Origin: an uncultured Pelagibacteraceae bacterium
GTDB taxonomy: Bacteria > Pseudomonadota > Alphaproteobacteria > Pelagibacterales > Pelagibacteraceae
Length of the DNA stretch: 64,000 nt
Assembly (NCBI GenBank): GCA_902610675.1
Contig: CACLWP010000004.1
Coordinates: 1-64,000 of the forward strand
Reading direction: 5' to 3'
In this document: piece after piece, positions 1-64,000 of the stretch
How the letters are laid out: each line of letters opens with the position of its first letter
Numbering within the stretch: the first letter of the stretch is position 1
Position numbers and translations under genes: made by a program
The notes under the pieces: model-generated
Told to the model about the DNA's origin: nothing
What the model saw: only the letters and a program-made list of their open reading frames with translations
Database searches by the model: none

Positions 1-2
1 TT

Positions 3-1736
3 ACAAATGTAAAAAATACGGAGAGTCCAAAATGGCTTAAAGATAAATTGATTTCAATTGGTCAAAAACCAATTTCTGCAATAGTCGATATTACAAATTA
101 TGTGATGTTTGATATAAATCGTCCACTACACGCATATGATGCTGATAAAATTGAAAAAGGTATAATTGTTCGAAACTCTAATGCTGGGGAAGTCTTTACA
201 GCCCTAGATAATAAAAATTATAACCTAGAAAAGGACATGTGTGTTATATGTGATCACAAAGGAATACTGGGATTAGGTGGAATTATTGGTGGCTCTAGAT
301 CAGGGACAGAATTAAATACAAAAAATATACTGCTAGAGTCTGCTTATTTTGATCCAGGATCAATAAGAAATACCTCTAAAAGGTTAAATCTTGATACAGA
401 TGCTAAATTCAGGTTTGAAAGAGGCATTGATCCATTATCAATTGAAATAGGTTTAAATAAAGCAGCTCTATTAATAAAAGAAATTTGTGGTGGAGATATC
501 AGCAAAATAGATATTCAAAAAATTAAGACCTATAAAAATCAAATTATTAAATTTGATACAAATTTATTTGAGAAAATATTAGGTTTCAAAATTTCTATAA
601 AAGAAATGATTAAAATTTTGGAAGATCTTGGTTTTAAAATTAAAAAAGATAAAAAGTATTTGAAATTAACTATTCCTTCTTGGAGACCAGATATTTCGCA
701 AGAAATTGACATTGTTGAGGAGCTAGTAAGAATAAGTGGCTACGATAAAATAGAAACTGTAGATCCCCTTAAACAAAGATCTAGATCTACCTTAACACGA
801 ACTCAAAAGTTGTTTCATTTTTTACAAAGATCAATTGCCTCAAAAGGATATTTAGAGGCAATAACATGGTCATTTACAGACTCAAATTATAACGATAAAT
901 TTAAGGGTAACGAAAAAGAAATTAAAATAGTAAACCCCATAAGTTCTGAATTAGGAGTTTTAAGAAACTCAATATTTTCAAATTTAAGTATGTATATGAG
1001 TAAAAATCTTGATAGAGGTTTTAAAGATATATCAATGTTTGAAATAGGTCCCATCTTTAAAGGTTCTAATCCCGGAGAACAAAGCACTGTAGTTTGTGGT
1101 TTGTCAGCTGGAAAAAAAAATAGACTATCCTGGATTGATAGTGAGAGAAACGTTGACGTATTTGATGTAAAAAGAGATGTGGTTCAAACTTTAGTTGAGG
1201 CTGGTTATGACTCTGATAAATTTTTTATAGATAGAGAGACACCAAATTATTATCATCCTGGTAAATCTGGAAGATTATTTTTAAATAGTGAAAAAAATCA
1301 AATAGCTGCTTATTTTGGGGAAATACATCCTAAAATTTTAAAAGTAATGGATATAAAAACAGTGTCTCTTGTCGGATTTGAAATTTTTTTAGATAATTTA
1401 AAAATATCAAATAAAACATTAAATGATCAAAAAACTAATTTTGTTATTTCAGATTATCAAAAATCTGTGAGAGATTTCGCGTTTATAGTTAAAAAAGACG
1501 TAAGTTCACAAGACCTGATAAATGCAATTTCAATTGTCGATAATAAATTGATTAGCAATATAAGTGTATTTGATGTTTATGAGGGTGATAATGTTGCTGA
1601 GAATCAAAAATCAATTGCAATCAGCGTAACTATCCAATCATCTGAAAAAACATTGAACGACAAAGATCTAGAAAAAATAAACAAATCAATTATTGAGTCA
1701 GTTGAAAATAAAACTGGTGCTAAAATTCGATCCTAA
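3..1736 (+). CDS. pheT: Phenylalanyl-tRNA synthetase beta subunit, 5' truncated by window edge (frame stays open upstream of the TTG at 48)
   Basis: Translation upstream of 48 is [45 protein letters not shown] and the C-terminal anticodon-binding-like domain are typical of PheT. Confidence 0.95.
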
Positions 1737-1741
1737 CTCAA

Positions 1742-3547
1742 ATGAGCATTATTGATAATATAAGAAATTTTGCAATCATCGCACATATAGACCATGGTAA
1801 GTCAACTATTGCAGATAGAATTATTCATAATTGTGGTGGATTAACGGAAAGAGAGATGAAATCTCAAGTTTTAGACTCAATGGATATAGAAAGAGAGAGG
1901 GGCATCACAATAAAAGCACAAACTGTAAAATTAAACTATAAAGCAAAAAATGGAAAGAATTATATCTTAAATATTATTGACACACCTGGTCATGTTGATT
2001 TCAGTTATGAAGTAAGTAGGTCACTATATGCTTGTGAAGGTTCAATATTGATTGTTGATAGTACGCAGGGTGTAGAGGCTCAAACACTCGCCAATGTTTA
2101 TCAAGCTCTGGATATTAATCATGAAATTATTCCTGTTTTAAATAAGATTGATTTACCAGCATCAGATTTGGAGAGAACTAAAAAACAAATTGAGGATGTG
2201 ATTGGTATTGATACAGAAAATGCAGTGCCTTGTTCTGGTAAAACTGGAGAAGGAGTGGAGGAAATCTTAGAGCAAATTATTAATCGACTACCTGGACCAA
2301 AGGGAAATCTAAACGAAGATTTAAAATGTTTGTTAGTTGATAGTTGGTACGATACCTATCTAGGTGTTGTAATTTTAGTGAGAGTTATTAATGGTAAAAT
2401 TAACAAAAACATGAAGATCAAGATGCTTTCTACTAATCAAGATTATATTGTAGAAAAAGTAGGAGTTTTCACTCCTAAACCTAAAGATATAAACGAATTA
2501 AATTCTGGTGAAATTGGTTTCATAACTACTGGCATAAAGGTTCTGTCAGAAACAAAAGTTGGAGACACTATTTGTGATGCCTCCAAATCTAATATTAAGG
2601 CTTTACCTGGATTTAAGCCAAGTAAGCCAGTAGTATTTTGTGGGTTGTTTCCAGTAGATAGCTCTGAATATCAAAAATTAAAAGATGGTTTAGCAAAATT
2701 ACAATTAAACGACTCTAGTTTTTCTTTTGAGGCTGAATCGTCCTCAGCTTTAGGTTTGGGTTTTAGGTCTGGATTTTTAGGATTACTTCATCTTGAAATC
2801 ATTACTGAAAGACTAGAGAGAGAATTCGATGTGAATTTATTAACCACAACACCAGGAGTAGTATATAAACTTAATCTAAACAGTGGAGAAATTAAAGATT
2901 TACAAAATCCCTCGAGCTTACCAAATCCTACATTAATAAAGTTCATAGAGGAGCCCTGGATCAAAGCTACCATAATAACACCAGATCAATATTTGGGCTC
3001 TATAATAAAATTATGCCAAGACAAAAGGGGAATTCAAATCAATTTAAATTATTCTGGAAATAGAGCCGTCTTAACTTATGAATTACCATTGAATGAGGTG
3101 GTTTTTGATTTTAACGATAGAATTAAATCTATAACAAGTGGTTATGCTAGCTTTGACTATGAAATCATCGGCCACAGAGAGGGTGATTTAGTCAAGCTAA
3201 GTATTTTAGTTAATGGTGAGCCAGTTGATGCTTTAGCCATGATGATACATAAAGATTTTGCTCAAAGGACTGGGAGAGAAGTTTGTGAAAAATTAAAGGA
3301 TTTAATCCCAAGACATAATTTTATGATACCTATTCAAGCAGCAATCGGAGGTAAGATAATTGCTAGGGAAACAATTAAGGGATTTAAAAAGGACGTCTTG
3401 ACAAAAATTCATGGTGGTGGTGCTACCGATAGAAAAAGAAAACTATTAGAGAAACAGAAAAAAGGTAAAGCTAGATCCAAACAATTTGGTAAAGTAGAAA
3501 TTCCACAAGAGGCTTTTATTGGAGTATTAAAAATACAAAAAGAATAA
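1742..3547 (+). CDS. lepA: Elongation factor 4 (LepA GTPase)
   Basis: [43 protein letters not shown]-terminal [26 protein letters not shown]. Confidence 0.98.
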
Positions 3548-3555
3548 ATTATTTT

Positions 3556-4374
3556 TTGATGTCAAAAAACAAAATTTTAGATTGCATCACCTTTTTTGAT
3601 AATAATTTTATGTTTGAACTAAGGTATAATATATTATTCAATGATGTAGATTATTTTGTAATTTGTGAGTCTAAATTTGATCATAAAGGCAAAGAAAAGA
3701 AAAAAAATTTTGTTTGGAAAGATTATTATGATACAAAAAAAATAAAATATTTTTTATTAGAACAACCTTTTCCAATAAATACAAATAGATGGGAAAATCA
3801 AGCAATACAAAGAGAATTTCTACTTTCCAAAACAAATTTTGCCAATCCTGATGATTACATTTTTTTTTCAGATCCGGATGAAATAATTAAGCCAGATTTA
3901 TTGAAAGATTTTAAATTAAAAAAAAAATATGGAATTTTTTTACAAAAATGTTTCAATTATAAGTTTAATATTTTTAATCCCTACGAGTCACCATGGGAAG
4001 GAACAAGAGTTTGCAAAAAAAAAAATTTAAAGTCAATAGATTTTATGAGACAAAAAATTAAAACAAAAAATCTAAAGTACAATTTTTTAAGATTTGATAA
4101 AGAAAAAAATATTGAAATATTTAAAAATGCTGGATGGCATTTTAACAACATAATGTCTGCAACAGAAATATCTATAAAATTAAAAACTTTTGCTCACTTG
4201 GAATTTTCTGACGAGAAATATAGTTCTGAGGAAATCATAAAAAAAAAGATATCAAATAAAGAAGATCTTTTTGGCAGAGGTCATAAATATGAAGTTGTAA
4301 AACTGGATCAAGATTTTCCAGAATATATTCTTAATAATATTGAAAAGTATCATGATTTTATTATTAAAACTTAA
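3556..4374 (+). CDS. Glycosyltransferase family 17-like protein
   Basis: [52 protein letters not shown] resemble GT17. Confidence 0.75.
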
Positions 4375-4376
4375 TT

Positions 4377-4466
4377 GGAGAGGTGGCCGAGTGGTTGAAG
4401 GCGCACGCTTGGAAAGCGTGTAAAGGGGAAACTCTTTCATGGGTTCGAATCCCATTCTCTCCGCCA
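4377..4466 (+). tRNA. tRNA-Ser (anticodon GGA)
   Basis: GGAGAGG...CTCTCC acceptor, anticodon loop TTGGAAA, long variable arm, GGTTCGAATCC T-arm, encoded CCA. Confidence 0.95.
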
Positions 4467-4482
4467 TTTAAAAATTTTTCGT

Positions 4483-5166
4483 ATGATTAAAAAATATATA
4501 AATAGAAATAATATATTTTATAAACCCTATTTATTTTTTAGAATATTTTGGTTAGAAAAATTTTTTTTTAAAAAAAAAAGTTACTCTCAATGTGGAGAGG
4601 ATATATTTATTATGGAATTTTTTAAAGATAAAATTACCAAAGGTACTTATGTAGATATTGGTGCATTTAATCCAATAAAGTTTAATAATACTTACTTACT
4701 TCATAAAAAAGGATGGAAAGGTATCAACATAGATTTAAATCAAACATCTATTGATATGTTTAACATTTTAAGACCTAATGACAAAAATATTTGTGCAGCT
4801 ATTAGTGATAAAATTGAAAAGGTCGAAGTTTATATAGAAAATTTATTTAGTCCGTTAAATACAATATCTACAGATCGAATAAAATTATTTTATAATAACA
4901 AGCAAAAAAAAAAAACTTACCACGTTGAAACTAAAACAATAGATACTCTAATTAATCATAAATTTGATTTCTTAAATATAGATATAGAGGGATTTGATAT
5001 AAAAGTGCTTAAATCAATAAATTTAAAATTTTATAATCCTAGACTTATATGTATCGAGATTTTAAATCCAAAAAACGAGATAGAACTGAGTAATCATTTG
5101 AGGAAGTATGGGTACTTTTTTGAAAAAAAAATGGGGCCGAGTTATCTTTTTTCGAATAAATCTTAA
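4483..5166 (+). CDS. FkbM-family methyltransferase
   Basis: [62 protein letters not shown]. Confidence 0.85.
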
Positions 5167-5310
5167 ATACCATTTGTATAAAAACAATGTCTAAAAAAGC
5201 TAGAAAAGTGATGAAAATCAGGGCTCATTTAACCAAATAATTTAAAACTATTCATTATAAATCAACAAATAAATTAAAAAAATGATATGATTTCATTTTC
5301 CTAAATTTAA

Positions 5311-7377
<2,067 letters not shown>

Positions 7378-7380
7378 ACC

Positions 7381-8661
7381 ATGAAGTTTTTTGAAACTTC
7401 AAAATTTCATACTTTAAAAAAATCTACATATATTTCTTTAAGATGGATAGGTATAATTGGGCAATTAATCTCAGTATATATTGTTTATTTTTTTTTCAAT
7501 TTCGATTTTAATTTTATTTTATCAAATATAGTCATCTTTCTCGGGATCTTAAGTAATTTTTATTTGATCTTAATTTACGACAAAACCCAACTTTCTGATA
7601 GATCTGCGCTAATTTTTTTAATGATTGATATATTTCAATTAGGTTTACTAATATATCTTACAGGAGGTATCGTAAATCCTTTTGTTATTTTTTTATTAAT
7701 TCCCAGTGTTTTTGCATCATCAAACTTAGGCATTAGAACTAATTTATTTCTTGTTGTTACAACAATATTAATGATTATTTTTTTAACATTTTATGCTGAG
7801 GATTTACCTGCTCCATTAAATAATCATTTTTATGTTGATCCTTATTATTATTATTCAATTCCAGCTGCTTTAATAATCGCTTTAATTTTTTTAAATTACT
7901 TTGCGATAGTATTTGGTTCAGAGTCCAGAAAAAGAAAGGAAGCTTTAAGTAAAATGGAGGAAATAATGGCTCAAGAACATGAGATGTTATCTTTAGGGGG
8001 TCAAGCAGCTGCAGCAGCACATTCTCTTGGAACTCCATTATCTACGATTAAAATTATCTCACAAGAGCTAAAAGATCAGTTAAGGGACCGATCAGAATTG
8101 ACTTCTGATTTAGAATTATTATCAAGTCAAGTTGAGAGATGTAATCAAATTTTAAAAAGATTATCTTTAAACCCAATTGAAGAAGATGATTTTATAGATG
8201 AAGATTTAAGTTTAAAAAAATATATTTATCAAATTGTTAACTCATTTCAAGAAACAAGTAATAAAAAATTTATTCTAAATTTTGACCAAGATTCAAGTCC
8301 CAGAAAAATTCCAAAATCTATAGAAATAATATACGGATTAAGAAATTTTATTGGAAATGCAAATAAATTTGCTAAAGAAAAAATATTCATAACTTTAAAA
8401 AGTAATAATGACTACACCGAAATTACTATTGAAGATGATGGTAAAGGATATCCAGGTGAAATATTATCAAAAATAGGTGAACCTTATTTAGGATCACTTA
8501 AAAATAAAGATAAGACTCAATCTGGTTTAGGTTTAGGAATATTTATAGGTAAAAATTTACTTGAAAAAAATTTTGCTTCTTTAAATTGTCAAAATTCCAA
8601 AACGAGGACTGGAGCGGAGGTAAATATAAGATGGAAAAATCAAGATCTAGAAAAAATTTAG
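7381..8661 (+). CDS. regB: RegB/PrrB/ActS-type membrane sensor histidine kinase
   Basis: Six-TM-like N-terminus; H-box [21 protein letters not shown] typical of RegB; HATPase_c motifs ([21 protein letters not shown]). Confidence 0.85.
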
Positions 8662-10457
8662 TGTACTTTTATTTTTTTATCAAATAATGAGCTCAATTGA
8701 GAAATCATTACATCTCCAAGCTCATTTACATCGGTGATTTTAATTGCTCTTTTATAATATCTCGAAACATCATGACCAATTCCTATAGCTAAAATTTCTA
8801 TTTCAGATTTATCTTCTATAAATTTAACCATTTTTTTCAAATGTTTCTCTAAAAAATCTCCAGAATTTACTGATAAAGTTGAGTCATCAACAGGTGCACC
8901 ATCTGAAATTACCATCAAAATTTTTCTTTCTTCTTTTCTTTTTTTAATTCTATTGAACGCCCAAGTTATAGCCTCACCATCTATATTTTCTTTGAGCAAA
9001 CCCTCTTTTAACATTAGTCCAAGGTTATCTTTAGCTTGCCTCCAATGTGTATCGGCTTCTTTATAAATAATATGTCTTAAATCATTTAACCTTCCAGGTG
9101 TCTTAGGTTTATTTTTTTTATTCCATAACTCTCTACTTTGGCCACCTTTCCAATTTTTTGTTGTGAAACCTAATATCTCTACTTTCACTGAGCAACGCTC
9201 TAGCGTTCTAGAGAGAATATCTGCACAAATAGCTGCGATTGTAATTGGTCTACCTCTCATTGAACCTGAGTTATCAATTAGTAGTGTAACTACAGTGTCC
9301 TTGAAGTCCAAATCTTTTTCTTTTTTAAAAGATAAAGAATTATATGGATCCATTATAACTCTTGGTAACTTAGAGCTATCAAGTAATCCCTCCTCTAAAT
9401 CAAACTCCCAAGCTCTATTTTGTTTTGCTAATAATTGTCTCTGGAGTTTATTAGCGAGTTTTGTGATAACGTCCTGAAAACCAGTTAGTTGTTGATCTAA
9501 TGTTTTTCGAAGTTTAAGTGCTTCATCAGCATTTTCGAGATTTTGAGCTTTTGTAATTTCATCGAATTGTGGTGTAAAAATTTTATATTCTACATTTAAA
9601 TCTTTTGAATTTTTCTTTTGAATAACTTGTTCAGAATTTTGTTCATCCGAATCTGAATCTAAAATCTGTTCATCTAATTCGTACTCATTAATATTGTAAT
9701 CTGAGTCAAAACTTGCATCTGTTTTATCTTGTTTGTCAGGATCTTTTCTATCTTTATCCTCACTTTCATCATTTTCACTCGACTGGTTTTCTTGACTATC
9801 CTCCTGACTTTCATCTTTTTTTTCCTCAACTTCTTCAGATTGAAAAATATTCATTTCTTGTAGTATCTGGGAAAACTTGGAACTATAAATATTTTGATTT
9901 TCTAAATTTTTTTGAAAAAATTCTATATGTTCAAAAATTGATTTGTCAAAATCACTTTCCCATAAGTCTAACATCTTTGATGTTAAAGAATTCAATTTGA
10001 TATTGTGAAAATTTTTTAACATATATAACTCAAAAGCCTCAATTACAGGCACATCGTCTTTGGATTTAATTTGATCTTTTCTCTTATGGTTAATCATTTG
10101 AATATAGTTAGCTCTTAAATTTTTATCTATTCCCTTTAACATTTTAGATCCCAACTTCTCGCATCTTATTTTTTCTGTGATTGTATAAAGTGATTTACAT
10201 GAGGAACTAGAAGGTAAATTTTTCTTAAATATATACTCACTAGAAAATTTTTTTTTGAGGGCTTTTGAGTCTGTCTCCGCTCTCGCTTTAATAAAATCAT
10301 TTTTTGAATTTAAATTGTCTAATTCAATTAAATCTTGTTTTTCAGAATTTTTAATATTTTTTTTGGGATTGATATCCAAATCATCTGAAATTACTCTTGC
10401 TGTAGATGAAAGAGCCTGTCTAAGCTTTTCTTTTAAACTCTCAGTCTTATTATTCAT
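8658..10457 (-). CDS. cobT: CobT-like cobaltochelatase subunit (acidic linker + VWA domain)
   Basis: [44 protein letters not shown], long acidic middle region, adjacent to cobS. Confidence 0.9.
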
Positions 10458-11431
10458 TAAATTTGAATATTTAACAAGGACTCTGGTAATTCCTCACCAA
10501 AACACCTTTGGTAATACTCCGCGATTATATTTTTTTCAATTTGATCACACTTATTTAAAAACGTCACTCTGAAAGCGTAACCTGTATCTTTAAAAATTTC
10601 TGCATTTTCTGCCCAGTGTAAAACTGTTCGTGGACTCATTACTGTTGATATATCACCAGCTATAAATCCTTTTCTAGTTAATGATGCAACTTTGATCATA
10701 TTAGAAACTTTTTCTTTTCCTTTTGTATTATTTAATTCTTTATTTTTTGCTAAGATAATTTCCATTTCTTTATCTAGACTAAGATAATTTAAAGATGTAA
10801 CAATATTCCATCTATCCATTTGTCCTTGATTTATTTGCTGGGTTCCATGGTAAAGTCCTGTTGTATCTCCTAAACCAACAGTATTAGAGGTCGCAAATAA
10901 TCTAAAAAATTTATTTTGTTTAATCACTTTATTTTTATCCAAAAGAGTAAAATTACCATCTGACTCAAGTACTCTCTGGATAACAAACATTACATCAGGT
11001 CTTCCTGCATCATACTCATCAAATACTAAAGCAACAGGATTTTGTATAGACCAAGGCAAAATCCCCTCATTAAATTGTGTAACTTGCTTATCATCTTTTA
11101 AAACAATCGCATCCTTACCTATCAAATCTATACGACTTATATGACTGTCTAAATTAACTCTGATGCAAGGCCAATTTAACCTCGCAGCAATTTGTTCTAT
11201 GTGAGTAGATTTTCCTGTTCCGTGATAACCTTGAACTAGAACTCTTTTGTTGAAAGCAAAACCAGAGATTATAGCTAAAGTAGTATCGCGATCAAATTTA
11301 TAGTTTTTATCTATTTCTGGCACATACTCGCTTTTTTTAGAAAATGCATCAACTTCCATATTAGTATCGATCCCAAAAGTCTGTTTTATTGAGAGTTTTA
11401 TGTCAGGTAGATTGTTAATATTTGGTGTCAA
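10457..11431 (-). CDS. cobS: CobS-like AAA+ (MoxR-group) cobaltochelatase subunit
   Basis: [97 protein letters not shown]. Confidence 0.92.
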
Positions 11432-11954
11432 TTTTTTTCTCTTCTCTATAAGTGATTTTTAGTTGAGTGTAAGCCAAAGTTATTGATTTAAGTTTTTCTT
11501 CAAATTTTTTATTCCCGGAATTCATATCAGGGTGAAATTTTTTAACAAGTGTTTTAAATTTATTGTAAATTTTTTCCCATTTTGATCCTACCGAAATACC
11601 TAATATTTCAAATGCTTTTATGTCTTTGTTATTATATCTAAATTGTCCCATGTGATTGAAATCACTCTTTAACTTTTCTTTGTCAAGTTCGTCTCGTAAG
11701 GTATTATTCCATAAGATTTTAAAAAAATTATCTGAAGAAGTAAAACTTTGAGTAGGCTTATGCCAAACCATGTCTGATTTCAAAAAATTAATTACTTGAT
11801 CATCATTCATATCTGAAAAATAATTCCAATTCTTATTAAATTCTTTGACATGATTTAAACATAATAATCTAAATTTTTTACTATTATCTTTTTCAATTGG
11901 TGCTTTATATTCACCAATTTCATTGCAATTATTCCAGTCACAGATATTTTTCAT
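11415..11954 (-). CDS. J-domain (DnaJ-like) protein with N-terminal Cys/His-rich segment
   Basis: [32 protein letters not shown] (HPD motif); [15 protein letters not shown]...[16 protein letters not shown]. Confidence 0.85.
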
Positions 11955-11970
11955 GATATAATTATATCAT

Positions 11971-12231
11971 ATGAATATAGATAAATTAATTGCAAACGTA
12001 AAAAAAAAAATAAAGAAAAATATTGAGATTGAAAATATTTTAATAGAAGATAAAACGTTTTTGCATAAAAATCATCCAACACATGAAAATAATAAATTTC
12101 ACCTTAAAATAAGCATCGAATCAAATGAGCTTAAAAAATTAAATAAAATTGAAAGTAATAAAAAAATTTATAAATTATTAGATGAAGAATTAAAAAAACA
12201 TATTCACTCTTTACAAATTTTGATTAATTAA
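11971..12231 (+). CDS. BolA family protein
   Basis: ENILIEDKTFLHKNHPTHENNKFHLKISIESNELKKLNKIESNKKIYKLLDEELKKHIHSLQI, BolA-type. Confidence 0.85.
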   Translation: MNIDKLIANVKKKIKKNIEIENILIEDKTFLHKNHPTHENNKFHLKISIESNELKKLNKIESNKKIYKLLDEELKKHIHSLQILIN

Positions 12232-13326
12232 TCTTTTTTTTAAAAAAAGTTTGATACTGCCTACAGAGTATTCTTTTTCAATTATAGGACCTCCAATTTT
12301 TTTAATCAACATAAGCTTTATATTTTCAGAATTATTTTTTTTGTCTCTCATCATAAAAGATACAATCCGATTAATTTTTTTAATTGTAAAATAATTTTTT
12401 ATTGAAATTGGAAAAAAGGGATTATTGAGATGTTTAATTGCAGAGTCGAATTCATTACGGGTAATAATTTTTTTATTATGACTAAACTCAAACGCCGACT
12501 TCATGCCTAAAATTACCGCTTCTCCATGATTTAACTTTTTTGAAAAATTTAAACTTGCCTCAAATGCATGAGCAAAAGTATGACCAAAATTTAAAATTTT
12601 CCTTAGATCTTTTTCTTTTTCATCTTTTTCGACTATTGATTTTTTGACTTTACAACTTTCATAAATAGATTTTTCAATAGATGGAGACTTGAGTTTTAAT
12701 ATTTCTTTAATATTATTATTTAAAAAATTATAAAACTTTTTGTTAGCAATTAATGCGTGTTTTACTATTTCTGCATAACCACAAACTATTTCTCTAAATG
12801 GTAGACTTTTCAAAAAGTCTGTATCACTGATAACAATTTTGGGTTGATAAAAACTTCCAATTAAATTCTTGCCTTGAGATGTATTAATACCAGTTTTACC
12901 ACCAACAGATGAGTCCACCTGTGATAACAATGTTGTAGGAATATTTATAAATTTTAGACCTCTTTTGAATAAGCTCGCAGCAAAACCTGCCACATCGCCA
13001 GTAATACCTCCTCCAATAGATATTATACAGTCGTTTCTGGAGAAATTCATTTGAAGCAAAAGATCTAAAATTTTATTAACATTTTTCTGATTTTTATTTT
13101 TTTCATTGGCATTGTAAATAAGTTTATAAACTTCATGTCTTTTGAGAGATTTTGAAATTTGTTTGACATATCTATGCGGAATATTTTTATCTAAAACTAA
13201 CAAGCATTTTTTAAAGTTAATAGAATTCTTTTTAAATATTTGCGATAAATTAGAAATTAAATTTCTACCAATTATAATAGGATATTTTTCTGAGTTGGTT
13301 TTGACTATCAGTTTAATTGCTCTCAT
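12211..13326 (-). CDS. aroB: 3-dehydroquinate synthase
   Basis: ISIGGGITGDVAGFAASLFKRGLKFINIPTTLLSQVDSSVGGKTGIN, NFGHTFAHAFE. Confidence 0.96.
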   Translation of the reverse strand: MRAIKLIVKTNSEKYPIIIGRNLISNLSQIFKKNSINFKKCLLVLDKNIPHRYVKQISKSLKRHEVYKLIYNANEKNKNQKNVNKILDLLLQMNFSRNDCIISIGGGITGDVAGFAASLFKRGLKFINIPTTLLSQVDSSVGGKTGINTSQGKNLIGSFYQPKIVISDTDFLKSLPFREIVCGYAEIVKHALIANKKFYNFLNNNIKEILKLKSPSIEKSIYESCKVKKSIVEKDEKEKDLRKILNFGHTFAHAFEASLNFSKKLNHGEAVILGMKSAFEFSHNKKIITRNEFDSAIKHLNNPFFPISIKNYFTIKKINRIVSFMMRDKKNNSENIKLMLIKKIGGPIIEKEYSVGSIKLFLKKRLINQNL

Positions 13327-13825
13327 AAATATCTATAATTTTTTTTGCAATTTGTTGTTTTGTAAAATTCTCACAATCTATTTTATATAGTGCTTTAGAA
13401 TAAATAATTGAACGCTTTTTTATAATTTCTATTAACTCATTTTTGCTAGAATTAACTGCTAATGGTCTTTTTTTGCTGTTTTTAATCCTATTAATTAACG
13501 TTTCAATGTTCCAATTAAGCCAAAATGATAGGTGATTTTCTAGAACTTCATTTTTAATAGCTCGAGTTACAAATGCTCCTCCACCAAGCGCAATTACACC
13601 CTTTTTACTTTTTAAAATGTTAAGAGTTATCTTTTTTTCAACATCTCTAAAAAAAGTTTCTCCTTTTATATCAAAGATTTTTGATACTCTCATTTTTTGG
13701 TCATTTTCAATTAATTGATCAATATCAAAAAAGTTAAGATTAAGTTTTTTTGATACCATAGAGCCAATGGAACTCTTTCCAGAGCCCATCATCCCGATAA
13801 AAACTAAATTTTCCTTTGATTTCAT
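13313..13825 (-). CDS. aroK: Shikimate kinase (start probably 13825, not the 13888 of the ORF track)
   Basis: MKSKENLVFIGMMGSGKSSIGSMVSKKL; FFDIDQLIE; GEtFFRDvEkk; GGGAFV. Confidence 0.93.
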   Translation of the reverse strand: MKSKENLVFIGMMGSGKSSIGSMVSKKLNLNFFDIDQLIENDQKMRVSKIFDIKGETFFRDVEKKITLNILKSKKGVIALGGGAFVTRAIKNEVLENHLSFWLNWNIETLINRIKNSKKRPLAVNSSKNELIEIIKKRSIIYSKALYKIDCENFTKQQIAKKIIDIYESN

Positions 13826-13882
13826 AAGTTTCTTTATTAAAAAAACACAAATATGTCTTAATTTGAAATTAATTAAAGATAT

Positions 13883-14062
13883 ATGCAATTTACTAGAAAA
13901 ACAAGTTATAGCAAAAGTATAATAGGACTATTAATTAAATTTACTTTAATAGCAATTGTATTTATTGCAATAATTTTTCTTCTAAATAAATTAGATTTCC
14001 CTGCACCCAAAAAAACTATTGAAAAAATAATCCCTAATGAAAATTTTAAAGTTGTTAAATAA
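13883..14062 (+). CDS. Small single-TM protein, 59 aa, overlapping the next gene by 26 nt
   Basis: MQFTRKTSYSKSIIGLLIKFTLIAIVFIAIIFLLNKLDFPAPKKTIEKIIPNENFKVVK; below the 60-aa ORF cutoff; fills an otherwise empty gap with overlap typical of an operon. Confidence 0.6.
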   Translation: MQFTRKTSYSKSIIGLLIKFTLIAIVFIAIIFLLNKLDFPAPKKTIEKIIPNENFKVVK

Positions 14063-15809
14063 GACTTATTTATCAATTCTAATTATTTTTTTCTTTTCGA
14101 TAGTAAATTCTTTTTCAGAAAATAAACCTGTGGATATATGGAATATTGATAAAGATCAAATACAAGAAAATTCTGAAAATAAGGAATTAATTTCAATCAC
14201 TGAAAGTGATCTTGAAAATGGAAAAATAGACGTATTTAAAATGCAAACTAAAGATAGCTCAGATTCGATTAAGGTTGATGAAAAATTAAATTCTAAAGAA
14301 ATTAAAATAATAGGTCTTTACGATCCAGAGGATTTTGATTTAAAAATTGATATGTGGTCAAATTCCAATGGTGACCAATTAAAATATCTTTTTTCTAATT
14401 TAACTAAAATAAACTTATCACAAGATGCTTCAGAACTAATGAATATTGTTTTATTAACAAATGCTTATTACCCCAATAAAAATATTAATGAAAAAGATTT
14501 TCTAAAAATAAAATCAGATTGGTTAATAAAACATAATAACCTAGAGTTAATAGAGGAATATTTAATTAAGAACGATATTTTAAATTTACACCCTAAATTA
14601 AGTAAATATTTAGTTGATAAGTACTTATCCTTGTCTGAGCTTGATAAAGCTTGCAAGGTCTTTCTAAATAATTCTGAACCAATAGAAAATGATTATTTGT
14701 CAAAATTTAATATCTATTGTTTGATACAAAACGGAAAAAAGGATGAAGCACAACTAATTTTTGAATTAAAAAAAGAATTAGGTTTTAATGAACAATATTT
14801 TGAAAATAAAATAAATTATATATTTGGATATACAAATGAAGTTGATAAAAAAATTTCTGAAAAAAATATCTTAGAATTTCATTTAGCACATAAAACAAAC
14901 CCAGAATTTTATTTCGAACCAAAAGAAAATACCAATCCGTTAATATGGAAATATTTAGCTGTTTCAAATTTATTGTACCAAATTAATGAAATTGATTTGA
15001 ATGAATTAGAAAAAATCAAGTTAGTTGAATACGCAACGCATAATAAGAATTATCTTGAGGACGATTTATTTCAAATTTATAAAAGGTTTCAATTTAATAT
15101 CGATCAATTGTTGAATGCTAAAGCCGTATTCAAATCTTTAACAAGCACTGAAAGCAGAGCTCTATTATATCAAACAGTATTACTAGAATCTAATATTAAT
15201 AAAAAAATAGAGCTAATGAAACTTCTAAAAGATGCATTTATAAAGGATAAAATTGGTAATGCTTTTGAAGAAAAATTGAAAGACCTACTAAAAGGAATTG
15301 AGTTAGATCAAATCTCCTCAGAGCATACTAGTTTTTATTTAGAAAATATTGATACTGATGAAAAAAAACAAACTAAAATAAAGTATGATGATGCTACTTT
15401 ACATCAATCAAAACTTATAAAATATTTTAACGGGGATTACAATCGGTCTAAAATAGAAAAGGATTTAAATAATTTTCTAAAAAAAATAAAAAAAAATAAA
15501 AAATATTTACTTTCAAAAAAAGACATTATTTTAATCGAGTCATTAAAATCAGATGGTATAAAAGTTGATAAAAAATACGATAATTTATACGAAATTTTAG
15601 ACTCTGAAATGCCCACAGATATTCAAGTCATGATAAATAATAATGAGTCAGCTTCAGCTATTCTAAGAATAATTGAGGTTATTGGCCAAGATGAACTAAA
15701 TGCCTTAGATGAAGATACTCTATTTTTTATTATAAGTGCGCTCAATCAACTAAACATAGATTTTATTCGTAATAAAATTTTATTAAAAGTTCTTCCTTTA
15801 AAAGTTTAA
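14037..15809 (+). CDS. Uncharacterised exported protein, mostly alpha-helical
   Basis: N-terminal signal peptide-like LSILIIFFFSIVNSFSENK; long intact ORF; no family recognised. Confidence 0.8.
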   Translation: MKILKLLNKTYLSILIIFFFSIVNSFSENKPVDIWNIDKDQIQENSENKELISITESDLENGKIDVFKMQTKDSSDSIKVDEKLNSKEIKIIGLYDPEDFDLKIDMWSNSNGDQLKYLFSNLTKINLSQDASELMNIVLLTNAYYPNKNINEKDFLKIKSDWLIKHNNLELIEEYLIKNDILNLHPKLSKYLVDKYLSLSELDKACKVFLNNSEPIENDYLSKFNIYCLIQNGKKDEAQLIFELKKELGFNEQYFENKINYIFGYTNEVDKKISEKNILEFHLAHKTNPEFYFEPKENTNPLIWKYLAVSNLLYQINEIDLNELEKIKLVEYATHNKNYLEDDLFQIYKRFQFNIDQLLNAKAVFKSLTSTESRALLYQTVLLESNINKKIELMKLLKDAFIKDKIGNAFEEKLKDLLKGIELDQISSEHTSFYLENIDTDEKKQTKIKYDDATLHQSKLIKYFNGDYNRSKIEKDLNNFLKKIKKNKKYLLSKKDIILIESLKSDGIKVDKKYDNLYEILDSEMPTDIQVMINNNESASAILRIIEVIGQDELNALDEDTLFFIISALNQLNIDFIRNKILLKVLPLKV

Positions 15810-15832
15810 AAATTAGTTTATTTATTTATCAG

Positions 15833-16357
15833 ATGAGTATTAAAGATATAATTACAGTTCCTAATGAAACTCTAAAAAAAATTTCTGAACCATTAGAAAA
15901 AGTTACTACTAGTGAAAAAAAACTTATTAATGATTTATTTGATACGATGTATGCATTCAAAGGTATCGGATTAGCTGCAGTACAAATAGGTGTTCCAAAA
16001 AGAATTTTAGTAATTGATGTGACTACTAATGATGAAAAAAAGGAGCCTTTAAGTTTCATAAATCCTGTTATAAAGAGACTTAGTAATGAGACCTCAGTTT
16101 ATGAAGAGGGTTGTTTATCAATTCCAGATACATTTATAGAGATTGAGAGACCAAAAATTTGTGAAGTGGAATATATTGACTTAAATGGAAAAAAAAGAAA
16201 TTTAAAGTGTGATGGACTTTTATCGACTTGTCTACAACATGAAATAAATCATTTAGATGGAAAATTGATAATCGATCATTTATCCAAATTAAAAAGAGAT
16301 ATTATTATTAAAAAAATTTCAAAAACAAAAAAAAATCCAGACAGAATATTAGTTTAG
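15833..16357 (+). CDS. def: Peptide deformylase
   Basis: GIGLAAVQIGVPKRILVID, EEGCLSIP, QHEINHLDGKL. Confidence 0.96.
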   Translation: MSIKDIITVPNETLKKISEPLEKVTTSEKKLINDLFDTMYAFKGIGLAAVQIGVPKRILVIDVTTNDEKKEPLSFINPVIKRLSNETSVYEEGCLSIPDTFIEIERPKICEVEYIDLNGKKRNLKCDGLLSTCLQHEINHLDGKLIIDHLSKLKRDIIIKKISKTKKNPDRILV

Positions 16358-16359
16358 AA

Positions 16360-17292
16360 ATGTCTAAAAAAATTATCTTTATGGGAACGCCTTTATTTGC
16401 AGTTCCAACATTAGAAGCTCTCTATCAAAATGGATTTCTAATAAACACGGTATATACCCAACCACCTCAAAAATCTCACCGAGGTCAGAAGATAAATAAA
16501 TCGCCAGTCCAGAGTATATCAGAAACTTTAAATATAAGTTATAGATCACCTCAAAGATTGAAAAATAATGTTGAGGAATACAAGTTTTTAAAAAAAATAG
16601 ATGCTGATCTTGCAGTTGTTGTTGCTTATGGACAAATAATTCCTAAAGAATTTTTAAGTTTAACAAAAAAAGGTTTTATAAATATTCATGCATCTATATT
16701 ACCAAAATGGAGAGGTGCTGCACCCATTCAGAGAGCAATTATGAATTTAGACTCAGAAACTGGGATCAGTATAATGAAAATAAATGAGGAATTAGATAGC
16801 GGACCTATAAGCAATATATATAAATTAAAACTTGACCAAAGAAGCAACGCAAAAGAGGTTTCAGAAAAACTTGCCCTATTAGCAGCGGACAAAATTTTAG
16901 CTGTTGTAAACAATACACTTGATGGTAAATCAAAGTTTGTTGATCAAGACAACTCCAAGGCAACTTATGCAAAAAAGATTACTAAAGATGAGGGGGAAAT
17001 CGATTGGAAAAGTAATGCTCTAAAAATAATTGGAAAAATTAATGGCTTGTATCCATCTCCAGGGGCTTTTTTTAATTTTAATAGCCAAAGATATAAAATC
17101 TTAAAAGCAGAAATTGGAAATGGTAATGGTAAAAATGGTGAGGTTATATCAGATACTCTTGAAATAGCGTGTGGAAACGAACAATCTATTAAAATTCTTG
17201 AAATACAGAGAGAGGGAAAAAAAGTTCAAAAAATTGAGGAGTTTATAATTGGATCTCAAATAAGAAAAGGCTCAATCCTATCTAATGTTTAG
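16360..17292 (+). CDS. fmt: Methionyl-tRNA formyltransferase
   Basis: IIFMGTPLFAVPTLEAL, INIHASILPKWRGAAPIQRAI. Confidence 0.97.
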   Translation: MSKKIIFMGTPLFAVPTLEALYQNGFLINTVYTQPPQKSHRGQKINKSPVQSISETLNISYRSPQRLKNNVEEYKFLKKIDADLAVVVAYGQIIPKEFLSLTKKGFINIHASILPKWRGAAPIQRAIMNLDSETGISIMKINEELDSGPISNIYKLKLDQRSNAKEVSEKLALLAADKILAVVNNTLDGKSKFVDQDNSKATYAKKITKDEGEIDWKSNALKIIGKINGLYPSPGAFFNFNSQRYKILKAEIGNGNGKNGEVISDTLEIACGNEQSIKILEIQREGKKVQKIEEFIIGSQIRKGSILSNV

Positions 17293-18025
17293 GTATCAAA
17301 TATTAACAGAGTATGTAGGCACTAATTTCAGGGGCTGGCAAGTTCAATCTAAAGGCAAAACTATACAAGGTCTTATTCAACAAAAAATTTCTAAATTATT
17401 AAAAGAAAAAATTATTTTATTTGGTGCTGGCAGATTAGATAAAGGAGTACATGCACTTGAACAATCTGCCCATTTCGAGTGTAAAAAAAAAATTGAAAAC
17501 CTAAATAAATTTCTCAAATCTTTAAATCATTTTTTAAATAAGGAAATGATTACAATTATAAAAATAAAAAAAAGGGATAAAAATTTTCATGCAAGATTTT
17601 CTGCGAAAATGAGAATATATAAGTACATAATTATTAATCGTTTGAGTAGACCCGTATTAGATAAAAATAGAGGATGGCATATAATGAATAAATTAGATTT
17701 AGAAATGATGAAAAAAGCCTCAAAAAAATTAGTTGGCACAAATGATTTTTCTACATTTAGAGCTTCAAGTTGTAGAGCTAAAAGTCCAATAAAGACTATG
17801 AGATCTGTTAAAATAACATCTAAAGATCACAAAATAGAAATAGAATTTCAATCTCAATCTTTTTTACAACAACAAGTTCGATCAATGGTAGGTTGCCTAA
17901 AATATGTTGGTGAAAAAAAATGGACTTTAAAGAAATTTAGTTTTGTTATGAATTCAAAAAAAAGAATTTTTTGTGCTCCTCCAGCGCCCCCTGAAGGACT
18001 TTATTTAGCGAGAGTCATTTATTAA
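17285..18025 (+). CDS. truA: tRNA pseudouridine(38-40) synthase TruA
   Basis: EYVGTNFRGWQVQ, GAGRLDKGVHAL, RSMVGCL. Confidence 0.95.
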   Translation: MFRYQILTEYVGTNFRGWQVQSKGKTIQGLIQQKISKLLKEKIILFGAGRLDKGVHALEQSAHFECKKKIENLNKFLKSLNHFLNKEMITIIKIKKRDKNFHARFSAKMRIYKYIIINRLSRPVLDKNRGWHIMNKLDLEMMKKASKKLVGTNDFSTFRASSCRAKSPIKTMRSVKITSKDHKIEIEFQSQSFLQQQVRSMVGCLKYVGEKKWTLKKFSFVMNSKKRIFCAPPAPPEGLYLARVIY

Positions 18026-18496
18026 TTTTTTTTTATTACTCATAGCAAATTTTTTACTTATTCTCCATCTAGACTCTTCTCTTACAATATAACCACAACA
18101 ATTTTTTGAACCACATTTGCAAGGAAATTGTTTGTAGTCTTCGTCGTAACCAAAACCATAATCACAAGTAAACTCCTCACCTTTTTTAATATCTCTAATT
18201 GCTGTAATCCAGATTTTTAGACCTTTTCCATTATATTCACAGTTGCTATTACAGCTGTGATTTACAAGCCCCGCTGTATTCCAAGAAAAATCCCCATCTA
18301 GGGTAAAATTATTATTTAATGTAAATAAATAAATTGGTTTTTTATTATCAAACTTGTTTGACTCCTCAACTTGTTTATTCGAAATAATTTTTCCAACATA
18401 ATCAATTATTTTCGTTCCTTCTTTGATGTCACGTGTAGCATAAAGACCTCTTCCTTTGTTATCTATTTTAGATTTTTTTACTTTGTATAATTTCAT
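18005..18496 (-). CDS. SET domain-containing protein (putative lysine methyltransferase) with post-SET Cys motif
   Basis: GRGLYATRDIKEGTKIIDYVG, AGLVNHSCNSNCEY, KKGEEFTCDYGFGYDE, FPCKCGSKNCCGYI. Confidence 0.92.
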   Translation of the reverse strand: MKLYKVKKSKIDNKGRGLYATRDIKEGTKIIDYVGKIISNKQVEESNKFDNKKPIYLFTLNNNFTLDGDFSWNTAGLVNHSCNSNCEYNGKGLKIWITAIRDIKKGEEFTCDYGFGYDEDYKQFPCKCGSKNCCGYIVREESRWRISKKFAMSNKKKLINDSR

Positions 18497-18525
18497 TTGG
18501 ATGATTTATAATTAATTAAACTTAC

Positions 18526-19449
18526 TTAATTAAATTCTATTAGAGCGTTTACGTGTTCATTTGCACTTTCAGCTAATGCATTTAAATCATATCCACCTTC
18601 GAGTATAGAAACAACCTTTCCCTGAGTAAATTTATTAGTAGCAGTCAATGTTCTTTTAGTTATCTCATAGAAGTCTTTGGAGCTTAGTTGAAATTGAGCT
18701 AAAGGATCATCTTTGTGAGCATCAAATCCAGCTGAAAATAATAAAAAATCAGGTTTATACTGAACCAACCTATCTAAAACTCTATCAAATGCATTAAAAT
18801 ATTCTTCAGAGTTTGTACCTGCTGGCAATGGTATATTCAGTGAATTGTTAAAATCACCTTTGTCTTTATCCGTTCCTCCTCCTGGATAAAAAGGATATTG
18901 ATGAGTAGAAATGTATAATGAATTTTTATTACCTCGCATTACATCATAATTCCCATTACCCCAGTGTACATCGAAATCCACACAGGCAACTCTTTTATAA
19001 TTATATTTACTAATTAAATAATTAGTCGCCACACCTGCATTTGATATACAGCAAAATCCCATTGCTTTATTTTTTTCAGCGTGATGTCCGGGAGGCCTTG
19101 ATAAACAAAATGCGTTTTTAAATTGATTATTTTCTATTCCATCAATTGCTCTAATTGTTGAACCTGCCGCCTCAAAGACTGCCTTTTTACTTTCTGGTGA
19201 TACCACTGTATCTCCATCTAAAAACTTTAATCCCATTTGAGGAAAAGAATTTTTTAAATTTTCTATGTAATCATTTGAATGAGTCATGGCTAATATATCC
19301 TCTGGTACTTTGTCTGGCTTGTCCCAAATCAGGTCTTTTCTTTTACTCAATTTTTCTTTGATAGCTATCACTCTTTTTGGTTGTTCAGGATGACCATCAC
19401 CAGTGATATGTTTTTCGTAAGAGTCCGAATTAATTACTGCAGTTTTCAT
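18526..19449 (-). CDS. Histone deacetylase-family protein (AcuC/AphA-like deacetylase)
   Basis: HPEQPKRV, RPPGHHAEKNKAMGFCCISNAGVA, VDFDVHWGNGN, SAGFDAHKDDPLAQ, EGGYDLNAL. Confidence 0.93.
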   Translation of the reverse strand: MKTAVINSDSYEKHITGDGHPEQPKRVIAIKEKLSKRKDLIWDKPDKVPEDILAMTHSNDYIENLKNSFPQMGLKFLDGDTVVSPESKKAVFEAAGSTIRAIDGIENNQFKNAFCLSRPPGHHAEKNKAMGFCCISNAGVATNYLISKYNYKRVACVDFDVHWGNGNYDVMRGNKNSLYISTHQYPFYPGGGTDKDKGDFNNSLNIPLPAGTNSEEYFNAFDRVLDRLVQYKPDFLLFSAGFDAHKDDPLAQFQLSSKDFYEITKRTLTATNKFTQGKVVSILEGGYDLNALAESANEHVNALIEFN

Positions 19450-20603
19450 AAGAAATAGCCTTCTAAAATTTTTGAGTAAATTTTAGTAAGGTTTCTCAAA
19501 TCTTTTATAGATACCGCTTCATCAACTTTATGCATGGTCTTTCCAACTAGGCCAAACTCTAAACCTGGAGATATTTTTTTAATAAACCTTAAATCTGAGG
19601 TTCCACCAGTGGTAGACAATTTTGTTTTAACATTAGTAACTTTTTCAATAATATTCTTTATCATAAATGTTGTTTTGTTTGGCCTGGTTAAAAAAGCTTC
19701 GCCAGAAACTCTGTAATTAATTTTAAATTTTGATTTATTTTTTTTATTAATCTTAACAAGAATTTTATTAAGTTTTTTAATTAAAGATTTTGAAGAGTGT
19801 TTATTGTTAAATCTTATATTGAATGTTGCATCAGCTGTTGCAGGGATAACATTATCAGCAGTATTATCTATATTTATTTTTGTAACTTCTAAATTTGTAG
19901 GTTGGAAATCTTTAGTTCCTTTATCAAATTTAATGTCTTTAAATTCTTTTAAAACTTTAATAATTATGGTTGAGGGATTATTAGCTCTATGAGGATATGC
20001 GACGTGGCCTTGCAGACCAAATATAGTTAATTTACCAGTTAAGCTTCCTCTTCGACCTATTTTTATCATTTCACCTAACTTGTTAGGATTCGTTGGTTCG
20101 CCAACTAGACAAAAATTAATTTTCTCTTTTTTATTTTTTAAATATTCTACAACTTTCTTTGTGCCGTTTACTGCATCACCTTCTTCATCACCTGTAATTA
20201 GTAAACTAATTGACCCATTAAACTTTTTATTTTTTTTTAGAAAAGTGCTTACAGCAGAAACAAAAGCTGCAATCGAACTTTTCATATCATTTGCACCTCT
20301 TCCAATTAAATGACTTTTTTTTACAGATGGTTTGAATGGATTTATCGTCCAATCTTTTATGTTTCCTGGAGGCACTACATCTAGGTGGCCTGCGTAACAA
20401 AAATTTGGTCCTTCAGTGCCTAGTCTCGCATATAAGTTTTTAACAGGTCGAAAACTTTTTTCTTTAAATTCTAATATTTTTGTTTTGAAACCTAGCTTTT
20501 TTAATTTTTTTTCTAAAAATTTCATCACCCCTGCGTCTACAGGAGTTATAGATGGAAATTTGATTAGCTCTTTAGCTAATTTTAACTCATTAAAAGTTTT
20601 CAT
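19446..20603 (-). CDS. dapE: Succinyl-diaminopimelate desuccinylase
   Basis: FCYAGHLDVVPPG, GRGANDMKSSIAAF, TGDEEGDAVNGTKKV, TTGGTSDLRFI; adjacent to dapD. Confidence 0.94.
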   Translation of the reverse strand: MKTFNELKLAKELIKFPSITPVDAGVMKFLEKKLKKLGFKTKILEFKEKSFRPVKNLYARLGTEGPNFCYAGHLDVVPPGNIKDWTINPFKPSVKKSHLIGRGANDMKSSIAAFVSAVSTFLKKNKKFNGSISLLITGDEEGDAVNGTKKVVEYLKNKKEKINFCLVGEPTNPNKLGEMIKIGRRGSLTGKLTIFGLQGHVAYPHRANNPSTIIIKVLKEFKDIKFDKGTKDFQPTNLEVTKINIDNTADNVIPATADATFNIRFNNKHSSKSLIKKLNKILVKINKKNKSKFKINYRVSGEAFLTRPNKTTFMIKNIIEKVTNVKTKLSTTGGTSDLRFIKKISPGLEFGLVGKTMHKVDEAVSIKDLRNLTKIYSKILEGYFL

Positions 20604-20605
20604 TT

Positions 20606-21433
20606 TTAATCTCTTAAGAGGTCATTTATAGATGTTTTTGATCTTGTTTTCTCATCTACCTTTTTAATTATAACTGCACAATACAAAGATGGTGCTGATG
20701 AATTGCTTTTATCAGGTAAAGAACCTGGAACTACGACTGAATAAGGTGGAATTCTGCCGTAAGAGATTTCACCTGTTTTTCTATCAACTATTTTTGTTGA
20801 TTGACCAATATACATTCCCATACTTAAAACTGATCCTTCACCAACAATTATTCCCTCTACTACCTCAGACATTGCTCCAAGAAAAACATTATCCTCGATT
20901 ATTGTTGGAAGTGCTTGAGCGGGTTCCAATACACCACCAACCCCTGAGCCAGCAGATATATGACAATTCTTTCCAATCTGACAACAGCTACCTGCTCTTG
21001 CAAAAGTATCAATCATCGTCCCTTCATCAATATATGCTCCTATATTTACATAGCATGGCATAAGTACTGCATTCTTACCAACGAAAGATCCTTTTCTTAC
21101 AGGAGAATTAGGAACCATTCTAAAACCAGCTTTTTCATGATCCTCTTTTGACCACCCAGCTGTTTTACCTTTTAACAAATGTGATTTGTCGTACCAACTG
21201 CTATATGGACCATTTAAATTTTCCATTGGATAAATACGGAAACTTAACATAATTGCTTTTTTTAAATGTTGGTGAGTTATCCATTCACCGTTTACTTTTT
21301 CAGCTATACGAGATTTACCACTATCTAAGTCATTTATAACTTGATTGATGGCATCTTTTAGGGATCTATCTGAGTTCTGATTTACTTGATCTTTATTTTC
21401 CCAAGCTTCATTTATAATTTTTTCTATAGACAT
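20606..21433 (-). CDS. dapD: 2,3,4,5-tetrahydropyridine-2,6-dicarboxylate N-succinyltransferase
   Basis: [57 protein letters not shown]. Confidence 0.96.
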
Positions 21434-21436
21434 TTT

Positions 21437-22129
21437 TTATTGACTTTTTAATAACCTTATTTCTTTGAGAAATAAAGACAGATTTTCAATTTTATGTGAG
21501 ATATAATCTTTATTTGAATCCATCTTTCCGAAATGTTCATCATTAATTAACCAAACAGTTGCACATCCTCTTTCATAACCAATACTTAAGTTTTTTGCAA
21601 TATCCTCTATATAAATGGTTTTTTTTGGTATTATCTTAAATTTTTGAACCATCAAATCAAAAGTTTTTGCCTCAGGCTTAGGCACATATCCAGCATCTTT
21701 GATATCAAAAATCTTATCTCTTCCAAAAAGATCATAAATCCCTAAATGTGTTAAAATATTTTCAGCATGTTCAGCGCTTCCATTTGTAAAAATAAATTTT
21801 TCCATGTCCAAATTTTCAAGTTCATTCCTCATAATTTTGTCCTCTTTCATGAATGAAAGATCTATTGTGTGAACATACTTTAAGAACTCCTCAGGAGGTA
21901 TGTCATGATGTATCATTAACCCATTTAAGCTTGTATTATATTTATAAAAATAATTAATTTGTAATCTTTTTGCTTCTTCCATATCTATTTTTAATCTTTC
22001 AGATATAAACATCGTCATTCTTTTAGATACTTGACCAAATACTTTTTCCAGTGAATAGTTGTTATGTTTTCCATAACAAACCCCATCAAGGTCTAACAAA
22101 AGATACTTCATTTCCTTAAAATTTTTCAT
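21437..22129 (-). CDS. HAD-superfamily pyrimidine 5'-nucleotidase-like protein
   Basis: YLLLDLDGVCYGKHNNYS, FIFTNGSAEHAENIL, YIEDIAKNLSIGYERGCATVW. Confidence 0.85.
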   Translation of the reverse strand: MKNFKEMKYLLLDLDGVCYGKHNNYSLEKVFGQVSKRMTMFISERLKIDMEEAKRLQINYFYKYNTSLNGLMIHHDIPPEEFLKYVHTIDLSFMKEDKIMRNELENLDMEKFIFTNGSAEHAENILTHLGIYDLFGRDKIFDIKDAGYVPKPEAKTFDLMVQKFKIIPKKTIYIEDIAKNLSIGYERGCATVWLINDEHFGKMDSNKDYISHKIENLSLFLKEIRLLKSQ

Positions 22130-22974
22130 TTTCTTATTAAAGTTCCAGAACCTTTATCTGAAAAAATTTCGAATAACAAAGAATGTTTTTTTCTACCATC
22201 TATTATTCCAACAGCAGTAACACCTTTATTTACAGCATCTAAACAAGTATTTATCTTAGGTATCATACCTTCAGTAATAGTATTATTTTGTATCATTTTT
22301 AAAATTTCTGACGAAGAGATTTCTTCTATAAGCTTTTTGTTTTTATCTAAAACTCCTTCAACATTAGTCATCAAAAGAAGTCGTCTGGATTTTAGTGATT
22401 TTGCAATTGCACCAGCAGCAGTATCACCATTTATATTATAAGTTTGGTTATTTTCTCCTAAACCTAAAGGTGAAATTATTGGAACTTGTTTTTTTTCAAG
22501 TATTTTTTCTAAAATGCTATTTTCAATTTTTTTAGGTATTCCAACATACCCAAGCTCCTTAGCTTCAGGCACTACCTCAATAATATTATTTTCTTTTGTA
22601 TGTAGAGATATAGCCTTTACTTCATACTTTTTTAATGAATTAACAATGTCATTGTTAAAGTCTATTAAAACTGACTCAACTATGTTTATTATTTTATCAT
22701 CGGTTACTCTGAGACCTCTTATAAATTTTGATTTAATATTAGACTTATCTAGTTCTCTTTTAATTCTAGGACCTCCTCCATGAATTATAGCAATTGAAAT
22801 TCCTAATTTATTCAAAATGAATATATCCGCAATAAAATTGTTAAAAATATTTCTATCAATAAAAACATTTCCTCCGTACTTAATAACAATTAAGTCATTT
22901 TTATATTTTTCAATATATTTTGAAACTTCATTTATTGGCGGACCATCTTTGGGAAGTATTTTTTCTAAATCCAT
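22126..22974 (-). CDS. argB: Acetylglutamate kinase
   Basis: IVIKYGGNVFID, AIIHGGGPRIKRELDK, NINGDTAAGAIAKSL. Confidence 0.96.
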   Translation of the reverse strand: MDLEKILPKDGPPINEVSKYIEKYKNDLIVIKYGGNVFIDRNIFNNFIADIFILNKLGISIAIIHGGGPRIKRELDKSNIKSKFIRGLRVTDDKIINIVESVLIDFNNDIVNSLKKYEVKAISLHTKENNIIEVVPEAKELGYVGIPKKIENSILEKILEKKQVPIISPLGLGENNQTYNINGDTAAGAIAKSLKSRRLLLMTNVEGVLDKNKKLIEEISSSEILKMIQNNTITEGMIPKINTCLDAVNKGVTAVGIIDGRKKHSLLFEIFSDKGSGTLIRK

Positions 22975-23003
22975 TGATCAATAATTGAATGATTATTAAA
23001 ATT

Positions 23004-24683
23004 CTATGTTACAGTTTTCACTGTTGTTCTTTTCATTATGAATACTTGTTGAGCCATAGTTAAAATATTATTCACAGTCCAATAAATTACTAGCCCGCTA
23101 GGAAATGGTGCAAGTATTATGGTTAAAAAGAGTGGAAAAAACATAAATATTTTTGCTTGCATTGGATCAGTAGGAGCTGGATTTAATTTTTGCTGTATCC
23201 ACATTGATACCCCCATTGCCACTGGCCAAGCACCAATCATTAAAAATGATGGAACATCATAAGGAAGAAGACCAAATAAATTGAATATACTTGTGGGATC
23301 TCGTTCACTTAAATCCTGTATCCAACCATAAAATGGCATATGCCTCATTTCAATTGTTACGAATAAAACTTTATATAAAGCAAAAAAAACTGGGATCTGA
23401 ACAAGGATTGGTAGGCATCCAGACATTGGATTGACTTTTTCTTTTTTATACAGGGCCATCATTTCTTGTTGTAATTTCATTTTATCATTTTTATGAAGCT
23501 CTTTCAGTCTTGCCATTTCTGGAGTAAGCGCTTTCATTTTTGCCATACTCCTAAAAGAAAAATTTGCTAAGGGAAAGAACACTAAACGAATACAAATTGT
23601 TATAGCTATAATCGCTAAACCATAATTACCAAGCAATTTAAAAAAGTAATCAATACCGAAGAATAAAGGTTTAGTTATGAAATATAAAAAGCCCCAATCA
23701 ATGACTAAATCAAACTTATCTATAGCTAGTGTTTTTGCATATCCATCAATAACATCTACTCTTTTAGCAGCAACTATTATTTGTAATTCATCTTCAATTA
23801 AACTATTTGCATTTAATTCAAGGGGCTCTGTCGCAATAAAATTTGCTCGGAATTTGTCTTTATAATCAAATGTTGTTTTGAAACTCTTATTTTGAGGTGG
23901 TATTAATGATGTAATCCAATATTTATCACCTATTCCCAACCATCCTTTCTCAGCAGTTTTTGAAAACTTTTTTTCTTGGATATCATCATAGTCTTCTTCA
24001 ATTAACTCATCATCTAGCGTTGCTATCAGTCCTTCGTGAAGAATTAAAAAATCTATTATATCTGGTATTTCGTTTCTAATAATTTGTCCATAAGAATAAA
24101 AATCATATTTTCTATCTGTAGAATTTTTAACACTTTGTTTAACCGAAAATAAATATTTGTCGTCTAATGATATCTTTTTCTCAAATGTAATTCCTTGATC
24201 ATTTGTCCATGATAATTTAATTGGCGATCTTTCAGTTAATTTTCTATTACCTTCTAATGACCAAATTGTTTCTGAATTTGGAATGTCTATATTCTTATCT
24301 GAACTAACGAAACCACTCTCTATTAAATAACCTTCTTTAATATTTCTTGGCCCTAATAGGGTAACTTTTTTAGATCCTCCCAACTCAACATTGTAATTTT
24401 TGAAAGTTAAGTCATCTATTACCGCACCTTTAAGAGATATTGATCCTTCAATATTTGAATTTTCAAATTTAATTCTCTCACTTTCATTTAAAGCCTCTTC
24501 TCTTGAGACTTGTGCTAAAATTTGCTTTTGTTCTAGCGCAGGTGCATCAGAGTTTTGTTCAATTTTTTCTTTTTCAATTAGATTTTGATTCGCTGGTTCT
24601 TTTTCTGGTACAAAGAAAAGTGAGTATAAAACTATCACAGCAGATGATAATGCTATCGCAGCTATTGTGTTTTTTGAGTCCAT
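23004..24683 (-). CDS. yidC: Membrane protein insertase YidC/Oxa1
   Basis: NTIAAIALSSAVIVLYSLFF, NYGLAIIAITICIRLVFFPLA, PMSGCLPILVQIPVFFALYKVL. Confidence 0.97.
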   Translation of the reverse strand: MDSKNTIAAIALSSAVIVLYSLFFVPEKEPANQNLIEKEKIEQNSDAPALEQKQILAQVSREEALNESERIKFENSNIEGSISLKGAVIDDLTFKNYNVELGGSKKVTLLGPRNIKEGYLIESGFVSSDKNIDIPNSETIWSLEGNRKLTERSPIKLSWTNDQGITFEKKISLDDKYLFSVKQSVKNSTDRKYDFYSYGQIIRNEIPDIIDFLILHEGLIATLDDELIEEDYDDIQEKKFSKTAEKGWLGIGDKYWITSLIPPQNKSFKTTFDYKDKFRANFIATEPLELNANSLIEDELQIIVAAKRVDVIDGYAKTLAIDKFDLVIDWGFLYFITKPLFFGIDYFFKLLGNYGLAIIAITICIRLVFFPLANFSFRSMAKMKALTPEMARLKELHKNDKMKLQQEMMALYKKEKVNPMSGCLPILVQIPVFFALYKVLFVTIEMRHMPFYGWIQDLSERDPTSIFNLFGLLPYDVPSFLMIGAWPVAMGVSMWIQQKLNPAPTDPMQAKIFMFFPLFLTIILAPFPSGLVIYWTVNNILTMAQQVFIMKRTTVKTVT

Positions 24684-24922
24684 TATTTTTTTACCTTAAT
24701 CTCTTTTTTGACAGGATCAAATCCACCACTGCTCCAAGGGTTACATGATAAGATTCTTTTTAAACTTAAAAGGAGACCTTTTAAAAGGCCATATGTCTTT
24801 AAAGCTTCCATACAATAATCAGAACAAGTTGGTAAGTATCTGCATGAATGTCCAGTTAAGGGGCTAATCAATAGTTTATAAATTTTGATAAGTTTAATTA
24901 AGATTTGAGTTATTATATTCAT
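24683..24922 (-). CDS. yidD: Membrane protein insertion efficiency factor YidD
   Basis: LIKIYKLLISPLTGHSCRYLPTCSDYCMEAL, NPWSSGGFDPV. Confidence 0.95.
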   Translation of the reverse strand: MNIITQILIKLIKIYKLLISPLTGHSCRYLPTCSDYCMEALKTYGLLKGLLLSLKRILSCNPWSSGGFDPVKKEIKVKK

Positions 24923-25263
24923 TATTTTATTTTTTCAAATTCTTGAAACAAGGTTTCTTTTATTTTTTTGAATTCATTATTTAACATAGTTGACTTAGCA
25001 ATAACAAGATATGAATATTTTAAATTTATTGAAACTTTTTTGTATGCATCATTCATGATATTTTTAAGTCGCCTTTTTATTTTGTTTCTGTTTACTGCGT
25101 TTCCAATTTTTTTCTTTGTTACAAATGAAATATTTAATTTATCTTTGTTTTTATTGTTAAGATGACCAAAAAATATTGTTACATATTTATTGGATATTTT
25201 TTTTTTCTTGATCAATGTACGAAATTCTTCGTTTTTTGAAAGAGCAAGAATTTTGCTTTTCAT
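24922..25263 (-). CDS. rnpA: Ribonuclease P protein component
   Basis: VTKKKIGNAVNRNKIKRRLKNIMND; between yidD and rpmH. Confidence 0.92.
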   Translation of the reverse strand: MKSKILALSKNEEFRTLIKKKKISNKYVTIFFGHLNNKNKDKLNISFVTKKKIGNAVNRNKIKRRLKNIMNDAYKKVSINLKYSYLVIAKSTMLNNEFKKIKETLFQEFEKIK

Positions 25264-25266
25264 TTT

Positions 25267-25407
25267 TTAACCAGAAACAGTTAAGGATTTTCTGCCTCTA
25301 GCCCTTCTTCTAGCCAAAAGTTTTTTACCACCTTTTGACTTCATTTTTGATCTAAAGCCGTGTTTTCTGGCTCTTTTTATTTTAGAAGGTTGGTATGTTC
25401 TTTTCAT
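25267..25407 (-). CDS. rpmH: 50S ribosomal protein L34 (46 aa; absent from ORF track)
   Basis: [46 protein letters not shown] read on the minus strand. Confidence 0.97.
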
Positions 25408-25499
25408 TAAGCTAGTTTAAATTTATTAAAATTTCGATCTTTATAGTAATTAAATATATAAATAGCAAATATAAGATTTTATAAATACGATAATTAATA

Positions 25500-26222
25500 A
25501 TGGAAAAAACTAAAAAAGTGAAATTATTTATAGGGTTATCTTACTTAACTTTAATTATAATATTTTTATTTTTATTTTTTTCAAAATTTAGTCTTCAGGA
25601 GATAACCTCATACGATTTTATAAGAGATAATAGATTGTATTTTGATGAAATTAAAAGTTCTAATTTATTTTTGGTATCTATAATTTTTTTGCTTTTCATA
25701 ATACTTTGGGTATTCCCATTTTTAGGATTTGGATCTCCTATTGCTCTTATTGGAGGTTTTATTTTAGGTAAATGGATTGGTACCATTATTGTAGTCTTAG
25801 GGTTGAGTATTGGTGCTACTTTACTTTATATTTTTGGAAATTATTTTTTAAAAGATTTTATAAGAAAAAAGTTTTTAAATAGATTTCAAAAACTTGAAAC
25901 TAAATTTAAGAATTCAGAATTTATCTATTTATTAATTTATAGGTTTATCGGGGGAGTTCCGTGGCAACTAAGCTGCCTCTTACCCACCCTTTTTAATGTA
26001 AAAATATCTAACTTTTTTTTCGCAACATTAATTGGAATTATTCCTCAAATTTTTTTAGCCGTCTCAATAGGTAATGGACTTGAAAAAATTATTCAAGACA
26101 ACGCAGAAGTCCCTGATATAATGGATGTAATTTTTTCCCCTGATATATATATGCCAATTTTAGCATTTATATTTTTAGTCATAGTAACAATTTTTCTTAG
26201 AAAGTTATTTTATAAAAATTAA
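25500..26222 (+). CDS. TVP38/TMEM64 family membrane protein
   Basis: FLGFGSPIALIGGFILGKWIGT, YRFIGGVPWQLSCLLPTLFNVKISNFFFATLIGIIPQIFLAVSIG. Confidence 0.85.
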   Translation: MEKTKKVKLFIGLSYLTLIIIFLFLFFSKFSLQEITSYDFIRDNRLYFDEIKSSNLFLVSIIFLLFIILWVFPFLGFGSPIALIGGFILGKWIGTIIVVLGLSIGATLLYIFGNYFLKDFIRKKFLNRFQKLETKFKNSEFIYLLIYRFIGGVPWQLSCLLPTLFNVKISNFFFATLIGIIPQIFLAVSIGNGLEKIIQDNAEVPDIMDVIFSPDIYMPILAFIFLVIVTIFLRKLFYKN

Positions 26223-26296
26223 TGGTGCTCCCACCCTGTACTGACCAGGGAACTAGTCCTTACCAAGGACTTGTTATGCCATTTAACTACAGGAGC
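26223..26296 (-). tRNA. tRNA-Thr (anticodon GGT), atypical T-loop
   Basis: Minus strand GCTCCTGTAGTTAAATGGCATAACAAGTCCTTGGTAAGGACTAGTTCCCTGGTCAGTACAGGGTGGGAGCACCA folds as a cloverleaf; encoded CCA; T-loop GTCAGTA. Confidence 0.88.
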
Positions 26297-26395
26297 AAAT
26301 ATTACAAATTGTATTTTATTAATAATAATGCTTTTTTTCAAATTATTGCCTTAATTTTTTGTGTAATATGATTTATATCTATTAAAGGAATTTTT

Positions 26396-26596
26396 ATGGG
26401 CATTCATTACGATTATAAATCAACAAAAAGTGCGAAGCTAATGGAAAAGCAAGCTAAAAGGGAGAAAAAACTTGCTGAAAAAAAAGCAAAAAGATTAGCC
26501 AAAGAGAGTCCTAAAAAAGATGACAACAAAGATAAAATTTTAGATACATCAAAACCAATAACTCTAGATTTTCTTACCAATCCAGACAAAGAGTGA
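26396..26596 (+). CDS. Small Lys-rich conserved-looking protein, unknown function
   Basis: MGIHYDYKSTKSAKLMEKQAKREKKLAEKKAKRLAKESPKKDD; good spacing from AAAGGA upstream. Confidence 0.6.
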   Translation: MGIHYDYKSTKSAKLMEKQAKREKKLAEKKAKRLAKESPKKDDNKDKILDTSKPITLDFLTNPDKE

Positions 26597-26715
26597 AAGA
26601 TAAAATTGATAGAATAAAAGAAAGAAAAAATAGAGAGGCAACTGCTTTAAGAGTTAATTTGAGAAAAAGAAAAATTTTCCAAAAAAAAAATAAAGAGAAA
26701 AATGATACTAAATGA
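26593..26715 (+). CDS. Small basic protein (40 aa, GTG start) overlapping both neighbours
   Basis: VKDKIDRIKERKNREATALRVNLRKRKIFQKKNKEKNDTK; resembles the short alphaproteobacterial 'ALRANLxRRKAQ'-type proteins near murA; below ORF-track cutoff. Confidence 0.45.
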   Translation: MKDKIDRIKERKNREATALRVNLRKRKIFQKKNKEKNDTK

Positions 26716-27253
26716 TAAGCAGATAAAAAAATTAGCCGAAGAGCAAGAAATGATCAGTCCATTTGTTGGTGAAAGTATTTCTAAGGGGATTAGTCACGGT
26801 CTAAATTCATTTGGATATGACCTTCGTTGTGGGTCAGAATTTAAGATATTTACAAACATAAAAGGGGCCACTGCTGATCCTAAAAATTTTAGTGAAGATA
26901 ATTTTATTACAGTGAAAGACGAGGGGTCAATTTTAATACCACCGAATTCTTTTGCTCTTGCCTCTAGTCTTGAATATTTTAAAATGCCTAGAAATGTAAC
27001 AGGTCTTGTTACGGCAAAATCGACATATGCAAGATGTGGATTGGGTGTTCCCCCAACAGTACTTGAAGGAGGATGGAATGGAGTGTTAGTTCTCGAATTT
27101 TCTAACCACACAAGTAATTCAGTAAGGTTGTATGCTAATAGTGGGGCAGCACAAATTCTTTTTTTTCAAGGAGAACAACCAGAAGTTTCTTATGCTGACA
27201 GAAATGGAAAATATCAAAACCAAACAGGTATAACTTTAGCAAAATCAAAATAG
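26702..27253 (+). CDS. dcd: dCTP deaminase
   Basis: SYGYDLRCG-type GLNSFGYDLRCGSEF, AKSTYARCGLGVPPTVLEGGWNGVLVLEFSN. Confidence 0.95.
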   Translation: MILNDKQIKKLAEEQEMISPFVGESISKGISHGLNSFGYDLRCGSEFKIFTNIKGATADPKNFSEDNFITVKDEGSILIPPNSFALASSLEYFKMPRNVTGLVTAKSTYARCGLGVPPTVLEGGWNGVLVLEFSNHTSNSVRLYANSGAAQILFFQGEQPEVSYADRNGKYQNQTGITLAKSK

Positions 27254-27258
27254 GTTAA

Positions 27259-28518
27259 ATGGATAAATTTTTGATTAATGGTCCTTGTAAAATTAAGGGC
27301 AAAGTTTCAATTTCAGGTTCAAAAAATGCTTCAATTCCAATTCTTGCAGCAACATTATTATTTAACAAACCGGTGATTATTAAGAATTTGCCTAAAGTAA
27401 GAGACATAAATACCATGCTCAATTTATTAAAATCTCTTGGATCAAAAATAACTTTATCTAGAGACAGAAAAACTGCGAAAATTATAAATAAAAAGAATAT
27501 GAAAACTTTTGCAAGTTATTCGCTTGTAAAAACAATGAGAGGTTCAATACTAGTTTTGGGTCCTTTAATTTCAAAATTTTATAAATCAAAAATATCTTTA
27601 CCTGGTGGATGTCTTATAGGTGCAAGACCTGTGGATTATCATCTGAGTGCATTAAAGAAATTGGGAATGGAGTATAAAATAAGGGATGGATATATTTTGG
27701 CTAAATCAAATGGAAGACTTAAAGGAGAAATAATAAAGTTCCCAAAGATAAGTGTTGGTGCGACAGAAAACTCTATAATTGCAGCATGTTTGGCTAAAGG
27801 TAAAACAATTCTGAAAAATTGTGCAGTGGAACCAGAAATTAAAGATTTAACGCAATTTTTAAATAAAGCTGGTGCAAATATAAGATGGTCTGGAAGAATT
27901 TGTACAATCATAGGAATTAATTCTCTGACTTCAACTAATTACACGGTCATGGCTGATAGAATAGAAGCTGGTACTTTTTGTGTAGCCGCAACACTTACTA
28001 AAGGGAGTCTACAAATTAAAAATTTAGACCCAAAAATGATTAATACTGAGTTGGAACTGTTAAAAAAATTTGGTGCAAAAATAAAAATAAATAACAACAA
28101 TATTTTTATCAAGGGACCTGACAAAATTAAATCTATAAAAAATATAAAAACTAAAGAATTCCCAGGTATACCGACTGACCTTCAGGCCCAATTAATGGTA
28201 TTGATGTGTAAAAGCAGTGGAAAAAGTTCTATCACTGAAAGTATTTTTGAGAATAGGTTTATGCATGTTGCGGAGTTACAAAGATTAGGTGCAAAAATAA
28301 ATGTTATTAACAACAAAGCAATTATTGAGGGTAATACTAAACTTAAAGGCGCAGAACTAATGTCCAGTGATCTTAGAGCCAGTGTTGCTTTAGTACTGGC
28401 GGCAATGGTGGCAAATGGTAAAAGTATTGTTGGACGGGTTTATCATTTAGAAAGAGGATATGAAAATATTGAAAATAAATTACAAAAAATTGGTGTTAAA
28501 ATTAAGAGGTTGAAATAG
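27259..28518 (+). CDS. murA: UDP-N-acetylglucosamine 1-carboxyvinyltransferase
   Basis: GKVSISGSKNASIPILAATLL, LPGGCLIGARPVDYHL, DRIEAGTFCVAA, FPGIPTDLQAQLM. Confidence 0.97.
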   Translation: MDKFLINGPCKIKGKVSISGSKNASIPILAATLLFNKPVIIKNLPKVRDINTMLNLLKSLGSKITLSRDRKTAKIINKKNMKTFASYSLVKTMRGSILVLGPLISKFYKSKISLPGGCLIGARPVDYHLSALKKLGMEYKIRDGYILAKSNGRLKGEIIKFPKISVGATENSIIAACLAKGKTILKNCAVEPEIKDLTQFLNKAGANIRWSGRICTIIGINSLTSTNYTVMADRIEAGTFCVAATLTKGSLQIKNLDPKMINTELELLKKFGAKIKINNNNIFIKGPDKIKSIKNIKTKEFPGIPTDLQAQLMVLMCKSSGKSSITESIFENRFMHVAELQRLGAKINVINNKAIIEGNTKLKGAELMSSDLRASVALVLAAMVANGKSIVGRVYHLERGYENIENKLQKIGVKIKRLK

Positions 28519-28910
28519 TGAACAAATATTTAGCAAAAATAATTGCAAATGACCAAGAAGGATTGCGAATGATTTCTGCTTGCAGCTCAGGTGCAAAAGT
28601 TAAAATTGTAGATATCAAGTACCTCGAATCAAGTAAGGTTTTTTTATTATCGATTGAAAGAACTAAAGTTGAAACTGATCAAGAGGATAAGAAAATTAAT
28701 AGCATTTGCCGGTTTGATTTTGTTGATAAAGTAAGATCAAAAAATATTAATCAATCAAATAAAGATTTAATTTTAGAGTTAATTGGAATTGATTATTTGA
28801 AAAATAATGATGATTATGAAATAAATCTTATTTTTAATAATAATGCTCACATCGCTTTGACAACTGAGACTATAGAGGCACGACTAGAGGATCAAAATGA
28901 AATTAAATGA
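28518..28910 (+). CDS. DUF2948 family protein
   Basis: IIANDQEGLRMISACSSGAKVKIVDIKYL; conserved position between murA and hisD. Confidence 0.8.
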   Translation: MNKYLAKIIANDQEGLRMISACSSGAKVKIVDIKYLESSKVFLLSIERTKVETDQEDKKINSICRFDFVDKVRSKNINQSNKDLILELIGIDYLKNNDDYEINLIFNNNAHIALTTETIEARLEDQNEIK

Positions 28911-30238
28911 ATATGAAAATATTAGATAGTAAAAGTAAAAATTTTGATAAAAATTTGGATTATTTACTTTCCAAAAGAAGAAAAAGTATAAAATCCGACA
29001 AAGTTTCAGTAATTAATATTATTAATGACGTTAAAAAGAACGGTGACAAAGCATTACTGAAATATGAAAAAAGATTTAATCGAAATTACAAAATCATTCC
29101 TAGCTCTACAAAAATTACTAAATTGATAAAGTCCTTGAATCCCGAGGTTAAGAAAGCAATCGACACAGCGTATAATCGAATTTATAAATTTCATTCTTTA
29201 CAAAAATTTAAAGATATTTCTTATACGGATAAATTTAAAAATAAACTTGAGTATAAATATTTACCATTAGAGTCAGTTGCAATTTATGTTCCAGGCTCGA
29301 GAGTATCTTATCCATCAAGTGTGCTTATGAATGCTATTCCAGCAATGGTTGCAGGAGTTAAAAGAATTGTAATGATAAACCCAGGTTTTAAAGGAAATCA
29401 AAATCCTGCTGTCTTATATGCAGCACGAAAATGCAAAATAAAAGAGATTTATTCTATTGGCGGCCCATCTGCTATCGCGGCAGTTTCTTATGGAACTAAA
29501 AAGATTAAAAAAGTCGATAAGATAGTTGGACCTGGGAATTCATATGTAGCTGCTGCTAAGAAAGCAGTCTTTGGAGATGTTGGAATCGAAGGCATGATTG
29601 CTGGACCGTCAGAGATAACAATTGTTTGTGATAAATTTTCAAATCCTGAGTGGGCAGCCAGTGATTTAATTGGTCAAGCAGAACATGACCCTCAAGCTCA
29701 ATGTATTTTGATCTCAAAGGATAAAAAATTAATTCGTAAGGTTCAAATAGAAATTTCAAAACAATTAAAAGATATTCCAAGAGAATCTGTTGCTAGAAAA
29801 AGTTTAAAGATCAACGGAATTCTAATGTATGTAGCTGAGGATTCTAGAATAGTTAATATTGTAAATAAAATTGCACCAGAACATTTAGAGTTGAATGTTA
29901 AAAATTATAAATCCTTTGTACCAAAAATTAAAAATTCTGGCTCGATATGTTTAGGTAAATATGCTGTTATGGCGATGACCGATTACAATGTTGGATCAAA
30001 CCATATTTTACCAACAAATGGTTCTGCAAAATATTCAAGTGGAATAAGTGTTAATGAATTTTATAAAAGAATTTCTTACATAAACTTATCAAAAAAGGGT
30101 ATTGAAAGTCTTGGGCCATCAGTTATAACTCTTTCAAATTATGAAGGGTTAGCAGGACATGCTCAATCTGTAAAAAAAAGAATAAGGAGAAAATTAATTT
30201 GTCGAAACAAGACTTACTTGAATTCAAAGGCAAAGTAA
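28907..30238 (+). CDS. hisD: Histidinol dehydrogenase
   Basis: [72 protein letters not shown]. Confidence 0.97.
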
Positions 30239-30414
30239 CCGATTTACTTCCAAATGCTATGTTTAGAGTTCAGCTTGAGAATGGTCATATAGTGACAGCG
30301 CATACAGCGGGCAAATTAAGAAAAAACAGAATTCGAGTATTGCAAGGTGATAATGTGACAGTTGAAATGACACCTTATGACCTTACTAAAGGCAGAATTA
30401 TCTTTAGAGGTTAA
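30199..30414 (+). CDS. infA: Translation initiation factor IF-1 (TTG start inside hisD 3' end)
   Basis: [77 protein letters not shown] 9 nt upstream of TTG. Confidence 0.95.
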
Positions 30415-30419
30415 TTTTT

Positions 30420-30494
30420 GCCTCGGTAGCTCAGGAGTAGAGCAGAGCCCTGAAAAGGCTTGTGTCGGAGGTGCGAATCCTTCCCGAGGCACCA
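30420..30494 (+). tRNA. tRNA-Phe (anticodon GAA), T-loop TGCGAAT
   Basis: GCCTCGG...CCGAGGC acceptor, anticodon loop CTGAAAA, GTGTC variable region, encoded ACCA. Confidence 0.94.
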
Positions 30495-30568
30495 CCAAAA
30501 CATCTTGAAATTAATACAAAAGAAATTAACTTCTATTTTAAACAAATAACAAAAGGACGAGTAAAAAG

Positions 30569-30781
30569 ATGAGTACAATTCAAGGAAAAGTAAAGTGGTT
30601 TAATGGTAAAAAAGGCTATGGTTTCATAGAAAGAGACGATAAAGAAAAAGATGCATTCGTTCATGCTAGTGCAGTAAAAGCTGCAGGAATGAGATTTTTA
30701 AATGAGGGAGATAAATTAGAATTTACATTAGAAGACGGTCCAAAAGGCCCTTCAGCAATAAATTTAAAAAAATTAGATTAA
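30569..30781 (+). CDS. Cold-shock domain protein
   Basis: [31 protein letters not shown]. Confidence 0.95.
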
Positions 30782-30797
30782 TCTAAATATTTAATAA

Positions 30798-30836
30798 GGG
30801 CGTTTTCTTTGATAATTAGAAAGCGTCCTTTTTTTT
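30798..30836 (+). terminator. Intrinsic terminator of the cold-shock gene
   Basis: gggcgttttct/agaaagcgtcc 11-bp stem followed by eight Ts. Confidence 0.85.
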
Positions 30837-30839
30837 AAG

Positions 30840-30957
30840 GGTTGAATAATTTAAATATCTGTCATAAAAGACCCACATGATTATAAATAATATCTTAATG
30901 ATGAATTCAAACAGTTCTCACAGAATCTGTTTCCATAGCCTATAGGCTATTTTTTTA
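30840..30957 (+). ncRNA. Candidate small RNA in a terminator-bounded intergenic region
   Basis: Hairpin acagttct-cac-agaatctgt then terminator-like palindrome atagcctataggctat + T7; no ORF. Confidence 0.3.
30935..30957 (+). terminator. Second intrinsic terminator-like hairpin
   Basis: atagcc-tata-ggctat followed by ttttttt. Confidence 0.6.
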
Positions 30958-31003
30958 TAATATAATTTTAAATCTACACAAAAATAATATAAAAACAAGG
31001 AAT

Positions 31004-31078
31004 GCCTGGGTGGTGTAACGGTTAGCACGAAAGTTTGTGGAACTTTAAGTTTGAGTTCGATTCTCAGCCCGGGTACCA
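31004..31078 (+). tRNA. tRNA-His (anticodon GTG), lacking G-1 and C73
   Basis: GCCTGGG...CCCGGGT acceptor, anticodon loop TTGTGGA, GAGTTCGATTCTC T-arm, A73, encoded CCA; base -1 is T. Confidence 0.94.
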
Positions 31079-31081
31079 AAA

Positions 31082-32476
31082 ATGAATAAAAAAAATAAAT
31101 TAGTTCCTGGATTACCTCCAGGATTTGAAGATCGTTGGGATAAAAAAATTCTTCTCAAAAAAAAACTTTTAGAAGCTATTGAGAATAATTTTATAAAATT
31201 TGGAGCAGAGGCTCTAGAGACTCCTTCGTTTGAAATCACAGAAAATATAGGATCTTTTTTGGCAGAAGATGAATCTAACCCTATGTCTGATGTATTCTCA
31301 TTCAAGGATGGAGATAAGAATATAACTCTTCGTTATGATCTCTCAAGTCCCCTTGCAAGATTTTATGCTCAAAATAATCAGGAACTTCCATCAATCTTCA
31401 AGCGATATCAAATTCAAAATGTATTCAGAAATGAAAAAGCTGGAAATGGTCGATACAGAGAATTTATGCAAGCAGATTTTGATATTGTTGGAAATGTTAA
31501 TCCTGCACAAGCAAACGCAGAGCTTTGTAATTTAATATCAAGCACATTGGTAGATTGTGGATTAAAAAAAGACCAATTTACAATTAATGTGAGTAACAGA
31601 AAAATAGTTCAAGGCTTAATTGATGATTTAAAAATTTCTGAGGAAAAACAAACAAAAGTTATTAGAGCAATTGATAAACTCGACAAACCTGGTTTTGGAT
31701 TAAAAGGGGTTGAAGACCTACTTAAAAAAGAGAGAAAAGACCAAAGTGGAGCTATTACCAAAGGAGCTGATCTAAACAATGACCAGGCAACACAAATATT
31801 AAATTTTCTTAAAATAAAAGATTTAAATAAATTAAAGGAAACCTTAAAAAATTCATTATCTCAAGAAGGAATCAAAGAGTTAGAGGATGTACTTCAAGTG
31901 CTTGGATATGGTACAAATTTAAATCAAATTAAAACAAACTTTACGATTGTGAGAGGACTCTCGTACTATGATTCATTTATAGTCGAAACAAATTTAAATT
32001 TCAAAGTGACTAATAACAAAGGTAAGGAAATTGAGTTAGGTAGTATTTGTTCAGGAGGATCGTACGCAAAACTTATTTCAAGGTTTAGAGGTGTTGATGT
32101 TCCTGGGACCGGAATTAGTTTTGGAGTAGACAGGTTGTTATTTGCATTAATGCAGTTAAATCAAATTCAAGCAGAAAATCAAAAACCAGTTTTAGTTTGT
32201 GTCATGGATGAAAAATATTTAAAAAATTATTATGAAATTGTTGATCAATTAAGAGATAATAATATTAATGCTGAGGTTTTTTTAAGTACTAAAAAAAATC
32301 TTAGTAAACAGCTCGATCTAGCAAACAAGCGTGAATTAAAAGTAGCGATTATTTGTGGGGAAAATGAGTTTAATGATAATACCGTGACCATTAAAAACCT
32401 TAGAGGTGTTAAGGGTGAAAATAACCAAACGTTTCCGAAATCAAACTTAATAAATGAAATCAAAAAACTTATCTGA
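31082..32476 (+). CDS. hisS: Histidyl-tRNA synthetase (alphaproteobacterial atypical type)
   Basis: LVPGLPPGFEDRWDKK, LRYDLSSPLARFYA, NVFRNEKAGNGRYREFMQADFDIVG, GLSYYDSFIVE. Confidence 0.94.
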   Translation: MNKKNKLVPGLPPGFEDRWDKKILLKKKLLEAIENNFIKFGAEALETPSFEITENIGSFLAEDESNPMSDVFSFKDGDKNITLRYDLSSPLARFYAQNNQELPSIFKRYQIQNVFRNEKAGNGRYREFMQADFDIVGNVNPAQANAELCNLISSTLVDCGLKKDQFTINVSNRKIVQGLIDDLKISEEKQTKVIRAIDKLDKPGFGLKGVEDLLKKERKDQSGAITKGADLNNDQATQILNFLKIKDLNKLKETLKNSLSQEGIKELEDVLQVLGYGTNLNQIKTNFTIVRGLSYYDSFIVETNLNFKVTNNKGKEIELGSICSGGSYAKLISRFRGVDVPGTGISFGVDRLLFALMQLNQIQAENQKPVLVCVMDEKYLKNYYEIVDQLRDNNINAEVFLSTKKNLSKQLDLANKRELKVAIICGENEFNDNTVTIKNLRGVKGENNQTFPKSNLINEIKKLI

Positions 32477-33506
32477 AAAAATCCTTAAGTCTGTTAAGGG
32501 CAAAGGATTTAAATATATTGAATTACCCTCCGTAATTGAGACTAATCACATTGTTCAAAGATCTGGTGAAAATTTTAGAAAGTTTATTTTTTCATTCATT
32601 GATCAAAATGGAAAAGAACTATGTCTACGTCCTGATTTAACAATAGTCTCATGTCTTAGATATTTAGAAAATAATTTAAGAGGCAAAAAAAAAATATTTT
32701 ATAGTGGTCAAGCTTATAGGAAATCTCAAAACAAAAAAAATTCAATAATTAGAAATCAAATTGGATTTGAAATCATTGGTTCTAAAGATGAAAAAAATGA
32801 TGATAAAGAAATTATCCAAACTTCTTTAAATTCTTTAAAAAATTTAAAGTATACCTCGGGCACTTTAACATTAGGAAATGTTGAAATATTTAAAATTTTA
32901 ATATCTAAATTGGATATTCCAACCAGATGGAAATTAAGATTAACAAGACATTTTTGGAGAGAAGACTATTTTAATGATTTGTTAAAAAGGTTGGAAACAA
33001 ATTCTGATGTTGATCCAACTATTGTTGAAATAGATAAAAAACGTTATCTAAAAATGCTAAAAGGTGACAAGAACTCAATCGTTGCTGAGAGATCAATTGA
33101 AGAAATTTTAAGGCGTTTTGATAAAAAGATAAAAGATCCAAGACGTCCAAGTAAAGGAAGAAATGTATCAAAAATTATTAAAGAGTTTTTAAAAATTAAA
33201 TGCCCAATTAGTAAAGCTGCATATGTATTAAATGAATTCTTTAAGAAATATCAAATAAATCTTGTGGTAGATCAAAGATATTTTCCAACCTCTGTTAACA
33301 AAACCTCAAAACTAAATGTAGTTTTTTCAACCTCATTCGGAAGACAACTTGAATATTACACAGGTATGGTTTTTAAAATTAATATCAAATTAAATAATAA
33401 GATTAAAAATATAATTAACGGTGGAAGGTATGATCAATTAATATCTGACCTTGGATCTAAAAAACAAATATCAGCAGTAGGGGCTGCTTTAAATTTAAAT
33501 TATTAA
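32454..33506 (+). CDS. hisZ: ATP phosphoribosyltransferase regulatory subunit
   Basis: HisRS-like core (LCLRPDLTIVSCLRYLEN, FYSGQAYRKSQ, GGRYDQLISDLG) between hisS and hisG. Confidence 0.88.
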   Translation: MKSKNLSEKILKSVKGKGFKYIELPSVIETNHIVQRSGENFRKFIFSFIDQNGKELCLRPDLTIVSCLRYLENNLRGKKKIFYSGQAYRKSQNKKNSIIRNQIGFEIIGSKDEKNDDKEIIQTSLNSLKNLKYTSGTLTLGNVEIFKILISKLDIPTRWKLRLTRHFWREDYFNDLLKRLETNSDVDPTIVEIDKKRYLKMLKGDKNSIVAERSIEEILRRFDKKIKDPRRPSKGRNVSKIIKEFLKIKCPISKAAYVLNEFFKKYQINLVVDQRYFPTSVNKTSKLNVVFSTSFGRQLEYYTGMVFKINIKLNNKIKNIINGGRYDQLISDLGSKKQISAVGAALNLNY

Positions 33507-33507
33507 A

Positions 33508-34194
33508 ATGAAAAATATAATTAATATAGGAATTCCAAGTAAAGGCAGACTAAGAAAAGATGTTTTAAATATTTTCAAAAAGAAAAAATTAAAACTAATT
33601 TCTGAACGAGGTGAGAGGGATTTAATTGGTTATATTAAAAGTAAATCGAACATTAAAATTCTTTATTTGCATGCAAGAGAAATCATTCAAAGATTAGGAG
33701 ATGGTTCTTTAGATATAGGTTTTTCAGGTTTTGATTTGCTTAAAGAAGAAGAGATTAATATCCAAAAAAAAATTAATTTAGTCAGAAAGTACGAGTTTGG
33801 AAAAGCAACTCTAGTTGTTGCTATTCCAGATACATGGATTGATGTACAAACAGTAGCTGATTTGGAGGAAATTGCTTTTGAATTTAGGGATAAAAAGAAA
33901 AAAAAATTAAGAGTTGCAACCAAGTATCCAAACTTAACCAAAGAATTCTTATTCTCAAAGGGTGTAACACAATTTCAATTAGTTGAAAGTTTGGGTGCTA
34001 CCGAGGCCTATCCTTTTACAGGTTCTGCGAATTTGATTACTGATATCAGTTCCACTGGTGAGACTATAAAAAGTAATAATCTACGTATTTTAAAGGATGG
34101 TGAGATTTTAAAATCCCAAGCATGTATTTTTACCACGAAGAAAAACTTAAAAAAAAAAGGTTTAAAAATTTTAGTTAAATTACTTTCCAAGTAA
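33508..34194 (+). CDS. hisG: ATP phosphoribosyltransferase, short form
   Basis: IGIPSKGRLRKDVL, DIGFSGFDLLKEE, RVATKYPNLTKEFLFSKGV, GATEAYPFTGSANLITDISSTGET. Confidence 0.94.
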   Translation: MKNIINIGIPSKGRLRKDVLNIFKKKKLKLISERGERDLIGYIKSKSNIKILYLHAREIIQRLGDGSLDIGFSGFDLLKEEEINIQKKINLVRKYEFGKATLVVAIPDTWIDVQTVADLEEIAFEFRDKKKKKLRVATKYPNLTKEFLFSKGVTQFQLVESLGATEAYPFTGSANLITDISSTGETIKSNNLRILKDGEILKSQACIFTTKKNLKKKGLKILVKLLSK

Positions 34195-34341
34195 CTTATG
34201 TTTAAAATAAATAAGAATTATTTTGATAATATCTAAATTTCTAAATATTGCATAAGAAGTTATTACAACACAAATTATAAATATAATTTTAAAAATAAGA
34301 TTTAATTCCATTAAAAACTATTATAATACAAGCTACGAATC

Positions 34342-35433
34342 ATGGACACAATTTTATTAATTATTTTAATTTCTTTATTAGTTGCGACACTAGCTATTTT
34401 GTATTTGAACATCAGATTTAAACCTAAGTTATATAATAAAGAGTCTGAGGAAATAGCCAACTTAAAAACTGAAATAGTTACATTAAAAGACACCTTAAAT
34501 AACACCATCAATACTTCACTTGGCACAATGTCGACTTCCTTTAATGCTCTTTCAACAGGAGTTACAAAAGATATGACAGAAGCCTTAACCAAAGTAGATG
34601 AGAAGGTTGGCAACTTTAATCAACAAGTACAATTACTAAATCAAAGCCAGGAGGGAATTACCAAAATTCTAGCAGGTGTTAAAAAATACGGCACACTTGC
34701 AGAGTATTCACTTGATGCTTTAATTAAAGACTTGTTACCAGCATCTCAATTCATGACTAATGTTAAAATGAAAGAGGACACGAGCGAAAATGTAGAATTT
34801 GCAATTAAACTTCAAGGAGATGTTTTAGTTCCAGTAGACTCTCATTTTCCAGTAGAAAAATTTAAAGCAGTTACTGATGCACATGAAGCTGATGATAAAA
34901 GAGAAGTTGCTGATGCTAGAACAAAATTAGCAAGTGCTTTTAAGGCTAAAGCGAAAAGTGTAATGGAAAAATATATAGTTCCACCTAAATCAACAGATTT
35001 TGCAATAGTGTATGCACCGACAGAGAGTCTTTATAAAGAGTTAACTGAGTATCAGGATCCAAGTACTAAAGAATTGCTAACCCAAGAATTAATGAAAAAG
35101 TATAAAATAGTTATTTGTGGACCCAATACACTTTCTGCTTATTTGCAATCCTTACACATGGGCTTTCAATCACTGAAAGTTCAAAAAGGAGCTACAGAAA
35201 TATATAATCATCTAAAAACTATCACTACAAGATTTGGGAAACATTTTGATAACATAATTACACTTAGAAAAAAATTAGAAGAAGCGATGATTGTGGTAGA
35301 TAAGTTTGGTACTGATGCAAGATCAATTAGTAGAACTTTAGAAAATATAAAAGATCCCGAGCAGGTTGAGAAAGCCGTCCAAACAGAAAATGTAGAAAAA
35401 TTTGTTGAAAGAAATAAACAGTTCAAAAATTAA
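34342..35433 (+). CDS. rmuC: DNA recombination protein RmuC
   Basis: N-terminal TM, VPVDSHFPVEKF, DFAIVYAPTESLYKEL, ICGPNTLSAYLQSLHMGFQSL. Confidence 0.92.
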   Translation: MDTILLIILISLLVATLAILYLNIRFKPKLYNKESEEIANLKTEIVTLKDTLNNTINTSLGTMSTSFNALSTGVTKDMTEALTKVDEKVGNFNQQVQLLNQSQEGITKILAGVKKYGTLAEYSLDALIKDLLPASQFMTNVKMKEDTSENVEFAIKLQGDVLVPVDSHFPVEKFKAVTDAHEADDKREVADARTKLASAFKAKAKSVMEKYIVPPKSTDFAIVYAPTESLYKELTEYQDPSTKELLTQELMKKYKIVICGPNTLSAYLQSLHMGFQSLKVQKGATEIYNHLKTITTRFGKHFDNIITLRKKLEEAMIVVDKFGTDARSISRTLENIKDPEQVEKAVQTENVEKFVERNKQFKN

Positions 35434-35470
35434 TTTCTTTTTTCCTTTAATACCGATTATAAGAAACTTC

Positions 35471-36157
35471 ATGCATTGGAATAAGAAATATGATTATCCT
35501 TCATCGTCAAGAGCGACAGTAGATGGAATAAGAAGATACGTTCTGGGAGAGACAAAACTACCAAGTGTTACTTCAATTTTAGATGCAACTAAATCTGAAG
35601 AAGATAAAGCAGCTTTAGCCAATTGGCGGGAAAGAACTGGTCAAAAAGAGGCTGAAGCAATTACAAAAGCTGCGAGCAGTCGAGGTTCAAAAATGCATAA
35701 TTATTTAGAGTCATTTCTTTTAGGAAGAGAAAATTTAAGTTTTTTTGAAGATAAAGAGCAATTTAAATCAATGGCTAAAGAAATTATTGATAAAGGTTTA
35801 AAAAATAGATTAGAAGAAATCTATGGAGTAGAATGTACACTTTATTACCCAGAAAAATATGCTGGTACTGCTGACTGTGTTGGGGTTTATGAGGGAAAAG
35901 AAACAATAATAGATTTTAAGCAAAGTAATAAACCAAAAAAAGCTGAGTATATTGACTCATGGTTTTTACAAACAAGTGCATATTCTTTAGCGCACAATAT
36001 TGTATATAATACAAACATCACGTCTTGTGTAATTCTGGTTTGTACGGTAGATAATTTATTCCAAGAATTTAAAATTCAAGGCTCAGAGTTAATTACATAT
36101 CAAAACTTATTTTTAGGAAGGTTAAAAAAATTTAATGAGCTTTCAAATTTAATTTAA
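35471..36157 (+). CDS. PD-(D/E)XK superfamily exonuclease-like protein (start likely 35471)
   Basis: YAGTADCVGVYEGKETIIDFKQSNKPK (D...DxK), RGSKMHNYLE; phage-exonuclease-like. Confidence 0.78.
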   Translation: MHWNKKYDYPSSSRATVDGIRRYVLGETKLPSVTSILDATKSEEDKAALANWRERTGQKEAEAITKAASSRGSKMHNYLESFLLGRENLSFFEDKEQFKSMAKEIIDKGLKNRLEEIYGVECTLYYPEKYAGTADCVGVYEGKETIIDFKQSNKPKKAEYIDSWFLQTSAYSLAHNIVYNTNITSCVILVCTVDNLFQEFKIQGSELITYQNLFLGRLKKFNELSNLI

Positions 36158-36159
36158 AA

Positions 36160-37596
36160 ATGGATAAAATAGTAATTTACGATACTGAAACCACCAATAG
36201 TACTATTTGGGGTTCAATAATTGAAGTTGGGGCAGTTGTTGTTGATAAAAACCTTAAAGAGATAGGGAAATTAAATATTAGAGGAAGAATGCCAGAAGGA
36301 GAAGTTCCATCTGCTAAAGCTCTTTTAGTTAATTCTACAAGTATTGATTTACTTACTAAAGGTAATTATTCACATTATGATTTTTTAGGTGCCGTTGAAA
36401 ATTTTTTTTCTAAATGTGCCCCAGCAATGTTTATGGGCTGGTCAAATCTAAATTTTGATCGAAGAATGTTCCACTTTAATTTTTTTAAGGGAAATAGATA
36501 TCCTTATACTACTCATTCATCACCAAATCAAGAACATGATGGTTTACATATAGCAAGAGCCGCTCAAACCTTGAATTCTGAGACTTTAAAGACCGAATTA
36601 ACACAAGCAGGAAATCCAAGTCTTGCATTAGAATCTTTATCAAGAATGCAGGGTTTTGACACTTCAGCTAGCCACACAGCCTATGTTGATGCTCAGAATT
36701 CATTAAAGGTTCTGAGAATTATTAAGGATAAACATAAAGAAAATTGGGAAACATTTTTAAAAACATCAACAAAAACAAGTGTCGAAACGTTTTTAAAAAA
36801 TGAGGGTATATACTCTATTTTTGAAAATGTGAAGGGGAGAAATATGATGTATCTAACAAGTACACTACATCCTAATCACATTTTTCACCCATCTTATGTG
36901 TCTTGGGGATACGTTTGGGACTTAAGAAGAGATCCAGAACCATTATTAAACTTATCAGTAAACCAATTAAGAGAGATGTTAAAAAAGTATAGCCCTAAGG
37001 CTTTAAGAGTTTTAAAAACTAACAAAGCTCCAGTAATTTTAGATCAACAATTTGCACTTAAACAAAAACCTTATTCAGATTTAGATTTAGAAACAATTAG
37101 AAAAAGAGCACAGATGGTCAGAAATAATGAAAATTTTTGCAAGAATATACAAATTATAAATAGAGAGGCAGCAGAGGAAAAGGAGCAAACTAAAACCCAG
37201 GAAGATCTATTACCTGAAGAAACTTTATATGAAAAATTTATTCCAAATAAAGATACTGCTCTGTTTAAAATTTGGCATAGTTCATCTTGGGAAGATAAGT
37301 TGAGATTACTAGATAAATTTCAAGATAAAAGATGTAGTTGGTTTGGTCAAAAAATTATTTATCAAGAAGCACCTCAAATTTTACCACCTGATTTATATAA
37401 AAATATTAAAGGTGAAATTGCTAGACGTATATTAAGTAAGAATAAAGAAAAATGGCAAACTGTAAATATGGCATATAATGAAATTGACTATTTGAGAGAT
37501 CAAGCAGATAAAAGAGATGATAAGGTTGAATTAAATAAACTAGAAGAAATAAACGATTTTATAATGTCTATTGAAAAGAAATATGAAATTGCCTAG
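36160..37596 (+). CDS. sbcB: Exonuclease I (SbcB-like, DEDDh 3'-5' exonuclease)
   Basis: IVIYDTETTNS, MGWSNLNFDRRMF, ASHTAYVDAQNSLKVLR; C-terminal part matches ExoI (YVWDLRRDPEPLLNLSVNQLREML). Confidence 0.88.
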   Translation: MDKIVIYDTETTNSTIWGSIIEVGAVVVDKNLKEIGKLNIRGRMPEGEVPSAKALLVNSTSIDLLTKGNYSHYDFLGAVENFFSKCAPAMFMGWSNLNFDRRMFHFNFFKGNRYPYTTHSSPNQEHDGLHIARAAQTLNSETLKTELTQAGNPSLALESLSRMQGFDTSASHTAYVDAQNSLKVLRIIKDKHKENWETFLKTSTKTSVETFLKNEGIYSIFENVKGRNMMYLTSTLHPNHIFHPSYVSWGYVWDLRRDPEPLLNLSVNQLREMLKKYSPKALRVLKTNKAPVILDQQFALKQKPYSDLDLETIRKRAQMVRNNENFCKNIQIINREAAEEKEQTKTQEDLLPEETLYEKFIPNKDTALFKIWHSSSWEDKLRLLDKFQDKRCSWFGQKIIYQEAPQILPPDLYKNIKGEIARRILSKNKEKWQTVNMAYNEIDYLRDQADKRDDKVELNKLEEINDFIMSIEKKYEIA

Positions 37597-37630
37597 TTGA
37601 CTTTAATATGCAACTTTATAGAAAGGAATT

Positions 37631-37948
37631 ATGCTTATAGATTTTAAAGATGATGATTTTGAAAACAAAATTAAAAGTGAAGACGTTTCAGTAATTCAAT
37701 TTAGTGCAGCTTGGTGTGGCCCTTGTAAGGCTTTAAAACCAGTTATGGATAAACTTGCAGATGAATATAAGGACAAGGCTGGTTTTTATTACGCGGATAT
37801 AGAAGATGGTGGTATTAATACGGGAAGTGCCGCAGGAATAAGAGGTGTTCCAACTGTGATAATCTATAAAAAAGGTGTTGAGGTTGACAGAAAAGTTGGT
37901 GGTGTACCAGAAAGCCATATGAAAGAGTTCTTAGAAAAAAACATTTAA
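37631..37948 (+). CDS. Thioredoxin-family protein
   Basis: VIQFSAAWCGPCKALKPVMDKLA, GIRGVPTVIIYKKGVEV. Confidence 0.93.
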   Translation: MLIDFKDDDFENKIKSEDVSVIQFSAAWCGPCKALKPVMDKLADEYKDKAGFYYADIEDGGINTGSAAGIRGVPTVIIYKKGVEVDRKVGGVPESHMKEFLEKNI

Positions 37949-39210
37949 TTTAATTTTAATACTTCACCAGCTAAATACAAAGATCCCGTAATTATTAACA
38001 AATCGTTTTCTTCAAGTGATAAGGATTTAATTGCTTTTTCAATATTTTCTTCATATTTAACATTTAAAACATGTCTAAATTTTTCCTTTAATTTTTTACC
38101 ACTGATAGCGTTTTGTTGATTAGGGATATCAACAGTGGTCAGAGATGATATATCTTTAAAGTAGCTAATATATTTCTCATGATCTTTATTAGACATCATT
38201 CCTATAATAAAATGCTTATTACAATCTAAAGTTTGAAGAAATTCATTTAAAACCCTAGCACCATCTTCATTATGACTTCCATCTAACAATAGTTTGTTAT
38301 TTTTGATTAAATTTTTAATTTTTCCAGACTTTATTTCTTGTAATCTACCAACACTTTTTATTTTGGAAATTCCATTTTTTATATCATCATCTTTAATTTC
38401 TAAATTTAATTGTCTTATCGTTGCTATTGCAGTTGAAATATTTTCTAACTGAAACTGTCCTAGAATATTTGGTAATGGAAGTTTTAATCCACCAAATTTA
38501 TCCTCATAATAAAAAAAACCGTTCTCTCCATTGAAATAGCTATAGTCTTCATTAAAAAACAATTTATTAGACAAGTTTTTATTAATCGTTTTTTTGATAT
38601 TTTTAGTTGTTTTTACCGAGTTTTGTTTCGATACAATTATATTAGAATTTAAAAGAGTAGATGTTTTTTCAAATATAATTTTTTCTACTGTTTGTTGATT
38701 TCTTGGTAACCAATCGAGATGATCTTTACTTATAGAGCATACAACACTTGCTAAATTTTTTTTTAATATATTAGTTGCGTCAAACCTATGGAATAAACCT
38801 GCCTCAATAAGATTAATATTTTCAGGATATTGAGTAGCCTTATAAAAATAACAAGCAGTCAAAGCTTCAAAAAAAGTTAAAGGATTTTGATCGTTTATTT
38901 TTTTAACTTTCTCAAAAAGATCGATTAATTCATCATCTTTTATCGTATTATTATTAAAAACAAATCTTTCATTGATTTTTTGAATATGAGGACTTGTGTA
39001 AACATTACATTTTATTTTTGCTTCTTTTAAGATTGAAAAGATTGCGTTAATAGTAGATTGTTTGCCATTAGTTCCTACTACCGATATTGCTTTAATCTTA
39101 TCTTGAGGATTACCCAGTTTTTCACAAAGTGTTTTTATACGATCTAAACTTAAATCTATTTCTTTAGGATGCAACCTTTGTAAGTGACTGAGAGTTTTCT
39201 GAAGTTTCAT
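37945..39210 (-). CDS. folC: Dihydrofolate/folylpolyglutamate synthase
   Basis: VVGTNGKQSTINAIFSIL, TSPHIQKINERF, SISKDHLDWL, LLLDGSHNEDGARVL. Confidence 0.92.
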   Translation of the reverse strand: MKLQKTLSHLQRLHPKEIDLSLDRIKTLCEKLGNPQDKIKAISVVGTNGKQSTINAIFSILKEAKIKCNVYTSPHIQKINERFVFNNNTIKDDELIDLFEKVKKINDQNPLTFFEALTACYFYKATQYPENINLIEAGLFHRFDATNILKKNLASVVCSISKDHLDWLPRNQQTVEKIIFEKTSTLLNSNIIVSKQNSVKTTKNIKKTINKNLSNKLFFNEDYSYFNGENGFFYYEDKFGGLKLPLPNILGQFQLENISTAIATIRQLNLEIKDDDIKNGISKIKSVGRLQEIKSGKIKNLIKNNKLLLDGSHNEDGARVLNEFLQTLDCNKHFIIGMMSNKDHEKYISYFKDISSLTTVDIPNQQNAISGKKLKEKFRHVLNVKYEENIEKAIKSLSLEENDLLIITGSLYLAGEVLKLN

Positions 39211-40096
39211 TTTCTTCAGTGGTTATAGCATCGTTTTTATTTAATAAAATTGATAATAAAATGCCAAATTTTTCTTTAAGATCTTTTCTATCAATAATTA
39301 GGTCTACAAACCCAGTTTTCTTAACATAAGAACTTTTTTGAAAATTTTCTGGCAGACTTTCTTTAACAGTTCCTTCAATAACACGTTTGCCTGCAAAGGC
39401 TATTAAAGCATGGTCAGACTCTGCGATATGTAAATCACCCAACATTGCATATGAGGCTGTTATTCCTCCTGCAGTTGGATCTGTTAAACAGACTAAGTAA
39501 GGTAAACCATTTTTTTTGAGCTCATTTATAGCAAGTGTGGTCCTCGTCATCTGGGACAAGGATATTAAACTTTCCATCATTCTCATACCACCACCTGAGC
39601 TAAAGCAAATAAATGGTGTTTTATTTTCTATTGCGTGTTGAATACCATATAAAAAAGCTTCACCTTCAGCGGCTGCTATTGAAGCTCCTAAAAATTCAAA
39701 ATCTGATGCAACTGCAGTAATCTTAATATTATTTATCGACCCAGATACCACCATCATACCACAATCTAAACCTGTTTTTTTTCTAGCACTTTTCAATCTA
39801 TCTTTATAAGATTTTGAGTCTGTCCAGCTTAAAGGATCATCTTTTGGGATAGGTGTTTTAAAAACTTCATAATTATTTATTCCAAAAAGAATATCAAATC
39901 TTTGTTTTGGCTTAATCTTATGATGTTTATTACAATCTGGACATACCCAAAGATTTTGCTCTAGACTTTTTTTTAAAATTGGACCCTTGCAACAGGATGT
40001 CCAATCACTATTAGCAATGTCCTCTTTTGATGCTCTTTTATGAATAGCAGTTTTAATTTTTTCACCAGCTTTAATTATTTTTGTTATCCAATTCAT
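39164..40096 (-). CDS. accD: Acetyl-CoA carboxylase carboxyltransferase subunit beta
   Basis: NWVCPDC-type LWVCPDCNKHHKIKPKQRFDILF, TDPTAGGITASYAMLGDLHIAE, FAGKRVIEGTVKESLPENFQ. Confidence 0.9.
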   Translation of the reverse strand: MNWITKIIKAGEKIKTAIHKRASKEDIANSDWTSCCKGPILKKSLEQNLWVCPDCNKHHKIKPKQRFDILFGINNYEVFKTPIPKDDPLSWTDSKSYKDRLKSARKKTGLDCGMMVVSGSINNIKITAVASDFEFLGASIAAAEGEAFLYGIQHAIENKTPFICFSSGGGMRMMESLISLSQMTRTTLAINELKKNGLPYLVCLTDPTAGGITASYAMLGDLHIAESDHALIAFAGKRVIEGTVKESLPENFQKSSYVKKTGFVDLIIDRKDLKEKFGILLSILLNKNDAITTEENETSENSQSLTKVAS

Positions 40097-40893
40097 TTTA
40101 TTTTATTTTTTAATTTCCTTACGACATTATAAACATTTGTGACCGGATTTTGTCTTTTTTTAATTGAATTTGAAATTTCTTTGCAAATAGCACTTCCCAC
40201 GACTAAACCATCAGCTTTTTTTAGAGATTTTATGGTTTTTTCAGTTATGCCAAAACCAATTACAACATTTTTTTTTGGACTGATTCTTTTAATTCTGTCG
40301 TAATTTAAAAGTATTTCTTTGGATGAAACTTTTAGTTTGCCACCAGTGGTAGACAACATTGATATGAAATAGTTCATTGGATGAGAGTCTTTAATTATTT
40401 TTTTTAGTCTTTCTTTAGTGGTAGTAGGTGACAAAAGTTGAATGAAATAAATTGATTTTTTTTTACATTTTTTTGCAAAATTCTTATTTTCTGGCCACGG
40501 CAAATCTACAATTATCAGTCCATTAACACCACAAGTTTTGCATTTAGTTAAAAATTGATTTTCTCCGTATTGAAATATCATATTATAGTAGCCCATCAAT
40601 ATAATTGGTTTTGCTTTATCTGATCTTCTAAAATCTTTGACGATCTTAAAAATATCATTAATTTTGATCCCATGTTTGATTGCTCTGTATGCACTTGTTT
40701 GTATTTGGCTGCCATCTGCAACGGGAGTGTTGTGTGGTACACCTAATTCTAAAATGTCAGCATTTTTAGATATAGATTTTAATATGGCTAAAGATTGCTT
40801 TTTAGTGCTGTCACCACCAACTGTATAAGTTAATAAAGCTGGTCTATTTTCTTGTTTTGCTTTCTTAAAGGCATCACTAATTGGATTTGACAT
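40093..40893 (-). CDS. trpA: Tryptophan synthase alpha subunit
   Basis: ILELGVPHNTPVADGSQIQ, ILMGYYNMIFQYG, GLIIVDLPWPE, VIGFGI, VVGSAICKEI. Confidence 0.9.
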   Translation of the reverse strand: MSNPISDAFKKAKQENRPALLTYTVGGDSTKKQSLAILKSISKNADILELGVPHNTPVADGSQIQTSAYRAIKHGIKINDIFKIVKDFRRSDKAKPIILMGYYNMIFQYGENQFLTKCKTCGVNGLIIVDLPWPENKNFAKKCKKKSIYFIQLLSPTTTKERLKKIIKDSHPMNYFISMLSTTGGKLKVSSKEILLNYDRIKRISPKKNVVIGFGITEKTIKSLKKADGLVVGSAICKEISNSIKKRQNPVTNVYNVVRKLKNKIK

Positions 40894-42121
40894 ATTTTTT
40901 TCCTAATCTTTTTTCTAAAATACCTCGATCTTTGTAAGCATCTCCACAACTATTGACAATTACAATTGTGTCTTTACTAAACTTCTTAGACTCTTTTATT
41001 GCAACAGAGAAGGCATGACTTGGTTCGAGAGAAGGTCTTAATTTTTCAAATTTTGTCACTAGTTTATAAGCTTTCAGCGCTTCCTCATCACTTACAGCGG
41101 TATATCTTGCTCTTTTTGTATCTTTTAAAAAACAATGGAGTGGAGAAATTCCCGGATAATCAAGTCCTGCTGAAATTGACTCGGTTTCCTCTATTTGTCC
41201 ATCTGAGTTTTGATTTACATATTGAGCTGCGCCATGAAGAATTCCAATTTTAGAACCATAAGTCAAAGGTGCTGCATGTTTTTTACTTTTTGAAGGCCCA
41301 CCAGCCTCTACACCTATAAACTCACATTGCTTTTTACTGTAATCCATAAATTCATTCCAAAAACCATAACTTGAACTTCCACCACCTACACAGTTGTACA
41401 GTTTTAGTTTTTTTGGAACAGAACCAAACTCATTTATTAGTTGGACTTTTAGCTCTCGTGAAATTTGACTTGTGCTCCATCCACAGATACGTACGAAAAC
41501 TGCTGGTCCTACCGTGCTTCCAACACACATGGCTGTAGTGTCACAATTAGCAACCCAAAATCGCATACATTCTGAGACAGCATCAACAAGAGTTTGACTC
41601 CCTGAATATACTGGTATGACTTCTGCTCCATTTTTTTTCATGGCCTTCACATTTGGTTGTTGTCTCTCAATATCTTTCGAGCCCATAAAAATTTTACATT
41701 TAAGACCAAATTTTTTAGCTGCCATACTTAACATTTTACCAGCGTACCCTGCACCGGTATCACCAATGATGGTTTTTTTCCCAGAACGTTTTGCAAGCAA
41801 ACAATGAACTGTTGCGTTATAAATTTTATGTGCCCCTCCGTTGGCATCCGATACAACCTTTGACCAAATTTGAGCTCCACCCACATGTTTTGTTAGGTTT
41901 TCTAATTTTATAAAACGAGTAGGGGAACCAATCCAGTTTTTAAAATATCTATCTCTTTCAGCAATAAATCTTTTATCTTTTTTGAGTTTGTTAAATAGAA
42001 TTTCTAAATCTTCAATAGGTTTTTTTAATGTTTCAGGTACAAAATTTCCACCGAATTTACCTCCCCAAAATCCAAGTTTATTTCCTTGATCGATTAATGG
42101 GATACCTTTTTTAATTTTCAT
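40877..42121 (-). CDS. trpB: Tryptophan synthase beta-like PLP protein, strongly divergent
   Basis: GGAHKIYN (PLP Lys), GDTGAGYAGK, MGSKDIERQQPNVKAMKKNGAEVIPVYSG, GGGSSSYGFW, DGQIEETESISAGLDYPGISPLH; canonical trp locus. Confidence 0.85.
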   Translation of the reverse strand: MKIKKGIPLIDQGNKLGFWGGKFGGNFVPETLKKPIEDLEILFNKLKKDKRFIAERDRYFKNWIGSPTRFIKLENLTKHVGGAQIWSKVVSDANGGAHKIYNATVHCLLAKRSGKKTIIGDTGAGYAGKMLSMAAKKFGLKCKIFMGSKDIERQQPNVKAMKKNGAEVIPVYSGSQTLVDAVSECMRFWVANCDTTAMCVGSTVGPAVFVRICGWSTSQISRELKVQLINEFGSVPKKLKLYNCVGGGSSSYGFWNEFMDYSKKQCEFIGVEAGGPSKSKKHAAPLTYGSKIGILHGAAQYVNQNSDGQIEETESISAGLDYPGISPLHCFLKDTKRARYTAVSDEEALKAYKLVTKFEKLRPSLEPSHAFSVAIKESKKFSKDTIVIVNSCGDAYKDRGILEKRLGKKYVKSN

Positions 42122-42735
42122 ATTTTCGCAAATAAATTTAATAATTTATCAATTTTATTAATATCTTTTTTTCCATTCTTATCCTCTAGGGCACCGCTAA
42201 GATCAACAATAAAATCTTTATTCTTAAAGTTAGGTATATCATCTATTTGTATGTTTCCAGCAATCATTTTATTTAATTCATTCGGCACCTCATTAAGTAG
42301 ATTGTGATTAAAGCTTTCAGATTTATGGTAACCTTTTGAGTCAAATAGAATTATATCTGAGATTTCATAATAATCTTTATATTTTAATACATCTTTTTTA
42401 TTAGAGACAGTTAATGCTGAGATTATCTTTTTTTTGTATTTCAATTTTATTTCTAATGTTCTCTGGGGCTCAACGTCATAGAGTTGATAATAATCAAAAT
42501 TTAAATCTTTAATTTTTTCTAAAATTTCATTATTTGGCTTAACAAGCACAGAAACAAAGCTAAGTTGTTTTTTATCAACATTAATTAAATTTTTTAATTT
42601 TTTATATTCAACAAATCTTCTACTTTTTTCATAATTGGTTATAAACCCTATGAATTTTGACGGGTAGGGATGATTTAAAATATAGTTTAAAGTTTTAGGA
42701 TCTGAGACCCCGCAAATTTTTAAGCCTTTGATCAT
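42118..42735 (-). CDS. trpF: Phosphoribosylanthranilate isomerase-like protein, divergent
   Basis: GLKICGVSDPKTLNYI, KFIGFITNYEKSRRFV, IILFDSKG; located between pyrF and trpB. Confidence 0.75.
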   Translation of the reverse strand: MIKGLKICGVSDPKTLNYILNHPYPSKFIGFITNYEKSRRFVEYKKLKNLINVDKKQLSFVSVLVKPNNEILEKIKDLNFDYYQLYDVEPQRTLEIKLKYKKKIISALTVSNKKDVLKYKDYYEISDIILFDSKGYHKSESFNHNLLNEVPNELNKMIAGNIQIDDIPNFKNKDFIVDLSGALEDKNGKKDINKIDKLLNLFAKI

Positions 42736-43406
42736 TTGTTTATATGATCGATTAATTTTTGAATATTCTTTTTTATATCGCCCTTAGTTATTGGCCTACC
42801 GATTACCAACCAGTCACTCCCATTCTTGTAGGCTTGATTGGGAGTTAAAATCCTTTTTTGATCGTTTTTGTCTTTATTTATTCTAATACCTGGAGTAATT
42901 ATTTCTTTTTTGAATACTTTTTTAACTATCTTTATTTCCTGAGCACTACAAACTATAGCATCTAATTTTGCTTTGGATGCAAGCTTAGCTTGTTGCAAAA
43001 CTAATTTTTTTACATTGTTCTTGTGACCTATTTGTTTAAGTGCTTTATTATCTAATGACGTTAAAACAGTTACCCCAACTAATTTAGTTTTTCCTGATAC
43101 TTTTTTGGCAGAAATTAGAGCTTTCAAGCCTGAGCTAATATGTATCGTCAAGTAATCTATTTTTAGGTCTTTAACTGCTTTTATTGTTGAAACGCAGGTA
43201 TTAGGAATATCATTTAGTTTCAAATCTGCAAAAATAATCTGATTTTTTAATTTAGATAAAAAATTTCTACCATTTTTCGAGTTTAAAAATTCTAAACCAA
43301 ATTTATAACCTAATTTCAATTTAGGATTTCTAGATTTTGTAATTATTTCTCTTATTTTTTTGATATTTGTACTGTCACAGGCAACAAATATTTTATTCAT
43401 CTTCAT
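42732..43406 (-). CDS. pyrF: Orotidine 5'-phosphate decarboxylase
   Basis: IFADLKLNDIPNT, VGVTVLTSLD, ITPGIRI, DWLVIGRPIT. Confidence 0.93.
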   Translation of the reverse strand: MKMNKIFVACDSTNIKKIREIITKSRNPKLKLGYKFGLEFLNSKNGRNFLSKLKNQIIFADLKLNDIPNTCVSTIKAVKDLKIDYLTIHISSGLKALISAKKVSGKTKLVGVTVLTSLDNKALKQIGHKNNVKKLVLQQAKLASKAKLDAIVCSAQEIKIVKKVFKKEIITPGIRINKDKNDQKRILTPNQAYKNGSDWLVIGRPITKGDIKKNIQKLIDHINK

Positions 43407-43686
43407 TATTTATTTTTTTAAACATTTCTTTAGCCATTTTAAAGTGAATTGTTTTTTTTTCCGGAGTATTTACTTTCTCTCCAGTTTTGGGATTTCTTGA
43501 AATTCGAGATTTTTGAAAATTGGTTGAGAATACACCAAATCCTCTAAGTTCAATTCTTTCTCCTCTTTTTAGTGTTTTTTTTATTTCATCTAAAATAATG
43601 TTTGTAAATTTTTTTAAATCTTTTTTTAAAAAATTTGGATAATTTTTTGAGAGTTGTTTTAAAAGCTTTGATTTTACAATAGCCAA
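43393..43686 (-). CDS. ihfB: HU/IHF family DNA-binding protein (IHF beta-like)
   Basis: GERIELRGFGVFSTNFQKSRISRNPKTGEKVNTPEKKTIHFKMAKEM. Confidence 0.9.
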   Translation of the reverse strand: MAIVKSKLLKQLSKNYPNFLKKDLKKFTNIILDEIKKTLKRGERIELRGFGVFSTNFQKSRISRNPKTGEKVNTPEKKTIHFKMAKEMFKKINNEDE

Positions 43687-43696
43687 TTTTTAACGT

Positions 43697-45421
43697 TTAA
43701 TTATCTTTTTTTTTTTTATCTAAATCCTCTGACAAAGATGAAAAAGGTAAATTTTTTCCAGAACCTTCAGCTCCATATTTGTCCAAAGCCTCTTTTTTTT
43801 GAATTTCTTCTAATAGCTTTATACTTAGGGAAACTTTTCTTTTTTCTAACTCTAACTCAGCTATCGCACAATCAATTCTTTCACCACCTGTGAACCTTGA
43901 TGGACGAGCATCAGCAGAATTTATTGCTATTTGATTTTTTTTAATAATAAAATCCATTTCACACCCCTCCGGTCTAACAACAAGACCTTTGTTGTCAGTA
44001 GATACGATTTTTACTGTAATTATTTGATTAACTCCCTTATCACTAAACCAATCTAATGGATCTGGTAAAGTCTGTCTTAATCCAACTCTAATTTTCTGAT
44101 CCTCTGTTTTAATTTCTAAAACTTTAACTTTAATTTTGTCATTAATGTTAAATTTTTTAAGTTCTTCTTCTCCATTATTTAAATAAGTTAAATCATTACA
44201 ATGTAAGAATGCATCTATATCTAAGTCTTTAACGCTTACAAATAAAGAATATTCATTTTTATTTACTACACTGGTCTCAATTATTGTTCCCACTGGATAT
44301 TTTTTCTCGAAAACTACAAAAGGATTTTCTTTTGCCTGTTTATATGAAATTGCAATTCTTCTTTTGTCTTTATCTATTTCTGTGATAACACAATCTATTT
44401 CATCTCCAACTTTAAACATCTTCTTTGCAGACAAATTTTTCTTTGTCCAGCTTAACTCACTTGAATGTAATAAAGTTGTTAACCCTGGTTCTAGTTCACA
44501 AAATGCACCGAAATCGATAATTTTTACGACTTTGGCCTTATAAATTTTGTTTAACTCATAATTCTCAACGTGTTCAAAAGGATCAGGAGATAATTGTTTT
44601 ATTGAACAACCTATTTGCAACTTTTCTTTATCAATACTTATGACTTTTAAATCATGTTTTTCCCCAATATTAAATACCTCCTCAGGATGATTTACTCTGC
44701 TATAAGATATCTCTTGTAGGTGAACTAAAACATCTAATTCATTATTTACATTGAAAAAACAACCAAAAGAACTGTAACCTTTTACCTCAGCATTTTTAAT
44801 TACATCACCAATTTTATATTTTTCAATAATTTTTGCTTTATCTTCTTTTTTAAATGATGAAATTATTTCTTTTCTTGAAACGCAAGCGTTACCTCTAACT
44901 TTGTCTAATTTTATTAAGGCAAATTTTTGTGGTTCGTTCATTAAATGACCTATATCTTTTAAGGGTTTGTCGCTTATTTGAGATCCTGGTAAGAACATTA
45001 ACGAACCCGTATCAATATGTTCAACTATGCATCCACCTTTACATTTAGATACAATTTTGCCCATGATAGGCTCTTTTTTTTCATATGCCTCAACTAGTTT
45101 ATCCCATCCTTTAATTTTCTGTGCTTTGCTAGCAGAGACAACAACATCACCATTTCTATCTTCTATCTTTTCTAATAAAACTGGTATTGTTTCACCAATT
45201 TTAATTTTTTCACTTAATCCCATGGTTTTTAACTCATTAATATCTAAAACTGGCTCAGATTTTAAGTTTGGTATATAAAGGAAAATGTACTTTTCAGTAA
45301 TTTTATTTACTTTTCCCTCAATAATTTTACCTTCCTCAATAGTGATTTTCGAAAGTTGATTATTTAATAAATTCTCAAACTCTTTGGATGCGGGGTTTGA
45401 TAGATCTTTGTATACTTCCAT
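43697..45421 (-). CDS. rpsA: 30S ribosomal protein S1
   Basis: Repeated S1 domains (VKGYSSFGCFFNVNNELDVLVHLQEIS; VVKIIDFGAFCELEPGLTTLLHSSELSW). Confidence 0.96.
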   Translation of the reverse strand: MEVYKDLSNPASKEFENLLNNQLSKITIEEGKIIEGKVNKITEKYIFLYIPNLKSEPVLDINELKTMGLSEKIKIGETIPVLLEKIEDRNGDVVVSASKAQKIKGWDKLVEAYEKKEPIMGKIVSKCKGGCIVEHIDTGSLMFLPGSQISDKPLKDIGHLMNEPQKFALIKLDKVRGNACVSRKEIISSFKKEDKAKIIEKYKIGDVIKNAEVKGYSSFGCFFNVNNELDVLVHLQEISYSRVNHPEEVFNIGEKHDLKVISIDKEKLQIGCSIKQLSPDPFEHVENYELNKIYKAKVVKIIDFGAFCELEPGLTTLLHSSELSWTKKNLSAKKMFKVGDEIDCVITEIDKDKRRIAISYKQAKENPFVVFEKKYPVGTIIETSVVNKNEYSLFVSVKDLDIDAFLHCNDLTYLNNGEEELKKFNINDKIKVKVLEIKTEDQKIRVGLRQTLPDPLDWFSDKGVNQIITVKIVSTDNKGLVVRPEGCEMDFIIKKNQIAINSADARPSRFTGGERIDCAIAELELEKRKVSLSIKLLEEIQKKEALDKYGAEGSGKNLPFSSLSEDLDKKKKDN

Positions 45422-45502
45422 TAATTCAAATTCATTTTCATTTTTAAAGTTTTAAAAACTTCGAACTTTTAGATAAATTTAAACATAAGATCAACAGTGA
45501 AT

Positions 45503-46825
45503 TTAGCGTATTTTAGCACCTAAATACTCAATTTTTTTTAGAAAAGATGGGAAAGAAGTATTTATAGCTTCTTTATTAGCTATAGACCAGTCACCCCCAA
45601 AAATTAAGGCAGCTACAGTTGCAGTCATAAAAACTCTGTGATCTTTGAGAAAATTTTTAATAACTATTTTATTTTTGATTTCTAAATTAGGGTTTCCATA
45701 AATCTTTATACTTTTATCTGTTAAAACATTTTTAATGCCCATTTTGTTAAGTATTTTAGAGCCCCATTTTAATCTAGGACTCTCTTTTTCATTCAACTCA
45801 GCTAAATTTTTAAAATAAGAAACACCCTCTGCTTTTGCAGCGACAAGAAATATTAGCAAAAATTCATCAATCGCAGAGCTATTAAATCTAGAGGGACAAT
45901 TTATAGCTTTAATATTTTTTGTGCTTTTAACAATTAGATCTGCTATTTTTTCACCTTTATACTCCCTCACATTTATCTTTTGTATTTTGACACCCATCAT
46001 TTTAAGAATATGTAAAATCCCAACTCTAGAAGGATTTATATTAACGTTTCTTATTTTTAATTTAGAATTTTTCGTCAAAATAGTAAGAACTATGAAAAAA
46101 GCACATGAACTTATGTCAGATGGTATTTTGTAGTTTAATGCTGGTATCTTTTTTTTTCCTTTAATCTTAATAAGGTCATAATTTCTTTTTTTTTTAATTT
46201 TTATTGGCAACTTTAAATACTTAAAAAGAAGCTCGCTATGATTTCTAGATTTTTTTGCTTTGATTATTGTTTCACCACTTGTATTTAATGCAGCTAACAT
46301 CAGAGAACTTTTGACTTGAGCAGATCCTTTTATCTCATTATAAAATATTGGATTAGGATTATTAGTTCCTCTAATTGTTATTGGAAGCTTTCCCAAATTA
46401 CTTTTGAAATTTGCTCCAAATTTTTTTAAAGGTTTAATAATTCTCATAAAATCTCTCTTTGATAAACTTCTGTCACCTTTTAATTTAATTGCACATTTTG
46501 TGTGGGTTAAAAGACCCATAATAAGTCTTCCTAGGGTGCCTGAATTTCCAGCATTTAAAATTAAATTTTTCTTATAGTCAAATCCATTTAAACCCACACC
46601 ATTTATTTCACAAAAATTTTTTGATATCTTCAACTTCACACCAAGTTTTTTAAGACATTTTAAAGTGTTAATTACATCCTCTGAAAGTAATAAATTTTTT
46701 GATTTAGATTTGTAATCTGATTGTGAAGCAATAAGCGCCCATCTTATAGATAAACTTTTATCCCCTTCTATTGACACAACTTTATTAAATTTTTTAATTT
46801 TAGTCCTGATTCTTACGAGGTGCAT
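45503..46825 (-). CDS. aroA: 3-phosphoshikimate 1-carboxyvinyltransferase
   Basis: EGDKSLSIRWALIAS, LNAGNSGTLGRLIMGLL, GDRSLSKRDFMRI, IPSDISSCAFFIV, DHRVFMTATVAALI. Confidence 0.94.
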   Translation of the reverse strand: MHLVRIRTKIKKFNKVVSIEGDKSLSIRWALIASQSDYKSKSKNLLLSEDVINTLKCLKKLGVKLKISKNFCEINGVGLNGFDYKKNLILNAGNSGTLGRLIMGLLTHTKCAIKLKGDRSLSKRDFMRIIKPLKKFGANFKSNLGKLPITIRGTNNPNPIFYNEIKGSAQVKSSLMLAALNTSGETIIKAKKSRNHSELLFKYLKLPIKIKKKRNYDLIKIKGKKKIPALNYKIPSDISSCAFFIVLTILTKNSKLKIRNVNINPSRVGILHILKMMGVKIQKINVREYKGEKIADLIVKSTKNIKAINCPSRFNSSAIDEFLLIFLVAAKAEGVSYFKNLAELNEKESPRLKWGSKILNKMGIKNVLTDKSIKIYGNPNLEIKNKIVIKNFLKDHRVFMTATVAALIFGGDWSIANKEAINTSFPSFLKKIEYLGAKIR

Positions 46826-46836
46826 TTTTTTATATC

Positions 46837-47619
46837 TTAATTTATTTTGAATGAGTCACCAAAATAAGCATTTTGAGCATCGATATTTTTGATTAAATTA
46901 TTAGGTGTATCTTTTGCAATAACCCTCCCATTTGATAGAACAATCGCTAAATCTACACAAGACAATAAATCTCTAGCCTGATGGTCACATAAAATTATAG
47001 AAATATTATTATGAGTTTGTAAATCTACTATAATTTGTTGTAGATTTTTAATTGTCATAATATCTAATGCTGCAAATGGTTCATCTAATAATAATATGTT
47101 TGGATCACTCAATAATGCTAAAGAAATAACTAAGCGTTTTTTTTGTCCCCCAGATAAAAAATCAGCTTTAATATTTTGTAATGCATCAAGTTCAAACTTT
47201 GAAATTAATAAATTCACTTTTTCATCTCGTAATTTTTTATCTTCTACAACTATTTCACTGATTGCTTTTAAATTTTCTCTAAGAGTAAGATCATGAAAAT
47301 AACCACCATGTTGAGGCACATAACCTATTTTATATCTTTTGGTTCTGCTAAATATAGGCTCATTCATCACATCCTTACCTTCAATAAATATAGATCCATA
47401 ATTTGGTTTTAATAAACCAATTATCACATTGAAAATTGTAGATTTTCCAACTCCATTTGGCCCTAATAATCCAAGAATTTCACCCCGGTTCAAATTGAAA
47501 CTCAAATTTTCTAAAATTTTCCTTTTTCCAAAATGTAAAGATATTTTATCAAGTTTTAGAAGTTCTTTTTTTTTTTTAAAATTTTTAATTCTAAATTTTT
47601 TAATAACTGACATAATCAA
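46837..47619 (-). CDS. lptB: LPS export ABC transporter ATP-binding protein
   Basis: LLGPNGVGKSTIFNVIIGLLKPNYGSIFIEGKD, IGYVPQHGGYFHDLTLRENL, LSGGQKKRLVISLALLSDPNILLLDEPFAALD. Confidence 0.94.
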   Translation of the reverse strand: MIMSVIKKFRIKNFKKKKELLKLDKISLHFGKRKILENLSFNLNRGEILGLLGPNGVGKSTIFNVIIGLLKPNYGSIFIEGKDVMNEPIFSRTKRYKIGYVPQHGGYFHDLTLRENLKAISEIVVEDKKLRDEKVNLLISKFELDALQNIKADFLSGGQKKRLVISLALLSDPNILLLDEPFAALDIMTIKNLQQIIVDLQTHNNISIILCDHQARDLLSCVDLAIVLSNGRVIAKDTPNNLIKNIDAQNAYFGDSFKIN

Positions 47620-48215
47620 TATTTTCCAACAATTTCAATTTTGTCATTCAGTTTATCCATTGAAATCTTAATTTTTTTATTTTCAAAATTTAATTCAATT
47701 TTATCAGCTTTAATCCTAGCATTATTATTTTTATAATAAACATTCTCTTGTATTTCTATTAAATTTTTTGAAAAATCAAGACTGATATTATTTGCATCAA
47801 TTGATTGATTGCCATACTTAACATTTACGTTATCTTTAAACACTGTATTATTATTAATTTTGTTGTAATCAGCAGAATTTGATTTTATATAAATTATCTC
47901 ATCGTTTTGTTGAATAATTTTTGAAAAAACCTCAAAGAGCTTGACATGATCTTTTTTATTTTCCTGAACCTCAGCAGACTGAGCATTTATAATATATGTA
48001 TTTCCCAGTAAATCTTTTGAGACATATCTCAAATTCTCAATTATATTTGAAGTTTCATTATTTTCTTCAATAAAAGAATTTTCATTATATTTCTGAATTT
48101 CGCTTTGGCTTTGAGTAAGATTTTTATCAGCTTCAATATATTTTTTATAAAAAAATACACTTAAAATTATGAGTATAATAAATAATAAATATTGAATAGT
48201 ATTTTTTGATATCAT
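47616..48215 (-). CDS. lptC: LptC-like LPS transport protein (single TM + OstA-like fold)
   Basis: N-terminal TM; GNTYIINAQSAEVQENKKDHVKLFEV, KDNVNVKYGNQSIDANNISLDFSKNLIEI; between kdsD and lptB. Confidence 0.7.
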   Translation of the reverse strand: MISKNTIQYLLFIILIILSVFFYKKYIEADKNLTQSQSEIQKYNENSFIEENNETSNIIENLRYVSKDLLGNTYIINAQSAEVQENKKDHVKLFEVFSKIIQQNDEIIYIKSNSADYNKINNNTVFKDNVNVKYGNQSIDANNISLDFSKNLIEIQENVYYKNNNARIKADKIELNFENKKIKISMDKLNDKIEIVGKY

Positions 48216-48219
48216 TTAT

Positions 48220-49191
48220 TTAATATATTTGTTTGTTTAAAATATTATGAATATGTATAATACCAATAGTTACTGACTTTTTCTTTTGATTGTAAACACA
48301 CAAACTCGTAATTTTTTTTTCATTCATAATTGAAAGAGCTTTGGTTGCGAGTGTATCCTTTTCAATTTTTATTGGATTTTTTGTCATAATATCTTTTACT
48401 TTTAATAAACTCAAAAATATATTTTTAGAACTTAATCTTCTAATTTGGCCATCTGTAACAATTCCTGTTGTTATTTTTTTCTTATTTCTAGCAATTAAAG
48501 TTCCCAGTTTTTTTCCAGTCATAATTTTTAAAGCTTTGTTCATAGGTGTATTTTCATTGATAAAAGGTATTTTATTTTTTGTTAACATTAGATCCTCAAC
48601 AGTTTTTAATTTTTCACCAAGACTTCCTGAGGGATGAAATTTTTTAAAGTCTAAATTGTTAATTTTTTTCTTTTTTAAAGTTGAAATTGCTAAAGCATCT
48701 CCAATACTTAGTTGATTTATGGTACTTGAAGTGGGTATTAAATCTAGTCCTGCTTCTTTTACCTCTGGCGTTATCAAGCCAATATCGCTATTTTTATAAA
48801 GTTCGGAATTAATTTTGGAGGTGATACCAATTAATAAAATTTTATTTCTATTCGCATAATTAATAATATTCTTTAGCTCCATAGAGTTTCCTGAATAACT
48901 TATTAAAATCAAAACGTCTTTTCTTGTAATACTACCCATATCTCCATGTGAGCAATCGTTTGCGGACAGTGAAAAAGAGGGAGTGCCAATCGATGATAAA
49001 GTCGCTGATATTTTATTTGCTATTATTCCACTTTTGCCAACTCCACATAGTATCACTTTTGATTGACAATTCACTATAGCATCAACAGCTCTACTAAAAT
49101 TTTGATTTAAAGATTTTTTTAATTTTTGAAGCGCTTTGATTTCTAAATTAATTACATTTTTTGCAATATTTTTTAAATCAATTCTTTTCAC
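48220..49191 (-). CDS. kdsD: Arabinose-5-phosphate isomerase (SIS + CBS domains)
   Basis: VILCGVGKSGIIANKISATLSSIGTPSFSLSANDCSHGDMGSI, FHPSGSLGEKL, two CBS domains. Confidence 0.95.
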   Translation of the reverse strand: MKRIDLKNIAKNVINLEIKALQKLKKSLNQNFSRAVDAIVNCQSKVILCGVGKSGIIANKISATLSSIGTPSFSLSANDCSHGDMGSITRKDVLILISYSGNSMELKNIINYANRNKILLIGITSKINSELYKNSDIGLITPEVKEAGLDLIPTSSTINQLSIGDALAISTLKKKKINNLDFKKFHPSGSLGEKLKTVEDLMLTKNKIPFINENTPMNKALKIMTGKKLGTLIARNKKKITTGIVTDGQIRRLSSKNIFLSLLKVKDIMTKNPIKIEKDTLATKALSIMNEKKITSLCVYNQKKKSVTIGIIHIHNILNKQIY

Positions 49192-49796
49192 TAATGAGCC
49201 CAGATATCATCTTTAAAAAAAGCAAGATCTAATTCAACTCTTGTTTTTAAAAATTTTAAACATTGTTTATACAAATCTATTCTTTTTTCTCTAATAAGTA
49301 TCTTATTTAATTCATCATGAATTTTGTGTAAATATATAACATCATTTGCACAATATTTTAGTTGTGCTTGTGTAAGTTCCCCCCCAAAATCCGAACTTTG
49401 AAATTGTTTACTTATATCAACATTAATAAACTCTTTGATTAAGGTTTTTAAAGAATGATTATCCGAATAAGATCTTGAGAGTTTTGAAGCAATTTTTGTA
49501 TCCAAAATATTATTTGTGTCAGTTTTTAAATAGTATTTTATGAAAGCTAAATCTGCTCTCCCATAATGAAAAATTTTGGCAATTTTGTCGTTATTTAATA
49601 TTTTTACTAAATTAGGGGCTTTATAATCATTTCTATTAAGTTGAATTATATGGGCATCAGAGTTTCCAGTAGATATTTGGATTAAACATAATGGATCACG
49701 TCTTATATTTAAACCCATGAATTCGCCATCTACAGCTATTAAATTGCCTAAATCTATATCATCTGGTAAATCACTTTTGTGAAGTTTGATATTCAT
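49191..49796 (-). CDS. Ribonuclease D-like 3'-5' exonuclease
   Basis: IAVDGEFMGLNIRRDPLCLIQIS, IFHYGRADLAFIKYYL, QLKYCANDVIYLHKIHDEL. Confidence 0.9.
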   Translation of the reverse strand: MNIKLHKSDLPDDIDLGNLIAVDGEFMGLNIRRDPLCLIQISTGNSDAHIIQLNRNDYKAPNLVKILNNDKIAKIFHYGRADLAFIKYYLKTDTNNILDTKIASKLSRSYSDNHSLKTLIKEFINVDISKQFQSSDFGGELTQAQLKYCANDVIYLHKIHDELNKILIREKRIDLYKQCLKFLKTRVELDLAFFKDDIWAH

Positions 49797-49819
49797 AAAT
49801 TTTTATTAAATGTTTATAT

Positions 49820-50779
49820 ATGAAAGCAAAAAATTGTCTAATTTTTGGTGGAAGTGGCCAAATTGGAAGTTTCTTAATTAGAAAACTTACAAAAAATAAC
49901 CTTAAAGTTACTGTTGTAACTAGAAATGCTCATCAAAGAGGTTTAAAAATAAAAACCCAAGGTAATGCTGGATACATAGACGTAAAAGAGGCAAATATTT
50001 ATGAAGAAAAAAAAATTGAAACATTATTTAAAGATGCTGATTTTTGCATTAATTTAATTGGAATTTTATACGAAAAAAAAAGGGGAAACACATTTAAAAA
50101 TATTCACACAGTTTTTCCAACTATTTTAGCAAAACTGTGTAAGAAATATAATCTTAAAAATTTTATACACGTTTCGGCACTTGGAATAAATGAAGCGATA
50201 GACTCGAAATATGCAATTTCAAAACTCCAAGGAGAAAATAATATTTTGGATAATTTCCCTAAAACTACAATATTGAGACCTTCTATTGTTTATTCAAACT
50301 CTGATAACTTCAGTACACAATTTATGACATTATTAAATAGATTACCAATTTTTCCACTTTATTACTCTGGAAAAACAAAATTTATGCCAATACATTGTAT
50401 TGATTTAACAGAAATTATTTATTATGTTCTAACAAATAAAGTTGAAACACAAATAATAGAATGTATAGGACCAGAAGTTTTGACTTTTAAAGAAATCTTG
50501 CAAATTCTTTTAAATTTAATCAATAAAAAAAGATTTTTGTTGCCTTTCCCAACCCCTATTGCAAAATTAACTGCAAAATTTTTGCAGCTAATGCCAAATC
50601 CTTTACTTACAGAAGATCAACTTAGACTGTTAAAATACGATAATGTTTCATCTGGCAAATATAAAACCAATTTTCAAATTGGAGTTCCCAGCAAATTATT
50701 ATTTAAAGATGAAGTTAAAAAATATTCTTTTATGTGGAGAGATGGTGGCCAATTTTCAACAGATAAATATAAAACTTAG
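49820..50779 (+). CDS. NAD-dependent epimerase/NDUFA9-like complex I accessory protein
   Basis: CLIFGGSGQIGSFLIRKL, FIHVSALGINEAIDSKYAISKLQGE, TILRPSIVY. Confidence 0.88.
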   Translation: MKAKNCLIFGGSGQIGSFLIRKLTKNNLKVTVVTRNAHQRGLKIKTQGNAGYIDVKEANIYEEKKIETLFKDADFCINLIGILYEKKRGNTFKNIHTVFPTILAKLCKKYNLKNFIHVSALGINEAIDSKYAISKLQGENNILDNFPKTTILRPSIVYSNSDNFSTQFMTLLNRLPIFPLYYSGKTKFMPIHCIDLTEIIYYVLTNKVETQIIECIGPEVLTFKEILQILLNLINKKRFLLPFPTPIAKLTAKFLQLMPNPLLTEDQLRLLKYDNVSSGKYKTNFQIGVPSKLLFKDEVKKYSFMWRDGGQFSTDKYKT

Positions 50780-50808
50780 GATCCTACAAAATAAAATCAA
50801 AAATTTTG

Positions 50809-51303
50809 CTATCCCGTTTGCACTTTTTTATTAATATAATTTTGAACAACATCTTTTTCGTTTGAATCCTCTTTTTTACCTTTAGGTTGGTAAGCATACA
50901 ACAAATGAAGCTTACAGTAAGAAAAGTCTTTTAATGATGATCTTCCACAAAAATAAAAAGTTTTTTCATCAGGGTGACCAATTGGCCACTTACAAGAATT
51001 ATCATCTAATTCCTCGAGTTGTTTAGGATTTTCTGGTTCAAAATCTTTTTCAATTATCAAAGATTTAAATTTACTTCTTTTGCCTCTCACTTGCTCATTC
51101 TTAAGATCCTCATTATTGGATCTTAAGTTTTGATTTGAAGATTTTGCTCTAGTTTTTATTTTTGCAGAGAGATTTAATCTATGGGCTTTACCAATGACAG
51201 CGTTACGGCTAATTCCTCCAATTATCTCTGCAATCTGACTAGCTGTATTTCCTTTGCCCCATAATTCTTTCAGTTTTGCAACTTTTTCATCATTCCAACT
51301 CAT
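50809..51303 (-). CDS. gcrA: GcrA cell-cycle regulator
   Basis: MSWNDEKVAKLKELWGKGNTASQIAEIIGGISRNAVIGKAHRLNL; C-terminal CKWPIGHPDEKTFYFCGRSSLKDFSYCKLH. Confidence 0.95.
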   Translation of the reverse strand: MSWNDEKVAKLKELWGKGNTASQIAEIIGGISRNAVIGKAHRLNLSAKIKTRAKSSNQNLRSNNEDLKNEQVRGKRSKFKSLIIEKDFEPENPKQLEELDDNSCKWPIGHPDEKTFYFCGRSSLKDFSYCKLHLLYAYQPKGKKEDSNEKDVVQNYINKKVQTG

Positions 51304-51471
51304 GAAATAACCATATAATGTGTTATAATATATAAAATATACAATATAGTGTTATTTTTTGTTTAATAACAAGAAATTAATTTAAGTTATTCACAAAAAA
51401 TTTAATAAAAATTTTCAATCGATACTTGTATCAACACATTCTTAGAATAGAACTGTATAATAAAATTTTTT

Positions 51472-52638
51472 ATGAGCTATTTAGCAAAAAATTATAACAG
51501 AAAAAAAATTTCTTTTAAGTATGGGAAAGGAAGTTACCTTTATTCCTCCGACAATAAAAGATATTTGGATTTTGTTCAAGGAATAGCTGTTAACTCTTTG
51601 GGTCATGCACATCCAAAATTAGTTAAAACAATAAACATTCAGTCAAAAAAACTTTGGCATGTTTCAAATGCTTTTATGATCCCAGAAGGTGAGAAATTGG
51701 CAAAAAAATTGTGCCAAAAAACATTTGCTAATTATGTAATATTTCAAAATAGTGGTACAGAGGCGACAGAGGCTGCAATAAAAGTAGCTAGACGATATTT
51801 TTATTCTGTCGGTAAACCCAAAAAAAATAGAATATTGTGTATTAAAAATTCCTTTCATGGCAGAACATTAGCTGCAATAAATGCAAGTGGATCAAAAAAA
51901 ATGATGGAAGGTTTTGGCCCTAAAATATCAGGTTTTGATCACTTTGTTTTTGGTGATCATAAGTCTCTCAAAAAAAATATTACTAAAAATACTGCTGCAA
52001 TAATGGTTGAAACGATAATGGGTGAGGGTGGAATAAAAATAATTCCAGATTGGTGTTTAAGAGGCTTAAGAAAACTGTGCAACAAAAAAAAAATTTTATT
52101 AATCCTAGACGAAGTTCAATGTGGAATTTCAAGAACTGGTGATTTTTTTGCTTTTGAAAAGTCTAAAGTAAAACCAGATATAGTTCCAATTGCAAAAGGA
52201 ATAGGAGGAGGATTTCCTTTAGGAGCAGTTTTAATGAATAAAAAGGTTGCCAAAGGCATGATCCCAGGGACCCATGGCTCTACTTTTGGGGGAAATCCTT
52301 TAGCTATGGCGGTGGGGAATACAGTAATGGATATAGTCACAAATAAAAAGTTTTTGAATAATATAAATGATTTATCAAAATATTTTTTCACAGAACTAAT
52401 TATTATTAAAGATAAATATCCTGAACTTATAAAGGATATAAGAGGCAGAGGTTTCCTAATTGGAATTCAACTTTATAAACACCAAAATATCTTCATAAAG
52501 GAATTAATGAATAAGAAGCTGCTAACAATACGAGCATCAGAAAATGTTATTCGAATTTTACCTCCATTAAATGTTAAAAGAAGTGAATTAAGTCAAGCGT
52601 TAAAGATAATTGACAGTGTTTGTAAAAAGTTAAACTAA
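51472..52638 (+). CDS. argD: Acetylornithine aminotransferase
   Basis: YLDFVQGIAVNSLGHAHPKLV, NSGTEATEAAIKVARRYF, LILDEVQCGISRTGDFFAFE, GTHGSTFGGNPLA. Confidence 0.95.
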   Translation: MSYLAKNYNRKKISFKYGKGSYLYSSDNKRYLDFVQGIAVNSLGHAHPKLVKTINIQSKKLWHVSNAFMIPEGEKLAKKLCQKTFANYVIFQNSGTEATEAAIKVARRYFYSVGKPKKNRILCIKNSFHGRTLAAINASGSKKMMEGFGPKISGFDHFVFGDHKSLKKNITKNTAAIMVETIMGEGGIKIIPDWCLRGLRKLCNKKKILLILDEVQCGISRTGDFFAFEKSKVKPDIVPIAKGIGGGFPLGAVLMNKKVAKGMIPGTHGSTFGGNPLAMAVGNTVMDIVTNKKFLNNINDLSKYFFTELIIIKDKYPELIKDIRGRGFLIGIQLYKHQNIFIKELMNKKLLTIRASENVIRILPPLNVKRSELSQALKIIDSVCKKLN

Positions 52639-52639
52639 A

Positions 52640-53569
52640 ATGAATCATTTTATAAATATAAAAGATATCCCCACAAAGGATTTAAAAAAAATTCTTATTG
52701 ATGCTAAGAAACGAAAAAAATTGAGAAAAAAACTTAATAAACTTGAAGTTGATAAAGGTGCACCTTTAAAAGGAAAACTATTAATACAAATGTTTGAAAA
52801 ATCTAGTCTTAGAACAAGATTAAGTTTCTATTTAGCAATTAAACAACTCGGTGGTAGCACATTAACATTGAGACCTGATGAACTTCATTTATCAAAAGGA
52901 GCAGAGAGTATTCAGGATACAGCTAAAATTTTATCAAATTTTGGAAATGCATTTATGTTAAGAACGGACAGTGATGCAAAATTAGAGGAATTCAAAAAAT
53001 ATCTATCCATTCCAATAATTAATGGATTAAGTCCAAGTTCTCATGCTACCCAAATTTTATCAGATGTTTTTACGATAGAAGAAATAAAAAAAAAACCAAT
53101 ATCGAAACTTAACATAGCTTGGATAGGAGACTCTAACAATGTTCTTAATTCTTTGATAGCTGCATCGGTAAAATTCTCATTTAAACTAAATATTGGATGT
53201 CCAAAAAGTTATCAGCCAAAAAAAGACGTTTTGAAATATATCAAAATTAATAAAAATAAAATTAATATTTTTGAAAGTGCAAAACAAGCTGTAGAAAAAG
53301 TTGATGTGATTTTTTCAGATAAAGTTATATCAATGAACGATCAAGTTAACAAAAAAAAAAAATTAAGTTATTTCAAAAAATTTAAAATTGATAAAAAATT
53401 AATGGCTTACGCAAAAAACGATTGTATTTTTTTACACTGTTTGCCAAGAGGTAAAGAGGTTGATGAAGATGTATTTTTAAGTAAACAATCTAAAGTATGG
53501 CATCAAGCATTAAATAGAGTTCATGTTCAAAAATCTATCTTACTTTATTGTTTTGGAAAGTTAAGGTAA
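52640..53569 (+). CDS. argF: Ornithine carbamoyltransferase
   Basis: MFEKSSLRTRLSF, GSTLTLRPDELHLSKGAESIQDTAKIL, FLHCLPRGKEVDEDVF. Confidence 0.94.
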   Translation: MNHFINIKDIPTKDLKKILIDAKKRKKLRKKLNKLEVDKGAPLKGKLLIQMFEKSSLRTRLSFYLAIKQLGGSTLTLRPDELHLSKGAESIQDTAKILSNFGNAFMLRTDSDAKLEEFKKYLSIPIINGLSPSSHATQILSDVFTIEEIKKKPISKLNIAWIGDSNNVLNSLIAASVKFSFKLNIGCPKSYQPKKDVLKYIKINKNKINIFESAKQAVEKVDVIFSDKVISMNDQVNKKKKLSYFKKFKIDKKLMAYAKNDCIFLHCLPRGKEVDEDVFLSKQSKVWHQALNRVHVQKSILLYCFGKLR

Positions 53570-54103
53570 TGGCATTGGACTGTCAGAATTCTGATTCAGG
53601 TATAAAATAACCGAAGCTCTATCTTTCTCTTTTCTTAAACCTGCAAAAGCCATCTTAGTTCCTTTAATCCATTTAGCTGGTTTTAGAAGGTACCCATTAA
53701 GCTCTTCAAATGTCCATGCTTTTCCGTAGGAGCTTAGAGCTTTAGAATATTTATAATCATCTACTGCACCCACGTTTCTACCAACAACATTATATAATGC
53801 CGGACCAATATTATTTTTTCCATCTTTAACTATAGAATGACATGCAGCACATTTTTTAAAAACTTTTTCTCCTCTAGCAATATCTCCCATAGCAATTAAT
53901 GTGGCTATGTCAATTTTATCTTCAGCAGGTTGTGAGCTTGTTTGTGAACTCACAACAGTAGACTGCTCTACCTCTACTGAGTAACCAGGTGTTTCAGGCT
54001 TTTCAACATGAAAAATCACATTTGAAAGCTTTCCAATACCTATCACTAAAAGTGCAACCATTAACACTGCAGCTATTATTTTATTTAGCTCGAAAGAATC
54101 CAT
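53561..54103 (-). CDS. Membrane-anchored c-type cytochrome (CycM/c552-like)
   Basis: N-terminal TM; GEKVFKKCAACHSI (CxxCH), NIGPALYNVVGRNVG, GTKMAFAGL. Confidence 0.93.
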   Translation of the reverse strand: MDSFELNKIIAAVLMVALLVIGIGKLSNVIFHVEKPETPGYSVEVEQSTVVSSQTSSQPAEDKIDIATLIAMGDIARGEKVFKKCAACHSIVKDGKNNIGPALYNVVGRNVGAVDDYKYSKALSSYGKAWTFEELNGYLLKPAKWIKGTKMAFAGLRKEKDRASVILYLNQNSDSPMPLP

Positions 54104-54209
54104 TTCTTAAAATTATTTTGAACATATAGCACTATAAATATAAAATTGCTTATATTTTTAATGTACATTTTTGCCTCTATTTATATTGTAATGAAAAATT
54201 AAAAGAAAA

Positions 54210-54944
54210 ATGAAGACATTAGTTATAATTCCCTCCAGGTTATCAGCATCAAGACTACCAGGCAAACCCTTACTGAAAATTAATGGATTATCCATCATTT
54301 CTCATGTTTATAAAAAAGCTCAAGAAGCAAATATTGGAGAGGTATTTGTTGCTGCAGAAGATCCAGAAATTATTGAAGATGTGGAAAAAAATGGTGGAGA
54401 AGCAATTTTGACAAACAATAATCACAAAACAGGAACAGATAGAATTTACGAAGCTTTTGTAAAGCTAGGTAGAACAGATATAGATTTAATCATGAACCTA
54501 CAAGGAGATGAACCACTAATGAATATTGAGGATATTCAAAACTTAAATAAGCACATGATCCGGACTAAGCGTGATTTAGGAACTTTAGCAGCAAAAATTA
54601 GCAATAAAAAGGTTTTTGAAAATCATGATATAGTCAAGGTAATTACAGAAGAAAGTTTAGATTACATAAAATTTCCTCGAGCAATAAATTTTATGAGAAA
54701 ATTAGATAAAGAAAATAATCAGACTTATCATCATTTAGGAATTTATTGCTATAATGTAGAAATATTAAAAAGATTTATTTCTTTCAAACAATCTCAAAAT
54801 GAAATTGAAAATAGATTGGAACAGTTAAGAGCATTAGATAATAACATTAATGTCAATGTAGCTCTTGCTAAATCATCACCGATTGGAGTAGATACCAAGG
54901 AAGATTTTATGGCTATAAAAAAAATAATGGAATATAAGTCATAA
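54210..54944 (+). CDS. kdsB: 3-deoxy-manno-octulosonate cytidylyltransferase
   Basis: VIIPSRLSASRLPGKPLLKINGLSII, NLQGDEPLM, LEQLRAL. Confidence 0.95.
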   Translation: MKTLVIIPSRLSASRLPGKPLLKINGLSIISHVYKKAQEANIGEVFVAAEDPEIIEDVEKNGGEAILTNNNHKTGTDRIYEAFVKLGRTDIDLIMNLQGDEPLMNIEDIQNLNKHMIRTKRDLGTLAAKISNKKVFENHDIVKVITEESLDYIKFPRAINFMRKLDKENNQTYHHLGIYCYNVEILKRFISFKQSQNEIENRLEQLRALDNNINVNVALAKSSPIGVDTKEDFMAIKKIMEYKS

Positions 54945-55780
54945 TGAGTAAAATTTATTTTCAAGGAACTTTCGGAGCTTATTCGCACTTGGCTGCCTTA
55001 TCTATAGACGCTAAAGCTGAGGTCGTGCCTTGCAAAACTTTTGATGATTGCTTTTCTAAAGCATCAAAAGATGCAAATTCCAAAATTATAATTCCAGAAT
55101 CTAATAGAATTACTGGTAATATAGGAATTGAATATTTGATTTTTGAGCACAGATTAAATATTTACGCTGAGTATTTTCAAAAAGTACAACATAATTTATT
55201 GGGTTTACCTGGAATAAAAGTTTCAGAAATTAAAGATGTTTATTCACATGCCCAAGCACTATCGCAATGTTCAAAGTTTATAAAATCAAATAATCTTATT
55301 GAACATGTAAGAGCTGACACAGCTGGATCTGCAGAGATGGTTTCAAAAAATAAAGACAAAACCAAAGCTGCAATAGCATCATCATTAAGTGCTAAAACGT
55401 ATAATTTAGAAATTATAAAAAATAATATAGAAAATGAAAAAGGAAACTTAACAAGATTTCTTGTTATGGGTAAAAATATATCACAACCGGAATTTAGTGG
55501 AAAAAAATATATTACTTCTTTTTTATTTAAATTAAAAAGTAAACCCGCAGCTTTATATCAATCTTTAGGAGGGTTTGCTATCAATGGAGTAAATCTAACA
55601 AAGTTACAAAGTTATCCTGAAAAAAATTCTTTCGACTCTTTTTTCTTTTTATGTGATTTAGACGGACATATTGAAGAACCAAGAGTACAAAAATCACTTG
55701 AGGACTTAGGATTACATTGTCAAGATTTTCACGTCCTAGGTGTTTTTGAAGCCGACAAACAACGAGAAATAAATAAATAA
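54944..55780 (+). CDS. pheA: Prephenate dehydratase
   Basis: FQGTFGAYSHLAA, PESNRITGNIGI, HAQALSQCSKFI, ADTAGSAEMV, LTKLQSYPE (ACT). Confidence 0.94.
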   Translation: MSKIYFQGTFGAYSHLAALSIDAKAEVVPCKTFDDCFSKASKDANSKIIIPESNRITGNIGIEYLIFEHRLNIYAEYFQKVQHNLLGLPGIKVSEIKDVYSHAQALSQCSKFIKSNNLIEHVRADTAGSAEMVSKNKDKTKAAIASSLSAKTYNLEIIKNNIENEKGNLTRFLVMGKNISQPEFSGKKYITSFLFKLKSKPAALYQSLGGFAINGVNLTKLQSYPEKNSFDSFFFLCDLDGHIEEPRVQKSLEDLGLHCQDFHVLGVFEADKQREINK

Positions 55781-55786
55781 CTTTTC

Positions 55787-55816
55787 TTGTAGATAAGAAA
55801 TTATTACTGTTATAAT
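55787..55816 (+). promoter_or_regulatory. Putative sigma70-type promoter of the SRP RNA gene (TTGTAG, 18 nt, TATAAT)
   Basis: -35-like TTGTAG at 55787-55792 and -10 TATAAT at 55811-55816, just upstream of the SRP RNA. Confidence 0.6.
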
Positions 55817-55820
55817 AGTT

Positions 55821-55908
55821 TTGGAGGCTAGAGGTGGATGCTGCTTGAACCCGATCAGATCTTAACGGAAGCAGTCGTAAAGACAGTTTTTCAGGTTCTA
55901 GTCTCCTC
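55821..55908 (+). ncRNA. ffs: Signal recognition particle 4.5S RNA
   Basis: ggaggctagagg...ctagtctcc terminal stem; TTGAACCCGATCAGATCTTAACGGAAGCAGTCGTAA matches helix 8 (GGTCAGGTCCGGAAGGAAGCAGCC); directly upstream of dnaX. Confidence 0.92.
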
Positions 55909-55914
55909 GTAAAT

Positions 55915-57561
55915 ATGACCAATGATTCAAAAGTATTAGCACTTAAATATAGACCACAAAATTTTGATGATCTTATTGGTCAAGATGTAGTTGCAGAAAC
56001 TATAACAAATTCAATAGTAGTTAATAAAGTTCCTAACGCATATTTATTCACTGGAATAAGAGGAGTAGGGAAAACTACTATAGCAAGAATAGTCGCGAAG
56101 GCACTTAATTGTAAAAATGGAATTCAAAAAAATTGTCAAAATAAATGTGATAACTGTCAGGCGATAACTAATTCTAATCACATTGATGTTTTAGAAATGG
56201 ATGCTGCGAGCAGAACTGGTGTTGACGATGTAAGAGAATTAATAGAATTTTCAAGATATGGACCAACTTCATCAAAGTATAAAATTTTTATAATTGATGA
56301 GGTTCATATGTTGAGTAAACAAGCATTCAATGCTTTGTTGAAAACTTTAGAAGAACCTCCAGAATATTTAAAGTTTATTTTTGCTACAACTGAAATTAAA
56401 AAAATCCCAGTCACAGTTATATCTAGATGTCAAAGATTTGATTTATCAAGAATTAAATCCTCTGAATTATTCAGTTACATCAAAAATATTAAAGATAAAG
56501 AGGGAGGCAAAATCACTGATGATGCGTTAAAATTAATAGTAAAAATTTCCGAAGGTTCAGTAAGAGATGCACTATCCTTATTAGATAGAGCATTGTTGAC
56601 TTTAGACTCAAAAACTCAACTAGATTTAAAATCAGCTCAAAAAATTTTTGGTTTTTTTGATAAATCACAGTTAATCGATTTATTTGAATTTATTCTTAAA
56701 GGAGACGAGACTAAAGTTATAGAGATTTATAGAAAAATTTATGATCAAGGTGTTGAGCCAAAGATCTTCATTAATGATTTTTTAGAATTACTTTATTACT
56801 TTAAAAATATAGAGTCGCTAACCTTAGAAAGCACAAATTTTTCACTAAATGACAAAGAATTTCAAAAGATTAAAGATTTAAATAAAAATCTAGACTCAAG
56901 TGTATTGATTTTATTTTGGCAATTTACAATTTCAACTCTTGATGAACTTGCCATAGTTTCCAATCAACATTTATCAATGGAAATGTTTTTGTTAAGGCTT
57001 ATGCATTTAAGTTCGATAAAATTAGAAAAAAATACTGATAAAAATTTTGTAAGCGAAAATCCAGTTATAGATAAAAAAACTAATGATCAATCAAAACTAA
57101 TAAATCAAATTAAGAATATTTATCAAGAAGAGAAAAGTAAACCTGAAATACATAAAGAAATAAAATCTGAAAAAAAAATATTTATTAATAGTTTTGAAAA
57201 ATTAATACAGACTTGTGTTGATAAAAAAGAAATTAAACTAAAGTATGAACTGGAAAAAAATGTCAATCTTGTAAAATTTGAAGAAAATATGATTGAGATA
57301 TCTTTTAATGAAAATTTAGATAAAAATTTTGTTAAAGACCTTTCCTTAAAACTTTTAGATTGGACAGGTGAAAGATGGATTATTTCATTTAGTAAATTAA
57401 AAGGTGACATTTCAATGAGGGAAAAAGAACAGAAAATAAAGAAATCTTTAATGGAAGAAGCAAAAAATTCAAAAATTTACAAAGACGTAATAAAAAATTT
57501 TCCTGATGCAGAATTAATCGATGTTAATTTAAATAAAAAAGAGGATGATGCTGATGACTGA
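55915..57561 (+). CDS. dnaX: DNA polymerase III subunit gamma/tau
   Basis: LALKYRPQNFDDLIGQDVV, LFTGIRGVGKTTIARIVAKALNC, FIIDEVHMLSKQAFNALLKTLEEPPEY. Confidence 0.96.
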   Translation: MTNDSKVLALKYRPQNFDDLIGQDVVAETITNSIVVNKVPNAYLFTGIRGVGKTTIARIVAKALNCKNGIQKNCQNKCDNCQAITNSNHIDVLEMDAASRTGVDDVRELIEFSRYGPTSSKYKIFIIDEVHMLSKQAFNALLKTLEEPPEYLKFIFATTEIKKIPVTVISRCQRFDLSRIKSSELFSYIKNIKDKEGGKITDDALKLIVKISEGSVRDALSLLDRALLTLDSKTQLDLKSAQKIFGFFDKSQLIDLFEFILKGDETKVIEIYRKIYDQGVEPKIFINDFLELLYYFKNIESLTLESTNFSLNDKEFQKIKDLNKNLDSSVLILFWQFTISTLDELAIVSNQHLSMEMFLLRLMHLSSIKLEKNTDKNFVSENPVIDKKTNDQSKLINQIKNIYQEEKSKPEIHKEIKSEKKIFINSFEKLIQTCVDKKEIKLKYELEKNVNLVKFEENMIEISFNENLDKNFVKDLSLKLLDWTGERWIISFSKLKGDISMREKEQKIKKSLMEEAKNSKIYKDVIKNFPDAELIDVNLNKKEDDADD

Positions 57562-57871
57562 TTTTACAAAAATTTTAGATAAAGCAAAAGAACTTGAGTC
57601 TAAAATGAAAGAGAGTCAAAAAAAAATTAAGGAAATAAGAGTTGAGGGAGTTTCAGGTTCAAACTCAGTAAAAGTAATTCTAGACGGCGAAGGAGAGATT
57701 CAATCAATCAAATTATCAGAGGAAATTATGAAAGAAGAAAAAACTATAATAGAAGATTTAATAGTTGCAGCACATAACAGTGCTAAGTCACAACTCAAAA
57801 CAAAAACAGCTGAAGAAATTTCAAAAGCGACAGGTGGACTTGGGATACCTGGATTTAAGTGGCCACTATAG
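57545..57871 (+). CDS. YbaB/EbfC family nucleoid-associated protein (start may be 57554)
   Basis: MTDFTKILDKAKELESKMKESQKKIKEIRVEGVSGSNSVKVILDGEGEIQSIKL; between dnaX and recR. Confidence 0.93.
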   Translation: MMLMTDFTKILDKAKELESKMKESQKKIKEIRVEGVSGSNSVKVILDGEGEIQSIKLSEEIMKEEKTIIEDLIVAAHNSAKSQLKTKTAEEISKATGGLGIPGFKWPL

Positions 57872-57874
57872 TAA

Positions 57875-58486
57875 ATGCAAAATATCTCAGAGATAGAAGA
57901 ACTTATTAAGTTGATATCAAAATTACCAGGGCTAGGACCTAAATCAGCAAAAAGAATTGTTTTAAAATTAGTAAATAACAGAAATGAGCTTGTAAAGCCA
58001 TTGGCGAATACGTTGGCTCAAGTTTATAAAAACGTTGTGAGATGTAATTTATGTGGCACCTTAAAGTCTAATTTAGCCGGATGTTCAAATTGTGAAAGTA
58101 CAAAAAATAAATTTAAAAAAATTTGTGTAGTTGAAGATATTGCTGATCAGTGGTCGATTGAGAATTCAAATATTTTTCAAGGGTATTTTCATATTTTAGG
58201 TGGAACGATTTCATCTGCTGGTAATAAAAAAGAGGATTTATTAATCAATTCTTTGATTGAAAGAGTAAAGAAAGAGAAAATTGATGAAGTTATTTTAGCA
58301 ACTAGTGCAACAGTTGAAGGCCAAACGACAGCTTTTTATATTCAGGACAGTTTATCAAATATAGATGTTAAGATCACAAAATTAGCTCAAGGGTTGCCTG
58401 TTGGTGGAGAAATTGAAAATCTTGATGATGGCACACTTCTTTCTGCTTTTAAAAATAGATCTAAACTAAATTCTAATTCAAGCTGA
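57875..58486 (+). CDS. recR: Recombination protein RecR
   Basis: [51 protein letters not shown]-like [18 protein letters not shown]. Confidence 0.96.
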
Positions 58487-60634
58487 TTTTTTTTTTAATC
58501 GATTTAAATGTAATAATGGTTCTGTATACCCTGAAGGCTGATCTTTCCCCTTAAAAATAAGTTCACATGCAGTTTGAAATGCTACGGACCTATCATAATC
58601 AAAGCTCATTTTAATATAATTTTGATCATTTTCATTTTGTTTATCCACAATTTTTGCCATTTCTCTCATTATTTCCATAACTTGCATTTTTGTTGTAACA
58701 CCGTGATGTACCCAGTTTGCAATATGCTGAGAAGAAATTCTTAAAGTTGCTCTATCTTCCATTAAGCCAATATTATTTATGTCTGGTACTTTGGAGCAAC
58801 CTACACCTTGATCAATCCATCTTACAACGTAACCAAGTAACGTCTGCGCAGAATTTGAGATTTCTTTATTGATTTCATCAACCGACCAATTTGGTCTATC
58901 TGCAATTGGGATAGTGAGTAAATCATCAATTTCAGCCTTGTCTCTTTTTGACAACTTTTTTTGAACATCGAAAATATTTATATCGTGATAATGTAAAGCA
59001 TGAAGAGCTGCTGCGGTTGGAGATGGAACCCATGCACAATTCGCTCCTGCTTTAAGATGACCAGTTTTTTGATCTAGCATGTCTCTCATTTTATCAGGCA
59101 TAGCCCACATTCCCTTACCGATTTGAGCCTTACCGGAAAATCCACAGGCCAAACCTATATCAACATTGTTATTCTCATAAGCCCCAATCCATTTCGAGGA
59201 TTTCATATCACCCTTTTTAATCATTGGTCCAGCTTCCATTGATGTATGCATTTCATCACCTGTACGATCAAGGAAACCAGTGTTTATGAAGAAAACTCTA
59301 TGTTTTAAGGTTCTAATACATTCTTTGAGATTTGATGAAGTTCTTCTCTCCTCATCCATAATTCCAATTTTGCAAGTGTATTTTTTTAATTTTAATACTT
59401 CTTCAACTTTAGTAAAAATTTCATTGGTAAATGCTGTTTCATCTGGGCCATGCATTTTTGGTTTTACAATATATATTGAACCAGTTCTTGAATTTCCTTT
59501 TTTTTTAATATCATGAAGGGCTGCTGCGGTTGTAATAAAAGCATCCATTAATCCCTCAGGGATTTCACTCCCATCTTTTAATATTATTGAAGGATTAGTC
59601 ATCAAATGACCAACATTTCTTATTAACAAAAGACTTCTACCGTGTAATTTTAATCCTTTACCATCTTTTGAAATATAACTTCTGTTTGGATTAAGTTTTC
59701 TCTCCAATATTTTTCCCTCTTTCTCAAATTGTGTTACGAGATCTCCTTTCATTAATCCAAGCCAATTTTTATAACAAAGTACTTTATCTTCAGCATCTAC
59801 TGCAGCAACACTATCTTCGTTATCACATATTGTTGATACCGCAGACTCTATTATCACATCACTTATGCCTGCGTGATCCTGTTGAGCACTAAAAGCTCTT
59901 GGATTTTTTAGTATTTCAATATGAAGTTTATTATTTTTTAATATTATTGCTGACGGGTTATCTGCTTCACCTCGATGACCAATAAACTTATCTTTGTCTT
60001 TTAAAGTTGTTACATCAATACCTTTTAAAACTTTTAATTCTTTATTTTGAATTGCTAGTCCTGTTATTTTTCTCCAGCTAAAATCTTTTAAAGTAAAATA
60101 TTTATCTAAAAATTCTCTACCATATTTAATTACAAGTTCTCCACGCTCTGGATCATATCTTTCTGAGGTGCTATCTTCAGACTCTTCAATTACATCAGTT
60201 CCATACAAACTATCATATAAACTCATCCACCTTGCGTTGGCTGCATTTAATGCATATCGAGCGTTCATTATTGGAACAACTAATTGAGGACCGGCTATTG
60301 TGGCTATTTCCTCATCAATATTATTTGTCTCAATTTTAAAATCTGGGCCTTCATCTTTAAGATAACCAATATCTTTTAAAAATATTTTATACTTTTCAAT
60401 TTTTATATCTTTACCTTTGTTTTCAATGTGCCACTTATCAATTTTTTTTTGAAGTCTTTCCCTAATCTTAAGTAGTTCCTTATTTTTAGGGGCTAGTTCA
60501 TGAACTGCCTTGTCAAAGCCTTTCCAAAACTTTTCTGGGGAGATATCAGTTCCATTAAATAACTCATTATTTACGAAATGTAATAATTCCGCTGATACTT
60601 TAAGATTGTTTACAGAATGATATTTTGATGTCAT
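58478..60634 (-). CDS. glcB: Malate synthase G (frame open to 60703; canonical start probably 60634)
   Basis: [83 protein letters not shown]. Confidence 0.95.
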
Positions 60635-60732
60635 GTGGAAATATTTAAACCCTAGTTTATTTAAGTCAAATACATAATAGCACCATGGACATTTTATTGT
60701 CATTTTTCTTATATAAGTATTAGCATGTTAAT

Positions 60733-61830
60733 ATGAAAAATTATTTAAATTTTGAAACAGATATAAAAAATCTTGAAAATGAATTAGAAAAATTAAAAGA
60801 TCCTTTTAATCAAGAAGGGTTGTCAGAAGTTGATACAAAAAAAATTTCTAAAACTCAGGAAGAAATTGATGACAAGCTAAGAAATATTTATAAAAACTTA
60901 GATCCCTGGCAAATTACATTAGTTGCAAGGCACGAGGATAGACCTAAATCAAAGTTTTTTATTGATAATTTGTTTGAGGATTTTATCTTATTAGAGGGTG
61001 ATAGATATTATGGTGAAGATAAATCAGTAATCACAGGTTTAGCAAAGTTCAGAAATCAATCAGTATTAGTAATTGGTCAAGAAAAGGGGGAAAACTTAGA
61101 AACTAGAATTGATAGAAACTTTGGCATGATGAGGCCAGAAGGTTATAGAAAAACTATTAGGTTAATGGAACTTGCAGATAAGTTTAATATACCTATTATA
61201 TCTTTTATAGATACTCCTGGTGCATATCCGGGAGTTGGTGCAGAAGAGAGAGGACAAGCAGAAGCTATTGCGAGATCTATTGAGTGTAGTATGAAACTAA
61301 AGGTTCCAACACTAGCCGTTGTTATAGGAGAAGGAGGGTCCGGCGGTGCAATTGCTCTAGCTTCATCAAATAAAGTTTTAATGCTTGAGAATGCAATTTA
61401 TTCAGTAATCTCTCCTGAGGGATGTGCAACAATATTGTGGAGAGATCCAAAAAAAATGCTCGATGCTGCAAAAGCAATGAAACTGTCTGCTAAAGATTTA
61501 TTAGAATTAAATATTATTGATGAAATAATTCCAGAACCTTTAGGTGGTGCCCATAGAGACAGAGATATGATTTTAGAGAATATTAGGAATTCTATTTCGA
61601 AAAATTTAGATTATTTTAAAACCTTAACAGCTGAGGAAATTCTTAATCATAGAAAAGATAAGTTCTTAAAAATTGGGAGGAGTAAAGGATTTGTATCTAG
61701 TCCTGAGAGCTTAAGCGCAGTTCAAACTTCTGGATTAGATTTTAAAGAAATAATTAAATCTAAAAAAAATGTTGCAATTGTTGTAGCAACGGTAGTTATT
61801 ATAGCTGCACTGACTTTATTTATTTTATAA
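60733..61830 (+). CDS. accA: Acetyl-CoA carboxylase carboxyltransferase subunit alpha with C-terminal hydrophobic tail
   Basis: NFGMMRPEGYRKTIRLMELADKFNIPIISFIDTPGAYPGVGAEERGQAEAIA, EGGSGGAIAL; C-terminal KSKKNVAIVVATVVIIAALTLFIL. Confidence 0.95.
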   Translation: MKNYLNFETDIKNLENELEKLKDPFNQEGLSEVDTKKISKTQEEIDDKLRNIYKNLDPWQITLVARHEDRPKSKFFIDNLFEDFILLEGDRYYGEDKSVITGLAKFRNQSVLVIGQEKGENLETRIDRNFGMMRPEGYRKTIRLMELADKFNIPIISFIDTPGAYPGVGAEERGQAEAIARSIECSMKLKVPTLAVVIGEGGSGGAIALASSNKVLMLENAIYSVISPEGCATILWRDPKKMLDAAKAMKLSAKDLLELNIIDEIIPEPLGGAHRDRDMILENIRNSISKNLDYFKTLTAEEILNHRKDKFLKIGRSKGFVSSPESLSAVQTSGLDFKEIIKSKKNVAIVVATVVIIAALTLFIL

Positions 61831-64000
61831 AGCTCCACAACATTTCTTGAATTTTTTACCGGATCCACATGGACAAGGATCATTTCTACTTGTCTTCTTA
61901 CCAAGATTTTTGAATTTTTCTTTCATTAGACTTTGGTTTATTTTTTCAGTTGGTTCATTATAGACTTTAAGATTCATCAATATTTTTACATAATCTAGTT
62001 TTAATTTGTTCAGTAAATTCGAGAATAAATCAAAAGCTTCTTTTTTATATTCTATAAGAGGATCTCTTTGTCCATATGATCTAAGACCTATAACCTGTCT
62101 TAATTGTTCTAAGTATTGGATGTGTGATTTCCAATTAAAATCAATGGATTGTAAAAGAATTCTTTTTTCTATTTCTTTTGATTGATATTCTCCAAGGATT
62201 TTAGATCTCTCTTCTCTAGCAAATTTGAATTTTTCAAAAATTCTCTCTCTTAGTTTTGTGTCACTTAAAGATATTAATTCATCAAATTCATCATCGTTTT
62301 GACTTTTTCCAAAAATAGTTTTCAATCTATTGCTAAACTCATTATTCTTAGGATTTGATAATTTTTGAATTTTTAGGCTTATTAAATTGTCCACAATTTC
62401 TGATAAAAAACTATCTGAATAATCAAAAATTTTTTCACTATCCATAGCATCTTTTCTTTGAGAAAATATCACTTGCCTTTGATCATTTAAAACATTGTCA
62501 AACTTTATAAGAGTTTTTCTAATATCAAAATTTCGTGCTTCAACTTTTTGTTGTGCTCTTTCTAAAGCTTTATTTATCCAAGGATGATCTATACTTTCAC
62601 CATCTTTGAGGCCAAGTTTTTGTAGAATATTGTTCATAGACTCGGATCCAAAAATTCGCATAAGGTCATCCTCTAAACTTACATAAAAAATAGAGCTTCC
62701 TTCGTCTCCTTGTCTGCCCGATCTTCCTCTTGCTTGATTGTCTACCCTTCTAGACTCCATTCTTTCAGTCCCAATAACAAATAAACCACCTATAGATTTA
62801 ATATAATCTTTATTTTTTTTGAGTTGAATATCCTCTATTGATCCTTTTTTCCCCCCTAACTGGATATCTACACCTCTTCCAGAAATACTTGTTGTAATTA
62901 TTACTGATTTAGCTTTTCCAGCATTAGCTATAATCTCTGCTTCATTTTCATGATTCTTGGCATTTAATACAATGTGCTCAATCTTTTCGTGCGAAAGTAA
63001 TTTGGAATATATCTCAGATTTACTCACGCTAGATGTGAAGACTAAAAGAGGCTGACTGTTTTTGTGGCAATCTTTAATTTTTTTTACGATTGCATTATTT
63101 TTTTCTGCCTCGGTCCGAAAAATTTGATCATTGAAATCTTTTCTGATCATGTCTTTATTAGTTGGAATTACAATTACATTCAGATTATAGATTTCAAAAA
63201 ACTCCTCCGACTCTGTGGCAGCTGTGCCCGTACATCCTGATATTTTTTTATAAAGTTTAAAATAATTCTGGTATGTGATAGATGCTAAAGTTTGATTTTC
63301 AGCTTGTATTTCAATTTTTTCTTTAGCCTCAATTGCCTGGTGGAGACCATCACCAAATCTTCTGCCCTCTAAGATTCGACCAGTTAATTCGTCTACAATT
63401 TTGATGCTGTTATCTTTAACAAGGTAATCTTTATCTTTTTTAAATAGATGATTTGCTTTTAAAGCTTGATTAACGAAATGAACTAAATCAAGGTTTTCTG
63501 GATCATAAAAATTATTGTTTTTTAATACTCCTGCATTAGAGAATAAACTTTCAACATGGTTAATACCCTCATTAGTTAATAAAATATTCCTGTCTTTTTC
63601 ATCAACCTCAAAATCATTTTTATTCAAAAGTTTTATAACTTTATCTACCGCAATATATTGATTGGTTTTATCTTCTGCAGCCCCTGAAATTACCAAGGGT
63701 GTTCTTGCTTCATCTATAAGACAAGAATCTATCTCGTCAACTATTGCAAAATGGTGTCCTCTTTGAACCATTTCTTCTTTTGAATATTTCATATTATCTC
63801 GAAGGTAATCAAATCCTAATTCACTGTTTGTTGCGTAAGTAATATCGCAATTATAATTTTTTTTTCTTTCGTCATCGTTTTGATCATTATTAATATAGCC
63901 CGATGTTAAACCTAAGAAACTGAAAATTTTACCCATCTCCAATGAGTCTCTTTTTGCGAGATAATCATTAACTGTCACAATATGAACTCCTTTTCCTTCT
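61825..64000 (-). CDS. secA: Preprotein translocase SecA, N-terminus cut by window edge
   Basis: TVNDYLAKRDSLEMGKIFSFLGLTSGYI, SISGRGVDIQLGGKKG, GSIYKNVSRNDPCPCGSG-type C-terminal SRNDPCPCGSGKKFKKCCG. Confidence 0.97.
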   Translation of the reverse strand, partial: EGKGVHIVTVNDYLAKRDSLEMGKIFSFLGLTSGYINNDQNDDERKKNYNCDITYATNSELGFDYLRDNMKYSKEEMVQRGHHFAIVDEIDSCLIDEARTPLVISGAAEDKTNQYIAVDKVIKLLNKNDFEVDEKDRNILLTNEGINHVESLFSNAGVLKNNNFYDPENLDLVHFVNQALKANHLFKKDKDYLVKDNSIKIVDELTGRILEGRRFGDGLHQAIEAKEKIEIQAENQTLASITYQNYFKLYKKISGCTGTAATESEEFFEIYNLNVIVIPTNKDMIRKDFNDQIFRTEAEKNNAIVKKIKDCHKNSQPLLVFTSSVSKSEIYSKLLSHEKIEHIVLNAKNHENEAEIIANAGKAKSVIITTSISGRGVDIQLGGKKGSIEDIQLKKNKDYIKSIGGLFVIGTERMESRRVDNQARGRSGRQGDEGSSIFYVSLEDDLMRIFGSESMNNILQKLGLKDGESIDHPWINKALERAQQKVEARNFDIRKTLIKFDNVLNDQRQVIFSQRKDAMDSEKIFDYSDSFLSEIVDNLISLKIQKLSNPKNNEFSNRLKTIFGKSQNDDEFDELISLSDTKLRERIFEKFKFAREERSKILGEYQSKEIEKRILLQSIDFNWKSHIQYLEQLRQVIGLRSYGQRDPLIEYKKEAFDLFSNLLNKLKLDYVKILMNLKVYNEPTEKINQSLMKEKFKNLGKKTSRNDPCPCGSGKKFKKCCGAL

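What the first reader, a model, noticed from the sequence alone, without database searches (positions are those of the whole stretch)
40877..42121. TrpB in the canonical trp locus with altered catalytic and PLP-binding motifs
The gene sits in the standard pyrF-trpF-trpB-trpA-accD order, but aligned by eye (Salmonella TrpB numbering) many near-invariant positions are changed. KREDLLHGGAHK is KVVSDANGGAHK (PLP Lys87 kept). AETGAGQHG is GDTGAGYAGK, so Glu109 is Asp and Gln114/His115, part of the substrate-carboxylate loop, are Tyr/Ala. GPHPYPTIVREFQ is GPAVFVRICGWST. The phosphate loop GGGSNA is GGGSSS. NLSGRGDKD is NSCGDAYKD, so Ser377 (PLP N1 partner) is Cys. Fold-defining stretches (DIERQxPN, GAEVIPVxSG, DGQIEExxSISAGLDxP, LExSHA) are kept. 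This pattern suggests a changed beta-reaction, or a fast-evolving enzyme with altered chemistry, rather than simple decay.
Basis: partly seen in the sequence, partly recalled or inferred. Interest (0 to 1): 0.78.

Follow-up and report, generated by a model that had tools for sequence, protein, structure and literature searches.

The report
Remodelled tryptophan synthase of ocean SAR11
The abundant ocean bacterium SAR11 makes its tryptophan with a version of the standard enzyme whose catalytic pocket and partner-contact residues, nearly unchanging in other bacteria, have been rebuilt and then kept under strong selection, so it is a working natural variant and not a broken gene.

Summary
The window is SAR11 (Pelagibacteraceae), and this is the genome's only trpB, 17 nt overlapping trpA. 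E109D, Q114Y, H115A, K167V, N236S, H195A and R379D are true ungapped substitutions. D109 and V167 occur in every SAR11-type sequence readable there (125/125 in the first set). One quoted change is not special: Cys at 377 is normal in Alphaproteobacteria (28/37).

It is not decay: omega is 0.02-0.09, it is the sole trpB in near-closed genomes, and TrpA keeps Glu49 and Asp60. A different reaction is not supported. Best reading: a bona fide tryptophan synthase beta subunit using L-serine plus indole, with a rebuilt indole pocket and alpha-beta contact. Residues beta167 and alpha56 match in all 208 pairs (K with D/E, V/L with T/A/C), though the tree needs only two joint changes.

The type is one clade, confined to Pelagibacterales in our samples, scoring about 375-406 bits on the TrpB model against 635-665 for the best of the class. 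Some SAR11 carry other divergent trpBA pairs at the same locus. The cluster was noticed in 2008 (PMC2395257) without residue analysis. Kinetics are untested.

Side finding: three relatives carry a conserved +1 frameshift inside the catalytic loop.

The parts
40877..42121 (-). trpB, type II (SAR11-type) tryptophan synthase beta subunit, 414 aa
   Evidence: ORF; best TrpB family match TIGR00263 378 bits; AlphaFold2 model pLDDT 92.4, TM 0.90/0.96 and rmsd 1.4-1.7 A to Pyrococcus furiosus TrpB
40093..40893 (-). trpA, alpha subunit, 266 aa, overlaps the trpB end by 17 nt
   Evidence: TIGR00262 210.9 bits over cut-off 102; E49 and D60 kept
41825..41827 (-). codon of Lys99 = Lys87 (PLP Schiff base), kept
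41759..41761 (-). codon of Asp121 = position 109 (canonical Glu that contacts indole N1)
   Evidence: role of Glu109 from PMC9512447
41741..41746 (-). codons of Tyr126 and Ala127 = positions 114 and 115 (canonical Gln, His)
   Evidence: roles from PMC9512447
41585..41587 (-). codon of Val179 = position 167 (canonical Lys)
41372..41374 (-). codon of Ser250 = position 236 (canonical Asn of the GGGSNA phosphate loop)
41663..41665 (-). codon of Arg153 = Arg141, kept (closed-state salt bridge with Asp305)
   Evidence: PMC9512447
41159..41161 (-). codon of Asp321 = Asp305, kept
40946..40948 (-). codon of Cys392 = position 377; Cys here is normal for Alphaproteobacteria
   Evidence: 28 of 37 canonical have Cys
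40726..40728 (-). trpA codon of Thr56 (canonical alpha Asp56), co-varies with beta167
   Evidence: K167 with D/E56 55/55; V/L167 with T/A/C56 153/153
42118..42735 (-). trpF
   Evidence: PRAI family match, only one in the genome
42732..43406 (-). pyrF
39164..40096 (-). accD

Best explanation
This is the only and working tryptophan synthase beta subunit of a SAR11 cell. It forms a complex with the TrpA encoded next to it and joins L-serine to the indole that TrpA makes. PLP sits on Lys87 as usual. Asp109 most likely takes over the role of Glu109, holding the indole N1. Loss of the His115 wall and the new Tyr/Met114 would let the indole sit to suit the shorter acid. The usual closed-state bridge Arg141-Asp305 is kept, but the Gln114-Arg148 contact and the charged alphaAsp56-betaLys167 pair are gone in both subunits, so communication between the two sites is probably re-wired. 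Shown: substitutions, their conservation, sole-copy status, intact TrpA catalytic residues, alpha56/beta167 matching, selection. Inferred: the reaction, the role of Asp109, altered allostery.
For: Only trpB in own genome and in near-closed relatives. The closed genome of 1,308,759 bp, by size Ca. Pelagibacter ubique HTCC1062 (identification from memory), carries this type (L180); Kagan et al. argued in 2008 that P. ubique's single trpB must be functional (PMC2395257). TrpD in 14 of 15 mostly near-closed genomes, TrpC in 16 of 18 genomes at 90% or more, one TrpA each. TrpA Glu49 124/124, Asp60 123/124 with one Glu. dN/dS 0.02-0.09. beta167/alpha56 matching in 208 of 208 pairs. Fold as TrpB. SerC absent in 7 of 7 near-closed genomes of the same genus, so O-phosphoserine is not the likely donor there. 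One clade beside canonical TrpB1, far from TrpB2.
Against: No assay exists. Glu109 is described as essential for tryptophan formation in other TrpBs (PMC12727527), and engineered changes there alter the nucleophile, so a side activity cannot be excluded. The window's own assembly (84% complete) lacks hits for trpC and trpD. The alpha56/beta167 matching rests on two joint changes in the tree, so it is consistent but not statistically tested.
Confidence: 0.8

Rival explanations
1. The enzyme has a new main reaction: it adds something other than indole to the serine-derived aminoacrylate, with tryptophan made elsewhere or taken up.
For: Glu109 (Glu105 in Thermotoga) governs the nucleophile; engineered Gly/Ala/Ser variants make tyrosine from phenol (cited in PMC12727527 and PMC12909874). 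Pocket residues 109, 114, 115 and 195-197 are all changed.
Against: Asp keeps the acid; trpB stays overlapped with or next to an intact trpA; trpD and trpC kept; no other trpB in the near-closed genomes.
Confidence: 0.06
2. It is a pseudoenzyme that only activates TrpA, like the plant TSB-like proteins.
For: The same catalytic Glu is altered in the plant pseudoenzymes (PMC12727527).
Against: There Glu became Ala and Asp305 became Glu beside a catalytic TSB; here Glu became Asp, Asp305 is kept, Lys87 is kept and there is no catalytic paralogue.
Confidence: 0.03
3. It is a fast-evolving but mechanistically ordinary TrpB: the substitutions are nearly neutral by-products of SAR11's AT-rich, recombining genome, and rate, specificity and allostery are as in canonical TrpB. 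(This is a sub-case of the best explanation: same reaction, no altered mechanism.)
For: Neighbour genes also score low on their family models (AccD 267 of 317, PyrF 185 of 193); position 115 varies among A, N, F and Q inside the clade.
Against: A small, 1.41 Mb genome of the class (G085) keeps a canonical trpB of 634 bits. G037 and G039 of one family share TrpC/TrpD at 51-52% but TrpB at 40%, while G037 and the other family share TrpC/TrpD at about 40-46% but TrpB at 69-71%. D109 changed once and is fixed. Together: one large shift, then strong constraint.
Confidence: 0.3
4. It uses O-phosphoserine instead of serine, like TrpB2 enzymes.
For: Changed carboxylate/phosphate loops; TrpB2 precedent (Busch 2014, cited in PMC12727527).
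Against: No SerC in 7 of 7 near-closed genomes of the same genus, though present in the other type II genera tested; sequence is TrpB1-like.
Confidence: 0.03

Closest known systems
Canonical TrpB1 (E. coli, Salmonella, Pyrococcus furiosus; NCBIfam TIGR00263)
   Same: Fold (TM 0.90/0.96), Lys87, His86, Arg141, Asp305, Glu350, Lys382, GGGS loop, operon with trpA
   Different: E109D, Q114Y, H115A, K167V, N236S, H195A, P196V, R379D; 39-44% identity; below the TIGR00263 cut-off
SAR11/Sargasso trpB_1 cluster of Kagan et al. 2008 (PMC2395257)
   Same: Very probably the same group: single-copy P. [quoted passage not shown]
   Different: That paper reports tree position and gene order in the sections read; no active-site, alpha-beta matching or replacement analysis there
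TrpB2 / TrpB-like (TIGR01415)
   Same: Same superfamily; also present as a separate gene in some SAR11 (L159, L160)
   Different: Only 95 bits against a cut-off of 519; TrpB2 has Glu109 and Trp115 in our alignment
Plant TSB-like pseudoenzyme (PMC12727527)
   Same: Change at the catalytic Glu
   Different: Ala not Asp, Asp305 to Glu, a paralogue beside an active TSB
Laboratory E105 variants of Thermotoga TrpB (tyrosine synthases)
   Same: Same position changed
   Different: Gly/Ala/Ser remove the acid; here Asp keeps it

Membership tests
TrpB1 (canonical tryptophan synthase beta) | Curated TIGR00263 score | tested here: not met
   378.2 against 392.45; 84 of 398 Pelagibacterales genomes have a match over it
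TrpB1 (canonical tryptophan synthase beta) | PLP lysine and GGGS phosphate loop | tested here: met
   K87 125/125; GGGS kept, Asn236 replaced by Ser
TrpB1 (canonical tryptophan synthase beta) | Catalytic Glu109 with Gln114/His115 | tested here: not met
   Asp, Tyr, Ala
TrpB1 (canonical tryptophan synthase beta) | Arg141-Asp305 closed-state pair | tested here: met
   125/125
TrpB1 (canonical tryptophan synthase beta) | Descent: branches with TrpB1, not TrpB2 | tested here: met
   one starred clade in an unresolved fork with canonical TrpB, stem 1.31; long-branch warnings apply
TrpB1 (canonical tryptophan synthase beta) | Linked to and complexed with TrpA | tested here: inconclusive
   linkage in 146/148 loci and alpha56/beta167 matching; complex not measured
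TrpB1 (canonical tryptophan synthase beta) | Makes tryptophan from serine and indole | not testable with these tools
   needs an assay
TrpB2 | TIGR01415/PRK12391 score | tested here: not met
   95.5 of 518.9 and 89.3 of 366
TrpB2 | O-phosphoserine donor | tested here: inconclusive
   SerC absent in 7/7 same-genus near-closed genomes; donor itself not tested
TSB-like pseudoenzyme | Separate catalytic TrpB in the same genome | tested here: not met
   none in near-closed genomes
TSB-like pseudoenzyme | Glu to Ala and Asp305 to Glu | tested here: not met
   Asp and Asp (definition)

The most novel reading that the evidence does not exclude
The SAR11 enzyme is a natural TrpB that runs the beta-reaction with an aspartate and an open indole wall, and with an uncharged alpha-beta relay replacing the classical salt bridge: a second working solution for catalysis and subunit communication in an enzyme thought to allow only one. 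In one subgroup, its translation may also pass through a conserved +1 frameshift inside the catalytic loop.
Probability: 0.45. Interest if true: 0.7.

Novelty: new variant of a known kind. Interest (0 to 1): 0.55.

Why it matters
Tryptophan synthase is a textbook case of catalysis, channelling and allostery, and a platform for enzyme engineering; positions 109, 114, 115, 167 and alpha56 are treated as near-fixed. One of the most abundant bacterial groups in the sea appears to live with all of them changed. That gives a natural experiment on which residues are needed, a ready scaffold with a different nucleophile pocket, and a test case for trpB and trpA moving as a matched pair. It also warns that the curated TrpB model misses most SAR11 trpBs.

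Tried and rejected
Pseudogene or decay: rejected by omega and conservation. Misalignment: rejected, ungapped in HMMER and MAFFT. Second canonical trpB: none. Ser377Cys as a signal: rejected. Phage origin: listed phage matches at most 43% identical and no viral-contig relative. Type outside SAR11: best non-SAR11 score 399.5 bits against 817-832 in a sample of 398 Pseudomonadota. AccD as a clock: abandoned, because AccD, PyrF and TrpF are themselves a mosaic in this locus; replaced by the unlinked TrpC and TrpD. Significance test of alpha56/beta167 matching: only one or two independent pairs, cannot reach significance. RNA structure at the frameshift site: none.

Full report
What is there. The window lies in a SAR11 genome: the nearest named relatives are uncultured Pelagibacteraceae single cells with TrpB 91-94% identical. 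The gene order is pyrF-trpF-trpB-trpA-accD on the minus strand; trpB (40877-42121) overlaps trpA (40093-40893) by 17 nt. TrpB scores 378 bits on TIGR00263, under the cut-off of 392. In a class-wide sample the listed best trpBs give about 635-665 bits (most others E 1e-175 to 1e-200, a few much weaker), while the Pelagibacterales mostly give about 374-406. Only 84 of 398 Pelagibacterales genomes have a match over the cut-off.

The residues. In Salmonella/E. coli numbering, 125 SAR11-type sequences from the first set against 37 canonical Alphaproteobacterial ones: E109D, Q114Y (one M), H115A, K167V, T190S, N236S, R379D and changes of H195-P196-Y197 are fixed or nearly so; H86, K87, R141, D305, E350 and K382 are kept. 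Deeper members show D109 and V167 always where the residue could be read, 114 as Y or M, and 115 as A, N, F or Q. Cys377 is no signal: 28 of 37 canonical sequences have it. Of 146 columns fixed in canonical TrpB, 48 are changed.

What these positions do. From the literature: Glu109 hydrogen-bonds indole N1 and stabilises C-C bond formation; His115 and Phe306 span the indole sub-site; Gln114 bonds Asn145 and Arg148 in the closed state; Arg141-Asp305 closes the subunit (PMC9512447). So the changes sit on the indole site and the closing loop, while the main closing salt bridge is kept. Arg148 is lost together with Gln114 in nearly all members. That alphaAsp56-betaLys167 is an intersubunit salt bridge is from my own knowledge; a simulation paper puts both residues at the indole channel (PMC8187860).

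Partner matching. Over all loci with both genes, K167 goes with alpha D or E at 56 (55 of 55) and V or L167 goes with T, A or C (153 of 153). The tree needs only two changes for each, and both coincide. This fits co-adaptation but cannot be tested for significance.

Function is kept. dN/dS between the window and six relatives is 0.02-0.09 for trpB and 0.09-0.18 for trpA. The near-closed genomes tested have one trpB. TrpD is found in 14 of 15 mostly near-closed genomes, one TrpA in each genome tested, TrpC in 16 of 18 genomes at 90% completeness or more. TrpA keeps Glu49 in 124/124 and Asp60 in 123/124. A closed genome of 1,308,759 bp carries this type (L180); I recognise that size as HTCC1062 from memory, and recall, also from memory, that HTCC1062 grows on a defined medium without tryptophan. 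Kagan et al. drew the same conclusion from its single trpB (PMC2395257). SerC is missing in 7 of 7 near-closed genomes of the window's genus, so O-phosphoserine is an unlikely donor.

Origin. Type II is one starred clade on a long stem (1.31 changes per site) in an unresolved fork with canonical TrpB1 (the program warns of long branches). Outside the order, the best of 396 Pseudomonadota genomes scores 399.5 bits against 817-832 inside. Unlinked genes give a yardstick: G037 and G039, one family, share TrpC/TrpD at 51-52% but TrpB at only 40% (type II against canonical); G037 and the other family share TrpC/TrpD at about 40-46% but TrpB at 69-71%. One large change then strong constraint is the simplest reading; spread of type II between families is not excluded.

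Exchange of trpBA. At the same locus other SAR11 carry three further divergent pairs (types III, IV, V) and one canonical pair. G012 and G235, same genus, share TrpD at 77% and TrpC at 75% but TrpB at 36% and TrpA at 29%. The two genes change together, which again points to a matched pair. The neighbours pyrF, trpF and accD are mosaic too.

Structure. AlphaFold2 gives pLDDT 92.4 and matches P. furiosus TrpB with TM 0.90/0.96 and rmsd 1.4-1.7 A.

Verdict. A bona fide, remodelled tryptophan synthase beta subunit. By descent it belongs with TrpB1; by its catalytic signature it fails the canonical test, so I file it as a new variant, not as a canonical member. That it is a distinct cluster was published in 2008; the residue-level remodelling, alpha-beta matching and pair replacement were not found in the literature searches made here. 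Altered kinetics or allostery remain predictions.

Side finding. Three genomes of a related genus (G605, G628, G689) have trpB in two frames joined by one extra base, GAT ACC (A) GGC, inside GDTGAG. Pairwise dS exceeds 1, dN is 0.04-0.10 on both sides, both frames are otherwise open, and the best-conserved windows of the gene lie at the site. It holds the longest run of identical codons (6, next 4), yet the three do not group together in the weakly resolved TrpB tree. Programmed +1 frameshifting (a GGGGG run lies just upstream, as in prfB, from memory) or a recurring allele: unresolved.

Noticed in passing
L255:5666-5686 (G605), same site in L256 and L257 (G628, G689): Conserved +1 frameshift inside the catalytic loop of type II trpB in three genomes: ATT GTG GGG GAT ACC (A) GGC; purifying selection on both sides, most conserved stretch of the gene, absent in 24 other members of the genus examined.
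   Followed up: partly
L148, L194, L196, L198, L199 (type III); L150, L179 (type IV); L146, L147, L181, L184 (type V); L149 canonical: Other SAR11 genomes carry four further trpBA pairs at the same locus; type III has M114, N/H115, L167, S382 with alphaT56, another unusual TrpB.
   Followed up: partly
window 39164-43406 and homologous loci: pyrF, trpF and accD around trpBA are a mosaic of deeply different alleles among SAR11 relatives (AccD 33-88%, PyrF 37-76%, TrpF 27-80% identity to the window).
   Followed up: partly
L159, L160; also G489:C14:15117-16151, G568:C1:93183-94217, G671:C10:36022-37059: Some SAR11 genomes also hold, and a few seem to hold only, a TrpB2-like gene.
   Followed up: no
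L258 (G612), L259 (G533): Type II trpB split by single frameshifts at other places (near residues 224 and 266 of the query), one genome each; may be sequence errors.
   Followed up: no
window 40093-40893: TrpA also has unusual interface and loop residues: alphaF54H, D56T, G181S, nearly fixed in type II partners except that 56 is T, A or C.
   Followed up: partly
G382, G394, G451, G452, G455, G479: No trpB match in six SAR11 genomes at 90% or more completeness, though trpD is present in G382 and G394; may be assembly gaps.
   Followed up: no
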